Below, in pieces: positions 1-64,000 of a DNA stretch of 64,000 bases; the stretch's first letter is position 1, and each line of letters opens with the position of its first letter. The DNA comes from Marinovum sp. GTDB lineage: Bacteria; Pseudomonadota; Alphaproteobacteria; Rhodobacterales; Rhodobacteraceae. Under the pieces are notes generated by a model that worked only from the letters and a program-made list of their open reading frames with translations, did no database searches and was not told the origin of the DNA. The translations under genes and the position numbers were made by a program. The stretch lies in the NCBI GenBank assembly GCA_022447495.1, contig JAKVBH010000017.1, positions 26,915-90,914 of the forward strand. The letters run 5' to 3'.

Positions 1-59
1 GGCCGCTGCGATTTAAACTCTGTCGCGAGTGAGCCTCGACGTCAGGGGCCTATCGGATC

Positions 60-293
60 TCATTTGGGTTCTTTGAGATCACGTTTTGCGGCGAGGGCTT
101 TGACACAAGCCAAACCGATGCCCATACTATACGCCTTAGTAGTGACATACGGTTCGAGGACATTTGTTCGCAAGTGTCCGGGTGTCCTGCGGCCTTTGTT
201 ATCGACCGAAATGGCTAGAACATCGCCCACACCTGCCACGATGGGGGAATTTGACGGCATTGCCCGCCCCGCCAGTGAGCCGATCTGAGACAT
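60..293 (-). pseudogene. Remnant of an NtrY-like histidine kinase ATPase domain
   Basis: Minus-frame peptide ISVDNKGRRTPGHLRTNVLEPYVTTKAYSMGIGLACVKALAAKRD resembles the N/G1/G2-box region of NtrY-type kinases (DNGxGLP...LxEPYVTTxxxGTGLGLAxVKK). Key G-box residues are degraded and there is no full-length ORF. Confidence 0.45.
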
Positions 294-663
294 GTTGACT
301 TGCTATGCTCGCAGCGTGTCATGTCGCGTGACGTCCGAGGGACCCTATGTTCTTTCCTGATGAGTTCCTGGCTCTGACCTTGGCAAAGTCATGACGGTCG
401 CCTCCAGCTTTATTAAGGCCGTTACCCTCAACACCGTCGATCCGTTGCCTGGCTCTGATGGGGCCGGGTCCAAATCGCCCCGGTGACAAAGCGGTCCTAA
501 AATCAACAACAGTTAGGATATGCGCCGGCACGGCTCCCTGTGTGCGTGGGTTCAATCCTGCACTTTGGCCATGACTTAGAATATGACTTGCAGCTATACT
601 TACGACATATGGGCGTCGGGACCCCAATGGCCCTCTCTGCCCGCCATTTAGGAGAACATTCTA

Positions 664-1185
664 ATGAAACATTGGTTTCTTTGGTTTATCTTGGGAATTC
701 TGTCCTGTGCGGCCGGCTTTCTTGCTTTGATAAATCCGTTTGCGGCCACGTTGACGGCCGAACTTCTCACCGCGTATTCGTTCATTGCCGTGGGGGTTTT
801 GATGTTCTTGTTCGCATTCCAATCTCAGGGTTGGGGCGCGCGTATATGGTTGATACTGATTGGGGTTTTATTCGCTACTGCTGGCATCAACCTGGTCGCC
901 AAACCACTTGAAGGCATCCTGACATTGACTGCAATCACCGCCGCGATGATGATTGCGATTGGGCTTTTCAGGTTGGTGATAGCTTTCTCGCCCATTGCAT
1001 CCGGGGTCCGATGGATTGTTAGTCTTGCCGGTGTGATCTCGCTGGCCCTCGGCATCATGATCTTCGCAAACTTCCCGGAATCAAGCGTGTATATTCTGGG
1101 CGTTTTCCTCGCCATTGAGCTTTTGTCCAATGGCGTGTCCCTAATTTTCCTCGCGCTTGATCAGCGCAAGGGGACGACCGCGTAG
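664..1185 (+). CDS. HdeD family (DUF308) membrane protein
   Basis: 173 aa, about six hydrophobic segments, HdeD-like pattern; aggaga RBS upstream. Confidence 0.75.
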   Translation: MKHWFLWFILGILSCAAGFLALINPFAATLTAELLTAYSFIAVGVLMFLFAFQSQGWGARIWLILIGVLFATAGINLVAKPLEGILTLTAITAAMMIAIGLFRLVIAFSPIASGVRWIVSLAGVISLALGIMIFANFPESSVYILGVFLAIELLSNGVSLIFLALDQRKGTTA

Positions 1186-1468
1186 CGCCTTAGTCGCGCG
1201 GTAATGTGATGCTTTTCCTGCGACGCCTTGAGGCGATATGGCCAGGGGCCATACGATGAAAATGCCACGTTGGGGCGCCCAGGAGACATGTGGCTTTGAG
1301 TCTGCTGCGCCAAGGTGTGGCGGCATGTTTTCTCCGGCGGTACCATCGTTGCTTTTGCTGATGCACCACGCAGCCCATTGGATTGTCACGTCGAATGTAA
1401 TGTCGAAACGGGGCGCATGCATTTGTCTTTTTTAACATCCGGAAACCGTCATTTTGAATGACATCTGA

Positions 1469-2530
1469 GTGGAGAGTTTCATGATCAAATTCCATTTTTT
1501 GAGGCCGTTTTTTTTCCTCATGATCAGTGTGGCATACTTGGCCGTTGTGTCCCCATTGCAAGCACAGGATGGTATCGCTCAACAGACCTATAACGCGTTG
1601 CCCTTTGTCACGAACCGCAATCTCACCGGTGAAGATGACCCTGAAAGTTACTTCGGTGACGAACGCGGGTCTGAGCGATCAGGGTGGTGCCATGTCAGGC
1701 AAACCAAAGTTCCCGCTCTGTCGTCAATCTCGGAGGCCGCTCCGTTTCGGATTCCGGGTGAATTTCTAAAGGTAACAGATATTCGTGAAGCGCTGCGTTC
1801 AGAGGTTTATTCCGCGCTGGAAGCTGTCGACATCAAACGTGCACCGGTGCTGTACACCCATGGCTACAACGTCGGCTTTGAAAAAGGGTGTCGCCGCGCA
1901 ACAACTTTGCAAAACAATGCAAACCTCAAAGACGGCTTCCTTTGGTTCAGTTGGCCTGCTGATGGCATCCCGACCAACTATATGCGCGATGAGACCGATC
2001 TCTACTGGAGTGCGCCCAGCCTTGCCGATCTCATTGCGGAGATGTCGCAACGCTTTGATCCGCAGGGTATCAATGTCACAGGCCATAGCCTTGGAGGCCG
2101 CGGGGTGGCGCTTGCGCTTTACGTCATGGCCGCCCAACATCCAGGCGTGGCGCTCAACAACGTGGTTTTGCTTGCGCCAGACATGGACTTTGGAACTTTT
2201 GTTCGCATTCTTCCGTCGATCCGTGGTCTGGCCAAACGTATCGCCATCTACACGACCGTTGATGACCGTGCCTTGGAAGTTTCAGAACGGTTGCACGGCT
2301 ACCGGCGTCTTGGTCAATCAGGTAACCCTGTAGAGTTGTTAGAGGGAGTGGAAGTCGTGGATATCAGTGAGTTGCCGATCGACAGCGCAACAGGCCATCT
2401 TTACCATATTTATGGCGCACGCGTCGGCAACGACCTTGATCAGCTCCTTAATCAGGGTTTGGGCGCAGAGCAGCGAGAGGGTCTTAGAAAAATTGGCGAC
2501 AATCATTGGAGCATGATTTCTGAAGATTAG
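1469..2530 (+). CDS. Alpha/beta hydrolase, DUF900-like, with signal peptide
   Basis: PFVTNRN motif, YTHGYNVGF, nucleophile elbow GHSLGG; N-terminal signal peptide. Confidence 0.8.
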   Translation: MESFMIKFHFLRPFFFLMISVAYLAVVSPLQAQDGIAQQTYNALPFVTNRNLTGEDDPESYFGDERGSERSGWCHVRQTKVPALSSISEAAPFRIPGEFLKVTDIREALRSEVYSALEAVDIKRAPVLYTHGYNVGFEKGCRRATTLQNNANLKDGFLWFSWPADGIPTNYMRDETDLYWSAPSLADLIAEMSQRFDPQGINVTGHSLGGRGVALALYVMAAQHPGVALNNVVLLAPDMDFGTFVRILPSIRGLAKRIAIYTTVDDRALEVSERLHGYRRLGQSGNPVELLEGVEVVDISELPIDSATGHLYHIYGARVGNDLDQLLNQGLGAEQREGLRKIGDNHWSMISED

Positions 2531-2713
2531 TTGGTGCTACACCTGTTGACCAAGGTCAGTGGATGATCTCGCCGCTACGGTGAGTCACATCTCAATGCGA
2601 TCACCCAAGGTCTTGCGTTTCCTGACCGGGTTATCGCTGATATGACTGGGGTGAGGCCCGGTGCGAGACCATGCGAAATTTTTTTACGTATTTTCCCTCA
2701 AGGAGAGACACCT

Positions 2714-4258
2714 ATGCGGTTCCTGCGATTTCCATTAAAGGCTGTCGCCGTTCTGGCGGTTGTTATTTTCGTATTGCGGTGGACCCACCCTCTACCGGAT
2801 CTTCCCAAAGGAGAAGCGTTCGTCTCTGTTCCTGTAGGTGAAGACACGCGCTTAGGCAAAACGCTCTTACCGCTTTTAGCGGCCAATGAGGGTAAAACCG
2901 GCGTTGTTCCATTGGCTGATGGTCGCGATGCGCTTGCCGCGCGCATTCTTCTCGCCCGCGCGGCAACAGAAACGATCGATGTCCAATACTACATCTGGCA
3001 GACCGACACGACCGGATGGCTTTTGCTGGATGAATTGCGGCGCGCGGCAGAGCGTGGGGTCAAGGTGCGTATGCTGCTGGACGACAACGGTATCCCCGGG
3101 CTGGACAACGTTCTTGCAGCCTTTGCCGATCAGGAAAACGTCGAGATCCGTCTTTTTAATCCTTTTACGATGCGCAAGCCAAAGTTGCTTTCGTACGGGT
3201 TCGATTTCTTCCGGCTGAATCGACGGATGCATAATAAGTCTATGACAGTTGATGGGATTGCCACGATCATTGGCGGCCGGAATATCGGCGATATCTATTT
3301 CGCTTACGGCGATGGCACCGCCTATTTCGACTACGACGTTATGGCCATAGGCCAAGGCGCTGCAGACGTATCCCAGGATTTCCATCACTATTGGATCAGC
3401 GGGTCATCCTATGATGCTCAAGACATCTTGCCCTCTTCGAAAAATGGCATGGCGGAAATGGCCGCCGCAGTTGCTGCGGCAGGGCAAAGTGCGCGCGGAT
3501 CAGAATATGAAAAGTCGCTCAGCAGCGCGCCCAAAATCTCACGCGCAATTTCCGGGGAGGACGTTCTTGAATGGACCTCTCTGAAGCTTGTTAGTGATGA
3601 CCCTGCAAAGGGGCTTGGAAAGGCAAGCGCTGAAGACCTGCTGATCGTGCGTTTGACCCAGATTATTGGAAGGCCGGAACGAAGCCTCGATCTTGTTTCC
3701 GCCTATTTGATCCCGGGTAAAGTTGGCACGGCTCTGTTTGAGGACTTCATCGCGGATGGCGTTAAAACCCGTTTGGTGACCAATTCACTAGAGGCCACCG
3801 ATGTGCCCATCGTCCACAGCGCCTGGAAAGGATATCGCGCACAATTGGTGCATTCCGGCGCAGAAGTGTTGGAACTCAAGGCACGCCCCAATCTCCCTGA
3901 GTCCTTGTCATTGGCACAGCTTCTGACTCGATCGCAATCAAGCTTGCACGCCAAAACTTTCGCCATCGATGGTGAGCGGATCTTCATCGGATCATTCAAT
4001 TTTGATCCACGATCTGCTGCTCTGAATACGGAAATGGGGTTCCTTGTAGAGAGCCCGACGATAGCCCGTTCACTCTCCAGGACTTTGGAGCAATCCGATG
4101 TTTTTTACCGGGTTTCCGAGGATGCAGACGGTGAGATCAGGTGGTCGGGAACCGAAGATGGCACGGCAAAATCGTGGACAACAGAGCCAAACGTAGGCGT
4201 GATGCAGCGCGTCATTGTCAACGTCATGAGCTATTTGCCGTTCGAATGGGTCCTGTGA
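2714..4258 (+). CDS. Phospholipase D-like / cardiolipin synthase-like protein
   Basis: Two HKD-type motifs (HNKSMTVDG and HAKTFAIDG). Start placed at the ATG at 2714 after an aggaga RBS. Confidence 0.85.
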   Translation: MRFLRFPLKAVAVLAVVIFVLRWTHPLPDLPKGEAFVSVPVGEDTRLGKTLLPLLAANEGKTGVVPLADGRDALAARILLARAATETIDVQYYIWQTDTTGWLLLDELRRAAERGVKVRMLLDDNGIPGLDNVLAAFADQENVEIRLFNPFTMRKPKLLSYGFDFFRLNRRMHNKSMTVDGIATIIGGRNIGDIYFAYGDGTAYFDYDVMAIGQGAADVSQDFHHYWISGSSYDAQDILPSSKNGMAEMAAAVAAAGQSARGSEYEKSLSSAPKISRAISGEDVLEWTSLKLVSDDPAKGLGKASAEDLLIVRLTQIIGRPERSLDLVSAYLIPGKVGTALFEDFIADGVKTRLVTNSLEATDVPIVHSAWKGYRAQLVHSGAEVLELKARPNLPESLSLAQLLTRSQSSLHAKTFAIDGERIFIGSFNFDPRSAALNTEMGFLVESPTIARSLSRTLEQSDVFYRVSEDADGEIRWSGTEDGTAKSWTTEPNVGVMQRVIVNVMSYLPFEWVL

Positions 4259-4465
4259 AAAAGGCAAGCAGGCCTTTGATAATATGACGCATTCACGCGC
4301 CAGAGTCGCTGCCCTTTTGACATGGCGACGCGTCCACACAGGCGCACGAGCGAAAGGAACGGACCAGCTTTGACGTGGCAACGCATCAGTGACGTTGTGT
4401 CAGAAAACATTGCATGAACGAAATCACTCCCAACATATGTATGGCGATGCAGAGGAGTTCAGAAC

Positions 4466-5677
4466 ATGACGATCCGCCACTTAGTCTATGGTGCAGCACT
4501 GTGCCTATGTACGCCGGCAATGGCGATCATTGATGGCGTCGAAGCCGACGTTGAAGCGTTTCAGTCTTATGTGTCCATTCGTGCAATTAGCCCGTTCCCA
4601 AGCCAAAATGGAAAAGAAATCAACGCCTGTGGTGGCACACTTATTGCTCCAAACTGGGTGCTGACAGCCAACCATTGCTGGCCTGCATATGAGGCGGTCT
4701 CAAAAGGGGGCGAGCCCGTCTTTGTGGGGGTAAACCTTGGCTCTGATGGTCTGTTCAAAAAGAAATTGCGCGTTGTGGACTATATTCTTGCACCTGCCAA
4801 ACTGGGGCATGAGCGTGTGGATGCGGCCCTGCTGAAGTTGGAAGCCGACGCAACGCTGTATGGTGCGCAGATAGCCAGTATATTTGATGACGATCTTGCG
4901 CTCGGAACGGCAACGACCACAGTTGGCCTTGGGCAAGGTCATGAGGGAGACCCACTTCTTTACTACAATTCGCAAGTGACTGAATCGGCGTTATGCGACT
5001 CGGCACGAGTTGACTACGATGACTTGCATGATTTTTGCGTTGGCATCCCGGGGTCGACCCAAAGGGCGGGCTACGGTGATTCCGGTGGTCCCTTGTTTGT
5101 CTTTAGTGGGGACAATGGCGATGAATACCATCTGGCGGGGATTGTAAAAGGGGGTGTTAAGGCGCACGCAACTGGCATCGAAGAAACCGAAAATATTCGC
5201 TATACTGATGTTAACAAATTGCGGGATTGGATCACTGCGACAACGGGATGCGATCTTGAAAATGGCATCGGCAAATCGTCCAAAGGGGACAAAATGATCT
5301 GTGCGGGCCAAACGACAGACGCCTCGCTGACGGACACCTACTGGAAGATCAACTCGATCTTTGGAAAGGCGTTGGATGTGGTCGATAACCGGCGAGAGCC
5401 GCAGATAATTTTCCAGAGTGGCAACGCGAACACCGTGATATCCACCGTAGGATGCAATAATATCTCCGCCACTTTCACCCTGGACGGGACCACGCTGTCC
5501 ATTGGTCCTGCTCGCTCAACCAGGATGGCCTGCATGGGTGACTTGGCTGCTACGGAAAACGATCTTTTGGCATTGTTGGGTCGCGTTGCAAGCTATCAGG
5601 TGGAAGGTGATCATTCTGTATTGTTCGATGCGAACGGAACCATTTTGGCTGAATTGAGCGCTGTGTACCTTCGATGA
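4466..5677 (+). CDS. Trypsin-like serine protease, secreted
   Basis: Signal peptide, CGGTLIAPNWVLTANHC and GYGDSGGPLF motifs. Confidence 0.88.
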   Translation: MTIRHLVYGAALCLCTPAMAIIDGVEADVEAFQSYVSIRAISPFPSQNGKEINACGGTLIAPNWVLTANHCWPAYEAVSKGGEPVFVGVNLGSDGLFKKKLRVVDYILAPAKLGHERVDAALLKLEADATLYGAQIASIFDDDLALGTATTTVGLGQGHEGDPLLYYNSQVTESALCDSARVDYDDLHDFCVGIPGSTQRAGYGDSGGPLFVFSGDNGDEYHLAGIVKGGVKAHATGIEETENIRYTDVNKLRDWITATTGCDLENGIGKSSKGDKMICAGQTTDASLTDTYWKINSIFGKALDVVDNRREPQIIFQSGNANTVISTVGCNNISATFTLDGTTLSIGPARSTRMACMGDLAATENDLLALLGRVASYQVEGDHSVLFDANGTILAELSAVYLR

Positions 5678-5696
5678 CTTCAGGGCCGATATTCTA

Positions 5697-5723
5697 GCAT
5701 GACGAGTTGTCGGCTCGTCATGC
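5697..5723 (+). terminator. Rho-independent terminator of the serine protease gene
   Basis: Perfect 10-bp inverted repeat GCATGACGAG-N7-CTCGTCATGC followed by TTTT. Confidence 0.8.
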
Positions 5724-6469
5724 TTTTCCTGTGACCGCGTTGTCACTGTTATCGATTCTCGCTGAGCTGTCCCAGATTGAGTGTTCGCGCATGACTTGCC
5801 TTGGGTCCATCTCGATGATGGTTTCTGAGGCTAACCAGCGGTCGCCTAATGGTAAGCGCCGTTTGAAACTGACCGAATGGGGCATCTGTGGGAATCTGAT
5901 TGTATGGCACATGCTCAAAAAGCGCGACATCATGCTGGATGACCCGAACTAGTTGCAGTCCAACCATCGGTTCCTGGCTGAATGATGGGTCGTGCATGTG
6001 GCTTCGACAGGCACGGCTAAATGACATGTGGTCCTACGACGTCGTTTAGGGTTGGATGTATCGACCGGACATTGACCATCATTGATGAACTGCGCCATAG
6101 CTTGCGCGAAAGGCAAATCCGGATCGCGCAGTGGCGGGTCCCCGACAACACCGTCAGGTGGCACAGCGCATCGGACCACGGCCCCAGGCCCACACGGGCC
6201 GACAGTTTAGCTAAGCGACCGGCGCCTCCAATCTTATACGCAAATGCGCTGTCATTCGGTGCGCCACAATTGGGCGATCATAACCGAAACGGGCAACGAC
6301 GTTTAGCTCCATTTCGATCCTGCCACGTTTTTGCCGACCAAAAAATTGAGTGTATCAGCAACCGCCACGCGTTTTTCGTGGACACCGCTCCTAGTGATAA
6401 AACTCTTGCAACTCTGCGAGCGGCGCCTTCCCCGGCGTAGCGCAGCACAACAACGTTCTACTTCAGCGG

Positions 6470-8911
6470 ATGTTAACTGATTACAGACAAAGTCGGTTGA
6501 CCGAACCAGAGGGCGCTTGGGCTTTGACTAACGATGTCATACTTACAGCAGCGGAAATGCAGCTGGAGCCAAGCTTTGTCTTGAGCTGTACGGCGCCAAA
6601 TGGCGTTTCTTCAGCGAGCGTGGACTGGGTCAACGTGGCGTTCGCGGAAGTCTTTGAGCTTGCACAAGACGACCTTTCGAATCTGTCTCCACACGCTTTT
6701 CTTAAGGACCACTTGATTGAGTTTATAGGTGCGTTCTTGGCTGAGCAGAGTGATCGCTCTGCACAACTGAGAACTGCACTTTGTCTCCCTGAGGAGGCGC
6801 AGGACCTTCGTTGGTATGATCTTGAGGTCTGGCGGATTGATGACGCACCTGCAGGCCACCCCCGTTTGTTCGGCCGCTTTGTGGACGTCACCGAGCGCGA
6901 AAATCTCAAATCGCTGTTGGCCGTGGCAAACGCAAAGATCGATACTGTCCAAAACCGGTTTGAGCATGCGGTAAACTCGATCCCGGAAGGCTTTGCAATG
7001 TACGATCGCGACGACGTCCTGGTGGCGTACAATTCAAAGTACTTGGAACTCTACAAAGAAACGGCCCCTGCCATAAAGATCGGCACCACGTTTGAATCGA
7101 TCATGCGCTACGGGATTGCGCATGGGCAATATCCTGAAGCGGAAGGGTGCGAAGAGGCCTGGCTGGCGGAGCGTCTCAACCGTGAAAACAGGAAGCGTGC
7201 GCCAGTAGATCGTAAGTTGCCGGGCGGACGTTACCTGCGTGTTCATGAAGTGGAGAACGAGCAAGGCGATCTGGTTGGGCTGCGCTCCGACGTCACACAT
7301 TATCACGAACAACAACAGGCCTTGGAACAGAAAGCAGCCGAATTGGCCGCCGCAAATGAAGAGGTTCGCGCCGCGAGCGCGCAGAAAGAGAGGTTCTTTG
7401 CCAGGATGAGCCACGAGCTCAGAACGCCGATGAACGGTATTCTGGGAATGGCCGAGGTGCTGCAGCACAGCGAGCTTGAACCGCAGCAAGAGGTGTATCT
7501 CCAAACGATCTCGTCCTCCGCCTCAAGCTTGCTTGGGATCATCAACGACATTCTCGACTATTCCAAAGCGACCGAAGGCAAATTCACATTTACGCAGGAA
7601 GAGTTTTCGCTGAAAGACACGGTCTTTGAAGCAGCCCGTCTGTTGCAGTCGATGGCCCATGATAAGAACCTTGATCTCTGGGTTGAATATCCCAAAGTGG
7701 TGCCAACCCATTTCATGGGTGATAGCGTTCGTGTGCGACAGGTGCTCCTTAATCATCTGGGTAATGCGCTCAAATTCACAGATCAGGGGCACTTTGGTGT
7801 GCGTGTTGGCTTTGATGCCGATGGGGTTGCACCACGCCTGAAAGTTTCGATTGAAGACACGGGTCGCGGTATTCCCGAGGACGCCATGGCGACGTTGTTT
7901 TCCGCCTACGAGCAAGTGGCCCAAGATGCGGCCAAGGTTGTTGAAGGGACAGGCCTTGGTTTGGCAATCTCGAAGTCCCTCGTGGATCAGATGGGGGGCA
8001 AAATCTCCGTCGAATCTACGGTGGGTCAAGGAACGTGCTTCACCGTCTCTCTGGATTTGGCCCCCCGCGACGCCTCCGAGGTGATCTCCCAAGTCGAGCG
8101 CGTTTCAGGTGCAATGGGGGATGTGGCCATTCTGGGCGCCGTGACTGCATCCAACACCGTTCTATCAAAGATGCTCGAAGACAGGGGGTATCGTGTGCAT
8201 TGGATTGGGTCAGAGGATGTGGAAGTTGCCGACGAACAACGCCAGTTTCAGGCCGTTTTTTATGATGGCGATGACGCGGGCCTGCGCCAAGATCCCGAGC
8301 GCGTTGGCTTGGCCAGGCACTCAGAAGATTGCAAACATGTCTTGCTGATCTCAGTTCCGGACGCGGACCTCATGAAATCATACGAGCGTGTTGAGTTTGC
8401 CGCCACCATTCTCAAACCGGCACGTTGGGAGGACTTTGCTTCGGTTCTGCTTTCCGAGACGCATCCACCTCCAGAGCACTCTGAGGTCGCACCGCGCGCA
8501 ACGGCCAAGCCCTGTCAAAAACATGCCGCCTCAAATGGCGGGGTGCTTGTGGTCGATGACAATAAAACCAACCGCCTTGTGGCGGGCAAACTTTTGGAGA
8601 CAGCAGGTATCGAGGTGGAATTTGCCTGTGACGGGTTGGAGGCGGTGCAAAGCTTCAAGGCTCAGCAGCCCCAGACGATTTTCATGGATGTCACAATGCC
8701 GGTTTTGAATGGGCTGGAAGCAACACGCCGTATCCGACAAATCGAAGCTGACCAAGGCTTGCGGGCGTGTACCGTCTACGCACTGACGGCGAACACGTCC
8801 CAGTCTGAGGTTGATTTGTGTCTTGACGCCGGTGTGGACGGCGTCATCGGAAAGCCAGTGAAGCGAAGCGATCTTATCAAAGCCATCAGTAGATCGAGCG
8901 CGATGTTGTAG
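6470..8911 (+). CDS. Hybrid sensor histidine kinase/response regulator (PAS, HisKA, HATPase, receiver)
   Basis: PAS-like segments, MSHELRTPMNGILGM H-box, N/G boxes, C-terminal receiver VLVVDDNKTNR...FMDVTMPVLNG. Confidence 0.92.
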   Translation: MLTDYRQSRLTEPEGAWALTNDVILTAAEMQLEPSFVLSCTAPNGVSSASVDWVNVAFAEVFELAQDDLSNLSPHAFLKDHLIEFIGAFLAEQSDRSAQLRTALCLPEEAQDLRWYDLEVWRIDDAPAGHPRLFGRFVDVTERENLKSLLAVANAKIDTVQNRFEHAVNSIPEGFAMYDRDDVLVAYNSKYLELYKETAPAIKIGTTFESIMRYGIAHGQYPEAEGCEEAWLAERLNRENRKRAPVDRKLPGGRYLRVHEVENEQGDLVGLRSDVTHYHEQQQALEQKAAELAAANEEVRAASAQKERFFARMSHELRTPMNGILGMAEVLQHSELEPQQEVYLQTISSSASSLLGIINDILDYSKATEGKFTFTQEEFSLKDTVFEAARLLQSMAHDKNLDLWVEYPKVVPTHFMGDSVRVRQVLLNHLGNALKFTDQGHFGVRVGFDADGVAPRLKVSIEDTGRGIPEDAMATLFSAYEQVAQDAAKVVEGTGLGLAISKSLVDQMGGKISVESTVGQGTCFTVSLDLAPRDASEVISQVERVSGAMGDVAILGAVTASNTVLSKMLEDRGYRVHWIGSEDVEVADEQRQFQAVFYDGDDAGLRQDPERVGLARHSEDCKHVLLISVPDADLMKSYERVEFAATILKPARWEDFASVLLSETHPPPEHSEVAPRATAKPCQKHAASNGGVLVVDDNKTNRLVAGKLLETAGIEVEFACDGLEAVQSFKAQQPQTIFMDVTMPVLNGLEATRRIRQIEADQGLRACTVYALTANTSQSEVDLCLDAGVDGVIGKPVKRSDLIKAISRSSAML

Positions 8912-9197
8912 TCTTGGACGGACGCCGTTGGGGCGCCTTTGGTGTCCATAAATATCAGTGTTGGAGCTTTTGCGCCGCCAGCGTGGATACAATTAGTAAA
9001 CAGGCTGTTTCAGCCGCCTGCCCTGGGCGGGTCTGAACCTGGGGTATCCGTAAAAATCATTGGTGAACCAAGCGCGTACATCCCGAACGGGCGTCCAAGG
9101 ACATCGCGTCTTTGACCGCAGACACGGCTTTGTCAAAGGGTATATCCAAGCGGCACAGGTTCTCGTATTTGCAAAAATCAAAGTCATTAGGCATTTT

Positions 9198-10325
9198 ATG
9201 CTGATGCAGACGTTCGACTTTAGTCACAGCTTTTTTCTGGTTGCGATGGCCTGTATCGTCGCTGCCGTTGCGGGTTTCACTGGGCTTTCGCTCACCCGTG
9301 ATTTGTCGTCGAAACCAGCGTTCCAAAAGAAGGTGTCCGTAGCACTGGCGTCCATCGCGTTGGGCGGTGGGATCTGGTCGATGCACTTCATTGCGATGCT
9401 GGGACTGCAGTTGCCGATCCTATTTTACTACGACGCGGCAATCACGTTGGTCTCGGCGTTGACTGCGGTTTTGATCGTAGGAGGGGCTTTGATCCTGCTG
9501 CACTTCACAGAACGTACACCCCAAGTGATCACCATAGCCGGAGCCATTGTCGGGGTTGGTATCCTCGTGATGCATTATATCGGCATGGCCGGGTTGGAAC
9601 TGTGTCGTGCCGTCTACACGCCCATTGGGCTCCTGGTGTCGTCGGCTGTGGCCATTGTTCTGTGCGTTTTGGCTATTTGGATTGCCTATGGCACCCGTAC
9701 GAACCGCAACATTCTCATAGGGACCTTGTGTTTCGCCGCTGCCGTCTGTTCGGTGCACTTCTTGGCGATGGCTTGGACGGCTTTTGAACCTGTGCCTGGC
9801 GTGACGGATTTCGGCCCAAGCATGAGCAACCAAACCCTGGCGCTGGGTGTGATCATGTTCAGCTTCATCATCTTTGGGGCCTGCTTGTGGGTCAGCGTGA
9901 CGTATCTTGAAGGTCTTAAAGGTGAGGGCGGCGCTCAGGAGCCCGCACCTCAAACGGCACCGCATCAACCGCTTTTGCAAATCCCTTGTGAGCGGGATGG
10001 CAGCAAAGTGTTCGTCTCGCCAGCGGAGGTCCAATTCGTCCGCGCCGATGGGCATTACACCCAAGTCTACACCGCGTCTGAACGCATGTTTTGCGTGTGG
10101 CCTGTAACCGAGGCGTCGAAACGGCTTGTTCCCATGGGCTTTCTTCAGACGCACCGCAGTTACCTGGTCAATCCGGCGCATGTCACACGGTTTGAACGGA
10201 CCAAAGACAAGGGACGTTGCATCTTCTCTGGCGATGATCTCCCGCCCGCGCCGGTCAGCCGTGCCAAGCTCAAAACAGTTCAGGATGCGCTCGCAGCTCA
10301 TGTCGGCGCAATTCATGCACGCTAG
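9198..10325 (+). CDS. coxC: MHYT-domain membrane sensor with LytTR DNA-binding domain (CoxC/CoxH-like)
   Basis: Three MHYT-type repeats (WSMHFIAML, VMHYIGMAGL, SVHFLAMAWT), multiple TM segments, C-terminal LytTR (EVQFVRADGHYTQVYT...FLQTHRSYLVNPAHV). Directly upstream of coxM. Start ATG at 9198 rather than 9060. Confidence 0.85.
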   Translation: MLMQTFDFSHSFFLVAMACIVAAVAGFTGLSLTRDLSSKPAFQKKVSVALASIALGGGIWSMHFIAMLGLQLPILFYYDAAITLVSALTAVLIVGGALILLHFTERTPQVITIAGAIVGVGILVMHYIGMAGLELCRAVYTPIGLLVSSAVAIVLCVLAIWIAYGTRTNRNILIGTLCFAAAVCSVHFLAMAWTAFEPVPGVTDFGPSMSNQTLALGVIMFSFIIFGACLWVSVTYLEGLKGEGGAQEPAPQTAPHQPLLQIPCERDGSKVFVSPAEVQFVRADGHYTQVYTASERMFCVWPVTEASKRLVPMGFLQTHRSYLVNPAHVTRFERTKDKGRCIFSGDDLPPAPVSRAKLKTVQDALAAHVGAIHAR

Positions 10326-10436
10326 CGCGCATTTCGTGCAAAATACCTGTTTTTCATTGGTTTTCTAAAGCGTCCGCAGGCGGGCGTATGCATGTCTAAC
10401 TCCTAGCCAGAACATTTGCTTGAGGGAGGAAAGCCG

Positions 10437-11291
10437 ATGATTCCAGCCGCATTTGAATACTACCGACCAAAAGATATGGCGGGCGTTTTATCGATCCTTG
10501 AGGAACATGGGGATGATGCGCGCGTCATGGCAGGCGGCCATAGCCTGATCCCTATGATGAAGCTGCGCATGGCGGACGTGGGCCATCTCATCGATCTTCA
10601 AGACGTCGAAGGCATGTCCGAGATCGACATCAGCGGCAACACCATTCGCATTGGAGCAATGGTCACGCAGCACGACATTATTGATCATCATGCCCTGTCG
10701 GCCGCTGCGCCGATTTTGCGCGAAGCGGCCCTGCAAATCGCAGATCCCCAGGTGCGTTATATGGGCACAGTAGGCGGCAATGTCGCCAATGGCGATCCAG
10801 GCAATGACATGCCCGGTTTGATGCAATGTCTTGACGCGACGTTCCATCTGACTGGGCCGGATGGCGAACACACTGTCGCGGCCCGCGACTTCTATGAAGC
10901 GGCCTACATGACGGCCCGCGAGGACGATCAAGTTTTGACAGCGGTGTCCATGCCGAAACCGGCCGGGGGCCATGCCTATGAGAAGCAAAAGCGGAAGATT
11001 GGTGACTACGCCACGGCCGCCGCTGCTGCGCTGATTGTTAAAGACGGCTTCACTTGCGCGTCTGCGTCTATCGCGATGACGAACCTAAGCGACACGCCGG
11101 TCTATTCCGAAGCTGCTGGTGCGGCTCTGGTTGGAACGTCAGTTGATGACGCAGCTGTTGGTGCGGCTGTGGCCGCCATGCTTGGTGATATCGATCCGAC
11201 AGAAGACAACCGCGGTCCCATCGCTTTCAAGAAACACGTGGCTGGCGTGATCTTGCGTCGCGCCATCGAGCGCGCCTGGTCGCGCGCCTGA
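10437..11291 (+). CDS. coxM: Carbon monoxide dehydrogenase medium (FAD-binding) subunit
   Basis: FAD-binding motif [15 protein letters not shown] and [17 protein letters not shown]; gaggaaag RBS; adjacent to coxS and coxL. Confidence 0.92.
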
Positions 11292-11302
11292 AAGGATATC
11301 CC

Positions 11303-11797
11303 ATGTCAAAGAAACAACACTACACGATTACCGTGAACGGCAAGGAGGAAGAGTTCCTCGCCGAACCACGCGAATTGCTCATCTATACACTGCGCGAGCG
11401 GCTCAACATCACGGGCCCGCACATTGGCTGTGAAACATCCCATTGCGGCGCGTGCACGGTCACCATCGACGGCAAATCAGTCAAAGCGTGCACGATGTTT
11501 GTGGCGCAAGCCGATGGCAAAGATGTCACCACAATCGAGGGTATCGGTGGTCCCGACAATCTACATCCGCTTCAAAACGCGTTCAAAGAGCATCACGGGC
11601 TACAATGCGGATATTGCACCCCGGGCATGATCACCCGCGCCACTAAGTTTTTGGAAGAAAACCCAAACCCGACCGAAGAGGAAATCCGCTTCGGTATGGC
11701 CGGCAACATTTGCCGCTGCACCGGATACCAAAACATCGTGAAATCCATCCAGGCCGCTGCGGCTGAAATGAGTGCAGTCAGGGAGGCGGCAGAATGA
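11303..11797 (+). CDS. coxS: Carbon monoxide dehydrogenase small (2Fe-2S) subunit
   Basis: [12 protein letters not shown] and QCGYCTPGM...[12 protein letters not shown] double [2Fe-2S] motifs. Confidence 0.95.
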
Positions 11798-14223
11798 AAG
11801 ACGAAGTCACAAGCCGCGAAGAGAGGATTGAAAACCTCAAAGGCATGGGCTGCTCGCGCAAGCGTGTGGAAGATGCTCGTTTCACTCAAGGCAAGGGCAA
11901 TTACGTCGACGATATCAAGCTCGACGGGATGCTCTTTGGTGATTTTGTGCGCTCCCCCTATGCCCATGCCAAGGTGGTGAGCATCAACACCGAAGAAGCG
12001 ATGAAGGTCCCCGGCGTTCTCGCCGTTCTCACAGCCGCCGATCTGGCGCCATTGGGTTTGCATTGGATGCCCACCCTGGCGGGCGACAAACAGATGGTTT
12101 TGGCCGATGGCAAAGTGCTCTTCCAAGGTCAGGAAGTGGCCTTTGTGGTTGCAGAAGATCGCTACGCAGCGGCCGATGGGATCGAAGCGGTCGAGGTCGA
12201 ATATGAAGAGCTCGAAGTGCTCGTCGATCCGTTCAAATCCATGGGCTCAGACGTGGTCCTGCGCGAGGATACGGTGGACGATGCGGGCAAACCCGTGGAT
12301 GGCGCCCATGGTCCGCGCAAGCACCATAACCACATCTTTACGTGGGAAGCCGGTGACAAAGATCCGACGTTCGAGGTGATTGATGCCGCCGAGGTCGTGG
12401 CCGAAGAGACCATGTACTATCACCGCACGCACCCATGCCCGCTGGAAACCTGCGGTTGTGTGGCATCGATGGACAAGGTCAACGGGAAATTGACGCTGTG
12501 GGGCACGTTCCAAGCGCCGCACGCGATCCGCACAGTTGTGAGCCTCATCTCAGGGATTGAAGAACATAACATCCGGGTCATCAGCCCCGACATCGGCGGC
12601 GGGTTTGGCAACAAGGTGGGGGCTTACCCCGGCTATGTCTGCTCCGTTGTGGCCTCCATCGTTACCGGCAAACCGGTGAAGTGGATCGAAGACCGCATGG
12701 ACAACCTTATGACCACGGCCTTTGCCCGTGATTATTGGATGAAGGGCCGGATCAGCGCCACAAAAGAGGGCAAGATCACTGGGCTTCATTGTCATGTCAC
12801 AGCTGACCATGGCGGTTTTGACGCCTGCGCCGACCCGACGAAGTTCCCCGCAGGCTTCATGAACATCTGCACTGGGTCCTATGACATCCCAACGGCTTTT
12901 CTTGAAGTGGACGGTGTCTACACCAACAAGGCACCGGGCGGGGTCAGCTATCGTTGTTCCTTCCGCGTGACGGAAGCGGTCTACTTCATCGAGCGCATGA
13001 TCGAGGTGCTTGCGATTGAGTTAAGCATGGATGCAGCCGAACTGCGCCGGATCAACTTTATCAAAAAGGAGCAATTCCCCTACACCGCGGCACTTGGATG
13101 GGAATACGACAGCGGCGATTATCACACCGCCTGGGATAAGGCCCTCAAAACGGTCGACTACGCAGGCCTGCGCGCCGAACAAGCGCAGCGCGTGGAAGAC
13201 TTCAAGGCGGGCAAAACGCGGTCTCTGATGGGTGTCGGTCTGAGTTTCTTCACCGAAATCGTGGGCGCTGGACCGGTCAAAAATTGCGATATTCTTGGCC
13301 TTGGCATGTTCGATAGCTGTGAAATCCGCATCCACCCAACGGGCTCAGCCATTGCGCGCTTGGGCACGATCTCTCAAGGACAGGGACACGCAACCACGTT
13401 TGCGCAGATCCTGGCCTCCGAAATCGGCCTGCCCGCGGATTCCATCACCATCGAAGAGGGGGATACTGACACTGCGCCTTACGGTTTGGGCACCTACGGT
13501 TCCCGCTCAACGCCAGTGGCCGGTGCGGCGACCGCAATGGCCGGGCGTAAGATCCGGGCCAAGGCCCAGATGATCGCGGCCTATCTGCTCGAAGTTCACG
13601 ACGACGATGTCGAGTTTGACGTGGATCGGTTTGTCGTCAAAGGCGCACCAGAGCGGTTCAAGACGATGAAGGACATTGCCTTTGCCGCGTACAACCAGGC
13701 GATCCCAGGGATTGAACCCGGTTTGGAAGCGGTGAGTTACTACGATCCGCCGAACATGACCTATCCGTTTGGGGCCTATGTCTGTGTGATGGACATCGAC
13801 GTGGACACCGGCACCACCGACATCCGCCGTTTTTATGCGCTGGATGATTGTGGTACGCGGATCAACCCGATGGTCATCGAAGGCCAGGTCCACGGCGGCC
13901 TGACCGAAGCACTCGCCGTCGCCCTGGGCCAAGAAATTGCCTATGACGATATGGGCAACGTGAAGACCGGTACGTTGATGGATTTCTTCCTACCCACGGC
14001 GTGGGAAGTGCCAAACTATGAGACCGACCACACTGTCACGCCCTCACCGCACCATCCAATCGGTGCCAAGGGTGTGGGCGAAAGCCCCCACGTGGGCGGC
14101 GTGCCGTGCTTTTCCAATGCTGTGCAAGATGCGTTCCGCGCCTTTGGCCTGCGGCACACCAACATGCCTCATGACCACTGGCGCATCTGGAAAACCGCAA
14201 ACGAACTTGGCCTGCACGGCTAG
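11794..14223 (+). CDS. coxL: Carbon monoxide dehydrogenase large (molybdopterin) subunit, form I
   Basis: 809 aa. Contains SYRCSFR (12946-12966), matching the form I A-Y-X-C-S-F-R active-site loop. ATGA overlap with coxS. Confidence 0.94.
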
Positions 14224-14267
14224 CCCCAGGTTGGGGCGGGATCATACCCGCCCCACGGAGACCCCAA

Positions 14268-15143
14268 ATGAATTGGACGGATCTACAAACTGCGCTCGGC
14301 GCTCAAGGATATGTTGCATCAAGCGATTTGTCCGTGGCGCTGCACCTTGCGATCTCGCTGGAGCGTCCCTTGTTGCTTGAAGGCGCTGCAGGTGTCGGCA
14401 AAACCGAGGTTGCCCGTACGCTCAGCCTCGCCCAAAACACCAAGCTCATTCGCTTGCAATGCTATGAAGGCTTGGATGCCTCCCAAGCAATTTATGAGTG
14501 GAACTATCAGCGTCAGCTTTTGACGATCCGCTCGGCGGCAGAGCATGGTGAAACCGGCAAATCGGTCGAGGATCGCATCTTTTCCCGCGATTTCCTGCTC
14601 GAACGCCCGCTGCTGGCCGCGATCACGCAAGACGTCCCGCCTGTGCTCTTGATCGACGAAATCGACCGGGCGGACGAAGAGTTCGAAGCCTATCTGCTTG
14701 AAGTCTTGTCGGATTATCAGGTCTCAGTGCCCGAGCTCGGTACGATCACAGCCACCAGCAAACCCATTGTCATCCTGACCTCAAACGGCACCCGCGACCT
14801 CAGCGATGCGCTGCGTCGCCGCTGCCTTTACACCTATGTCGATTATCCGGATCGCAGGACGGAACTCGCAATCCTCAAAGCACGCTGCCCCCAAGTTGAA
14901 AACCGCTTGTCGGATCAAATCATTGGCTTTGTTCAAAAACTGCGTGAAGAGGAGCTTGAGAAAAGACCCGGCATTGCCGAGATGCTCGATTTCGCCGCCG
15001 CATTAATGGGGCTTGGCATTGCCGATCTCACCGATGATCCAGCCGTGCTGCAATCCACGCTCACTACGCTGCTCAAAACGCAAACCGATCAAGCGCAGAT
15101 TTCGACTGAGGTGGCCCAACGCCTCGCGGGGAAAGCAGCATGA
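14268..15143 (+). CDS. coxD: MoxR-type AAA+ ATPase, CoxD
   Basis: Walker A GAAGVGKTE, Walker B LLIDEIDRA; position after coxL. Confidence 0.9.
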   Translation: MNWTDLQTALGAQGYVASSDLSVALHLAISLERPLLLEGAAGVGKTEVARTLSLAQNTKLIRLQCYEGLDASQAIYEWNYQRQLLTIRSAAEHGETGKSVEDRIFSRDFLLERPLLAAITQDVPPVLLIDEIDRADEEFEAYLLEVLSDYQVSVPELGTITATSKPIVILTSNGTRDLSDALRRRCLYTYVDYPDRRTELAILKARCPQVENRLSDQIIGFVQKLREEELEKRPGIAEMLDFAAALMGLGIADLTDDPAVLQSTLTTLLKTQTDQAQISTEVAQRLAGKAA

Positions 15144-16321
15144 GCCGCGTGACGCGCTTTGCCGCCCGCGATCCTGGGCCAGCCGCGCGCATGGTGGGCT
15201 TCATCGCGCATTTGCGTGAGAAAGGTCTACGATTGGGAGTGGCCGAAGCGGATCTCAGCTTGAACGCGCTAACCGCTGTGAATGCCAGCCACCCCGAAGA
15301 CTGCCGTCGCGCCCTGCGGGCCACCTGCACCGGATGCAAAGAAGAAGCTGAACGCTTTGATGCGCTGTTCGACAGTTTCTGGCTGGATGCGGGCCGCGTG
15401 AAACAGCGCATCGTGCCCAAACCACACGCCGCTTTGAACACTGACGTTCACAGCTCCCGCGATGGCACTGGACAAGACGCACGCGTCAGCGGGACATCCA
15501 CGTCTCCGGAGACGGGTGAGGGGGAGGCCGACAGTGACGGCACCGGCAAGCTCATCGCCACCAAACAAAGCAATCTCAGCCGCCGTGACCTGCGCGACCT
15601 GGTCCGGGCCGAAGATGTCGCTGAAGCGGAATTGGTGGCCCGTCGCATCGGCGCGGCCCTGCGTGACAAACGCTCGCGCCGCCGCATCGCGGCTCGCAAA
15701 GGCGACCGGTTACACTTTCGCAAGACCATACGGCGCAGCCTGTCCACAGGGGCGGAACCGCTGCGGCTCCTGCGCAAACGCCGCCCGGATCGCGACCGTA
15801 AGATTGTCGCTCTGTGCGATGTCTCTGGGTCGATGAGCGTTTATTCGAAAATCTTCCTGGCCTTTCTGACCGGGCTCATGCGCGCGGACAAAAACGCGGA
15901 TGCCTATCTCTTTCACACGCGACTTGTTCGGATCACCGAAGCGCTGCGCGACAAAGACGCGATGCGCGCCATTGGGCGGATGTCGCTCATGGCGGATGGG
16001 TTTGGCGGTGGCTCCAAGATCGGCCCCTCGTTGCAGCGTTTTGCCGACACCTATGCCAAGCGCTTTGTTGATGGTCGCAGCGTCGTCCTGGTCCTGTCCG
16101 ACGGATACGACGCCGAGCCGCCCGAACACCTCGCCGTAGCCCTAGCCAAACTCAAGAAACGTGGCTGCAAGATCATCTGGGTCAACCCGCTCAAAGGCTG
16201 GCGTGACTATGCGCCCATCGCAGGGGCCATGGCGGCGGCCTTACCACATCTCGATGTGTTCGCGGCGGCAAACACACTCGATGATCTTGCCGCGCTCGAG
16301 ACAGAATTGGCGCATCTATGA
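15140..16321 (+). CDS. coxE: VWA-domain protein, CoxE
   Basis: MIDAS-like DVSGSMS, overlaps the coxD stop. Confidence 0.9.
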   Translation: MSRVTRFAARDPGPAARMVGFIAHLREKGLRLGVAEADLSLNALTAVNASHPEDCRRALRATCTGCKEEAERFDALFDSFWLDAGRVKQRIVPKPHAALNTDVHSSRDGTGQDARVSGTSTSPETGEGEADSDGTGKLIATKQSNLSRRDLRDLVRAEDVAEAELVARRIGAALRDKRSRRRIAARKGDRLHFRKTIRRSLSTGAEPLRLLRKRRPDRDRKIVALCDVSGSMSVYSKIFLAFLTGLMRADKNADAYLFHTRLVRITEALRDKDAMRAIGRMSLMADGFGGGSKIGPSLQRFADTYAKRFVDGRSVVLVLSDGYDAEPPEHLAVALAKLKKRGCKIIWVNPLKGWRDYAPIAGAMAAALPHLDVFAAANTLDDLAALETELAHL

Positions 16322-17100
16322 CCCCGGCAGAAGTCCTTGATGGTGACCTCGCAGAAGCCGCGCAAAACCTGCGCGACAAGTTGGAACCCTTTGCCTTTGC
16401 AACGATTGTGCGCACCGCAGGCGCAACGGCTGCCAAACCCGGAGCGAAAGCTCTGCTGAGTGCAGATGGCACGATCCTCCACGGCTGGCTTGGCGGGGGA
16501 TGCACGCGGGGCGCTGTTAAACGCGCTGCCATTGACGCCTTGCAAAGCGGCGCTCCGCAGTTGATCTCGGTTGCGCCCGAGGACCTGCTGGAGGAGTTGG
16601 GCGTAGCGGCGGGTGACACAGTCGACGGAACGCGGTTTGCCCGCAATGGGTGTCCGTCACGGGGCACGGTCGATATCTTCATCGAACCCAGTCTGCCCAT
16701 GCCAGAACTTGTCGTGCTTGGCGCTTCGCCCGTGGCCCAAGCCATCACCGCGCTCGCTCCGCAGTTTCACTGGCACGTGGCCTCAACGCTTGCCGAAGGC
16801 GTGGCCGCCGCGCGCCAAAAATACGTGGTGATTGCCACGCAGGGGCAGGGGGATTTGAACGCACTTAAATCGGCACTCTCGGGACCGGTCGATTATGTCG
16901 CGTTTGTTGGCAGCGCGCGAAAATACGCGACCCTAGCGGAGAAACTGCGCGCGAGCGGCGTCTCTGCAGAGGCCATTCGATCGGTCGACGCGCCAGCGGG
17001 CCTCGATCTGGGCGCCGTTACGCCAGAAGAAATCGCTCTCTCGATCCTTGCCCAACTGGTGCGCGTACGCCGCCAGGGACGGGTGGATCAACATGTTTGA
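16318..17100 (+). CDS. coxF: XdhC/CoxF family protein
   Basis: XdhC-like ATIVRTAGATAAKPGAKALLSADGTILHGWLGGGCTRGAV; overlaps the coxE stop. Confidence 0.88.
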   Translation: MTPAEVLDGDLAEAAQNLRDKLEPFAFATIVRTAGATAAKPGAKALLSADGTILHGWLGGGCTRGAVKRAAIDALQSGAPQLISVAPEDLLEELGVAAGDTVDGTRFARNGCPSRGTVDIFIEPSLPMPELVVLGASPVAQAITALAPQFHWHVASTLAEGVAAARQKYVVIATQGQGDLNALKSALSGPVDYVAFVGSARKYATLAEKLRASGVSAEAIRSVDAPAGLDLGAVTPEEIALSILAQLVRVRRQGRVDQHV

Positions 17101-17701
17101 GATGGCCGCCATACTCTTGGCTGCGGGGCTGTCGCGCAGGATGGGACCGACAAATAAACTCCTATTGGAGATCAGCGGCAAACCAATGGTGCGGCATGTG
17201 GCCGAAACCTATCTCTCTGCCATCGACGGTCCATTGACCGTTGTCACAGGGTTCGAAGCTGACCGGGTTGGCGCTGCGTTATGGGGGCTCGACCTACATT
17301 TGGTTCATAACGATGTATTTATTCGCGGCCAGCCAAGCTCCGTGTCCGCGGGCTTGGTTGCTGCGCCAGAGGCCGAACTGTTGCTGATCGGATTGGCAGA
17401 TCAACCCTTGCTGACGGCCTCAAACCTTCGATCGCTCATGGCCTGTCACAAGAATGCTGACCCGCGTCGGATCACGATCCCAATGCGTGGCGATCGCCGG
17501 GGCAATCCAATTGTCATCCCGCGCCTTCTGAGGGACCGGCTTACCGAGAACCCCGAGCGCCCTGGGTGCATGCGGTTCACCCGTGACTTTCCCGAGCATG
17601 TGCAACGCGCGCCCATGGAGGCCGATGGTTTCTACCACGATATCGACACACTGGACGACTCGCGCGCGCTCCCAGCATCGGATGCGGAGGTCGTGACATG
17701 A
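17093..17701 (+). CDS. Molybdenum cofactor nucleotidyltransferase (MobA/MocA-like)
   Basis: AAILLAAGLSRRMGPTNKLLLEISGKPM nucleotidyltransferase signature. Start ATG at 17093 overlaps the coxF stop. Confidence 0.88.
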   Translation: MFEMAAILLAAGLSRRMGPTNKLLLEISGKPMVRHVAETYLSAIDGPLTVVTGFEADRVGAALWGLDLHLVHNDVFIRGQPSSVSAGLVAAPEAELLLIGLADQPLLTASNLRSLMACHKNADPRRITIPMRGDRRGNPIVIPRLLRDRLTENPERPGCMRFTRDFPEHVQRAPMEADGFYHDIDTLDDSRALPASDAEVVT

Positions 17702-17790
17702 AACGTATCGCCCGCCGCATGATTGCGTTGATCTCTAGGCTCAAACCGACGCCTGAGCAGGTCGAGAATATTCGATTCCCCTGTTGTTAA
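17698..17790 (+). CDS. Putative 30-aa micro-ORF in the cox operon
   Basis: ATGA overlap with the mobA-like stop. Translates to MKRIARRMIALISRLKPTPEQVENIRFPCC*; lies between the mobA-like gene and coxG. Below the length cutoff of the supplied ORF track. Confidence 0.45.
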   Translation: MKRIARRMIALISRLKPTPEQVENIRFPCC

Positions 17791-17806
17791 TGAAGGACAT
17801 AACGCC

Positions 17807-18259
17807 ATGGAACTGAACGACGAAATCATCATCAACGCGCCAAAAGAGCGGGTGTATGCGGCGCTGAATGATCCTGAAATCCTCAAAGACTGTATTCCGG
17901 GCTGTGAAGAGTTGATCAAGCATTCCGACACGGAATTGGAAGCCAAAGTTGTCCTGAAAATCGGCCCGGTCAAAGCCCGGTTCAGCGGCGATGTGGTGCT
18001 CGACCAATCGGGTGCACCGGATGCATTTTCACTTTCTGGTCGCGGCAATGGTGGTGCGGCTGGGCACGCCAAGGGCGGTGCTGACGTGACGTTGACGGCG
18101 GACGGAGACACGACCGTACTGCGCTATGAGGCCAAGGCGGAGATCGGCGGGAAACTGGCACAACTCGGCAGTCGTCTGGTCCAAAGTACCGCCAAAAAGC
18201 TGGCCGCGAAGTTCTTTAAATCCTTTGCCGAAGTTGTCGATGAAACTGTCTCAGCCTGA
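17807..18259 (+). CDS. coxG: CoxG-like SRPBCC domain protein
   Basis: MELNDEIIINAPKERVYAALNDPEILKDCIPGCEEL...TKFFKSF-like end; CoxG/SRPBCC pattern. Confidence 0.9.
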   Translation: MELNDEIIINAPKERVYAALNDPEILKDCIPGCEELIKHSDTELEAKVVLKIGPVKARFSGDVVLDQSGAPDAFSLSGRGNGGAAGHAKGGADVTLTADGDTTVLRYEAKAEIGGKLAQLGSRLVQSTAKKLAAKFFKSFAEVVDETVSA

Positions 18260-18329
18260 GCCTTTCACACGAGCTCATCTCGCCGCCGATGATGTTGGCG
18301 CGCGGCGAGGTGGTGGCCCAAGTGATCAA

Positions 18330-18495
18330 TCGAACCTCGCGGTGTTTCGGTGTCCAAAGATCTTCCTGCACGGCGATCAAACCGCGATTTGAGCACTTGG
18401 TGCATGTTGCAGCCAATGATGTCCAACTTGCGGAAATTCAAGAATGCGGCCATTTTCCAATCTATGCTAACCCACCGAGATGCGGCAACGCCTGA
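18330..18495 (+). pseudogene. 3' remnant of an alpha/beta hydrolase gene, frameshifted
   Basis: PKIFLHGDQ in one frame, then HVAANDVQLAEIQECGHFPIYANPP in another. Resembles the strand8/His-loop (EIPxCGHFPMYSNPP) of alpha/beta hydrolases. Confidence 0.55.
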
Positions 18496-18561
18496 GCCGG
18501 TGTGACCAAGAGCGAGACGCTCGCATAGATGAGCGCATTGCGATGCGCCAAGGAGAGCACA

Positions 18562-19224
18562 GTGCATATCGGCCTGATCGGCGGCATTGGACCCGCAGCA
18601 ACGGATTTCTACTATCGCAGGCTGATCACTGCCGCGGCTGCGCACAATCGCGATTTGGACCTCACAATCGTTCACGCGGATGCTTCAACGCTGCTCGGCA
18701 ATCTGATCAAAGATGACCACGACGCGCAGTGCGGCATCTACAGAAAACTCACCAACCGTCTGGCAGCGGCGGGCGCACAAAATGTTGTCGTCACATCCAT
18801 CGCGGGGCATTTCTGCATCGACGATTTTGTTCAGATGTCGCCTCTTCCCGTGATCGATCTGATACCCGCTCTTGCGAAATGGATCAAAAACAAAGGCATG
18901 CAACGGGTAGGCATATTGGGCACAGAAACGGTCATGCGCTCCGGCATGTACGGAAAACTCGCGCCTTTGGATGTGCGCGCGCCCCAAGGGTCTGGTTTGG
19001 GTCTCGTGCACGACGCCTATGTCACGTTGGCCCAATCCGGCCAACCAACCGAAGCTTTGCGAGACACTTTTCTTAAGGCAGGTAACGACATGATGGCCAA
19101 TGGTGCCGAGGCGATCTTGCTGGGCGGAACAGATCTGAACGCGATCCTCGATGCCGAAAGCGCGACGTTCCCCATCGTCGATTGCGCCGGCATCCACCTG
19201 GACGAGATCGCGGGCCATATCTGA
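18562..19224 (+). CDS. Aspartate/glutamate racemase family protein
   Basis: HIGLIGGIGPAATDFYYRRL...and GAEAILLGGTDLNAIL. Likely GTG start at 18562 after aggaga. Confidence 0.82.
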   Translation: MHIGLIGGIGPAATDFYYRRLITAAAAHNRDLDLTIVHADASTLLGNLIKDDHDAQCGIYRKLTNRLAAAGAQNVVVTSIAGHFCIDDFVQMSPLPVIDLIPALAKWIKNKGMQRVGILGTETVMRSGMYGKLAPLDVRAPQGSGLGLVHDAYVTLAQSGQPTEALRDTFLKAGNDMMANGAEAILLGGTDLNAILDAESATFPIVDCAGIHLDEIAGHI

Positions 19225-19307
19225 GAATTTAAGCCCAAGACCTCGTCAGATAGTCCTGCGCATCTCCAAAGGGCTTCGCGGGACCGAACGTGGAGTGGTA
19301 TCCGAGG

Positions 19308-20543
19308 TCACCTGGACGTGGGCACCCGTCCTTCAGCAATCCAGCCGTCCAGAACTTTGAGCGCCGCATCCGCAAACGCGGCATCGTTGATGTGACACTC
19401 CAGCATGGTCAGCTCTGCAGGAGCTTTGATCGCTTTGCCCATTTCATCGACCATCGCTCCCAGGCCCTTCGGGTCGTATGCAGATCCGCCTTCGCGGTCC
19501 CACTCTTCGACGCCCTGTGTTGGCATCAAGACATGCACAGGGCCTTTGGCTGTTGCCAGACGGTTGGCGATGTCACGCACCAAGGCGCGGCGTTCATCGG
19601 GCGATAGACCTGAGGATTTGATTAGGCGGTTGTGGGCGTGAAAGGGCCGGTCTTTGTAGGCCTGTGGGATCTCTTGCCATCCGGCAAAATCGATAAGGTC
19701 GGCGCAGCCGGGCGATACAATCTGGGGGATGCCGAGGGCTCCGGCATTGGTCAGACGATCTTCACCGGCGTTCACAGCCGAGCCCACCATCAGGTTGCTC
19801 AACTCAGGCAGGGCAAAATCCATCACGGCTGCAAAGTACCCTTGCCGCGCGAGCGCTTCGAACGCCATGCCGCCCATTCCTGTGGCGTGGAACACCGCCA
19901 CTTCAAAGCCACGCTTTTCAAGAGGATCACGTAGGTATTTCATATACTTGAGGCAAGAGGTTCCAAGGCTTGTCATGCCGATGACTGGGCGGTCAGTCGC
20001 GGGTTTTTCGACCGCGTTGGCAGCTCCTAAAACAGCACCTGCAGCCTGCGAGAGCGAGGATTTACACACCGAGTTCAGTCCATAAAGCCCCCCCGCCCAA
20101 AGGATCATCTGAATGTCAGGACTCAATCGATCCGCAGGGATCAGGGGCGAGAAGGACACGGTTGAGACGATGAATTTAGGCACGCCCAGCGGCAAAGCCT
20201 TTGCACAATCAAGGGCAAGATCGGTGCCCATAGTCCCCCCAAGAACAAGCATTCCATCGATTTTGCCCTCGCCATAAAGCGACGCTGTGAGCGCCGCTGC
20301 ACCGCGCGCCATGATCTGCATGGCGTGGTTCTCGTCACCGCTGTCGATGGCCTCTTGGATGGAGGCTCCTGCCGCTTTTGCAACGGCATGTTTGGAGATG
20401 TCGGTGGCCTGAGACGGATCGCCTAGTACGCTGACATCCATCGACAAAACAGCGCCGCCTTGGCTGTGAATACACTCGCAGATATAGTGTAATTCGTCGT
20501 CTTTGGTGTCGTAGGTTCCGATGACCAGAATGGTTTTTGTCAT
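19308..20543 (-). CDS. Tm-1-like ATP-binding / UPF0261 family protein
   Basis: MTKTILVIGTYDTKDDELHYICECI... and GGTMGTDLAL motifs. Confidence 0.87.
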   Translation of the reverse strand: MTKTILVIGTYDTKDDELHYICECIHSQGGAVLSMDVSVLGDPSQATDISKHAVAKAAGASIQEAIDSGDENHAMQIMARGAAALTASLYGEGKIDGMLVLGGTMGTDLALDCAKALPLGVPKFIVSTVSFSPLIPADRLSPDIQMILWAGGLYGLNSVCKSSLSQAAGAVLGAANAVEKPATDRPVIGMTSLGTSCLKYMKYLRDPLEKRGFEVAVFHATGMGGMAFEALARQGYFAAVMDFALPELSNLMVGSAVNAGEDRLTNAGALGIPQIVSPGCADLIDFAGWQEIPQAYKDRPFHAHNRLIKSSGLSPDERRALVRDIANRLATAKGPVHVLMPTQGVEEWDREGGSAYDPKGLGAMVDEMGKAIKAPAELTMLECHINDAAFADAALKVLDGWIAEGRVPTSR

Positions 20544-20591
20544 GATGTCCCCTCTCGCGCCTCGCCCGCGCATGGTCGTGTCATTTGAATC

Positions 20592-20903
20592 TTAGAGCGG
20601 CGCATGCGTCGGATAATTGCGCTGCACATTGCGCACTGTAAAGACGGCTAGGGCGATCCAGTCCTTGGTGATATCGCCCTCGTGGGGCAAGTTCGCCAAT
20701 ATACTGATCCATTCCGGGCGATGCCCCGAGCCGCCAGATGTCTCATTCTCAACGATCATGCATCCGTTCCAGATGGTTTGATCATGGGGCAAAGAGCGAT
20801 CCTGGGTCTCCGCTATTGCGAAACGATCCGGGATGCCCTCTTGATCACTCATGGATGGAGCTTGGGCGGCGGCCAACAGAGGCAGAGCCAAACGGCAAAT
20901 CAA
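20592..20903 (-). CDS. Hypothetical protein
   Basis: 103-aa ORF between two same-strand genes; no recognised motif. Confidence 0.3.
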   Translation of the reverse strand: MICRLALPLLAAAQAPSMSDQEGIPDRFAIAETQDRSLPHDQTIWNGCMIVENETSGGSGHRPEWISILANLPHEGDITKDWIALAVFTVRNVQRNYPTHAPL

Positions 20904-20921
20904 TGGCCTGGATATTTGCGA

Positions 20922-21365
20922 TCAGGATGTCTCATACGTTTGGGTCGAGATATCCCTCTGATGAGAGGCCATCAGCCACCAAGCAAGCAGCGGAAACCCC
21001 ACCAGTTCAAATGCCAGTGACGGGACGATTGCGACGCTAAATATGACCTCAGGGTTCATGTTGCTGAAGCGAAACAGCCCAGCGATTGCGATCATAGCCG
21101 ATAGGATAATCAAGGTTGACCGGAAGAGGCGCAGTGCAAAGCCGCCGATGATGAACACGGCCCCGACGCCAAACCAGACCCCACCAATGAACCGAATGTG
21201 GCTATCTTGCGCATGGAAAACCGCAGCATCTGTGATCGCCACAAAGTCACGCGTCGATTGCCAGCCCAATGTCTTGATCCCGCCCAAGCCCACATTCAAG
21301 CCCAAGAGGACGATCGCAATGCCAACGATCACAACAACCAAATTCAGTAGTTTCACCTTGTTCAT
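20922..21365 (-). CDS. DUF4345-like small membrane protein
   Basis: Four predicted TM segments and SHIRFIGGVWFGVGAVFI; similar pattern to the 24040 gene. Confidence 0.6.
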   Translation of the reverse strand: MNKVKLLNLVVVIVGIAIVLLGLNVGLGGIKTLGWQSTRDFVAITDAAVFHAQDSHIRFIGGVWFGVGAVFIIGGFALRLFRSTLIILSAMIAIAGLFRFSNMNPEVIFSVAIVPSLAFELVGFPLLAWWLMASHQRDISTQTYETS

Positions 21366-21404
21366 TTCACATCTCCTGACTGAGACTCAGTGTGTTTTTA
21401 ATAT

Positions 21405-21469
21405 TTGGTACGCGTTCCATATAAAATGAAAACTTGACCATGCAAGATGTATTTGGCACGCGTACTAAA
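21405..21469. promoter_or_regulatory. Two TetR-type operator-like sites in a divergent promoter
   Basis: TTGGTACGCGTTCCAT (21405-21420) and TTTGGCACGCGTACTAAA (21452-21469), related imperfect palindromes around ACGCGT between the DUF4345 and TetR genes. Confidence 0.6.
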
Positions 21470-21491
21470 AAAATTTGAAGAGGGCCCGACT

Positions 21492-22103
21492 ATGGCTAGA
21501 ACCGTCGGCAGACCGCCCCGTAGCGCGGCGGAAATTCAGGAGTTCCGGTCAAAAATCGGCCGACACGCGCTTGAGATTTACCGCGCGGAGGGCTTTGGAG
21601 CGGTGTCAATGCGCCGTTTGGCCAGGGAGGTCGGTTGTGCGCCGATGACAATCTATGCGCATTTCGAGGGCAAGACGGACATTCTGCGATACCTTTGGGC
21701 AGACGTCCTCACGGACATGTCAAATGATATCCAGGCAAAGCTGACGCGAATTGTTGGTCCCAGTGAACGGTTGGAGACAGCCGCACACGCTTTTGTCGCG
21801 TATTGGATCGCTCACCCAGATCATTTTCGACTTGTCTTTATGTCCAACGACGTGACCCGGTCGGATGTTAGAGCGTTTGTAACGGAGGACGCGACACGCG
21901 CCCACATTCAGGTATTTTCGGACTTGATCCGAGACGTTCTTTCGGAAGAACACGACGTGAAAATGAGAACGGATACACTCATATCTGGAATGATCGGCAT
22001 CGCTCTTTGTATGAATACGATTGGGGACTACCCATGGGCCGACGTGACGTTGATGACCAAACAACTCCTCACAAGCACTCTCGCGAAGGCGACATCGCAA
22101 TGA
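21492..22103 (+). CDS. TetR/AcrR family transcriptional regulator
   Basis: HTH GFGAVSMRRLAREVGCAPMTIYAHFEGKTDILRYLW; start ATG at 21492. Confidence 0.9.
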   Translation: MARTVGRPPRSAAEIQEFRSKIGRHALEIYRAEGFGAVSMRRLAREVGCAPMTIYAHFEGKTDILRYLWADVLTDMSNDIQAKLTRIVGPSERLETAAHAFVAYWIAHPDHFRLVFMSNDVTRSDVRAFVTEDATRAHIQVFSDLIRDVLSEEHDVKMRTDTLISGMIGIALCMNTIGDYPWADVTLMTKQLLTSTLAKATSQ

Positions 22104-22122
22104 GCGCAAGTGCAGGGCTTTC

Positions 22123-22650
22123 TCATGGGACCTCAATTTGGTTCAAGGCCCAGGACCGAATGGCGTCCCAATCCCGATAATCACCCTCTTTCACGCCCGT
22201 GGCGATCGACGACACCTTTAGCGCAAAACGAGCTGGCCAAGGGGTGCGCGAAAACTGAAGCGCGCCGGCAAACCCGCCAATGGTCACCGGTTTCACATCT
22301 GAGGCCAGAGAACGGAGTGTGTCAGCATACCTTTCGGCCTTGCGCATTGCTGCTGGGGTCGGTTTCGCCAGCGTGAGGCAGGTGAAAAAGAATGCGACCC
22401 GGATCTTGCTCAGAACTGTCTCGTTCTCCCTCACGAAGGTTGTCGCGTCTGGCAACCAACGATCGTATCGGATTGCGCCGCCAATAATGACGCTGTCATA
22501 GGTGTCCAGGTCATTCACCTCCGAAAGCGGTTTGACTGTGATTGAGGCCCCTTGCTCTGACAAGACACTGCCCATGAATGTGGCAACCTCTGCGGTGGAT
22601 CCGAGCTTGCTGTCGAACGTCACGAGGACCTTATTGTTTGGTTTCTTCAT
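22123..22650 (-). CDS. Flavodoxin-domain protein
   Basis: VLVTFDSKLGSTAEVATFMGSVLSEQGASI...DTYDSVIIGGAIRYDRW, flavodoxin/HemG-like pattern. Confidence 0.75.
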   Translation of the reverse strand: MKKPNNKVLVTFDSKLGSTAEVATFMGSVLSEQGASITVKPLSEVNDLDTYDSVIIGGAIRYDRWLPDATTFVRENETVLSKIRVAFFFTCLTLAKPTPAAMRKAERYADTLRSLASDVKPVTIGGFAGALQFSRTPWPARFALKVSSIATGVKEGDYRDWDAIRSWALNQIEVP

Positions 22651-22812
22651 GAAGTGTCCCATGCGAGTGACTGTAATAGAGCGGTTTCCCGCCCCGCCTG
22701 ACGATCAACCAATCCTGCAAAGGCGCGGCGCAGAACGCATTGGCACGCGCCGCCAGAGTTTGAGCTATGGGCGCCAATTTGCAGCTTGCGCGCCTTCAGC
22801 TATCTTCACCGA

Positions 22813-23825
22813 ATGGGATGGATTTCGACAGTCTTCGTAAACAAAGCACTTGATGCAGCTGTCGCTCTCGACTGCGTCGATCCAGACGCACGGTCGGCAC
22901 TTTTCGCAAGCGTTGGGTTGGACCCTATGGCTCCTGCTGACGCCCGCGCAATGATCGCGGATGGCGATTTTTTGGCTTGCTTGAGCGTATTGCCGACCTT
23001 GCTGATCGTGGTCGATCGGTACCAATTCACATGGGGGCGTCAATGCGATGTGATGACTATGGCGCGTTTGGGCTTGCGTTCAAATCTGCCCCCAATCTTC
23101 TCGGGTCCTACGCTCGTGTCGAACGCTTCGGGAAAGTCGTGACCTCGATTGCGAATTTCCGTGTTGAAGGTTCTGGAAACTCTGTCTTTATGGAGGTTAT
23201 TCAGGGACAGCACCCGCGTCTTGGGCTCAAGATGACCAACGCGTTGGCTTTGGCCGCTGCGATGTCGCTCAGCCGGGAAGTAAGCGACAATGACTTTTCT
23301 CCAATCGCGGTTCATTTTATGGGCGATCGCCCCCAAGATGATGACATGTATCACGCGCATTTCCGGTGCCCAATTCACTTCAATGCGGATCGCGACGCAC
23401 TTGAGATCACAACAACTCAAGCACGCCAGGCCAATCGTTTGTCTGACGATGGCATGTCCCGATTTTTTGAGGAACATCTCGACAACCAGCTCAGACAAAT
23501 CAACGCAACGTCCGACCTTGAGCGGCGTATTCTGGATCAGATCGGCGAGGCGTTGAGCGAGGGTGTGCCCACGCTTGCTGAGGTTGCCGGGGGTATCGGA
23601 ATGAGCAGTAGAACTTTGCAACGTCGCCTTTCGGTCGAAGGCCTTGCCTACAAAGACTTGGTGACAGACGCGCGCAAATCGTTGTCTGAGCAGCTACTGC
23701 GACGGACGGACTATGCCTTGGCAGAGGTCGCCTTCCTAACCGGCTTCTCCGACCAGAGCACCTTTACCCGCGCCTTCAAACGCTGGCATGGGTTGACGCC
23801 CGCGCACTATCGTCGCGGCGCATAG
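22813..23825 (+). pseudogene. AraC family transcriptional regulator, apparent frameshift near 22968
   Basis: Frame of 22786 carries the N-terminus up to ...MIADGDFLA. Frame of 22977 carries LLERIADLADRGRSVPIHMG... to the C-terminal AraC HTH. The break falls at a T6 run. Confidence 0.8.
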
Positions 23826-24039
23826 CCTCAAATTCCTACCGCCGACCTAAACACCGCAGCACCTTGGCGTCTTGGGCCCAAACACTGGCGCCTGATGCAA
23901 ATACCGTTGCAGCCTGCTGCGGCTATCCCTTGGCCATCAAATCCACCGATCGACTGGGCCAAATTGGCACAAACGATCGCCTGACCGGGCAAATGGACCA
24001 AAGTGGCCGAATGCCCTGTAGCCAAAAGGAACAACGCAG

Positions 24040-24468
24040 ATGCACCTTACTCGTTTTCAGAAGATCACCCTCGGGATCAGTGGCCTTACGGCAGTGGCGA
24101 TTGGCACTTTGATCACTTTGACACCTCATGCCTTCTACGCCAGCTATGGCATCGCACTTGGGCAGGACCCCAACCTTCTGAGCGAGCTTCGGGCGCCAGG
24201 CGCAGGACTAGCGATATTTGGGGCACTAATGCTGTCAGGCGTCTTCCGCGCATCTTTGGCGCAAATCGCGGCAGCCGTCGCGTTGACGGTCTACCTCGCT
24301 TTCCCCTTTGGGCGCATCGTGGGCATCGCCATGGATGGCATGCCGTCAGGCAGTGTGATTAGCGCTCTGGTGTTTGAGGTTGTGATCGCGGTCCTTCTGC
24401 TCGCCGCGTTCAAGCCGACAGGCACGACGGGGTCCAACCGGGAGCGGTTTGTCGACCTCGCGGGCTAA
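24040..24468 (+). CDS. DUF4345 family membrane protein
   Basis: 142 aa, four TM segments, LTPHAFYASYGI...ELRAPGAGLAIFGALM. Confidence 0.75.
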   Translation: MHLTRFQKITLGISGLTAVAIGTLITLTPHAFYASYGIALGQDPNLLSELRAPGAGLAIFGALMLSGVFRASLAQIAAAVALTVYLAFPFGRIVGIAMDGMPSGSVISALVFEVVIAVLLLAAFKPTGTTGSNRERFVDLAG

Positions 24469-24648
24469 TCCGTCTGTTGCCGCGTGGGCGGTTCTGGGGT
24501 GCCGCCATTTCGAAGCGGGTTGACTTTCGAGGCTGGGGACGTTGCAGTTTTTGACTCAGTGGCCATTTTCTCGATCAGGCGCGGCCTTGCGATTTGCGTG
24601 ACTTTGGACTTCAATTTCCAATCACGAAAATCAATCGTCCGAGCCGCC

Positions 24649-25560
24649 ATGATAAAAAGCCAGATCACGCTCAAGCAACTTGAAGCCTTTGCTTTTGTTG
24701 TCGACACCGGCACATTTCGCGCGGCGGCCGCAGCGCTGGGCACCACGCAACCCAACATCTCCTCTCGGATGTCCGCGTTGGAATCTGCCTTGGATGTCAG
24801 GCTTCTCTATCGCGATGCGGGCTCGGTCCGATTGACCGAGAAAGGTACAGAGCTCTTGGTTCTCACCCGGGATATATTGCGCGCGGGTGAAGCATTGCTT
24901 GAGGCAGCCGGGCGCCAAGACATGATCGAAGAACGTCTGCGGTTGGGGGTCACGGAATTGGTGGCGTGTACCTGGCTGCAGAGTTTTCTGCGACGTTTGC
25001 GCCAAGATTATCCCAACTTGCGCGTGGAGTTGGAGGTTGATTTGTCACGCCAAATCGAAGAGCGCTTGCGCGAGGGTCAGATCGACTTGGCCCTGCAAAA
25101 TGGCCCCTTTGCGTTTCAGACTGCACGACAACAGCCGCTCGCCCGGGAAACGTATGTTTGGGTGGCCAATGCGGAGCTCGCCCAAGGTTTGGCGGCAGGG
25201 CCATCCGTCGAGCGGTTCTTTGACAGATCTGTGTTGACCCATGCGCGGCACACCGAAGCTGGGCGGGCCTTGCATGAGCTGGCGACGGCGCGGGGCTATG
25301 ACACGAGCCGGATCGTGCATTCCAGCGCGCTGTCGGCCTGTGTCCCGATGGTAATTGAGGGCATGGGCGTTGCGCTTTTGCCTGGATCGCTTGTGTCGGC
25401 GGATTTGGATGCGGGACGGTTGGTGACTCTCACCTCAGACTGGACGGCCCCCGATCTGGCTTTCTTTGCGCGCTACAACGCGGATCGTGCGCCGCGGTTT
25501 GTGGCCAAGGCCAGCGATATCGCTGCCTCTCTGCGTCCCGCGCAGGCGGACGATCCATAA
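24649..25560 (+). CDS. LysR family transcriptional regulator
   Basis: HTH ITLKQLEAFAFVVDTGTFRAAAAALGTTQPNISSRMSALE; start ATG at 24649. Confidence 0.9.
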   Translation: MIKSQITLKQLEAFAFVVDTGTFRAAAAALGTTQPNISSRMSALESALDVRLLYRDAGSVRLTEKGTELLVLTRDILRAGEALLEAAGRQDMIEERLRLGVTELVACTWLQSFLRRLRQDYPNLRVELEVDLSRQIEERLREGQIDLALQNGPFAFQTARQQPLARETYVWVANAELAQGLAAGPSVERFFDRSVLTHARHTEAGRALHELATARGYDTSRIVHSSALSACVPMVIEGMGVALLPGSLVSADLDAGRLVTLTSDWTAPDLAFFARYNADRAPRFVAKASDIAASLRPAQADDP

Positions 25561-25653
25561 AATTAATCAGCCTAAGAAAATCAATTGATTTGATTTTTGC
25601 ACCCGTCAGACGGCATGTCAGCGGGTAAGAGCGCAGTCGATTTGGAGATATAG

Positions 25654-27732
25654 ATGAAGGCCGGGTCAATTCGTATGGGCGTTGATATTGGGGGGACGTT
25701 CACCGATGTCGTGTTGGAAAATGAGGGCACGCTGCACTCGATCAAGGTTCTGACCACATACGCCGCGCCGGAGAACGCCATCATTGATGGGATGCATCAG
25801 GTCTGTGCCAAAGCCGGTGTGACGTCTGATCAGATCGCGCAAATCATCCACGGTACCACGTTGGCCACCAATGCGTTGATCGAACGGCGCGGCGCCAAGA
25901 CGGCGCTTATCACCACGGAGGGCTTTCGCGATGTCATCGAAATGCGCACCGAAAGTCGATTTGAACAATATGACCTGAACCTTAACTTACCGGATCCGCT
26001 GCTCCCACGACACATGCGGTTTACGGTGCCAGGGCGGGTAAATGCCAAGGGTGAGATATTGATGCCGTTGGCGCGTGCGGATGTCGAGACGGTGGTGGAT
26101 CGCATTGCTGAGGCCGGGTTTGAAAGCGTCGCGGTCGGTCTGATCCACTCTTACCTCAACCCCACCCATGAACAGTTGGTGCGTGACGTGTTGATCGAGA
26201 AGCTCCCCCATGTGTCGGTGTCGATTTCCTCCGAGGTTTCGCCCCAGATGCGCGAATACGAACGCTTCAATACGGTTGTGGCCAATGCCTATATCAAGCC
26301 GCTCATGGCCTCTTACCTCGGCCGCCTTGAGGAGCGCTTGCGCGGCGAAGGTGTGGGGTGCCGTATCTTCTTGATGCATTCGGGCGGCGGGATCATCTCG
26401 CTTCAAAACGCTGCTGATTTCCCGGTGCGCTTGGTGGAAAGCGGCCCCGCCGGGGGTGCTGTTTTTGCCGCCCATATCGCGGCGCGGTATGGGTTGGACA
26501 AGGTCTTGTCCTTCGACATGGGCGGCACGACCGCCAAGATTTGCCTAATTAAACACCAAACGCCCAAGACGTCCCGCGTGTTCGAAGTGGCGCGGACCTA
26601 CCGCTTCAAAAAGGGGTCGGGCATGCCAATCTCGATCCCGGTGATCGACATGGTGGAGATCGGCGCCGGTGGGGGGTCTTTGGCCCATGTCGATGGGATG
26701 CAGCAAATCCGCGTCGGTCCAGAGAGCGCGGGCTCGGAACCAGGTCCGGCATGCTACGGCCGCGGAGGTGAACGACCAGGAGTGACGGATGCTGATCTGG
26801 TGCTTGGCAAACTCGACCCCGAGAGCTTCGCGGGTGGATCGATCACGCTCCATCCCGACAGTTCAGAGACAGCCCTCCGTGCGCATGTCGGCACCAAACT
26901 CGACATGGGCCCCGTCGAAGCGGCCTTTGGTGTGGCCGAAGTGGTTGATGAAAACATGGCCAACGCCGCCCGTGTCCATGCAGTGGAAAACGGCGAAGAC
27001 CTCAGCGAATACACGATGATCGCCTTTGGCGGCGCGGCCCCTTTGCATGCCGGACGTCTGTGCGAAAAACTGGGAGTCGACCGTTTGTTGGTGCCGCCGG
27101 GCGCAGGCGTTGGCTCCGCCATCGGCTTTTTGCGGGCCCCCTTTAGCTTTGAGGCCAACCGCTCGGTCTACATGAAGCTCAGCGACTTTGATGCCCCCAC
27201 AATCAAGCGCCTTTTGAGCGATCTCAAAGACGAAGCGACCGGGTTCGTGCGCACTTGTGACGCGGTCAGTCCCATCCTGTCCGAATTCAAAGTCTACATG
27301 CGTTACTCGGGCCAGGGGTGGGAAATCCCCATTGATTTGACCGAAGCGCAGGCGATGGACCCCGACTCCGCGACATTCGAGGCGCGCTTTGAAGAGGAAT
27401 ATACCAAGCTCTTTGGGCGTCCGGTCGCGGGCATGGATATTGAGATCACTGTCTGGTCGGTGAACGCCACGACGCCCCCCGAAGAGGCGCCGCGCATCAC
27501 GACAACCGATGGTCATCTGAGCGCTGTGCCCATGGGCACGCGTCATCTTTTTGATGCGGCTTCAAACGCTTTTCTCGACGCAAGCCTCATTGATCGCGCC
27601 TCCATGGCGTCGGGGCAGCGGGCCTTGGGGCCAGCGGCGGTCACAGAAGCTGAAACCACAATCATCGTGCCCGCGAGCCGGGATGCGATCCAACAGCCGG
27701 ATGGCTGCATCGACATTGTCAGGAAAGGATAG
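25654..27732 (+). CDS. hyuA: Hydantoinase/oxoprolinase family subunit A
   Basis: MGVDIGGTFTDVVL, HGTTLATNALIERRG, SFDMGGTTAKICLI. Confidence 0.92.
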   Translation: MKAGSIRMGVDIGGTFTDVVLENEGTLHSIKVLTTYAAPENAIIDGMHQVCAKAGVTSDQIAQIIHGTTLATNALIERRGAKTALITTEGFRDVIEMRTESRFEQYDLNLNLPDPLLPRHMRFTVPGRVNAKGEILMPLARADVETVVDRIAEAGFESVAVGLIHSYLNPTHEQLVRDVLIEKLPHVSVSISSEVSPQMREYERFNTVVANAYIKPLMASYLGRLEERLRGEGVGCRIFLMHSGGGIISLQNAADFPVRLVESGPAGGAVFAAHIAARYGLDKVLSFDMGGTTAKICLIKHQTPKTSRVFEVARTYRFKKGSGMPISIPVIDMVEIGAGGGSLAHVDGMQQIRVGPESAGSEPGPACYGRGGERPGVTDADLVLGKLDPESFAGGSITLHPDSSETALRAHVGTKLDMGPVEAAFGVAEVVDENMANAARVHAVENGEDLSEYTMIAFGGAAPLHAGRLCEKLGVDRLLVPPGAGVGSAIGFLRAPFSFEANRSVYMKLSDFDAPTIKRLLSDLKDEATGFVRTCDAVSPILSEFKVYMRYSGQGWEIPIDLTEAQAMDPDSATFEARFEEEYTKLFGRPVAGMDIEITVWSVNATTPPEEAPRITTTDGHLSAVPMGTRHLFDAASNAFLDASLIDRASMASGQRALGPAAVTEAETTIIVPASRDAIQQPDGCIDIVRKG

Positions 27733-27736
27733 ACTT

Positions 27737-29446
27737 ATGGCGCAAGATCATTCCAAAGTCGCCTATCAGGTCATGTGGAACCGCTTGATCTCAGTGGTCG
27801 AAGAACAAGCGCAAGCACTTGTGCGCACTGCGTTTTCAACTTCGGTGCGCGAGGCGGGGGACCTTTCTGCGGGTGTCTATGACACCCATGGAAACATGCT
27901 GGCCCAAGCGGTCACCGGCACGCCGGGCCACGTCAATGCTATGGCTGATGCCGTGGCCCATTTCATCCGCCGCATTGGGCGCGGCAACATGTTTGAGGGC
28001 GATGTCTACATCACCAATGACCCTTGGGAGGGGACCGGCCATCTCCATGACATCACCATGGTCACGCCGTCGTTTTACAAGGGCACTTTGGTGGGTTTTT
28101 TTGCCTGTACCGCCCATGTCGTCGACATCGGTGGTCGCGGCTTTGGGGCGGATGCGCAAAGCGTTTATGAAGAAGGGATTTATATCCCGATCATGAAGTT
28201 TGCCGACCAAGGCATGGTCGACGACAGTCTGGTGCGGATCATCCGGGGCAATGTGCGCGAACCCGATCAATTAATCGGTGACATCTACGCGCTGGCCACG
28301 TGCAATGAGATCGGACATCGGCGTTTGGTGGACATGATGGAGGAGTTTGACCTCGCCGATCTCGATGGCATCGCCGCGTTCATCCTGGACAATTCGCGGC
28401 GCGCCACAATCGCGGCCATTGCCGCGCTGCCCCAAACCTCGGCCACGGGTGAAATGACCATGGACGGTTTCGACGTGCCCATCACGTTGAAGGTAAAGGT
28501 GAGTGTCGAAGGGGATCGGATTGTGACCGATTTTGGCGGCACATCGGGGGTCGACAGAAAGGGCATCAATTGCCCGCTCGTCTACACCAAAGCCTATGCC
28601 TGCTACGCGCTCAAAGTGGCGATTGCACCTGAAATCCCAAACAACGCCGCCTCGCTCGCACCGTTTGAAATCATCGCGCCGGAGAATTCCATCGTCAACG
28701 CGCTGCACCCGGCTCCTGTTGCTCTGCGCCACATCGTGGGGCATTTCGTGCCTGACGCCGTCTATGACGCTTTTGACAAGATCGTGCCGGGATTGGTGCC
28801 TGCGGAAGGGGCGGGATGTCTGTGCAATTTCCAAATGAGCCTGCGCCCGCGCAGCGATGCACCTGGACCTCCAGACGCCAAGCGCTCGGAAGTGTTGACG
28901 TTCAACTCCGGCGGCTCGGGCGCCCGTCCTGCGCATGATGGCATGAACGCAACTGCCTTTCCGTCTGGCGTGATGACCATGCCCATCGAGGCCACGGAAC
29001 ACGCAGGCCCCGTTATCATCTGGCGTAAGGAATTGCGTCCCGACAGCGGTGGCGCGGGCAATACGCGCGGCGGTCTGGGGCAATACATGGAAGTCGGCGC
29101 CCAAGCTGGCCATGAGTTCGACATTCAAGCGATGTTTGACCGTGGTGCGCATCCCGCTCGGGGCCGCCGCGGCGGCCAGAACGGGGCGCCCACCACGATC
29201 GCGCAAGATGACGGCACAGCCATGCGCGTCAAAGGCAAACAATTTGTGCCCCACGGCCGCAAGGTGGTGATGGCGTTTCCTGGGGGGGCTGGCTACGGCG
29301 ATCCGTCTGCGCGGCCCAAGGCGTTGGTGAAACGCGATTTGGCGCGGGGGTACATTTCGATCGAAACGGCTCAGCGGGACTACGGCCTTTCCGATGAAGA
29401 CATCGCCTCTGTCCACGCCGCAGTGGCACGCGGAGATGACGTATGA
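27737..29446 (+). CDS. hyuB: Hydantoinase B / oxoprolinase family subunit B
   Basis: NRLISVVEEQAQALVRTAFSTSVREAGDLSAGVYD...; start ATG at 27737, not 27551. Confidence 0.92.
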   Translation: MAQDHSKVAYQVMWNRLISVVEEQAQALVRTAFSTSVREAGDLSAGVYDTHGNMLAQAVTGTPGHVNAMADAVAHFIRRIGRGNMFEGDVYITNDPWEGTGHLHDITMVTPSFYKGTLVGFFACTAHVVDIGGRGFGADAQSVYEEGIYIPIMKFADQGMVDDSLVRIIRGNVREPDQLIGDIYALATCNEIGHRRLVDMMEEFDLADLDGIAAFILDNSRRATIAAIAALPQTSATGEMTMDGFDVPITLKVKVSVEGDRIVTDFGGTSGVDRKGINCPLVYTKAYACYALKVAIAPEIPNNAASLAPFEIIAPENSIVNALHPAPVALRHIVGHFVPDAVYDAFDKIVPGLVPAEGAGCLCNFQMSLRPRSDAPGPPDAKRSEVLTFNSGGSGARPAHDGMNATAFPSGVMTMPIEATEHAGPVIIWRKELRPDSGGAGNTRGGLGQYMEVGAQAGHEFDIQAMFDRGAHPARGRRGGQNGAPTTIAQDDGTAMRVKGKQFVPHGRKVVMAFPGGAGYGDPSARPKALVKRDLARGYISIETAQRDYGLSDEDIASVHAAVARGDDV

Positions 29447-29527
29447 GCCAGCAAGGCGCGACTCAAAAGAGCGAGGACGCAATCATCTGTGAAGCGCCAT
29501 GATGGGCGCATCAACAGCAAGGTTCCA

Positions 29528-29551
29528 TCCTTGGGCCAATCGTCCCAAGGA
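29528..29551 (+). terminator. Hairpin after hyuB (possible terminator)
   Basis: TCCTTGGG-N8-CCCAAGGA perfect 8-bp arms, but no strong T tract. Confidence 0.35.
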
Positions 29552-29907
29552 CAACCCAGGCGCCATGGGTAAACTCCGCCGGGCAAAGTCGCGGCGCGCC
29601 GATCTTGTAACTGCCGGATGCTGATTGTCACGACGGCACGGCAGTCTCGTTTCTAACCGCCGCGCGCCGCATGTGTCTGGGCTCGCCGATCAGGCAAAAC
29701 CAAGGTGCTGCGTCTATCAACGTCTTAATCCTGGCAGCTTTTTGGTCGTCTTCGGCGGTTTTAAGATCGTGCACTGGATTATTCATTGAATGTGTCGCGG
29801 TCACGATCCGCGCTGGGGGTGTCAGACAGTTTTCTTGAGTGTTGTGGCAGACCCAAAAGGCTTAGCATCCTTTGACCACACCGCGCGGGGCTGGCGCTGG
29901 TTTTGGA

Positions 29908-30030
29908 GTTATCTGCACGATTTGGTGGGTGAAATGTGCAGATAACGCGCTTCAAGCCCCGGAGGTTTCCGGGGTCTGCAAAGCAGACGGATCAACAAAA
30001 GGCGCAATGGGCACCCGGCTTGTGGCCATT
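29908..30030 (+). ncRNA. Putative structured 5' leader of the livK operon
   Basis: Perfect 11-bp inverted repeat GTTATCTGCAC-N17-GTGCAGATAAC (29908-29946) with a further ATTT/AAAT pairing inside. Then CCCCGGA-ggtt-TCCGGGG (29957-29974), directly followed by TCTGC-aaa-GCAGA (29975-29987), then AATGG/CCATT (30006-30030). Confidence 0.45.
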
Positions 30031-30124
30031 CCCCTATCAAAAGGTTGACTCTTTTTCCTCAAGGTCGGAGGCATGGTACATGGCATCCAAGACCCGTCTG
30101 GGGTGCCAAAACAGGGAGAAGACA

Positions 30125-31255
30125 ATGAAAAACGTTTTACTTGCGACCGCGGCCGCAGCCGTCATGGCCGCGCCCGCTCTGGCCGATATCAAAGTTGGCA
30201 TGATCACAACTCTGTCCGGCGGTGGTGCCGGGTTGGGCGTCGACGTGCGCGATGGGTTCATGTTGGCGATCCAACAATCCGGTCGGGACGACATTGAGGT
30301 GGTGATCGAAGACGATCAGCGCAAACCAGATATCGCCGTCCAGCTGGCTGATAAAATGGTGCAATCTGAGAAGGTTGACGTGCTCACTGGTATCATCTGG
30401 TCGAACCTGGCCATGGCGGTTGTTCCCTCGGTGACGGCACAGGGCAAGTTCTATCTCTCGCCCAACGCGGGTCCATCGCCGCTGGCGGGCAAAGGCTGCC
30501 ACGAGAATTATTTCAACGTCGCATGGCAGAACGACAACCTGCACGAAGCCGCTGGGTCCTATGCCAACACAGCGGGCTATTCCAACAGCTTCATCATGGC
30601 GCCGAACTACCCGGCGGGCACCGATGCCCTGACCGGCTACAAACGGATGTTCGAAGGTGAGGTCGCCAACGAGGTCTACACCAAACTGGGTCAAACCGAC
30701 TACGCCGCCGAGATCGCTCAAATCCGCGCCTCCGGTGCCGATAGCGTCTATTTTTTCCTGCCCGGTGGCATGGGGATTTCCTTCCTCAAACAATACGCCG
30801 GCAGCGGCGTCGATCTTCCCGTTGTGGGGCCCGCTTTCAGCTTTGACCAAGGCATCTTGCAAGCTGTGGGCGACGCCGCTTTGGGCGTGGTGAACACTTC
30901 GCAGTGGAACAAAGACATCGACAATCCCACGAACGCTGCATTTGTTGAGAGCTTCCAAGCCGCCTATGGCCGCTTGCCGTCGCTTTATGCCAGCCAGGGG
31001 TTTGACACGGCGAATCTTCTGATCTCCGCCGTTGAAGCCGCCGATGTCAGCGACGCCGGAGCATTCCGCGATGCCCTACGTGCCGCGGATTTTGACAGCA
31101 CACGTGGCGATTTCGCGTTCGGGTCCAACCATCACCCAGTGCAAACCATCTATGCGCGTGAGGTGATCAAAGAGGGTGATGTCTTCACCAATAAGATCAT
31201 CGGCAAAGCGCTTGAAAACCACTCCGACGCCTACGCGGGTGAGTGCAAGATGTAA
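30125..31255 (+). CDS. ABC transporter substrate-binding protein (branched-chain amino acid/LivK family)
   Basis: Signal peptide MKNVLLATAAAAVMAAPALA, periplasmic-binding type I pattern, next to livHMGF. Confidence 0.88.
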   Translation: MKNVLLATAAAAVMAAPALADIKVGMITTLSGGGAGLGVDVRDGFMLAIQQSGRDDIEVVIEDDQRKPDIAVQLADKMVQSEKVDVLTGIIWSNLAMAVVPSVTAQGKFYLSPNAGPSPLAGKGCHENYFNVAWQNDNLHEAAGSYANTAGYSNSFIMAPNYPAGTDALTGYKRMFEGEVANEVYTKLGQTDYAAEIAQIRASGADSVYFFLPGGMGISFLKQYAGSGVDLPVVGPAFSFDQGILQAVGDAALGVVNTSQWNKDIDNPTNAAFVESFQAAYGRLPSLYASQGFDTANLLISAVEAADVSDAGAFRDALRAADFDSTRGDFAFGSNHHPVQTIYAREVIKEGDVFTNKIIGKALENHSDAYAGECKM

Positions 31256-31305
31256 TCAGTCTCCCCGCCGCCTTCCCCGGCGGTGGGCTTTGATAGCCGC
31301 GGTTC

Positions 31306-32226
31306 ATGTTAACATTGTTGATCATTGAGCAGGTCCTGAACGGCCTGCAATTCGGCGTCATGCTGTTTTTGATGGCGGCAGGGCTGACGCTCATATTTGG
31401 CGTCATGGGTTTGATCAACCTGGCGCATGGTTCACTCTACATGGTGGGCGCGTTTGCAGCCGCCTGGGTGGCCGGTGCCACGGGGTCGTTCCTTCTGGCC
31501 TTGATCGCGGCACTTGCAGCCGCTGCGGCGGCGGGGGCCTTGGTCGAAGTTCTTGTTATTCGGCGGCTTTATAAGGCCGCGCACCTCGATCAGGTGCTGG
31601 CCACCTTCGCGCTTATTTTGATCTTTTCCGAGGGCACGCGCTGGATCTTTGGGTCCTTTCCGCTGTTCTTGGATGTGCCGTCTTACCTGTCAGGGCCGAT
31701 CACCTTACCCGGCGGCATCGCCTATCCGCTCTATCGCCTGGTTCTGATTGGTATAGGGATTGCCGTTGCTCTGGGGCTCTGGTGGCTCACAGCGCGCACG
31801 CGCTTGGGTATCCAGATCCGTGCCGGCGAAAACGACCGCGAGATGATTGCCGCACTCGGCGTTGATATTTCGCGGCTCTACACCTTGGTTTTTGCTCTCG
31901 GTGCTGCCCTCGCAGGTTTGGCCGGTGCGCTGGTCGGCGCAATCCAATCGGTGCAAGTCGGCATGGGTGAGCCCGTTTTGATCCTGGCCTTTGTCGTGAT
32001 TGTCATCGGCGGCATCGGCTCAATCCGGGGGGCTTTTGTTGGTGCGATGTTGGTGGGTCTGACTGACACATTGGGTGGGGTATTCCTGCCAGAACTCTTC
32101 AAACTCTTCATGGAAAGCGGAGCAGCGACCCAAACCGGATCCTCACTGGCGTCAATGTCGGTCTATATTTTGATGAGCATCGTCTTGATCTGGAGGCCCT
32201 CTGGCCTTTTCGGAGTACGCGCATGA
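31306..32226 (+). CDS. livH: Branched-chain amino acid-type ABC permease (LivH)
   Basis: Hydrophobic; GLTLIFGVMGLINLAHGSLYMVGAF signature. Confidence 0.9.
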   Translation: MLTLLIIEQVLNGLQFGVMLFLMAAGLTLIFGVMGLINLAHGSLYMVGAFAAAWVAGATGSFLLALIAALAAAAAAGALVEVLVIRRLYKAAHLDQVLATFALILIFSEGTRWIFGSFPLFLDVPSYLSGPITLPGGIAYPLYRLVLIGIGIAVALGLWWLTARTRLGIQIRAGENDREMIAALGVDISRLYTLVFALGAALAGLAGALVGAIQSVQVGMGEPVLILAFVVIVIGGIGSIRGAFVGAMLVGLTDTLGGVFLPELFKLFMESGAATQTGSSLASMSVYILMSIVLIWRPSGLFGVRA

Positions 32227-33206
32227 TCCGGGAAGGCGTCATCAACTGGGCCATCCTTTTGGGGCTGGTCGCGTTGCCGCTTTGGGCTGTCTTTGCCGAT
32301 GAGATATTCACGATCACCCTGACTACGCGGGTCGTAATCCTTGCGCTGGCTGCGGTGGGGTTGAACATTGCGCTTGGGATCGGCGGCATGGTGTCTTTTG
32401 GCCACGCGGCCTTCTTTGGCTTGGGTGGTTATGCGATGGGCATCTTGGCCTATCACGCGCAAACCTATGCGGCGCTGGATTTCGGAATTGTGGAAATCGA
32501 GGGCACCAAATCGATGCCGGTCATCTGGCTTGTGGCCACGGCGATCTCCGCTCTGGCAGCCTGGCTGATCGGTTTATTGAGCCTACGCACGACGGGCGTC
32601 TATTTCATTATGATTACCCTGGCCTTTGGCCAAATGTTCTACTATTTCGCCATTTCCTGGGGGGCCTATGGCGGCGAGGATGGTTTGTCGATCTATGTGC
32701 GCAATGGGTTTCCGGGGCTCAACACTCTTGTCCCGATCCAGTTTTTTGGCCTGTGTTTTGTGGCGCTCTGTGTGGCACTGATCCTTCAATGGCGTTTGCG
32801 GGGATCGTCTTTTGGTCTCACACTTAATGCCGCGCGCCAGACGCCGGAACGCGTAGAGACCGTGGGTCTCAATCCCATGAAGCTTAAGCTTTTGGCTTTT
32901 GTGATTTCGGGCGCGATCACGGGTCTCGCTGGGGCGCTCTTTGCCGATCTCAACCGCTTCGTGAGCCCAGCCATGTTCTCGTGGCAGCTCTCGGGCGAGT
33001 TGATCATCTTGATCATTATTGGAGGCGTTGGTCGGCTCATGGGACCGGTGATCGGAGCTATGATTTTTGTCGCGTTGGAGCATTGGCTGGGAGGGCTCAC
33101 CGACTTTTGGCACGTCTATCTGGGCGCCATTCTTCTATTTATTGTTCTCTTTAGCCGGGGCGGGGTCATCGGGTTTTTGACAGGCAAGGAGGGCCCCCAT
33201 GTCTGA
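32223..33206 (+). CDS. livM: Branched-chain amino acid-type ABC permease (LivM)
   Basis: GLNIALGIGGMVSFGHAAFFGLGGYAMGIL signature; overlaps the livH stop. Confidence 0.9.
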   Translation: MIREGVINWAILLGLVALPLWAVFADEIFTITLTTRVVILALAAVGLNIALGIGGMVSFGHAAFFGLGGYAMGILAYHAQTYAALDFGIVEIEGTKSMPVIWLVATAISALAAWLIGLLSLRTTGVYFIMITLAFGQMFYYFAISWGAYGGEDGLSIYVRNGFPGLNTLVPIQFFGLCFVALCVALILQWRLRGSSFGLTLNAARQTPERVETVGLNPMKLKLLAFVISGAITGLAGALFADLNRFVSPAMFSWQLSGELIILIIIGGVGRLMGPVIGAMIFVALEHWLGGLTDFWHVYLGAILLFIVLFSRGGVIGFLTGKEGPHV

Positions 33207-33948
33207 GGTCATCCTTGCTACCCAAGGACTACAGAAATCGTTTGGCGCGCTCAAAGCCACGGATGACGTGTCGATTGATCTGCGCCCTGGCGAAATACAC
33301 GCGATTATCGGACCCAATGGGGCCGGGAAATCGACTCTCATTGCCCAAATCTGTGGAGCTTTGGCATCTGACACAGGGCGTGTGGAGCTTCTGGACCGCG
33401 ATGTCACCGCGCTCAATACAGAACAGCGCGCGCGGGCAGGCCTTGGTCGCACGTTTCAAATCTCGGCCCTGGCCATGGAAGACAGTGTCGAAGACAACGT
33501 GCGCTTGGGTGCGATTGGGGCCATGGGATCACCTTGGAATGTCTTCCGTCCAGTTTCTCGCAGCGCCGACGTCGTGGCCCGCGCGAACGACGCTTTGGAG
33601 CGCGTGGGCCTCACGGGTGCCCGTGAGACGCGCTGCGCCGATCTCTCGCATGGTCAACGGCGTCAATTGGAGGTGGCCGTGGCGCTCACCTTGGAGCCCA
33701 AAGCCTTCGTCATGGACGAACCGATGGCAGGTCTCGGAGCCGATGGGTCTAAGACGATGACGGGCTTTCTAGATGGTCTGCGCGATGAGGCACCCATTTT
33801 GTTGGTCGAACATGACATGGACGCGGTCTTCGCGCTCGCGGATCGCATCAGCGTCTTGGTCTACGGCAAGATCATTGCCACAGGCACCGTGAGCGATATT
33901 CGCGCCTCCGATGCGGTCCGTACCGCTTACTTGGGGGAGAACGCATGA
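33199..33948 (+). CDS. livG: ABC transporter ATP-binding protein (LivG)
   Basis: Walker A GPNGAGKST, LSHGQRRQLEVA signature. Confidence 0.92.
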   Translation: MSEVILATQGLQKSFGALKATDDVSIDLRPGEIHAIIGPNGAGKSTLIAQICGALASDTGRVELLDRDVTALNTEQRARAGLGRTFQISALAMEDSVEDNVRLGAIGAMGSPWNVFRPVSRSADVVARANDALERVGLTGARETRCADLSHGQRRQLEVAVALTLEPKAFVMDEPMAGLGADGSKTMTGFLDGLRDEAPILLVEHDMDAVFALADRISVLVYGKIIATGTVSDIRASDAVRTAYLGENA

Positions 33949-34631
33949 GCCTCTTGCAGGTGAAAAACCTTACAGTCTCCTACGGCAGCGCGCAGGCGCT
34001 TTTTGATGTGTCATTGCAGGTCGATGCCGGTGAAGTCACAGCGCTCATGGGACGCAACGGCATGGGCAAGACAACGACCGTGCGCGCCATCTGTCGCATG
34101 ATGTCTTCGGCCGGTGTTCTGACGTTTGCGGGGCAAGATTTGCATCGTCTGCCCAGCCACCGCGTGGCGCGCCTAGGGGTGGGGCTCGTGCCCGAGGGAC
34201 GCAGATGTTTTAGGGACCTGACAGTCGAAGAAAACCTCATCGCGGCGTCGCGCCGAGGAGATTGGACTGTCCGGACGATTGGTCAGCTTTTCCCGCGCTT
34301 GTCTGAACGATTGACCCAACGCTCAGCTTCGCTGTCAGGGGGCGAGCAACAGATGTTGGCCATTGGCAGAGCGCTGATGACCAATCCTGACCTGTTGATC
34401 CTAGATGAGGCCACCGAAGGTCTCGCGCCCATCATCCGACAAGAAATTTGGGCGGCGCTTGTGCGGATCAAATCCGAGACGGGCACTGCCATTTTGATCA
34501 TCGACAAATCGCTCAAAGAACTGAGCGCTATTTCCGACACCGCCGTGATCCTTGAACGTGGCGCGACGGTGTGGAGTGGGTCAATGGACGCTCTGAGTGC
34601 GGATGTCTCAGAGCGCTATCTAGGCGTTTGA
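33945..34631 (+). CDS. livF: ABC transporter ATP-binding protein (LivF)
   Basis: Walker A GRNGMGKTT, LSGGEQQMLAIGRAL. Confidence 0.92.
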   Translation: MSLLQVKNLTVSYGSAQALFDVSLQVDAGEVTALMGRNGMGKTTTVRAICRMMSSAGVLTFAGQDLHRLPSHRVARLGVGLVPEGRRCFRDLTVEENLIAASRRGDWTVRTIGQLFPRLSERLTQRSASLSGGEQQMLAIGRALMTNPDLLILDEATEGLAPIIRQEIWAALVRIKSETGTAILIIDKSLKELSAISDTAVILERGATVWSGSMDALSADVSERYLGV

Positions 34632-34641
34632 GCGTCCCGGA

Positions 34642-36042
34642 TTAGACCAAACTGGGCAGCCAGAGAACGACCCATGGAAACCCCACCAACAGAGCAATTG
34701 TGATGGCATCTGCGATGAAAAAGGGCGTCACACCCTTGAACACGTCCTGCACGGTGAGATCGTCTCGCACTCCGGCCACAACAAAACAATTGAGGCCAAT
34801 CGGCGGCGTGATCAAACAGAACTCTGCCATCTTCACGACCAAAATGCCGAACCAGATCGCGCACATCGGGCCGCTCATGCCGAATGTACTGTCGGCTGCG
34901 CTTATGAATTCGCCACCGTTGAGCGCCATGACAGCAGGGTAGACCACGGGCAATGTGAGAAGCAGCATGCCGATGGCGTCCATGAACATGCCCAGGACGG
35001 CATAGGCCAATAGGATGCAAATCAGGATCAACATGGGGGCCATGCTTAGCGACGTGATCCAATCCGAGAACGCGCCCGGCAAATCGGCAAACCCCAAGAA
35101 CCGGACATAGACCAGAACGCCCCAGATGATCGTAAAAATCATCACGCTCAACTTTGCCGTTTCCAAAAGCGCATCGCGCATCTGAGGCCAGCGCATCCCT
35201 TGGTAGAGCGCCATGAGGAAGACCACGAAGGCTCCGATGGCCCCGCCCTCGGTGGGCGTGCCCCATGCTTCGCCGCCGAAAGGGTTGTAAACAAAGCAGA
35301 TGATGGTCACGACCACGAACACGATAGGAAGCGCAGGTGGCAAAGAGACGAGGCGTTCTTTCCAGGTGAAGCCACCCACGGGTGGCCCAAACCCTTTGAT
35401 GGTAACGGCCATGCCAATGATGAGAAGGGCATAGATCAATGCCGAAAATGCTCCGGGGATGAAACCTGCCAAAAGGAGCTTACCCACGTCCTGTTCCACA
35501 ATGATCGCGTAGATGACCAGTATGGCTGAGGGCGGAATAAGCGAGGCCAAAGTGCCGCCTGCTGCCACAACGCCCGCCGCGAATTGTTTGTTGTACCCTA
35601 TCTTAAGCATCTCAGGGATCGCAATTCGAGCAAACACCGCGGAGGTGGCGACTGACGCGCCCGATACCGCGGCAAAACCTGCGGTGGCAAAGACAGTTGA
35701 GACGGCCAGCCCCCCTGGTACCCAAGCAATCCAACGTTTGGCCGCCTCAAAGAGCGCTTTGGTGAGGCCTGCGTAATAGGCCAGATAGCCAATGAGAATG
35801 AAGGTCGGGATGAGTGAGAGTGCTTGGCTTGAGACCTTGGAATGCGGCACTTGCCCGGCGGTTTTCACGGCAACGCCCAAGGCCCAGCCAAAATCGCCAA
35901 AGCCGTAGTCTTTTTTGGCCCAAAAGATCCAAATTAATCCGACCATACCCGACAAGCCTGCGGCAAAGGCCACGCGCATCCCCAGGATCACCATGACCAA
36001 AAGGCCGCCAGTGACCCAAAGACCAATATCAATCGGGTCCAT
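34642..36042 (-). CDS. dctM: TRAP transporter large permease (DctM)
   Basis: Start MDPIDIGLWVTGG at 36042; multi-TM with GASVATSAVFARIAIPEM, TRAP DctM pattern. Confidence 0.9.
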   Translation of the reverse strand: MDPIDIGLWVTGGLLVMVILGMRVAFAAGLSGMVGLIWIFWAKKDYGFGDFGWALGVAVKTAGQVPHSKVSSQALSLIPTFILIGYLAYYAGLTKALFEAAKRWIAWVPGGLAVSTVFATAGFAAVSGASVATSAVFARIAIPEMLKIGYNKQFAAGVVAAGGTLASLIPPSAILVIYAIIVEQDVGKLLLAGFIPGAFSALIYALLIIGMAVTIKGFGPPVGGFTWKERLVSLPPALPIVFVVVTIICFVYNPFGGEAWGTPTEGGAIGAFVVFLMALYQGMRWPQMRDALLETAKLSVMIFTIIWGVLVYVRFLGFADLPGAFSDWITSLSMAPMLILICILLAYAVLGMFMDAIGMLLLTLPVVYPAVMALNGGEFISAADSTFGMSGPMCAIWFGILVVKMAEFCLITPPIGLNCFVVAGVRDDLTVQDVFKGVTPFFIADAITIALLVGFPWVVLWLPSLV

Positions 36043-36665
36043 CAGTTCTGCCCTCCCAACTGATCGGCTTCCATTTCGGCTTGGGTGGCGGCATCGGCTA
36101 TCATCGGAACGGCAACTGTGTGGCCAGTGATCACGCCTCGGCCATAGGCCCAAACCTGGAGGTTGAGCCGCAAACACAGGACACTAAAGGCCAGCGGTGC
36201 GAGAAACTTTGCAGGCCATATGGGCAGAGAAATGTCCATGGAGCTGTCCCGGCTCCAAAGGGGTGCGGCGACATCAAAGCTGCGCTCAAAATGCGCCCAA
36301 GTGCCCCAAACCATCAAAAGCATGAGGACCAGGATCAAGGATGTGGTGATCATCTCGGCCAGATAGAGCCAGCGACCACGCAAGCGGCCCACAAGAATGT
36401 CCATGCGGATATGCCCACCTTCGCGCATCACAAACGAAATGCCCATGAATGCAATGAGCGGCATCGCCTGTTCGATCCAATCGACATAGCCGGGCAAGGG
36501 CATGTTCATGAAGTTCCGACCCGAGACTGAAACGACGGCAAGCACCATCAGGCCAAAGACCGCCAAGCCACTGAGCAGGGCAAAGAAGCGTTCCAAGACC
36601 ACAAGGCGGCGGTCGAGCGAAGAGAGCGCGCTGTCATCAAGCAGCACAAGCGAAGGAGTAGCCAT
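36042..36665 (-). CDS. dctQ: TRAP transporter small permease (DctQ)
   Basis: Four TM, NMPLPGYVDWIEQAMPLIAFMGISFVMREGGHIRMDI. Confidence 0.88.
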   Translation of the reverse strand: MATPSLVLLDDSALSSLDRRLVVLERFFALLSGLAVFGLMVLAVVSVSGRNFMNMPLPGYVDWIEQAMPLIAFMGISFVMREGGHIRMDILVGRLRGRWLYLAEMITTSLILVLMLLMVWGTWAHFERSFDVAAPLWSRDSSMDISLPIWPAKFLAPLAFSVLCLRLNLQVWAYGRGVITGHTVAVPMIADAATQAEMEADQLGGQN

Positions 36666-36731
36666 GGCACATGTCCTGAAACTGAAAGAGGCCCCGCACA
36701 AAGGATTGCGCGAGGCCAGACGGGAGGATCG

Positions 36732-37742
36732 TTAGTTGCCGGAGGCAATCATGCCTGTCACCAGGTCATACAACTCCTGCGCAGGGAGACCGGCTTTGGT
36801 GTTGCGCTCAATCCAAGCGCTGGCTGCGGGTGCGGCGGCGGCTTCTTTGAAAGCGGCTATCTCATCGTCAGAGAAGGTCACCTTGGCGATGCCCCGCGCG
36901 TCCAACGCAGGGCCCCACGCGTCCATGGTCGCGCCGTTATAATTGGCGATGTAATGGTCCAGCGCCTCATCGACCGAGCCCAACAGCGCGTCGCGGTGCG
37001 CGTCGCTGAGGCTATCCAGGGCATCTGTGTTGACCACAACGGGGCAATTCACCGTGCCAGGGTTGAGGTTTGTGGTCCACCAGGTGCCGTTTTCGATCGT
37101 GCCGAAAGACATGTGGGCATGGGGTGCAAAACTCACTGCTTTGACGACGCCGCTGTCCATGGCTTGGCGCACTTCGGTGGCGGACATGGAGGTAGGCACA
37201 GCGCCAACCGCTTCCATTGCCGCGCCGATGCCGCCGGTGGCGCGCACGCTCAGACCCTCGAAATCCGCTAGGCTAGAGGGCGCTTCACCAACCCCCACGA
37301 TGTTGTACTGGGGCAGGGGCGAGGGCATGAGCAGTCGGGCATTCCAACGGCCCAAATCTTCAGCAGTCGCGGGATGCGCGTAGACCGCCATGGACAGGGC
37401 CACCTCTTGCTCCAAGGACGTCACTCCAAGGAACGGTAGCTCAAGTACGGTGATCGATGGGTTCTTGTCGCGGTGATATCCGGCACAGAATTGGGCCATT
37501 TCAAACGCGCCAATAGAGATTCCGTCAAGGTTCTCGCGGTTCTTGGAGAGGCCGCCGTAGCTGATGTTGAGCGTGAATTCCCCATCGGTTTTCTCGGAGA
37601 CCAGTTCGGCCAGTTTTTCAACGTGTTCGGTGAAGGCGCGGCGTTTGCCCCAAAGTGAGACATTCCATTCCGTGGCCATAGCTTCAGAGCCAAAGGCCAC
37701 AACAATAGCGGCAACCGCCGCGCGGCTGAGATACGTGTTCAT
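36732..37742 (-). CDS. dctP: TRAP transporter substrate-binding protein (DctP family)
   Basis: Signal peptide from 37742; LSVRATGGIGAAMEAVGAVPTSMSATEVRQAMDSGVVKAV. Confidence 0.9.
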   Translation of the reverse strand: MNTYLSRAAVAAIVVAFGSEAMATEWNVSLWGKRRAFTEHVEKLAELVSEKTDGEFTLNISYGGLSKNRENLDGISIGAFEMAQFCAGYHRDKNPSITVLELPFLGVTSLEQEVALSMAVYAHPATAEDLGRWNARLLMPSPLPQYNIVGVGEAPSSLADFEGLSVRATGGIGAAMEAVGAVPTSMSATEVRQAMDSGVVKAVSFAPHAHMSFGTIENGTWWTTNLNPGTVNCPVVVNTDALDSLSDAHRDALLGSVDEALDHYIANYNGATMDAWGPALDARGIAKVTFSDDEIAAFKEAAAAPAASAWIERNTKAGLPAQELYDLVTGMIASGN

Positions 37743-37831
37743 GCGTTTTCCTCCCAAAATCGGTGGCCACAGCAAAACCGATTTCGGGGTGCGGGACTCA
37801 TGAAGAAAAATGCGCGCGTTTGGGAGCCTGG

Positions 37832-37849
37832 TCTGCGGAAATCCGCAGA
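37832..37849 (-). promoter_or_regulatory. Palindrome TCTGCGGA-AA-TCCGCAGA, candidate DctD-type enhancer site
   Basis: Perfect 8-bp arms in the dctD-dctP intergenic gap, about 90 bp upstream of the dctP ATG. Confidence 0.5.
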
Positions 37850-37850
37850 G

Positions 37851-39143
37851 CTACAAAAGGGCCTTTTTGTCGAGCCCGAGCTTGACGATTTTCTCGTTGA
37901 GTGTGCGTCGTCCGATCCCCAATGCGTCGGCGGCATCATCCATACGCCCAGCATGATCTTGGATCGCACGGGAGATCATTTGACGTTCAAAGGCCGCGAC
38001 AGCTTCGCGTAGTCCGGGCCGCTCGGTTGTGTAATCGGCAGCGCCAGAAATCGCGTCGGCGATGCGTGCGTCTCCCATCTTGGACAGAAAGACGAACCGC
38101 TCCGCGACATTGCGCAGCTCGCGCACATTTCCGCGCCAGTCATGTGCCATAAGCTGTCCAATATCGTCTTTGTTCAATTCCGGAGTTGGTGCGCCCAAGC
38201 GAGTTGCGAAGTCGTGTAAGAAGCGATTGGCCAGCATTGGGATATCATCAATACGGGTCCGTAAGGGGGGCAAGGCTAAGGCAAACCCCTCCAACCGAAA
38301 GAGGAGGTCTTGGCGCAACCGATCCTTAGCGATGGCTTGGGACGTGTCCTCGTTGGTGGCGGATATAATGCGCAGATCGACCGTTTGCGGCGTAGCGGCG
38401 CCATTTGGCAGGATTTCTTGAGCCTCAATCAACCGCAACAGTGCGGGTTGTACATCGCTGGGGCAGGCACAAACCTCATCGAAAAACAATGTGCCACCTG
38501 ATGCGCCTTGGGCGACCACTGGTAGGTGCGTGATGCTAATTTGGGCCGCGTTCACGGCCACGTACGGCCCATCGCAGCGTTCTGAGAGGTCATGTAGCGC
38601 CCGCGCCACCACGTCTTTGCCGGTGCCTGTTTCACCTCGGATTAGAACCGGCATACGGCCCTGCGCCAGCGTTGTGATGGTTCGTCGAAGCTCTACGATA
38701 TCGGGGGTGTGACCGACCAGGGTACGATCAAGTCCCGCGAGCTCTTGCAGGCGGTCTTTGAGGCGTAAATTGCTTTGCCGCATCTGATGTTGTTCGGCTG
38801 CATGGGCCAGAATCAGCAAAAGCCGTTTCGGATCGTATGGCTTCTCCACAAAACTGTAGGCCCCGGCGCTCATGGCTTCGACGGCCACGGGGATGTCCCC
38901 ATGGGCCGAGATCAAAACCACAGGTGGTCCGCTCTCCAGACTGTGCAAAAGATCAAGGCCGGTCATTTCCGGCATCCGCAAGTCGGTCAAAATGACGTCT
39001 GGCTGAAATTGCGTGATCCAGCGCGCAGTCTCGGTTGCGCGTGCCAAGGCTTTGGCGGTCCATCCGGTGGCTTCGACAAGATCCACCAGCGAGTTGCGCA
39101 TCATTAAGTCGTCATCAATGATCAACACGCGGTTATTCGTCAT
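37851..39143 (-). CDS. dctD: Sigma-54-dependent response regulator (DctD-like)
   Basis: Receiver LIIDDDLMMRNSL, AAA+ GETGTGKDVVAR, GTLFFDEV, C-terminal Fis HTH. Confidence 0.92.
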   Translation of the reverse strand: MTNNRVLIIDDDLMMRNSLVDLVEATGWTAKALARATETARWITQFQPDVILTDLRMPEMTGLDLLHSLESGPPVVLISAHGDIPVAVEAMSAGAYSFVEKPYDPKRLLLILAHAAEQHQMRQSNLRLKDRLQELAGLDRTLVGHTPDIVELRRTITTLAQGRMPVLIRGETGTGKDVVARALHDLSERCDGPYVAVNAAQISITHLPVVAQGASGGTLFFDEVCACPSDVQPALLRLIEAQEILPNGAATPQTVDLRIISATNEDTSQAIAKDRLRQDLLFRLEGFALALPPLRTRIDDIPMLANRFLHDFATRLGAPTPELNKDDIGQLMAHDWRGNVRELRNVAERFVFLSKMGDARIADAISGAADYTTERPGLREAVAAFERQMISRAIQDHAGRMDDAADALGIGRRTLNEKIVKLGLDKKALL

Positions 39144-40861
39144 CTCGGATGCCCCTGAGTGTTTTTCGGGAGTGTCACGCGAAAGACCGCACCGCCGCCC
39201 GTGCTTTCAGCCGCGGTGATTGTGCCGCCATGGTCTGATACGATGCCCGCTGAAATCGTAAGCCCAAGTCCCATGCCCCGCCCGCTTTCTCGGGTGGTTG
39301 CAAAAGGCTCTTGGAGATCATCAAGGGTTTTGCCGCCGAGGCCATGGCCTGTGTCGGAGACCTCAATCCAGACCTCTTTATCTTGCGCGCCCATCGCAAT
39401 TAGGATTTGTTTCACGTCTTGGGTTTCGACCGCGTCTAGGGCGTTGCGCAAAAGGTTTGTCACCACTTGTTCGACGCGCATCTGATTGCCCCGAAACGGT
39501 AGCGGGGCCTCAGACGAGCGCAGATCGACCGTCGCGCCGATATAGTCGATATTGGGCGCCACCAATTCAAGCGCGGGAGCCACCATATTGCGCAAATCCA
39601 GTGCTTCGAACTTGTCGCGACCTTTGCGCGAAAAGAACTTCAGCTGTTTGGTGATGTTCTCCATACGCGCGACGAGGTTTTGCATCTTGTCGTTGAGAGG
39701 TGTTGCACCTTGGGAAATCTCGGCGGCGGCCAATTGGTTGCGCATGGCGGCAATTGGCTGACCAAGTTCGTGGGTGACCGACGACGCAAGCTGTCCCAGC
39801 GCAGCAAGTCTCCCGGCTTGGGCCAATTCGGCTTGGGTTTTTTGCAGGTTTCGCTCTGTCGCGCGCCGTTCTTCGATTTCAACGGCCAGCTTTTGATTTG
39901 CCTGACGCAGCAAAGCCTCTTCGCGTTCAGATTTTCGCAGGGCTACATTCACCCGGCGCGCCCGGCTCATTTGGAATAGAATGAAGGTCATCATGGCCGA
40001 CACCACGAATACGCCTGTGGTCAACCATGTCCGGGTGGCGGAGGCGTCGAGGGGTTCAAAGAAATGCAAGGACCAGCTGTTGGGGAGATCTGCGGTGTGC
40101 AGATGGAGCACGGTTTCTCCACCGACATTCGCGGTTTGCGCCAGAGGATCAAAAGACCAATCAAGCGGCGCCAAAGTCTCTGCCGCGAACTGACGTGATC
40201 GATCAATCCGTGCTTTTTGCTCGAATGAGAGCTCGGTCAATGTGCGGTAGCGCCAAGACGGCTCTGACGCTAGCAAAACCACGCCGTCGGCATTGGCCAA
40301 CAAAACCTGCTCACCGGAGGCTTGCCAGGCCTCTTGGATCGGCGACAAATCAGCTTTGAGCGCGATGACCCCATCTGCACCACCGTGGGGGTGTTGGACG
40401 CCGATCGCGTAGAAATATCCAGGCTGGCCGGTGGTGGCGCCAATGCCATAGAACTCGCCAAGCTCGCCGTTCTGAGCTGCCTGAAAATACGGTCGATAGC
40501 CGTAATTTTGTCCCTTAAAGGACGTGGTGCTTTTGGCGTTGGACGCCGACAGCGTGTGACCTTCATGGTCCATCAAATAGATCGCGTCCAGGCCCGCGCT
40601 TTGGGAAAACCGCGCGAGCCGGTGGTCAAGCACAGAAGAACTTCCACCCGCAAGTGTGTCTGTGACAACGGGGTCGAGCGACAAAAGAAACGGTAAGTGC
40701 GCGAAGTGTTGGATCTGCGATTGCAGGGTGTTTTGGTAGATCGTCAGCCGCGCGGCGGCCGTCTCGATTTGCTCAGCCTTAAAATAGCTAAATGCTCCGC
40801 GAAATAGGGCGAAACAGAGAGCAAGAAACAGACAAAAGGCGAGAGCGTAAGTGCGGCGCAT
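39140..40861 (-). CDS. dctB: Sensor histidine kinase (DctB-like)
   Basis: Two TM segments flanking a periplasmic sensor, SSVTHELGQPIAAMRNQL H-box, HATPase. Confidence 0.92.
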   Translation of the reverse strand: MRRTYALAFCLFLALCFALFRGAFSYFKAEQIETAAARLTIYQNTLQSQIQHFAHLPFLLSLDPVVTDTLAGGSSSVLDHRLARFSQSAGLDAIYLMDHEGHTLSASNAKSTTSFKGQNYGYRPYFQAAQNGELGEFYGIGATTGQPGYFYAIGVQHPHGGADGVIALKADLSPIQEAWQASGEQVLLANADGVVLLASEPSWRYRTLTELSFEQKARIDRSRQFAAETLAPLDWSFDPLAQTANVGGETVLHLHTADLPNSWSLHFFEPLDASATRTWLTTGVFVVSAMMTFILFQMSRARRVNVALRKSEREEALLRQANQKLAVEIEERRATERNLQKTQAELAQAGRLAALGQLASSVTHELGQPIAAMRNQLAAAEISQGATPLNDKMQNLVARMENITKQLKFFSRKGRDKFEALDLRNMVAPALELVAPNIDYIGATVDLRSSEAPLPFRGNQMRVEQVVTNLLRNALDAVETQDVKQILIAMGAQDKEVWIEVSDTGHGLGGKTLDDLQEPFATTRESGRGMGLGLTISAGIVSDHGGTITAAESTGGGAVFRVTLPKNTQGHPR

Positions 40862-41175
40862 TTCGGTTTCTCGCTTGGATTGGCTGGGAAAATCAATGAG
40901 AGACTGAGGTCGGGACACAAAGATCGACACTGGGTGTCACACGCCAAACGGGGAACGTCGCTCTAAGAGAGCTTGCACCAATGCCTCTGCAGCAGCCAGG
41001 ATCGCTACGATCCACGCAATGTTCCGGGTACCGCCGCCCAAACCCAGTCTCGGAAAAGAAACAGCTACAAACTGCCCTTGCTGTGTCGACGCAGGGCCAT
41101 TTTCCTGTTGCATAAAGGCTATACAAGTGTGGCCAAAGCCACTATGCGCGGGGCTTCTTCATCCTCAGGTGACAC

Positions 41176-43263
41176 ATGCAAGATTTCTCGGGCCTGCCCA
41201 AGACCCTCTCCAAGGCGCTAAGTGCCCAGGGCTATACTGCGCCCACTCCCGTGCAAGAGGCGGTGACAGATCCCGGCTTGCGCGGTTTGGATTTGCTTGT
41301 GTCCGCGCAAACCGGTTCTGGGAAAACGGTTGGGTTCGGTCTGGCGATTGCGGATGATCTCCTTGATGAGGCTGGGCGCTTTGGCCGCCCCGCTGCTCCG
41401 CTGGCTTTGGTCATCGCACCCACGCGAGAGCTTGCGCTCCAAGTTCGGCGCGAGTTTGACTGGCTCTTCTCTGAGGCGGGCATCGTCACAGCATCCGCCG
41501 TCGGCGGCATGGATGCCCGGACGGAACGGCGTTCTATCGAACGCGGCGCGCATATCATTGTTGCAACACCAGGTCGGCTGCGCGACCATGTCGGTCGCGG
41601 TGTCGTGGATCTCAGCGATCTGCGCGCAGTTGTTCTTGATGAAGCTGATGAAATGCTCGACATGGGGTTCTCGGAAGATCTGGAATTCATTCTGGATCAC
41701 ACGCCCGAGGATCGTCGCACGCTCCTTTTCTCGGCAACCGTGCCCCGTGGGATCGCCAAATTGGCGCAGACTTACCAAAAGGAGGACACGCGTCGCATCG
41801 AAGTGGGCAATGCCCGTGAACAGCATTCGGACATCACTTATTTGGCGCTGACCGTCACACCATCGGACATTGAAAAGGCTATTATCAACCTGTTGCGCTT
41901 CCACGAAGCACACACGGCGATTGTCTTTGCCAACACCCGGTCAATGGTTGCGCGGCTGTCTGCGAAGTTTTCCAATCGAGGGTTCTCGGTTGTCTCGCTT
42001 TCCGGCGAATTGAGCCAAGCCGAACGAACCCATGCACTTCAAGCGTTGCGCGATGGACGGGCGCGGGTGTGCATTGCGACCGATGTAGCAGCGCGTGGCA
42101 TCGATCTGCCGGGGCTGGAGCTTGTGATCCATGCCGACCTGCCCACCAATGCCGAGGCTCTTTTGCACCGGTCCGGTCGTACAGGTCGCGCAGGGCGCAA
42201 GGGGACGTCTGTTCTCATTGTGCCTGATCGGCAACGCGGCAAGGCACAGCGCCTTCTCAAATTCGCGCGCCTCGAAGCCGACTGGCGAGCGCCGCCCTCC
42301 GCCGAGGACGTATTGGCCCGCGATGAAGAGCGCATGCTCGCCGATCCTGCCTGGGACGAACCCATGAGCACTGAGGATCAAGTGTTTGCCGACCGCTTGC
42401 TCGAAGGGCGCACACCCGCGCAAATCGCGGCTGCGTTTTTGCGTCTTTATCGCGACCGCCATTCCGCGCCTGAGATACTGGGCACGGTGTCCGAACCCAA
42501 AACCCGCAAACGCCGCGACGTGGCCGATTTCGGGCCGAGCACTTGGTTTTCTTTGTCTTTGGGTCGCAAAGACCGCGCGGAACCGCGCTGGCTCTTGCCG
42601 ATGCTGTGTCGCAACGCAGGCATATCCAAAGACGCAATCGGCGCCATCCGAGTGCAATACCAGGAAACTTTCGTCGAGATTTCCGACGCTGTCATATCTT
42701 CGATGAAACAAGAACTGGGTGAGAGCCTTGATCTAGAACAGGGCGCCAAGCTCACTGAATTGCCTGGACAGCCCGATTTTGATGCGTCCCCCAAAGGACC
42801 GCCCGGCGACGCGTTTGAGCCAAGCAAGCCTCGCGGAAAACGTTTCGACGGAAAAGACAAAGCTCGGAGAACCAAGACCGATCATCGCTCAGATGACCGA
42901 CCCAAACGCGACAAACCCAAAGGCGAATTCCGGTCTGATGCGCCTGGGGCGGGTGGTGGCAAACCTAACAAAGGCAAGCCCAAAGGTGCTGGACCGCGTG
43001 CGGAGTCTGCAGGCGAAAGTAAAACGTCCAAAGGAAAGCCTGTAAAAGGCAAAGCCGGCAACGGCAAACCCCGGGTCGACAAAGATAAGCCGGGCAAAGG
43101 TCAATCCAACAAAGATAAGCCCGGTAAGGGTGGCTCCAAAATGAGCAGCAAGCTGCGCCACAAAGGCAAAAGCGGAGATCGCCCCTCCGAAGGCCCAACG
43201 CCCCCGCGCTTTAAAACCCGCGCCGGTAAAGGTCCCGACGCCCGTCCGATGCGCAAGAAGTAG
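41176..43263 (+). CDS. DEAD/DEAH-box RNA helicase with Lys/Gly-rich C-terminal tail
   Basis: AQTGSGKTVGF, PTRELALQ, VLDEADEMLDMGF, SATVP, HRSGRTGRAGRKG motifs. Confidence 0.93.
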   Translation: MQDFSGLPKTLSKALSAQGYTAPTPVQEAVTDPGLRGLDLLVSAQTGSGKTVGFGLAIADDLLDEAGRFGRPAAPLALVIAPTRELALQVRREFDWLFSEAGIVTASAVGGMDARTERRSIERGAHIIVATPGRLRDHVGRGVVDLSDLRAVVLDEADEMLDMGFSEDLEFILDHTPEDRRTLLFSATVPRGIAKLAQTYQKEDTRRIEVGNAREQHSDITYLALTVTPSDIEKAIINLLRFHEAHTAIVFANTRSMVARLSAKFSNRGFSVVSLSGELSQAERTHALQALRDGRARVCIATDVAARGIDLPGLELVIHADLPTNAEALLHRSGRTGRAGRKGTSVLIVPDRQRGKAQRLLKFARLEADWRAPPSAEDVLARDEERMLADPAWDEPMSTEDQVFADRLLEGRTPAQIAAAFLRLYRDRHSAPEILGTVSEPKTRKRRDVADFGPSTWFSLSLGRKDRAEPRWLLPMLCRNAGISKDAIGAIRVQYQETFVEISDAVISSMKQELGESLDLEQGAKLTELPGQPDFDASPKGPPGDAFEPSKPRGKRFDGKDKARRTKTDHRSDDRPKRDKPKGEFRSDAPGAGGGKPNKGKPKGAGPRAESAGESKTSKGKPVKGKAGNGKPRVDKDKPGKGQSNKDKPGKGGSKMSSKLRHKGKSGDRPSEGPTPPRFKTRAGKGPDARPMRKK

Positions 43264-43344
43264 CTAGGGCATATCTCGCTAAACTTGGCGCACGCGCCAG
43301 GTGATGGAGGTCATTGGCAAGTTGGATGGGAGAGCGGCGCAGTC

Positions 43345-43992
43345 ATGCTTCTAAAAACCTTGGCATTGGCGCCCATTTTGGTCCCGCAGGTTTTGTGGGT
43401 CATGGCGCGCGCGTCTCGCCTGCCGGAGGCGGAAGGGCCTCGGCGTGGGCAGACCGGGCAGGGACCCACAAAACGTTTGTTGGTGTTGGGCGACAGCTCT
43501 GCAGCGGGCGTCGGCGTCGCACATCAGTTTCAAGCGCTCAGTGGACAACTGGCCAACGCCCTGTCACATGAACAGTCGGTCACTTGGCACACTGTCGCCG
43601 TGTCAGGGGCCACTGCGCGCAGCACGCTCGCGACTTTGCAAAAGCTGGAGGCCGAACCGTTTGATTGGGCGGTCATCGCCTTGGGTGTGAACGATGTGAA
43701 AAACGGTGTTAGCGAAAGCGCTTGGCTGCGCGACTATGGTGCGATTTTGAGCGAACTGCGCTCGCGTTTCGGATCGCCCAAGGTCTGTGCGTCTGCGGTG
43801 CCAAATCTAGGCGCATTTCCACTTCTGCCGTGGCCGCTTTCATTGGTTCTAGGCGAACGAGCTATCCGGTTTGACGAGGCGCTAATGTCGCTCATCTCCT
43901 CTACGCCAGAAGCTGTGCATTTGAACTGGGACTTTGACCTCGAGCCGAGCAGCATGGCGGCCGATGGGTTTCATCCTGGGCCTGAGGTTTAG
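43345..43992 (+). CDS. SGNH/GDSL hydrolase family protein, C-terminus possibly truncated by a nonsense codon
   Basis: LVLGDSSAAGVGV block, GVNDVKNG, DGFHPGPEV. The reading frame continues past TAG at 43990 as AQWAMRAAAALEGRN*. Confidence 0.82.
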   Translation: MLLKTLALAPILVPQVLWVMARASRLPEAEGPRRGQTGQGPTKRLLVLGDSSAAGVGVAHQFQALSGQLANALSHEQSVTWHTVAVSGATARSTLATLQKLEAEPFDWAVIALGVNDVKNGVSESAWLRDYGAILSELRSRFGSPKVCASAVPNLGAFPLLPWPLSLVLGERAIRFDEALMSLISSTPEAVHLNWDFDLEPSSMAADGFHPGPEV

Positions 43993-44222
43993 GCGCAATG
44001 GGCGATGCGCGCGGCGGCCGCGCTTGAAGGGCGAAACTGAGTCAGTTCAACTGGTTCACATCCCGAAAGCCCGGCCGAAACCGCATCAAAATGTGACCGA
44101 CCGACATCAAAAAGTGGGCGCGCCCAAAATTGATTGCGCTGCATCTACACGCTCTGGGTCTTGACGCGGGATCGCTCTGCGCCCCACATGCCAGAAATGC
44201 AATTTTTCAAAAAGGTCTCACC

Positions 44223-44966
44223 ATGAGCAGCACACCCATCGCCCTCATCTCAGGCGCCGCTCAAGGCATAGGTCTGGCCTGTGCCGAAGCTTTGGCCGCC
44301 GATGGCTACAAAGTCATCCTCGCCGATGTCAAAGACAGTGTCATGGCTGAAGCGGAGCGTCTTGGTGGCGCGGGTTACATCTGTGATTTTGGCGATGCAG
44401 ATGCGATTTTGAATCTGTTTGACGGGATCGAAGCTTACCACGGGCCTGTAGCCGCTTTGGTCAACAATGCGGGGGTTGCCATGCCAGGCGATTTCCTGAG
44501 CTACGATCTGGCGGCATTCGACACGGTTCTCAATCTCAATCTCCGCGGTGTTTTTGTGGCCACCCAACGCGCGGCGCGGACGATGGTCGAAAATCAAATC
44601 GCAGGTGCGATTGTGAATATGTCTTCGATCAACGCCCAAGTCGCGATCCCCGCGATCCCTGCCTATTGCGCGTCCAAAGGTGGTGTGGCGCAGATCACCA
44701 AGGTCGCGGCCCTGGCCCTTGCGCGCAACAACATTCGCGTCAACGCCGTTGGGCCGGGCTCCATTGACACTGAGATGATGGCCGGTGTGAACGCCAACCC
44801 AGAAGCCATGAAAGTTGCCATGTCTCGCACGCCGCTTGGCCGTCCTGGAACGGCAAGCGAGATAGGTGATGTCGTGGCGTTCCTGTGCTCTGACAAAGCC
44901 AGCTATGTCACTGGTGAGACGATCTTTGTCGACGGCGGACGTTTGGGCCTGAATTACACAATGTAG
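44223..44966 (+). CDS. SDR family oxidoreductase
   Basis: ALISGAAQGIGLACAEALA, NNAGV, YCASKGG, VDGGRLGLNYTM. Confidence 0.9.
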   Translation: MSSTPIALISGAAQGIGLACAEALAADGYKVILADVKDSVMAEAERLGGAGYICDFGDADAILNLFDGIEAYHGPVAALVNNAGVAMPGDFLSYDLAAFDTVLNLNLRGVFVATQRAARTMVENQIAGAIVNMSSINAQVAIPAIPAYCASKGGVAQITKVAALALARNNIRVNAVGPGSIDTEMMAGVNANPEAMKVAMSRTPLGRPGTASEIGDVVAFLCSDKASYVTGETIFVDGGRLGLNYTM

Positions 44967-45392
44967 GTTTGTTTATGGCTGTTTGCGTTTGGGTAAGCAG
45001 CCAAAAATCTGGCAAATTCTATAGCAGATTTGAACGAGGCACTTAAGGTCTTGCCGCGTCTTGATGATTGATATTTGCTATGCCCTCCCGCGGAGTTTTT
45101 TGCGTCAACCGCATGAGGTAACATGCAAAGCGCGACCGAAACCCTTTGCTGTCGTGCGCCACATCAGTTCACTTCTGTACGTGTCCATCACTGCCTGTGC
45201 AAAAACGCAGTTCGGTCAAAGAATTACATAGCATTTTAACCGTTCATTAACGAACATAACTGTTTTGTGTTGTAGCGTACCAAGTGAGGCGAGGTGTCGG
45301 GGAAACGTCCAATCCTATGGTTCCCCAATACGCCTAGTCGTTGTGATTTCCTGGCGTGACAAGAAACGCCACGGCGATCTTTAGGGGATTGA

Positions 45393-47747
45393 GTGATGGC
45401 ATGGCACACACGTGCATTGCTTGATGAAATGGAGGCGGGTGTTGTGAATTCCGCGGTCCGCAAGCGACTCCCAATCACTTTGGCCTTTCTGTTTCTTCTG
45501 TCACTAAGCATTTTTGCATGGATGTCGACGTATTGGTTTGTCCTTAATCGTGAAATTCAACGGGTCGACGAACAACACTTGGCAGTTGTAGAAACGCTGG
45601 CCCTTACAATCTTTGACGATGTGACAGGCGCGGTTGAAATGCTGCAAATCACTGCGACGCGCTCACCCACTTGGCCTGCGGAGGAGGTGGCATATCATTC
45701 GGGCTTTGCCTCAATCTGCGTCGCGCAAGCAGTGTCGGAGACGCCGATACAGGTCTTGGGCGACACCTGTCCTCAACTGCCCAAAGGTGACGGCATGTCT
45801 CGCCCTCTTGAGACACGGTTGGGCGTCGTTGAGCTTTGGGGGATTGACCAAATAGGGCCAAGCAATGCGCCTGTGCTGGTTATGTCCTTCCAACATGGTG
45901 GCTTGCTGTGGACAGCCGGGTTTTCGACGGCATTTTTGCAGGCGTTTCAAAATCATGTCCGGTTTGGCGCATCTGCGCATGTGGCCATCTTTGATGAAAG
46001 GGGCGCGATCCTCGCGCACCCAAACCAGGAATGGATATCGCAAAGGCGCAATATCGCCCGCTTGAGCCCTGTGTCTCAGGCATTGAACGGTCAAACTGGC
46101 GTGGCACAGTTTTTCTCACCCGCGTTCGGTACGGATATGGTCGCTGGGTTCACCCATATTCCGCAATTGGGTTGGGGCGTGATGGTCCCGCAGTCGGTGA
46201 CGGAATTGCAGGGCGCGGCACGTGTGACTGCATTCCAAGCTGTTGTGCCCGTTGCCCTGGCGCTTTTCGTGGTAATGAGCGCATTTCTTTTGGTGTGGTT
46301 CGAAGGCCAGCGCAGGTTGCGGGAAATTTCTGATACCTTGGATGAACTCTGCATGACGCGCCATGGCGTGTCGCAGGATGTGACCACGGCACGCGGTTTG
46401 GGCGGCCTTTCGGCTAAGTTCGATCAGCTCTCTGTCGACATCAAGAAAGCGCGGCGCATGGAGGATCACTACAGGGGGCAGATGGAAGAGACCCTGGCCA
46501 TAGCCAAAGCGGACGCTGCCCGAGAACGGCAACGCCGATATGGCGTGGAAAATGAAGCGAGACGTGCGCGAATTGATGCCGTGGGCCGTTTGGTGGGAAG
46601 CGTGGCGCACGAGTTCAATAATGTGTTGAGCATCGTCATGGCCCATACTGAGATGCTCATGTCGCGTCACACAACATATGTGCAGGATAGGGCCAAAGCT
46701 CTCGAGGAAATTAGGGCCGCGACAGAGCGTGGCAAGGACCTGACCAAACACCTGCTCAGCGCGAGCAGCCGAGCGCGATTGGTGCCCCAGGTCGTGACCC
46801 CACCAACGCTGATTGAAAGGGAATTCAAGACAATGTGCGAAACGGTCCCCGCGGGTGTTTTGCTCGAGTTCTCTTGTCCTGATCCGGTGGATCCGGTGTT
46901 CCTTGATGAAAAACAATTGCTCCAGGTGTTGGGGCACCTTGTCTGCAACGCGGCAGATGCCAGCCGCGGTGGTGGCACTGTCACGTTGATAGTACGCAAT
47001 TACCGTGTCCCCACCGAAACCGAGGATCCTTTGCGTTTTGGTACGCTCAAGAATTGTGTGCGTTTTACGGTGCGCGACGAGGGTAAGGGCATGAACGACG
47101 ACGAACTCGCCCGTGCCTGCGATCCATTCTATTCAACAAAATCCGGCACTTTTGGGGCAGGCTTGGGGTTGCCGATTGCTGAAGGTTTCGCAACCCAATC
47201 TGGTGGCTGCTTGCGGATTAAAAGTGCGTTGGGAGAGGGCACGTCCGTGCATCTCATTTTCCCCGCGTATCAGGGCAGCAATGTTGAACATACGCGCGAT
47301 TTTAAGGCCGCGCGCCCGAAACCTTCCACGTCGGCGCACATTCTGTTGGTCGAAGATGAACCAGCCTTTCGAACAATCTTGGGCTCTTTGCTGACCCGCA
47401 GAGGGTTTGAGGTCACCATGGCCGCTGACGGAGACGAAGCCGCACGCATCCTGAAAGGCGGTTTGAACCCGTCTGCCATCGTCACTGATATGGTTATGCC
47501 GGGTGTCCTCCAAGGCGACGATCTTGTTGCGCTCATTCGACGCGACCTGGGCGGCATACCGACGGTGATCATGTCCGGCTATGCAGACAGCATTCACCGC
47601 GATAATCGTCCGCTTGATCGGTTCCTGGTCTTTTTGCAAAAACCGGTGTCTGCGCGCGATATCGTGTCGGCCTTGGAAAGCTTGGGCCACCCTGCTGTAC
47701 CTGCTTCTCCCAGTGTCTCAAGGCCCGACGAGATTCCCGCCCAATAG
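45393..47747 (+). CDS. Sensor histidine kinase with C-terminal receiver domain
   Basis: TM segments, VGSVAHEFNNVLSIVMAHTEML H-box, HATPase, receiver ILLVEDEPAFRTILGSLL...IVTDMVMPG. Confidence 0.92.
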   Translation: MMAWHTRALLDEMEAGVVNSAVRKRLPITLAFLFLLSLSIFAWMSTYWFVLNREIQRVDEQHLAVVETLALTIFDDVTGAVEMLQITATRSPTWPAEEVAYHSGFASICVAQAVSETPIQVLGDTCPQLPKGDGMSRPLETRLGVVELWGIDQIGPSNAPVLVMSFQHGGLLWTAGFSTAFLQAFQNHVRFGASAHVAIFDERGAILAHPNQEWISQRRNIARLSPVSQALNGQTGVAQFFSPAFGTDMVAGFTHIPQLGWGVMVPQSVTELQGAARVTAFQAVVPVALALFVVMSAFLLVWFEGQRRLREISDTLDELCMTRHGVSQDVTTARGLGGLSAKFDQLSVDIKKARRMEDHYRGQMEETLAIAKADAARERQRRYGVENEARRARIDAVGRLVGSVAHEFNNVLSIVMAHTEMLMSRHTTYVQDRAKALEEIRAATERGKDLTKHLLSASSRARLVPQVVTPPTLIEREFKTMCETVPAGVLLEFSCPDPVDPVFLDEKQLLQVLGHLVCNAADASRGGGTVTLIVRNYRVPTETEDPLRFGTLKNCVRFTVRDEGKGMNDDELARACDPFYSTKSGTFGAGLGLPIAEGFATQSGGCLRIKSALGEGTSVHLIFPAYQGSNVEHTRDFKAARPKPSTSAHILLVEDEPAFRTILGSLLTRRGFEVTMAADGDEAARILKGGLNPSAIVTDMVMPGVLQGDDLVALIRRDLGGIPTVIMSGYADSIHRDNRPLDRFLVFLQKPVSARDIVSALESLGHPAVPASPSVSRPDEIPAQ

Positions 47748-47955
47748 CTCGGCGGCGCCTGCCTTCGTTGATCACATGCTATCGGTCGCGTGCTCGGACT
47801 TTGAGCTAGATTTGCTTAAAATTTAGGCTAATCTCGGGGTCGCGGGTGCGTGACGGGAGAATACCCGGGGCCAAATAGGCATGAAGAGCTTTCGTTCCGT
47901 GTTCCTTTGGCGCAGCGTGGCGCGGGTAGAGACCAAAATTCAAGGGAGACACCTC

Positions 47956-48978
47956 ATGTTCACACGAACACTGGTGGCGCGCGCAGCGTCGGCTGTGGCA
48001 GCCGTCGCAAGTTTGGCCACCGCAGTTGCAGCCCAAACGGATATGCCGTTTGCGCTCGATTGGAAATTCGAAGGCCCATCGGCCCCGTACTTTGCAGCCA
48101 TCGACAATGGACATTTCGAGGCCGTCGGCCTCAGCGTGGAAATCTCCGCGGGTCAAGGCTCGCTCGATGCGATCCCAAAAGTGGCCACAGGTGCCTTTCC
48201 AATTGGTTTTGCCGACATCAACTCTCTGATTAAATTCCTCGATCAAAATCCAGGCGCGCCGGTGACCGCGGTGATGATGGTCTACGACAAGCCACCTTTC
48301 GCGGTCGTGGGCCGCAAATCGCTGGGCGTGTCAGAGCCCAAAGATCTTGAAGGCCGCGTCCTCGGCGCTCCGCCTCCCGACGGTGCATGGGCACAGTTCC
48401 CAGCCTTTGCCACCGCCAATGGCCTCGACGTGGACAAGATCACAGTGGAACCCGTGGGCTTCCCAACCCGTGAACCTATGCTGGCGGAGGGAAATGTCGC
48501 GGCTGTGACAGGCTTTAGCTTTTCGTCCTTCCTCAATCTCGTGCGCCTGGGCGTGCCAGAAGATGACATTTCCACCATTCTAATGGCGGATTACGGCCTT
48601 GCGCTCTATGGCAACGCGATCATCGTCAACACCGACTTTGCCGCCGCCAATGGGGATCTTGTCACCGGCTTTCTCGGTGCCGTGGCCGCAGGTTGGAAAG
48701 ACGCCATCGCGGACCCAGCCAAGGCCATCGAAAGCCTCATCGAACGCAACCCCGCCGCTGATTCAGGGCTGGAGATCCGTCGCCTTCAATTGGCCATCGA
48801 TGCCAACGTCCTCACCGACTACGTGTCGGCCAACGGGATGGGAGCCGTGGATGCAGATCGCATGAGCAGAGCGCTGAAACAACTAGGCGAAACCTATGAA
48901 TTCAAAAATGCGCCCGATGCGAGCCTCTACTTTGATGCCTCCTTCCTGCCCGCCGCAGACGCGAGGATGGTGGAGTAA
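47956..48978 (+). CDS. ABC transporter substrate-binding protein, NMT1/THI5-SsuA family
   Basis: Signal peptide MFTRTLVARAAS..., LDWKFEGPSAPYFAAIDNGHFEAVGLSVEI. Confidence 0.85.
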   Translation: MFTRTLVARAASAVAAVASLATAVAAQTDMPFALDWKFEGPSAPYFAAIDNGHFEAVGLSVEISAGQGSLDAIPKVATGAFPIGFADINSLIKFLDQNPGAPVTAVMMVYDKPPFAVVGRKSLGVSEPKDLEGRVLGAPPPDGAWAQFPAFATANGLDVDKITVEPVGFPTREPMLAEGNVAAVTGFSFSSFLNLVRLGVPEDDISTILMADYGLALYGNAIIVNTDFAAANGDLVTGFLGAVAAGWKDAIADPAKAIESLIERNPAADSGLEIRRLQLAIDANVLTDYVSANGMGAVDADRMSRALKQLGETYEFKNAPDASLYFDASFLPAADARMVE

Positions 48979-49041
48979 CACCCAAACTCAAGGGCTCCGG
49001 TGCAACAGTGTGTCGGGGTCCTTCCTTTATCGAGTGGGGCC

Positions 49042-49848
49042 ATGATCCAATCGCTGATCTCCATCAAATCCGTTCGCCACGCCTATAAAACGGCCTCGGG
49101 GCCGCTACCGGTTCTCGACGGTCTCGATATTGACGTGCCCGAGGGCGGCTTCGTCGCAGTCGTGGGCCCGTCGGGCTGTGGAAAGTCCACCTTGACCCGC
49201 CTGCTGGCCGGTTTGATGAAGCCTGACGAAGGCGAAGTCTGGCTGCATGGCGAAAGGGTCACGGGCCCCAAATCGACCGTGGGCATGGCCTTTCAAAATC
49301 CTGTGCTCCTCGAATGGCGTACGATCTTGCAAAACGTGATGTTGCCCCTGGAGATCGTATCCACCAAAATGAGCCGCCGCGAACAAGAAGAGCGCGCCCG
49401 GCACCTGTTGGCTCTGGTGGGCCTCGAGGGGTTCGAAGGCAAACGTCCTTCTGAACTCTCCGGTGGTATGCGCCAACGCGCATCACTCTGTCGTGCCATT
49501 GTGCACAAACCCGAAGTGCTCATCCTCGACGAACCCTTCGGCGCGCTCGACGCCTTTACTCGCGAAGACCTCTGGCAAACCATGCACCGCGTCAAATCCG
49601 AAGAACCTTTCACTGGTGTGCTCATCACCCACGATCTGCGCGAAAGCATCTTTCTGGCCGACCAAGTGGTGGTCCTTTCCGGGCGCCCGGCTCGCACGCA
49701 ATACGTGATGGATGTCCACCTGGGCGCCGAACGCGACATCGAAGACCTCTACACACCTGACAGTGCTGAGGCGCTCAGGGTCCTCCGCCATCAAATCCGC
49801 GTCGCCCAAGGTCGCGCCGAAGATACCGAGCAAGAGGCTGCGGAATGA
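49042..49848 (+). CDS. ABC transporter ATP-binding protein (SsuB/TauB type)
   Basis: GPSGCGKSTLTRLLAGL, LSGGMRQRASLCRAI, LDEPFGALD. Confidence 0.9.
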   Translation: MIQSLISIKSVRHAYKTASGPLPVLDGLDIDVPEGGFVAVVGPSGCGKSTLTRLLAGLMKPDEGEVWLHGERVTGPKSTVGMAFQNPVLLEWRTILQNVMLPLEIVSTKMSRREQEERARHLLALVGLEGFEGKRPSELSGGMRQRASLCRAIVHKPEVLILDEPFGALDAFTREDLWQTMHRVKSEEPFTGVLITHDLRESIFLADQVVVLSGRPARTQYVMDVHLGAERDIEDLYTPDSAEALRVLRHQIRVAQGRAEDTEQEAAE

Positions 49849-50606
49849 TCCTGAAGAAAGTCCTTGTCCCAGTTGCCGCACTCATCCTATTCGGCATTTT
49901 TTGGGAACTTCTGGTCTGGGCCAACGGCTGGCCCAATTACAAAATGGCTTCGCCGTCTGATCTCTGGCCGGCATTCTGGAAATTCCGTTGGCTTTTTCTC
50001 GAATACGGCTGGGACACTCTGTGGAGAACCGTCGTCGGGCTCCTGCTATCCGTTTTCTTTGGTGTCTTTCTAGGCATGGTTATGGGGCTGTCACGCACCA
50101 TGCGTGACGCGCTCTACCCACTGCTCGTGGGTTTCAACGCTATTCCCAAAGCGACTGTCGTGCCCATCATTGCGCTCCTTTTTGTGGGCCAGCATGACAT
50201 GAATACAATCCTGATCGCCTTTCTGATTTCGTTCTTCCCAATCGCTGTGTCAGTCTCCATTGGCCTCTCCACGCTTGAGCCAGAATACCGCGATATCCTT
50301 GCCTCTCTGGGCGCGTCCAAGTTCACGATTTTTTGGAAAATCGCGCTGCCTAAAACGCTGCCAGAGTTCTTTGGCGCGCTCAAAGTGGCCGTGACGCTGG
50401 CCTTCATTGGCACTAACTTAATGGAAATCGTGGAGCCCCATGGGCGCGGTTTGGGCCACCTCTTTGACAGTGGCAAGATAAGCGCTGACTACCCGCTCAT
50501 GTTTGCCGTACTCATCGCGCTCGCGCTCATGGGGATCGTGCTCTACTACATTGTGGTTGCGTTGGAACAAGTCTTCGCAGGCTGGGCCGAACGCCCCCAA
50601 ACCTGA
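49845..50606 (+). CDS. ABC transporter permease (SsuC/TauC type)
   Basis: Multi-TM permease with EYRDILASLGASKFTIFWKIALPKTLPEFFGALK EAA-like loop. Confidence 0.9.
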   Translation: MILKKVLVPVAALILFGIFWELLVWANGWPNYKMASPSDLWPAFWKFRWLFLEYGWDTLWRTVVGLLLSVFFGVFLGMVMGLSRTMRDALYPLLVGFNAIPKATVVPIIALLFVGQHDMNTILIAFLISFFPIAVSVSIGLSTLEPEYRDILASLGASKFTIFWKIALPKTLPEFFGALKVAVTLAFIGTNLMEIVEPHGRGLGHLFDSGKISADYPLMFAVLIALALMGIVLYYIVVALEQVFAGWAERPQT

Positions 50607-50739
50607 GGGCGACAGGGCTTTCCTCTTGCGAAAAATACCCCTGGTGAATTGGCTAAAGGCCAAGAGGGCAGAGCCCTAAACCGGTTCGTCGAAAGGCGCA
50701 CTTATAGAGCCTGCACGCGAGCGCAGTCTTCTTTCCAAA

Positions 50740-52398
50740 TCACGAAATGTCCTCGCTCCGCCCCGCTTGCCGGCCGGAGAAAATACAGCCACCCAGGAAG
50801 GTGCCTTCAAGCGCGTTGTAGCCGTGGTATCCACCGCCGCCAAACCCCGCCACTTCGCCAGCCGCAAAAAGACCTGGCACGCGCGCCCCATCTGCGTTGA
50901 GCATCTGCCCATCGATGTCTGTATGCAGACCACCGAGAGTTTTGCGCGTGAGCACATGCAGTCGCACGGCAATCAATGGCCCGTTTTTGGGATCAAGGAA
51001 TTTGTGCGGTTTCGCCGTGCGGATCAGACGGTCTCCGCGATAGTTGCGAGCAGCATGGATCGCCATAACCTGTGCATCTTTCGAGAACGGATTATCCATT
51101 TGAGCATCGCGGGCCTCGATCTGCCGCCGCAGATGCGCGGCATCAATGAGATTGCCGCCTGCCACTTGGTTCATGCCACGGGCCAAGGCTTCGAGATCTT
51201 GGGCCACAACAAAGTCCTCACCGCGATCCTTGAACGCCTCGACCGGAGCTGTTGCCGAACTTCCCGAAAAGATGCGCTCCTTGATCACTTGCCGCCAACT
51301 CTTTGACGTAAAATCGGGATTTTGCTCGGAGCCTGAGAGCGCGAATTCCTTTTTGATGACTTTCTGAGTGAGCACAAACCAAGAGTATTCATAGCCTGTG
51401 TCTAAGATTGCCTTGAGAGTGCCCATGGAGTCAAAACCGGGCAGGGCTGGGGGTGCAAAACGATTGCCGCGTGCGTCAAACCACATCGACGACGGACCCG
51501 GCAGAATGCGAATGCCGTGCGAGGGCCAAATCGGATCCCAATTCTTCACCCCTTCGGTGTAATGCCACATTCGGTCGCCATTGATCACGTGCCCGCCCGC
51601 GGCTTCGGAGATGCCGATCATGCGCCCGTCCACATGGGCAGGGACACCGGCGGTCATAGACTTGGGCGCAGGCCCCAGACGGTGTGTGGGCCAAACCTTG
51701 CGCACCATTTCGAAATTGCCACCAATCCCGCCCGAACAGACAATCACCGACGGCGCATGGAGGCTAAACTCGCCCACTGTATCACGATTGGTCTTTGCAC
51801 CGATGGGCGCGGGGTCTTCGGCTAGAAGCGTGCCAGAAACGCCGGTGGCTATTCCGTTTTCCATCTCGATCCGGTCGACTTGGTGACGGAAAGCAAAGCG
51901 CAGACGCCCGGCTTCCTCATGGGCGCGACAGCGTGCGACAAAAGGCTCAAGAACACCGGGACCTGTGCCCCACGTGATGTGGAACCGGGGCACCGAGTTG
52001 CCGTGGCCAGAGGCGAAACTGCCGCCGCGCTCGGCCCAGCCCACGACTGGAAACCACCGCATCCCAATGGCATGGAGCCAGTCGCGCATTTCACCCGCAG
52101 CAAAGTCGAGATATCGTTCTGCCCAAACCCGCGGCATTGCGTCTTCAGGGCGGTCAAATTGCGCTGAGCCCATCCAGTCATTTAAGGCAAGCTCTCGGCT
52201 GTCGCGGATGCCCATGCGGCGCTGTTCGGGTGTGTCGATCATAAAGAGCCCACCGAGCGACCAATGCGCCTGACCGCCAAGGTTCTGAGGACCTTCCTGG
52301 TCGACAACAATCACCTGTTTTCCGCGATCTCCAAGTTCGGCTGCGGCGACAAGACCGGAAAGACCGCCACCCACCACAATGACGTCTGCGTGCGCCAT
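50740..52398 (-). CDS. FAD-binding dehydrogenase
   Basis: DVIVVGGGLSGLVAAAELGDRGKQVIVVDQEGPQNLGGQA; C-terminal GLFAAGEVAGFGGGGYHGYNALEGTFLGGCIFSGR. Confidence 0.88.
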   Translation of the reverse strand: MAHADVIVVGGGLSGLVAAAELGDRGKQVIVVDQEGPQNLGGQAHWSLGGLFMIDTPEQRRMGIRDSRELALNDWMGSAQFDRPEDAMPRVWAERYLDFAAGEMRDWLHAIGMRWFPVVGWAERGGSFASGHGNSVPRFHITWGTGPGVLEPFVARCRAHEEAGRLRFAFRHQVDRIEMENGIATGVSGTLLAEDPAPIGAKTNRDTVGEFSLHAPSVIVCSGGIGGNFEMVRKVWPTHRLGPAPKSMTAGVPAHVDGRMIGISEAAGGHVINGDRMWHYTEGVKNWDPIWPSHGIRILPGPSSMWFDARGNRFAPPALPGFDSMGTLKAILDTGYEYSWFVLTQKVIKKEFALSGSEQNPDFTSKSWRQVIKERIFSGSSATAPVEAFKDRGEDFVVAQDLEALARGMNQVAGGNLIDAAHLRRQIEARDAQMDNPFSKDAQVMAIHAARNYRGDRLIRTAKPHKFLDPKNGPLIAVRLHVLTRKTLGGLHTDIDGQMLNADGARVPGLFAAGEVAGFGGGGYHGYNALEGTFLGGCIFSGRQAGRSEDIS

Positions 52399-53255
52399 CA
52401 CTTCGCCCTCAACCAAAGGACCATCGGCAAGGCGACCAGGTACATCGTGATCCCATAAACGGCTGAAGGCAGGGCCATCACAGGTATAGCCACCGCGCTA
52501 CCGGCAATGAGAGGAGCCACGGCAATGCCCAAAGTGCCGTTTTGGATGCCCGCTTCAATCGAGATTGTCTTGCGTTCTTGCCAGGTTAAACCAAGGGCTC
52601 CGGCCACCGCCAAGGGCAGCAGCATCATGATGATGTTGAGCGCGATGAGCGCAGGCCCCAATGTCGCTAGATTGGTGATGAAGACACCCCAATTGGCTGC
52701 GAGCGCCGCACCCAAGATCGCGACAAAGAGCACACCCGCGAGGGTTACAAACCCCGATTCTATTCGCCTCGCAAACCCGGGCGCAAGCCCCCTGATAAGC
52801 ATCCCGATACCTACCGGTAGCGCGGTGATGAGGAACATGGTGATGGCGACTTCGGTCACCGACACTTCTGGCGCATTGGCTCCCATGAAATGCCCAACCG
52901 CCCAGGCAATCATTAGCGGCACCGTGACAATCGACAAAAGTGAAACAACAGCGGTCAACGAGACGGACAACGCCACATCTCCGCGTGCCAGCTTCGAGAC
53001 GATATTGGTGGTCACACCGCCGGGGCAAAAGCTCAATAGCATGATGCCCACCGCCAATTCACCGGTAATGCCAAAAGTCAAAATGATGCCAAAAGCCACA
53101 ATCGGTAGCAAAACAATTTGGCACAGCGCACCCAGGAGGAACGCCTGTCCACGGGTGAACACGCGCGCAAAATCACCAAGTGTAAGGCCCAAGCCTAGAC
53201 TGAGCATGATCACTGCCAACGAAAGTGGCAGCACAAAGCCAACCAAAATATCCAT
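52398..53255 (-). CDS. Bile acid:sodium symporter family protein
   Basis: Multi-TM; LLSFCPGGVTTNIVSKLARGDVALSVSLTAVVSLLSIVTVP; GIQNGTLGIAV. Confidence 0.87.
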   Translation of the reverse strand: MDILVGFVLPLSLAVIMLSLGLGLTLGDFARVFTRGQAFLLGALCQIVLLPIVAFGIILTFGITGELAVGIMLLSFCPGGVTTNIVSKLARGDVALSVSLTAVVSLLSIVTVPLMIAWAVGHFMGANAPEVSVTEVAITMFLITALPVGIGMLIRGLAPGFARRIESGFVTLAGVLFVAILGAALAANWGVFITNLATLGPALIALNIIMMLLPLAVAGALGLTWQERKTISIEAGIQNGTLGIAVAPLIAGSAVAIPVMALPSAVYGITMYLVALPMVLWLRAK

Positions 53256-53944
53256 GATGTTTCCCCGGATTTTTATCTTCAGCCTAGTCGCGCAGCCATC
53301 CTGCGCGCAACAATGACATCACGGCATGTGCGCCCGTTGTCGGGGGAAGAGTATGGTCAACTGGTCCAAGACGTTTTCGAAAATCGACGGTTTGAGGATC
53401 ATGTATTTGACGCTACAGTCATGCGTTGTGGTAATGTCGTCGGGCCACCCAAACCTGTATATGCAGCAATAGGCATGGCGCAGACCAACGTGATCTCGCA
53501 CTGGATGTGGTCGCTATCGCCATCGGGCAAGCGGAATGTCTAGATTGCTCAAGACGCTCGGAACCAATATTGCATGATCTAGATAGTCTTCGATCAACAA
53601 TACTTGCAACCCGATGCGTGGTTTCACCCCATCACATACGCTGTATGATTGTGCGTCATTTATCTATTGCTTAGTTTGACCGTACTGCGCCACAAGGACC
53701 TCCTCTGGCCAATTTGGGGCATTGTCGCAATAGTGACAGAACGGACGGGTGTGGTAGAGTTGAATCCCTGACGCGCAGAGATCAAAAAATGACAGTTTGT
53801 GATCGCGCAATTTATAAGTGACACGATTGAATTCTAAACTTCTGTTTTTATTGTGAAAAGGCAACTTCCGCGGGCCGGAGTATTGATCGCAGTACGCGGC
53901 GAGGAGACAGGAGGCCTAGACTCAAGACACATCTCGTGCAAGTA

Positions 53945-53960
53945 ATGAACGAGCGTTCAT
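53945..53960. promoter_or_regulatory. Palindrome ATGAACG-AG-CGTTCAT in the mcc operon promoter
   Basis: Perfect 7-bp arms with 2-bp spacer, 14 bp upstream of the carboxyltransferase ATG. Confidence 0.6.
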
Positions 53961-53973
53961 AAACGAGATCCCG

Positions 53974-55581
53974 ATGTCTAAATTGCTCAGTCAGATTAGC
54001 CCGCGTTCGGACGCGTTTGGAGCGAATGCCGATGCGATGCTTGCGCAACTGGATCAAGTACGTGCAGCAGCCGAACTGGCCACGGCAGGTGGTAGTGACA
54101 AAGCCCGCGCACGCCATTTGGAGCGTGGCAAGATGCTTCCCAGAGATCGCGTTGCGGATCTTCTCGACCGAGGGTCGCCGTTTCTTGAAGTCGGGCTGTT
54201 TGCGGCGCATGGGCTCTATGCTGGCACTGTGCCAGCAGGAGGCGCAATCGCCGGTGTTGGGCGCGTGCATGGTCGCGATGTGATGGTACTGGCCAATGAC
54301 GCGACGGTCAAAGGTGGGACCTATTTTCCTTTGACAGTCAAAAAGCATCTGCGGGCTCAAGAGATCGCCGCCGAGAACAACCTGCCTTGTGTCTATTTGG
54401 TGGATTCCGGTGGCGCCAACCTGCCCAATCAAGATGAAGTTTTCCCCGACCGCGACCACTTTGGACGCATCTTCTACAACCAAGCGCGGATGTCAGCAGC
54501 GGGTATCCCGCAGATCGCCGTGGTCATGGGATCCTGCACGGCGGGCGGTGCTTATGTGCCAGCCATGTCAGATGAAACCGTGATCGTCCGCGGCCAAGGC
54601 ACCATCTTTCTCGCCGGACCGCCGCTGGTCAAAGCCGCCACGGGCGAAGACGTCACTGCGGAAGAACTGGGTGGTGGGGAGATGCACACCTCCCGCTCCG
54701 GGGTGGCGGATCACCTGGCCGAAAACGATGCCCACGCGCTCCAAATCACCCGCGATATCCTGCGGCATTTGGGCCATCGCCCTCGCGCCAATGTGGACTT
54801 TGCGACGCCCGAAGAGCCCGCCTACGACCCCGCAGAGGTGATGGGCATCATCCCCGCTGATCCGCGCATCCCGTATGATATCCGCGAGGTCATTGCACGA
54901 CTGGTGGATGGCTCGCGGTTTGATGAGTTTAAAGCCCGATTTGGCGAGACGCTGGTCTGTGGCTTTGCCTATGTCTTAGGCTGTCCTGTGGGCATCATCG
55001 CCAACAATGGCGTGCTCTTTAGCGACAGTGCCACCAAAGGTGCGCATTTTGTGGAACTCTGCTCCCAACGCCATATCCCGCTGGTCTTCTTGCAGAACAT
55101 CACTGGGTTCATGGTCGGTCGCGCCGCAGAAGCGGGCGGCATCGCGCGCCACGGCGCCAAGCTGGTGACCGCCGTGTCGACGACGGCCGTGCCAAAAATC
55201 ACGCTGCTCGTGGGCGGCTCCTACGGCGCGGGCAATTACGGCATGGCTGGGCGCGCCTATGGCCCGCGCTTCCTCTGGACCTGGCCCAATTCCCGCATCG
55301 CTGTGATGGGCGGTGAACAAGCCGCCAGCACATTGGCCATCGTCAAACGCGCCGGGATCGAACGCACCGGCGGCACCTGGAGCGACGAAGAAGAAGCCGC
55401 CTTCAAACAGCCCACCATCGACATGTTCGACGAGCAATCCCACCCGCTCTATGCCTCTGCACGGCTCTGGGACGACGGCATCCTCGACCCCCGCAAAACC
55501 CGCGACACCCTCGCGCTCTCCCTCCAAGCCACCCTCAACGCGCCCATCGAAGACACCCGGTTTGGGCTCTTTAGGATGTGA
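53974..55581 (+). CDS. Methylcrotonoyl-CoA carboxylase-like carboxyltransferase (beta) subunit
   Basis: [65 protein letters not shown]-type block. Confidence 0.9.
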
Positions 55582-56100
55582 GTGATGAGTAGGGTCGTGA
55601 AATTCCAAAGGCCGAAGGATCGTCGCACCGGTGCTCGTCGTCGAATGCCAAATCGCGACACCAATCCACGATCTAGAGCCGACAAACTCGCCGTGTTGGC
55701 TCTTGGTCTTGCTTTGGCGCCTCTTGTCGGGGATCTGATCACGTCTCTGATCCGACCTAGCCACGACGGGGCCCGCGTTTTGACTGTTGTTGATGGCGAC
55801 ACGGTCCGGATTTATCGCCCCGGCTTTGGTTTTGAAAATGCCCGCTTGTTGGGTTTCGACACCCCTGAACTTAAAGCACGGTGCTTTTCGGAATTCGTCG
55901 ACGCCATTTTAGCCAAACAGTACCTGCGCCGGTTGATTTGGACTTCAAGTTCCATCCAAATTCATGGGCTGCAACGCGACAAGTATGGTCGTCCTTTGGT
56001 GGCCTTGGTCATGGATGGTCGCAAGCTTGCCGACTTGATGGTTGGTGCCGAACGTGCCCGCCCATACTGGGGCGGAATTCGAACGGGATGGTGTGCATGA
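55582..56100 (+). CDS. Thermonuclease (SNase-like) family protein with N-terminal hydrophobic segment
   Basis: RVLTVVDGDTVRIYRPGFGFENARLLGFDTPELKARC...DKYGRPLVALVMDGRKLADLMVGAERARPY. Confidence 0.88.
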   Translation: MMSRVVKFQRPKDRRTGARRRMPNRDTNPRSRADKLAVLALGLALAPLVGDLITSLIRPSHDGARVLTVVDGDTVRIYRPGFGFENARLLGFDTPELKARCFSEFVDAILAKQYLRRLIWTSSSIQIHGLQRDKYGRPLVALVMDGRKLADLMVGAERARPYWGGIRTGWCA

Positions 56101-58028
56101 TCTCCAAACTCCTCATAGCCAACCGCGGCGAGATTGCGTGTCGGGTCATCCGCACTGCGCGCATGTTGGGCGTGCAAACGGTGGCGGTCTATTCCGACGC
56201 GGATGCCACCGCGATGCATGTGCAGATGGCCGACGAGGCTGTGCGCATTGGGTCTGCGGAGGTGGGCGAGAGCTACCTGCGTGGGAAGGTCATCCTGGAG
56301 GCTGCCAAGACCACGGGCGCAGATGCGATCCATCCGGGCTACGGTTTTCTCTCGGAAAATCCCGACTTTGTGGAAGCTGTCGAGGCGGCAGGGCTGACCT
56401 TCGTTGGCCCCTCTGCCAAAGCCATCCGCGCGATGGGGCTCAAGGATCAGGCCAAAGCGCTGATGGAGCGCGCGGGCGTGCCGGTTGTGCCGGGCTATCA
56501 CGGTGCCGATCAGGACGCGGACCTCCTCGCCGATGAAGCCGCCAAAATCGGCTATCCGGTGATGATCAAAGCCCGCGCAGGCGGCGGCGGGAAGGGGATG
56601 CGGCTGGTCGAAGACCCCGCTCAGTTTGCCGATGCATTGGCCAGCGCTCAACGCGAAGGACAGGCGAGCTTTGGCGATGCCGCCGTGCTCATCGAGAAGT
56701 TCATCCAAAACCCGCGCCACATCGAAGTGCAGGTCTTTGGCGATGCCCATGGCAATGTCATCCACCTCGGCGAACGGGATTGCTCACTTCAGCGGCGCCA
56801 CCAAAAGGTCATCGAAGAGGCCCCCGCGCCGGGTATGACCGAAGAGCTCCGCGCGGCCATGGGTGCCGCCGCCGTGGCTGCTGCTAAGGCCGTGGACTAC
56901 CAAGGCGCGGGCACTGTAGAGTTCATCGCCGATGGCTCAGGTCCCCTACGCAGCGATGGCTTTTGGTTCATGGAGATGAACACGCGGCTGCAAGTTGAGC
57001 ACCCCGTGACAGAGGCTATCACAGGCCTCGATCTTGTGGCGTTGCAACTCTCAGTCGCATTGGGCGCACCGCTTCCTCTGACCCAGGACGATGTCAAGCT
57101 CACGGGCCACGCGGTCGAAGCACGGCTCTATGCCGAAGACGCCGGTGCTGGGTTCTTGCCAGCCACTGGAACGCTGTCCCACTTGCGGTTCGGCGGCGAG
57201 TTGCGCGTGGATACTGGGGTTCAATCCGGTGACACGGTCACGCCGTTCTACGATCCGATGATCGCCAAACTCATTGCTCACGGCCCGAATCGTGCGGCGG
57301 CGTTCGCGAAACTCGCGAAAGGGTTGGTCGACACACAAATTGCGGGCTGTGTCACGAACCGCGCCTTTTTGCATGCTTTGGTGAGTGATGCGGATGTTTG
57401 CGCTGGGCGGGTTGATACAGGTCTGATCGCGCGCCGTGGTGAAGCACTTCTGGATGATCCGATTGGATCCCTAGAGGTGACGGCTCTCGCGGCTCTCGCA
57501 CACCTTTGGTCCGAGGCACCGTTGGCCGGATACCGCCACTTTGGCCCGGCACGCCAATCTGTGGCCTTTGAGGGGACAGAGATGATCAGTGTCGAGCGAA
57601 CTGGAACAAGCGCCGCCGTGATCCTTGGGGAAGATCGGATGCTCTTCGAAGAGGTCACTTGTACCGGCCACACGTTGCAAGTCGCCCAGAGCGGACGCAT
57701 GCAAAAGGTTGCGTTCACGCGGGCCAGGGACGGGCTCACATTACATCTTGATGCCCATGATCTGGCCTATGCCTTCAAAGATCCTGCAGCAGGCGTGCGG
57801 GGCGCGGGCGCCGATCGTATCGACACTCCAATGCCCGGTCGGGTTATCGCATGCACTGTGGCGGCTGGCCAACACGTGCAAGAGGGCGACACACTCATGG
57901 TGCTGGAGGCGATGAAGATGGAGCATCCGCTGATCGCCCCGCGCGATGGCACCATTGCCGAGGTTTTGGCCGCAGAAGGTGATCAAGTAGAGCAGGGCGC
58001 GCTGCTTGTTCGCTTGGACGCGCTGTAA
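56097..58028 (+). CDS. Biotin carboxylase / BCCP (alpha) subunit, methylcrotonoyl-CoA carboxylase-like
   Basis: MISKLLIANRGEIACRVIRTARMLG, HPGYGFLSEN, C-terminal VLEAMKMEHP biotinylation site. Start at 56097, not 55881. Confidence 0.92.
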   Translation: MISKLLIANRGEIACRVIRTARMLGVQTVAVYSDADATAMHVQMADEAVRIGSAEVGESYLRGKVILEAAKTTGADAIHPGYGFLSENPDFVEAVEAAGLTFVGPSAKAIRAMGLKDQAKALMERAGVPVVPGYHGADQDADLLADEAAKIGYPVMIKARAGGGGKGMRLVEDPAQFADALASAQREGQASFGDAAVLIEKFIQNPRHIEVQVFGDAHGNVIHLGERDCSLQRRHQKVIEEAPAPGMTEELRAAMGAAAVAAAKAVDYQGAGTVEFIADGSGPLRSDGFWFMEMNTRLQVEHPVTEAITGLDLVALQLSVALGAPLPLTQDDVKLTGHAVEARLYAEDAGAGFLPATGTLSHLRFGGELRVDTGVQSGDTVTPFYDPMIAKLIAHGPNRAAAFAKLAKGLVDTQIAGCVTNRAFLHALVSDADVCAGRVDTGLIARRGEALLDDPIGSLEVTALAALAHLWSEAPLAGYRHFGPARQSVAFEGTEMISVERTGTSAAVILGEDRMLFEEVTCTGHTLQVAQSGRMQKVAFTRARDGLTLHLDAHDLAYAFKDPAAGVRGAGADRIDTPMPGRVIACTVAAGQHVQEGDTLMVLEAMKMEHPLIAPRDGTIAEVLAAEGDQVEQGALLVRLDAL

Positions 58029-58071
58029 GATCGTTCGAGAGCCCTTCGCAAAAACGTCTCGCGAAAAACCG

Positions 58072-58457
58072 AAGTGGCGCAAGTTCACCTCAACGGACGT
58101 GCTGGATAGCCTCATAGATATATTCATTCGTCCCGGCTCGCTGGAATAAATCTGATTTTACGACGACCGCGCAATTAGCGCCCAGAAAGTTCGGGTTTGG
58201 TTTGGCGCTCTTAGTGCCAATGCGACGTTCACAGAGCCGGGCGGCGCTTGCGAAAACAGATCCTGACAACGCTTTATCGTCTGGTGCGCAACATACTTCT
58301 CAACGGCGAGCTCTTCTACATCTCACCCACCGCACAAATCCTTATTCAGCAATGGCGCATCCATGGCAACACTGTCAGCCCGCACAGCTCGTTGGTATAT
58401 CGCCCACCAATGCCGGAAAGCGTCGCGCCAATCGACCAGAGGCGTAGGATGCCCTAA
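58072..58457 (+). mobile_element. Degenerate IS3-family transposase (OrfB) 3' remnant
   Basis: KFTSTDVLDSLIDIFIRPGSLE*I*FYDDRAISAQKVRVWFGALSANATFTEPGGACEN, then another frame LLNGELFYISPTAQILIQQWRIHGNTVSPHSSLVYRPPMPE. Matches the IS3 DDE integrase C-terminus (DNGPEF...IEPGSPWENGY...LLNGEIF...WRxHYNTxRPHSxLGYRPP). Confidence 0.82.
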
Positions 58458-58496
58458 CAATCAAACCGGACCTCAGGATGGGGCAAGCCACATTTC

Positions 58497-59267
58497 CTAG
58501 ATCGATTTGATCGACCCGCCGTCAATGCGAATTTTTGAGCCTGTCACGTAGCTTGCTCGACCAGAAGCGAGGAATGTGACCACATCGGCGAACTCTTCTG
58601 GCTTTCCATAGCGCCCAGTTGGGATGGTGGCGCGCGACTTGATAGCGACTTCTTCCACGCTGCTATTGGTGCGCTTGGCGGCTGCGGCATCAAGTTCGTC
58701 AACGCGGTTTGTATGAACGCGGCCAGGCATTACTACGTTGACAGTTATGCCATCTGCGGCGACTTCGTTGGCAAGCGTTTTTGACCAGCCAACAACAGCG
58801 GAACGAATGCCATTTGAGAGTGCAAGGTTGGGTATTGGTTGCTCAACACCAGAGGATGTGATCGAGATAATCCGCCCCCATCCTCGCGCTTTCATTTCAG
58901 GTAGAAGTTGCTTGTTTAGGTGGAAAAGGTTTGCTGCCATCGCCTCAAAATGTGTGATCCACGCAGCGCGATCAGCTGTCTGGGCTGTGCCCGGAGGTGG
59001 GCCGCCTCCATTGTTGACGATTATGTCGACGCCGCCATTTTTTAGAAGCATGTCAACGACTGCATCAACCTGCGATATGTCGCCAAGGTCAAGTTGTACA
59101 GCGTGGACATTTTCGATGCCGTCAGCCCAAGCATTGATTTTCTCATGGCTGCGTGCAGCGGCAAACACAACAACGCCTTCAGCAGCGAGAGACCGTGCAA
59201 TTGCCATGCCCAAGCCACTGCTCGCACCAAGTACAAGTGCTCGTTTTCCTTTAATTCTTAGGTCCAC
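58497..59267 (-). CDS. SDR family oxidoreductase
   Basis: RALVLGASSGLGMAIARSLAAEG, NNGGGPP, YVTGSKIRIDGG. Confidence 0.9.
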   Translation of the reverse strand: MDLRIKGKRALVLGASSGLGMAIARSLAAEGVVVFAAARSHEKINAWADGIENVHAVQLDLGDISQVDAVVDMLLKNGGVDIIVNNGGGPPPGTAQTADRAAWITHFEAMAANLFHLNKQLLPEMKARGWGRIISITSSGVEQPIPNLALSNGIRSAVVGWSKTLANEVAADGITVNVVMPGRVHTNRVDELDAAAAKRTNSSVEEVAIKSRATIPTGRYGKPEEFADVVTFLASGRASYVTGSKIRIDGGSIKSI

Positions 59268-60193
59268 TAGTTTAGCTCCTTTAGGCGGTTCTCTTGGCGG
59301 GTTATGAGCCGGTCAACTTCCTGACGGCTTTCCTTTGAGAGCCTGGGCCCAGGTTTGCGCAAAGCGTCGTGAGTGATCACACCGCGTTTGGCGAGGGTGT
59401 ATTTTCGGATCGCCAGTCCCATGCCCGGCTGCTGTTCAAAGCGTGCGAGTGGCAAGTAGGCGTTGAAGATGTCTTGACAGCGCTCGACATCACCGCGTGC
59501 ATAGTGCTCGACCACACCAGTCATCATTTCGGGGTATGCAAATCCTGTCATTGCGCCATCAGCGCCGCGGGCCATTTCTTCCGGTAAGAACAAACCGCCA
59601 TTGCCGCAAAGAATAGAAATGGGGTTTCTGAGCACGCCGTCGCGGCGCAGGTAGCTGATTTTCTCAAGGCCGGGCCAATCTTCGTGCTTGAGGCAAACAC
59701 ATGTTTGCAATGTGTTGGCAATCTGCGCGATTACTTTGGGAGATATCTGAACGCCAGTCGCAAGCGGGAAATCCTGCAATACGAATGGAACGTCGCCGAT
59801 CAACTCTGCGACTTGGGAATAATAGGTGATGATTTGCTCATCGGTGCGCAGGGTTCCAGGTGGAGCGATCATCACGCCTGCAGCGCCTAAATCCATAACC
59901 ATTTTGGTTAGCGTCTCAATTTGCGCGAAACCTGCGGCAGAGACACCGACGACCACTGGCACGCGGCCGGCCACGCGCGCCAGAATCCGTTCCACGACAT
60001 TGCGCGATTCATCGACCGTGAGTTTCGGGGCTTCGCCCATCATACCAAGTACGGTTAGGCCGGTAGCACCGGCCGAAAGGTAGAAATCGACCATGCTGTC
60101 GCAGCTGGCCATGTCGATTTTTCCATCTGGAAAGAATGGCGTCACGGCGATGACAAAGACGCCTGATGCTGCCGCGGCTGTTAGGTGTGTCAT
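59267..60193 (-). CDS. Dihydrodipicolinate synthase (DapA) family protein
   Basis: GVFVIAVTPFFPDGKIDMAS...GATGLTVLGMMGEAPKL; CLKHEDW with Schiff-base Lys. Confidence 0.88.
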   Translation of the reverse strand: MTHLTAAAASGVFVIAVTPFFPDGKIDMASCDSMVDFYLSAGATGLTVLGMMGEAPKLTVDESRNVVERILARVAGRVPVVVGVSAAGFAQIETLTKMVMDLGAAGVMIAPPGTLRTDEQIITYYSQVAELIGDVPFVLQDFPLATGVQISPKVIAQIANTLQTCVCLKHEDWPGLEKISYLRRDGVLRNPISILCGNGGLFLPEEMARGADGAMTGFAYPEMMTGVVEHYARGDVERCQDIFNAYLPLARFEQQPGMGLAIRKYTLAKRGVITHDALRKPGPRLSKESRQEVDRLITRQENRLKELN

Positions 60194-60203
60194 AGTATTG
60201 TCC

Positions 60204-60863
60204 TTATTGCGTGGCTTGGAGCGCGACGCGGCCTATGGCCATAGCGGTTGTGGCTTGGCAAGGCTCAACAACCGGTACGCCCAGAGACATCTCAAGATCA
60301 CTTCTGAAAGCCGTCATGCCAGCACATCCGAGAATGAGAACGTCTGCAAAGGCCGTGTCACGCAGGTTGATGCCGACGGTTTTCAGGCGCTCAAAAGTTC
60401 GGGTTTTGTCGGTCAGATCTTGCACACCAAGCTCTAGAGGTTGGTCGCCGGCCAGTCTGTCGGCAACCCCCATAGCACCAACATATCGCATGTGCCGAGG
60501 GATGCTTGTCGACAATATCGAGATGATGCCAAATCTTTGACCAAGGGTCATCGCTGTAAGAATTGAAGATTCTGCAATGCCCAGAACTGGCTTATCAGAT
60601 TGCTCACGCAACGCTGCGAGACCTGGGTCGGAATAACAGGCTATGACAAAGGCGCTGGCGGTCTTCTCCAATGCCGCGCAATGGTCCAGCATCGGAGTAA
60701 CCACACCATCAACATCGGCTTGTGTTTCGATGCCTGGCGGACCCTCGATCAGGGTGCGGGCTTCTATCGGGACAGGGGACGCCGAAATCATGGGGGCAAC
60801 TGCCCGAGTGATCCCGTCGGTAACGTGTTGGCTGCTGTTGGGATTGACGACGTAGATTGTCAC
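60204..60863 (-). CDS. Asp/Glu/hydantoin racemase family protein
   Basis: MTIYVVNPNSSQHVTDGI..., FVIACYSDPGL, LILGCAGM; GTG start at 60863. Confidence 0.85.
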   Translation of the reverse strand: MTIYVVNPNSSQHVTDGITRAVAPMISASPVPIEARTLIEGPPGIETQADVDGVVTPMLDHCAALEKTASAFVIACYSDPGLAALREQSDKPVLGIAESSILTAMTLGQRFGIISILSTSIPRHMRYVGAMGVADRLAGDQPLELGVQDLTDKTRTFERLKTVGINLRDTAFADVLILGCAGMTAFRSDLEMSLGVPVVEPCQATTAMAIGRVALQATQ

Positions 60864-61231
60864 GCGGGTGCGCCTTCAACACACTGCAGACTTGCGGGGA
60901 GAACCATATGATCTTTCGGCGTATCCATGGTTTGTATCTTATTTGTTATGCAGCGAAGGCTTTTGTGTTCCTGAGCTGGCCTTGTTCCAACTGTGTGCAA
61001 CACCACTCCAGCACCGATCATCACGTGACTGCTCTTTTTAGTTTCGGCAGACAGATCAAACGTGCTGCGCCATGTTTGGCTGGAAGCGGTCACCTCGGTC
61101 GGCATTGATGCTACATTGAGCCCGGAACCACCCTCACAAAAGACCATCGCGGCTGCAAAACGGGGCTCATATTGGCGCCGACTCGTATTACGGCCGTCAG
61201 CAACGGGTCGCTGGCTAGGGTTGCGTGTCAT
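60860..61231 (-). CDS. Hypothetical protein, translationally coupled to the racemase
   Basis: 123-aa ORF whose TGA overlaps the racemase GTG start (GTGA). No recognised domain. Confidence 0.4.
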   Translation of the reverse strand: MTRNPSQRPVADGRNTSRRQYEPRFAAAMVFCEGGSGLNVASMPTEVTASSQTWRSTFDLSAETKKSSHVMIGAGVVLHTVGTRPAQEHKSLRCITNKIQTMDTPKDHMVLPASLQCVEGAPA

Positions 61232-61267
61232 GGGAAGGATCCGGGAATCACTATTAGCATACGAACG

Positions 61268-61284
61268 GTATACACAATGTATGG
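61268..61284. promoter_or_regulatory. Candidate GntR operator GTATAC-acaat-GTATGG
   Basis: Same half-site and 5-bp spacing as the site at 62055; upstream of the minus-strand racemase operon. Confidence 0.55.
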
Positions 61285-61336
61285 CGTGTCAACGCTCGGC
61301 GTGGGTTTTTTGATTGGGTCCAAATTTAATCTTCTC

Positions 61337-61984
61337 TCAAAATGGATGATGAATGTGAGAAATGATCGCTTCGCGTACTTTGCTAAGGTGCGCTTTCATT
61401 GCAGTTGACGCGTGTTCTGGCGACTTGGCCATCACCGCATCAATGATTGCGAGGTGTTCATGGCATCCTGGTTCAAAGCGATCCGGCAGCGAGCCCTGAT
61501 CATACATCATCGTTTTGATTTTCATCCCTTCAATCAAGTCTGAAAGCAAATTCGACCCCGCCATTTGTGCGATTGTTAAATGCAGTTGCATATCAAGGCT
61601 GGAATGTTGCGCTGCGCTCGGGCGCGGCCCATCCAAAAAGGCAGAAACCTGTCGTCTTAAATTGGCTAAATCAACTGTAGAGGAATTTGAAATAGCAGCC
61701 TTTCTTGCTGCCTCACACTCAAGTAGGCTGCGTACATGAAGGATTTCCATAATCTCTGCCAAGGACACACTGTTTACGACTGGCGTGCCCCCGGCTGAGC
61801 GCTTGGCAAGTCCTTCGCTGATCAGCTGACCGATGGCTTCTCTGACCGGTGTTCGTGACACACCGAGCCGATCAGCGAAACTCTTCTCAGGCAGGGACGC
61901 ACCCGGTTCGAGTGTGCCGTCGAGTATCATCGCTTTCATCCGGTTGAATGTTGAAGTGCCTAGCGTTTGCAGCGTTTCGGTCAT
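61337..61984 (-). CDS. GntR family transcriptional regulator (FadR/FCD type)
   Basis: SLPEKSFADRLGVSRTPVREAIGQLISEGLAKRSAGGTPVV; FCD-like C-terminus. Confidence 0.9.
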   Translation of the reverse strand: MTETLQTLGTSTFNRMKAMILDGTLEPGASLPEKSFADRLGVSRTPVREAIGQLISEGLAKRSAGGTPVVNSVSLAEIMEILHVRSLLECEAARKAAISNSSTVDLANLRRQVSAFLDGPRPSAAQHSSLDMQLHLTIAQMAGSNLLSDLIEGMKIKTMMYDQGSLPDRFEPGCHEHLAIIDAVMAKSPEHASTAMKAHLSKVREAIISHIHHPF

Positions 61985-62054
61985 GTCGGCTCCTGCTGGT
62001 CGCAGCAAAATTTGAGATCTGTCCCATATATCGTAGTCAAAGGCCTACGTTATG

Positions 62055-62071
62055 GTATACGTTAAGTATAC
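62055..62071. promoter_or_regulatory. Candidate GntR operator GTATAC-gttaa-GTATAC
   Basis: Lies in the divergent gntR/dihydropyrimidinase promoter region. Confidence 0.65.
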
Positions 62072-62102
62072 TAAAATCTATAGGCATGGGGCCGGAGTTG
62101 CT

Positions 62103-63500
62103 ATGACAAACTCAAAATATGACACAATCATCCGAAGCGGGATGGTCGTCACTGCGTCTGGAGTCACCAAAGCAGACATTGGGATTGAAGCAGAAAAAAT
62201 TGCTGCGATTGAGCAGGACATTGCAGATGAAGCGGCAGTAGAGATCAACGCATCCGGACTGTTTGTGTTGCCTGGAGGTGTGGACACACATTGCCATATT
62301 GAGCAGGTCTCCGGTGCCGGCTTGATGAATTCAGACACTTTTGAAAGCGCAACTCGATCAGCGGCTTACGGGGGTACAACCACTGTTGTTTCTTTTGCAG
62401 CCCAGCATCCCGGCTACAAGATGCGGCAGGTTGTTGAGGACTACGCTGGACTGGCGGAAAAAGGGGCGCTGATTGACTACGCGTTCCATATGATTGTCGC
62501 GGATACAGGGGACAGGAACCTCGCTGACGATATCCCCGCGTTGATTGCTCAAGGCCATCGCTCGATCAAGATTTTCACCACCTATGATAAGGTGCGCCAG
62601 GATGATGAAGCGATCCTCAACATTCTGGATGTGGCAAAGCGGGAAGGCGCGCTGGTCTGTTTCCATGCCGAGAATGACGGTTTGATCCGCAATATGACCG
62701 CCAAGCTTCTGGCGGGGGGCAAAACGGCTCCGAAGTACCATGCTGTATCACATCCCCGCGAAGCTGAAATTGAAGCGATTGACCGCATGTGCCGGTTTGC
62801 CGAGTTTACAAACGCAAGGATCATGATTTTTCATGTCTCGACCAGGGAAGGTGCTGAGATTATTCGCCAAGCGCGCGCCCGAGGGGTGCAGGTTCAGTCC
62901 GAAACCTGCCCGCATTACCTTTTTATGACGGTGGATATCCTGAATAGCGAGAACCCCGCGCGCTTTTTGTGTTCGCCTCCTCAACGTTTGGCGTATGATC
63001 AGGAGGCGCTATGGGCGGCAATTTCGGATGGGACTATTGAGCTTGTTACATCTGATCATGCGCCATATCGCCTTGATGCAAGTGGCAAATTCGCCCACGG
63101 CGTTGATGCGCCGTTCAACCGGATCGCGAATGGGATGCCCGGCTTGGAAACACGCCTGCCTTTGATGTTCAATGCTATGGTCAGCGAGGGAGGGCTAGGA
63201 ATAGAGGCTTTTGCAAGAATAACTGCGACTGCGCCGGCACAAGCATTTGGGCTAGAGCGAAAAGGCAAAATCGCCGTTGGGTTTGATGCCGATATCGCCA
63301 TTTGGGATCCAGAACGTATCCATACTTATGGTCCAAACGATTTACATGATAACGTCGGATACAATCCATTTGAGGGAATGACCGTAAAAGGCGCGCCAAC
63401 AACAGTGCTGTCCCGGGGTGAGATTGTCGTACAGGACAGCCTTTTGCACGCAGAAATTGGCAGAGGCAAATGGCTCAAGATGGTGGCTCTAACGAAGTAA
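62103..63500 (+). CDS. Dihydropyrimidinase / D-hydantoinase family amidohydrolase
   Basis: PGGVDTHCHIEQ metal site, SIKIFTTYD carboxylysine region, HVSTREGAE, SDHAPY. Confidence 0.9.
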   Translation: MTNSKYDTIIRSGMVVTASGVTKADIGIEAEKIAAIEQDIADEAAVEINASGLFVLPGGVDTHCHIEQVSGAGLMNSDTFESATRSAAYGGTTTVVSFAAQHPGYKMRQVVEDYAGLAEKGALIDYAFHMIVADTGDRNLADDIPALIAQGHRSIKIFTTYDKVRQDDEAILNILDVAKREGALVCFHAENDGLIRNMTAKLLAGGKTAPKYHAVSHPREAEIEAIDRMCRFAEFTNARIMIFHVSTREGAEIIRQARARGVQVQSETCPHYLFMTVDILNSENPARFLCSPPQRLAYDQEALWAAISDGTIELVTSDHAPYRLDASGKFAHGVDAPFNRIANGMPGLETRLPLMFNAMVSEGGLGIEAFARITATAPAQAFGLERKGKIAVGFDADIAIWDPERIHTYGPNDLHDNVGYNPFEGMTVKGAPTTVLSRGEIVVQDSLLHAEIGRGKWLKMVALTK

Positions 63501-63927
63501 AAGATGACTTCGGACGCTGGCTTTTTTACGCTGAATTGCTCGGCAATCGTACAAAAAAGCACTGGTGGTAGCCCAAAGGACTCTCACACGTGCGAAGCGC
63601 CTCCGATATCACTGTTTCAAACACCGCATACTTGCCAGAGCGCATGGCCAAGACGGCTTCTAATTTCTAGCGGGACATCCGTCTAAATCAACTTAAACGT
63701 GTAGCTATGCCCCCCTGGGATCGAATTTGGTTTAGGGGTGCGGTTCATGAGCTAGGTCTCAATATTACCAGCGAGCAGAATCTGAGTGGCCGTGATCTTG
63801 TTGGTAAGCGCTAGCCCTTTCTTGGGCTCGGCAACAAAGCAACGTAAGCGGTTGCGTAGACCCCATGGTATCGCAGATTTCCTGGATTTGAGATTCTGAG
63901 CTTCAACTGATTTGGAGTTTTTCGGAA

Positions 63928-64000
63928 TGCTTGATGAGGGAAGTGGTTTGGGGCGACGCAAGCCGCAGCGCCGGACACCAGCAGAACGTGCGGCGATTGT
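63928..64000 (+). CDS. Possible start of a transposase/HTH protein, cut by the window edge
   Basis: Translates to MLDEGSGLGRRKPQRRTPAERAAIV..., reminiscent of IS accessory/HTH orf N-termini. Too short to be sure. Confidence 0.25.

Follow-up and report, generated by a model that had tools for sequence, protein, structure and literature searches.

Marine members of the Rhodobacteraceae are important oxidisers of carbon monoxide (CO), and what is known of how their CO dehydrogenase (CODH) passes electrons on to the membrane comes only from a few distant models that have other forms of CoxG. Small accessory subunits are common in respiratory enzymes, and those of the CcoM and CydX type, about 30-40 amino acids (aa) in length, were long overlooked. 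Cu(I) metallochaperones of the Cox17 type carry an adjacent Cys pair after a Pro residue.

For CoxG, roles in bringing enzymes to the membrane or anchoring them there (PMC4240915; PMC11962113) and in electron transfer to quinone (PMC13240472) have been shown or proposed; the study of Kropp et al. 2025 on CoxG and quinone extraction is considered here as far as it is presented in PMC13240472. In Oligotropha, CODH from a coxG mutant had a Cu content of 1.48 versus 1.47 mol/mol with normal sulfane sulfur, and CODH from the coxE and coxF mutants was without Cu (PMC4240915, Table 1). In Rhodobacter capsulatus, CutF (DUF2946) of the cutFOG genes carries a Sec signal and an internal CxxxC, its end is Pro-rich, and a stem-loop shields the Shine-Dalgarno sequence (PMC9973294).

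Here we describe a 30-aa open reading frame (ORF) of a form I cox operon in Marinovum sp., analysed within a window of 64,000 nucleotides (the whole stretch under study; contig JAKVBH010000017.1, positions 26,915 to 90,914). The ORF belongs to a new clade-specific microprotein family, previously unnamed.

The cox operon and its small open reading frame

The genes of the operon lie in the order coxM-S-L-D-E-xdhC-mobA-ORF-coxG. The features referred to below are as follows (positions in the window, strand, description):

11794..14223, +, coxL, form I (TIGR02416, 1381 bits; YRCSFR motif)
14268..15143, +, coxD (AAA+ ATPase)
15140..16321, +, coxE (VWA_CoxE)
16318..17100, +, XdhC/CoxI family gene (CoxF position)
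17093..17701, +, MobA/MocA-like nucleotidyltransferase (PF12804), a variable neighbour missing at many loci
17686..17690, +, Shine-Dalgarno sequence GGAGG of the microprotein, within the 3' end of mobA, read from the sequence
17698..17790, +, microprotein ORF, 30 aa
17701..17742, +, N-terminal helix of the microprotein, cationic and amphipathic (residues 2-15; net charge +5, hydrophobic moment 0.83)
17746..17787, +, conserved C-terminal block PTPEQVENIRFPCC, with PCC nearly invariant and biased codons for the last five residues
17793..17797, +, Shine-Dalgarno sequence AAGGA of coxG, read from the sequence
17807..18259, +, coxG, short tail-less form, 150 aa (PF06240)

The frame opened by the ATG at 17698 translates as MKRIARRMIALISRLKPTPEQVENIRFPCC. 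Its start codon overlaps the MobA-like stop (TGA, 17699-17701) as ATGA, as originally described, and the ORF does occupy the slot ahead of coxG, its stop codon TAA being at 17788-17790 and the coxG start at 17807. The coupling to mobA applies to the window and not to the family, since many related loci are without mobA and have the ORF 3' of xdhC; across loci, coxG is the constant neighbour and mobA the variable one. Upstream of coxM, at 9060-10325, the window also encodes a membrane protein that is MHYT-like and has a LytTR-like C-terminus, likely the cox regulator; other form I clusters have annotated MHYT-domain genes at the equivalent place.

No trusted-level family match was obtained for the microprotein in Pfam (best E 0.09, below the cut-off), NCBIfam or PHROGs, and the motif IKFPCC had no occurrence in the literature searched. 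Among the Rhodobacteraceae plasmid records examined that carry the ORF, one annotates it, as hypothetical protein WP_301547026.1 (13312-13434 of locus L225, plasmid of Marivivens sp. JLT3646). Apart from this single relative, the ORF escapes normal annotation as had been supposed. Matches of PDB profiles to TALE repeats stem from likeness to the TPEQ helix and were dismissed, and a RiPP or methanobactin precursor was rejected as none of the cox genes examined was recognisable as encoding a modifying enzyme.

Conservation, selection and distribution

Related loci were collected with CoxL as the query (n=80). The pattern ATHMRNTTYCCNTGYTGYTRR (I-K/R-F-P-C-C-stop) was found in 41 of 397 genomes of the same family, against 2 for a reversed-pattern control, and 40 of the 41 belong to the set with a form I CoxL match. 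In the fetched loci the pattern lies between xdhC/mobA and coxG, or 3' of xdhC if coxG is missing; the exceptions are chance matches, e.g. at L112. With one locus taken per genus, a small ORF is present in the pre-coxG slot of 60 of the 72 Rhodobacteraceae form I loci that have an adjacent coxG. These ORFs are about 30-50 aa in length and stop 14-31 nt 5' of coxG. Their common layout (consensus MxxLxxxxxRLRRxxxLTPEQAExLAxIKFPCC) starts with a variable N-terminal helix that is cationic and amphipathic, continues with a TPEQA..LA block and ends in IKFPCC* or FP[K/R]CC*; a looser reading of the slot added the ends IKLPCC, VKYPCC and IKSPCC, and a deep sister clade ends in VFPRCC, FPKCC or AYPRCC. 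The microprotein of R. pomeroyi SZCCDBG043 (locus L030), for example, reads MMRLVKRLKALREKLKMTPEQANNIRFPCC. PSC, PYC or decayed versions occur in a few lineages (L045, L089, L033, L050). At 1483-1575 of locus L002 (genome G035), which has no coxG downstream, an in-frame TGA follows the fifth codon (MTGWV*RLLCRLRPNPAQAEVLSRIKFPCC) and may reflect a sequencing error, another start or decay.

Pooled over related pairs and with uncorrected distances, pN/pS of the C-terminal block was 0.26 in the long subfamily and 0.14 in the subfamily without three residues, falling to 0.08 and 0.04, respectively, over the last six codons, while residues 2-15 averaged +4.4 in charge, compared with +1.05 for the other frames, and had a hydrophobic moment above that of shuffled composition in 89%; as these selection and charge tests count related sequences separately, the statistics are optimistic, with effects that are large. 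Variation is greatest at third codon positions, all three stop codons are in use, and indels are of whole codons. Read from these sequences, selection acts on the protein, and the ORF is a genuine conserved protein-coding microprotein of form I cox operons that is presumably translated in vivo. The original prediction was to be given up if start, frame and Cys pair were unconserved or if dN/dS was near 1; it stands, because all three are kept in related cox loci and pN/pS is well below 1. Its basic amphipathic N-terminus was likewise borne out, and the terminal Cys-Cys proved near-invariant across the family. A chance ORF, or a DNA or RNA element that happens to be readable as a peptide, is highly improbable. 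Such an element could account for nucleotide-level constraint near the stop, but not for a pN/pS far below 1, the interchange of stop and synonymous codons, a conserved peptide with whole-codon indels and the excess of the pattern over its control.

A search of 387 Alphaproteobacteria genomes with a microprotein profile, made mainly from IKFPCC forms so that divergent forms could escape, gave convincing matches in Rhodobacteraceae only; form I coxL is present in twelve genomes of this sample from outside the family. Between xdhC and coxG, the form I operons of Afipia, Bradyrhizobium and Rhizobium contain no ORF of this kind, and on Oligotropha (Afipia) pHCG3, where the ORF is absent, xdhC and coxG overlap. 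The microprotein, first envisaged for form I clusters at large, is accordingly a feature of the Rhodobacteraceae as far as these genomes go.

Linkage to coxG and competing explanations

The microprotein tracks coxG. In the table with one entry per genus, 60 genera have both, 12 have coxG only, 3 have the microprotein only and 16 have neither (Fisher p 7e-8). Of 10 supported independent pairs on the tree, an average of 6.5 had the microprotein following coxG and 0.2 had the two in opposition, with a median p of 0.03 in the tree-based sign test of coxG against the microprotein. With about 15 and 18 changes, the losses are scattered across the tree; they often coincide, and part of this co-loss may be due to single deletions of the operon 3' end because the two genes adjoin there. 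Three genera keep the ORF without an adjacent coxG, and therefore the partner need not be that CoxG. A second CoxG, 44-55% identical to that of the window, is encoded elsewhere in all 18 loss genomes tested and in genome G271, and it mostly adjoins form II-type genes. An apparent tracking of the microprotein by CoxG residue 87 (His vs Phe) was dropped, the signal being gone after allowing for phylogeny. Individual loci show further states: an intact microprotein with a broken remnant of coxG after it on the Roseivivax THAF197b plasmid (L184, 13440-13733), NPFPCC in frame with CoxG and directly 5' of coxG at L140, which may be a remnant or a fusion, and a coxE apparently in two pieces at L069 (8569-9582).

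The persistence of the ORF in those three genera would suit a reading in which the microprotein is a small subunit, structural or regulatory, that belongs to CODH or to some other membrane complex, is co-transcribed with coxG and does not act via CoxG; small accessory subunits are, as mentioned, frequent in respiratory enzymes. We consider such a subunit rather unlikely, however, given the strong linkage to coxG with repeated co-loss, and given that the form I CODH clusters examined from beyond the Rhodobacteraceae showed no such ORF.

The same co-loss bears on the suggestion, made when the ORF was first noticed, that its Cys-Cys end takes part in Cu or S delivery. Here the pair would bind Cu(I) or a persulfide, a putative binding, and deliver it to the [CuSMoO2] site. 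The near-invariant terminal Cys pair, the confinement of the ORF to form I (Cu-containing) CODH operons and the presence of CC also in the tails of Hyphomicrobiales form I CoxG are in line with this role, as are the lower specific activity and higher Zn of the coxG-mutant CODH (PMC4240915). However, 16 genera keep form I coxL, coxD, coxE and xdhC after losing both the microprotein and the adjacent coxG, an argument that presumes functional CODHs in these genera. The ORF is also missing in Afipia, and a few lineages end in PSC or PYC (L045, L089). Furthermore, the microprotein is coupled to coxG, yet CODH from the coxG mutant of Oligotropha is normal in Cu and sulfane sulfur, and it is CODH from the coxE and coxF mutants that is without Cu (PMC4240915). 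A maturation role is thus improbable. An adjacent Cys pair after Pro is shared with Cu(I) metallochaperones such as Cox17, but the microprotein has neither the chaperone fold nor homology to them, and the phylogenetic and mutant evidence is against Cu loading.

Alternatively, the ORF might encode a leader or arrest peptide: its translation, while the ribosome holds the P-C-C-stop end, would govern initiation at coxG, which begins 14-31 nt further on, much as CutF or cysteine-rich attenuator ORFs do. Conservation is densest in the last 17 residues, the spacing to coxG is tight and fixed, and the last codons (17773-17787 and related loci) carry a strong synonymous bias that is compatible with C-terminal ribosome pausing. 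In these KFPCC codons AAA, CCC and TGT are favoured (AAA 92 of 118 against 42 expected, CCG 0 against 49, TGT 87 against 32), and peptide selection does not explain the bias. In the four copies that lack an intact coxG (L002, L146, L258, L184), the codon of the first Cys is TGC and not TGT, a hint that coxG is needed for the bias, and CutF supplies a Rhodobacter precedent (PMC9973294). On the other hand, intact copies persist without coxG at L146 and L258, and the cationic amphipathic N-terminus, needless for a leader, is kept despite sequence change. An RNAalifold structure at the coxG junction was significant against column shuffles, which ignore coding, but showed no excess over synonymous recoding and was discarded. 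As the junctions have slightly less structure than their synonymously recoded versions (mean z +0.45) and pairing of the coxG Shine-Dalgarno sequence is unaffected by recoding, a CutF-like shielding stem-loop is not indicated. CutF resembles the microprotein in being a small ORF directly 5' of a gene in a related bacterium, with Cys and Pro towards the C-terminus; it differs in its Pro-rich end, its stem-loop, and its Sec signal and internal CxxxC, both of which are absent from the sequences of the microprotein family. We regard a leader or arrest peptide as unlikely, although it keeps appreciable weight because the strong bias in the last codons is unexplained.

CoxG tails and a proposed membrane tether

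In 141 of 141 locus records with coxG, some from genomes sampled twice, the Rhodobacteraceae form I CoxG is 147-161 aa in length. It stops after the last helix, at about residue 150, without a linker or a C-terminal tail of basic or hydrophobic character. In form I clusters elsewhere, CoxG mostly has 189-227 aa and a basic amphipathic and/or transmembrane (TM) tail. Five form I sequences of the Hyphomicrobiales type have tails of KKxGWxK, a hydrophobic stretch and CC; form II CoxG of those families ends in a TM segment with no CC, and the form II-type CoxG of Rhodobacteraceae has mostly KKKGWFKRLxG-like tails. Since CoxG is short here and tailed elsewhere, the microprotein looks like the missing tail encoded separately. 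Twelve genera have a short CoxG with no tail and no ORF, and the 154-aa CoxG of Shinella and Rhizobium jaguaris is accompanied by neither a tail nor the microprotein.

Based on these sequence comparisons, we propose, with a probability of about 0.45, that the microprotein is a CoxG tail that has become detached and works in trans as a membrane tether or adaptor for CODH. It would be translated and remain in the cytoplasm, with CoxG, the SRPBCC protein that would join Mo-CODH to the membrane and the quinone pool, as its partner. The N-terminal cationic amphipathic helix would rest against the inner face of the membrane, with a short second helix after it, and the terminal P-C-C would dock on CoxG or CODH, helping to bring CODH to the membrane for electron transfer. 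AlphaFold predicts a helix at residues 2-14/15, a short helix at 19-22/24 and an open PCC tail, both alone and in fusion. In the read-through microprotein-CoxG fusion, a weak test owing to its short linker, confidence of the PCC tail was 62-66 compared with about 81 alone; there was no gain and therefore no structural sign of docking. The detached-tail model also leaves the KFPCC codon bias unexplained. A more doubtful extension is that part of the CODH-membrane link was split off in such a way that its terminal cysteine pair is a functional element (redox, metal or docking) in the transfer of CO-derived electrons.

Published inventories of cox genes in marine Rhodobacteraceae are incomplete, and a conserved, essentially unannotated gene of the operon provides a concrete and easily deleted target for testing membrane coupling.

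With respect to known systems, the proposed tether is closest in layout to the form I CoxG tail of the Hyphomicrobiales (Afipia/Oligotropha pHCG3, Bradyrhizobium), which also serves a form I CODH and has a basic amphipathic segment followed by CC at similar spacing. That tail, however, is part of CoxG, includes a TM-like hydrophobic stretch and has extra residues past the CC; no sequence homology was detected between the microprotein and CoxG tails, the likeness being one of layout only. CcoM and CydX resemble the microprotein in their size of about 30-40 aa, in having been overlooked and in being co-encoded with a membrane electron-transfer system, but they have TM helices whereas the microprotein has a cationic amphipathic helix and a Cys-Cys end.
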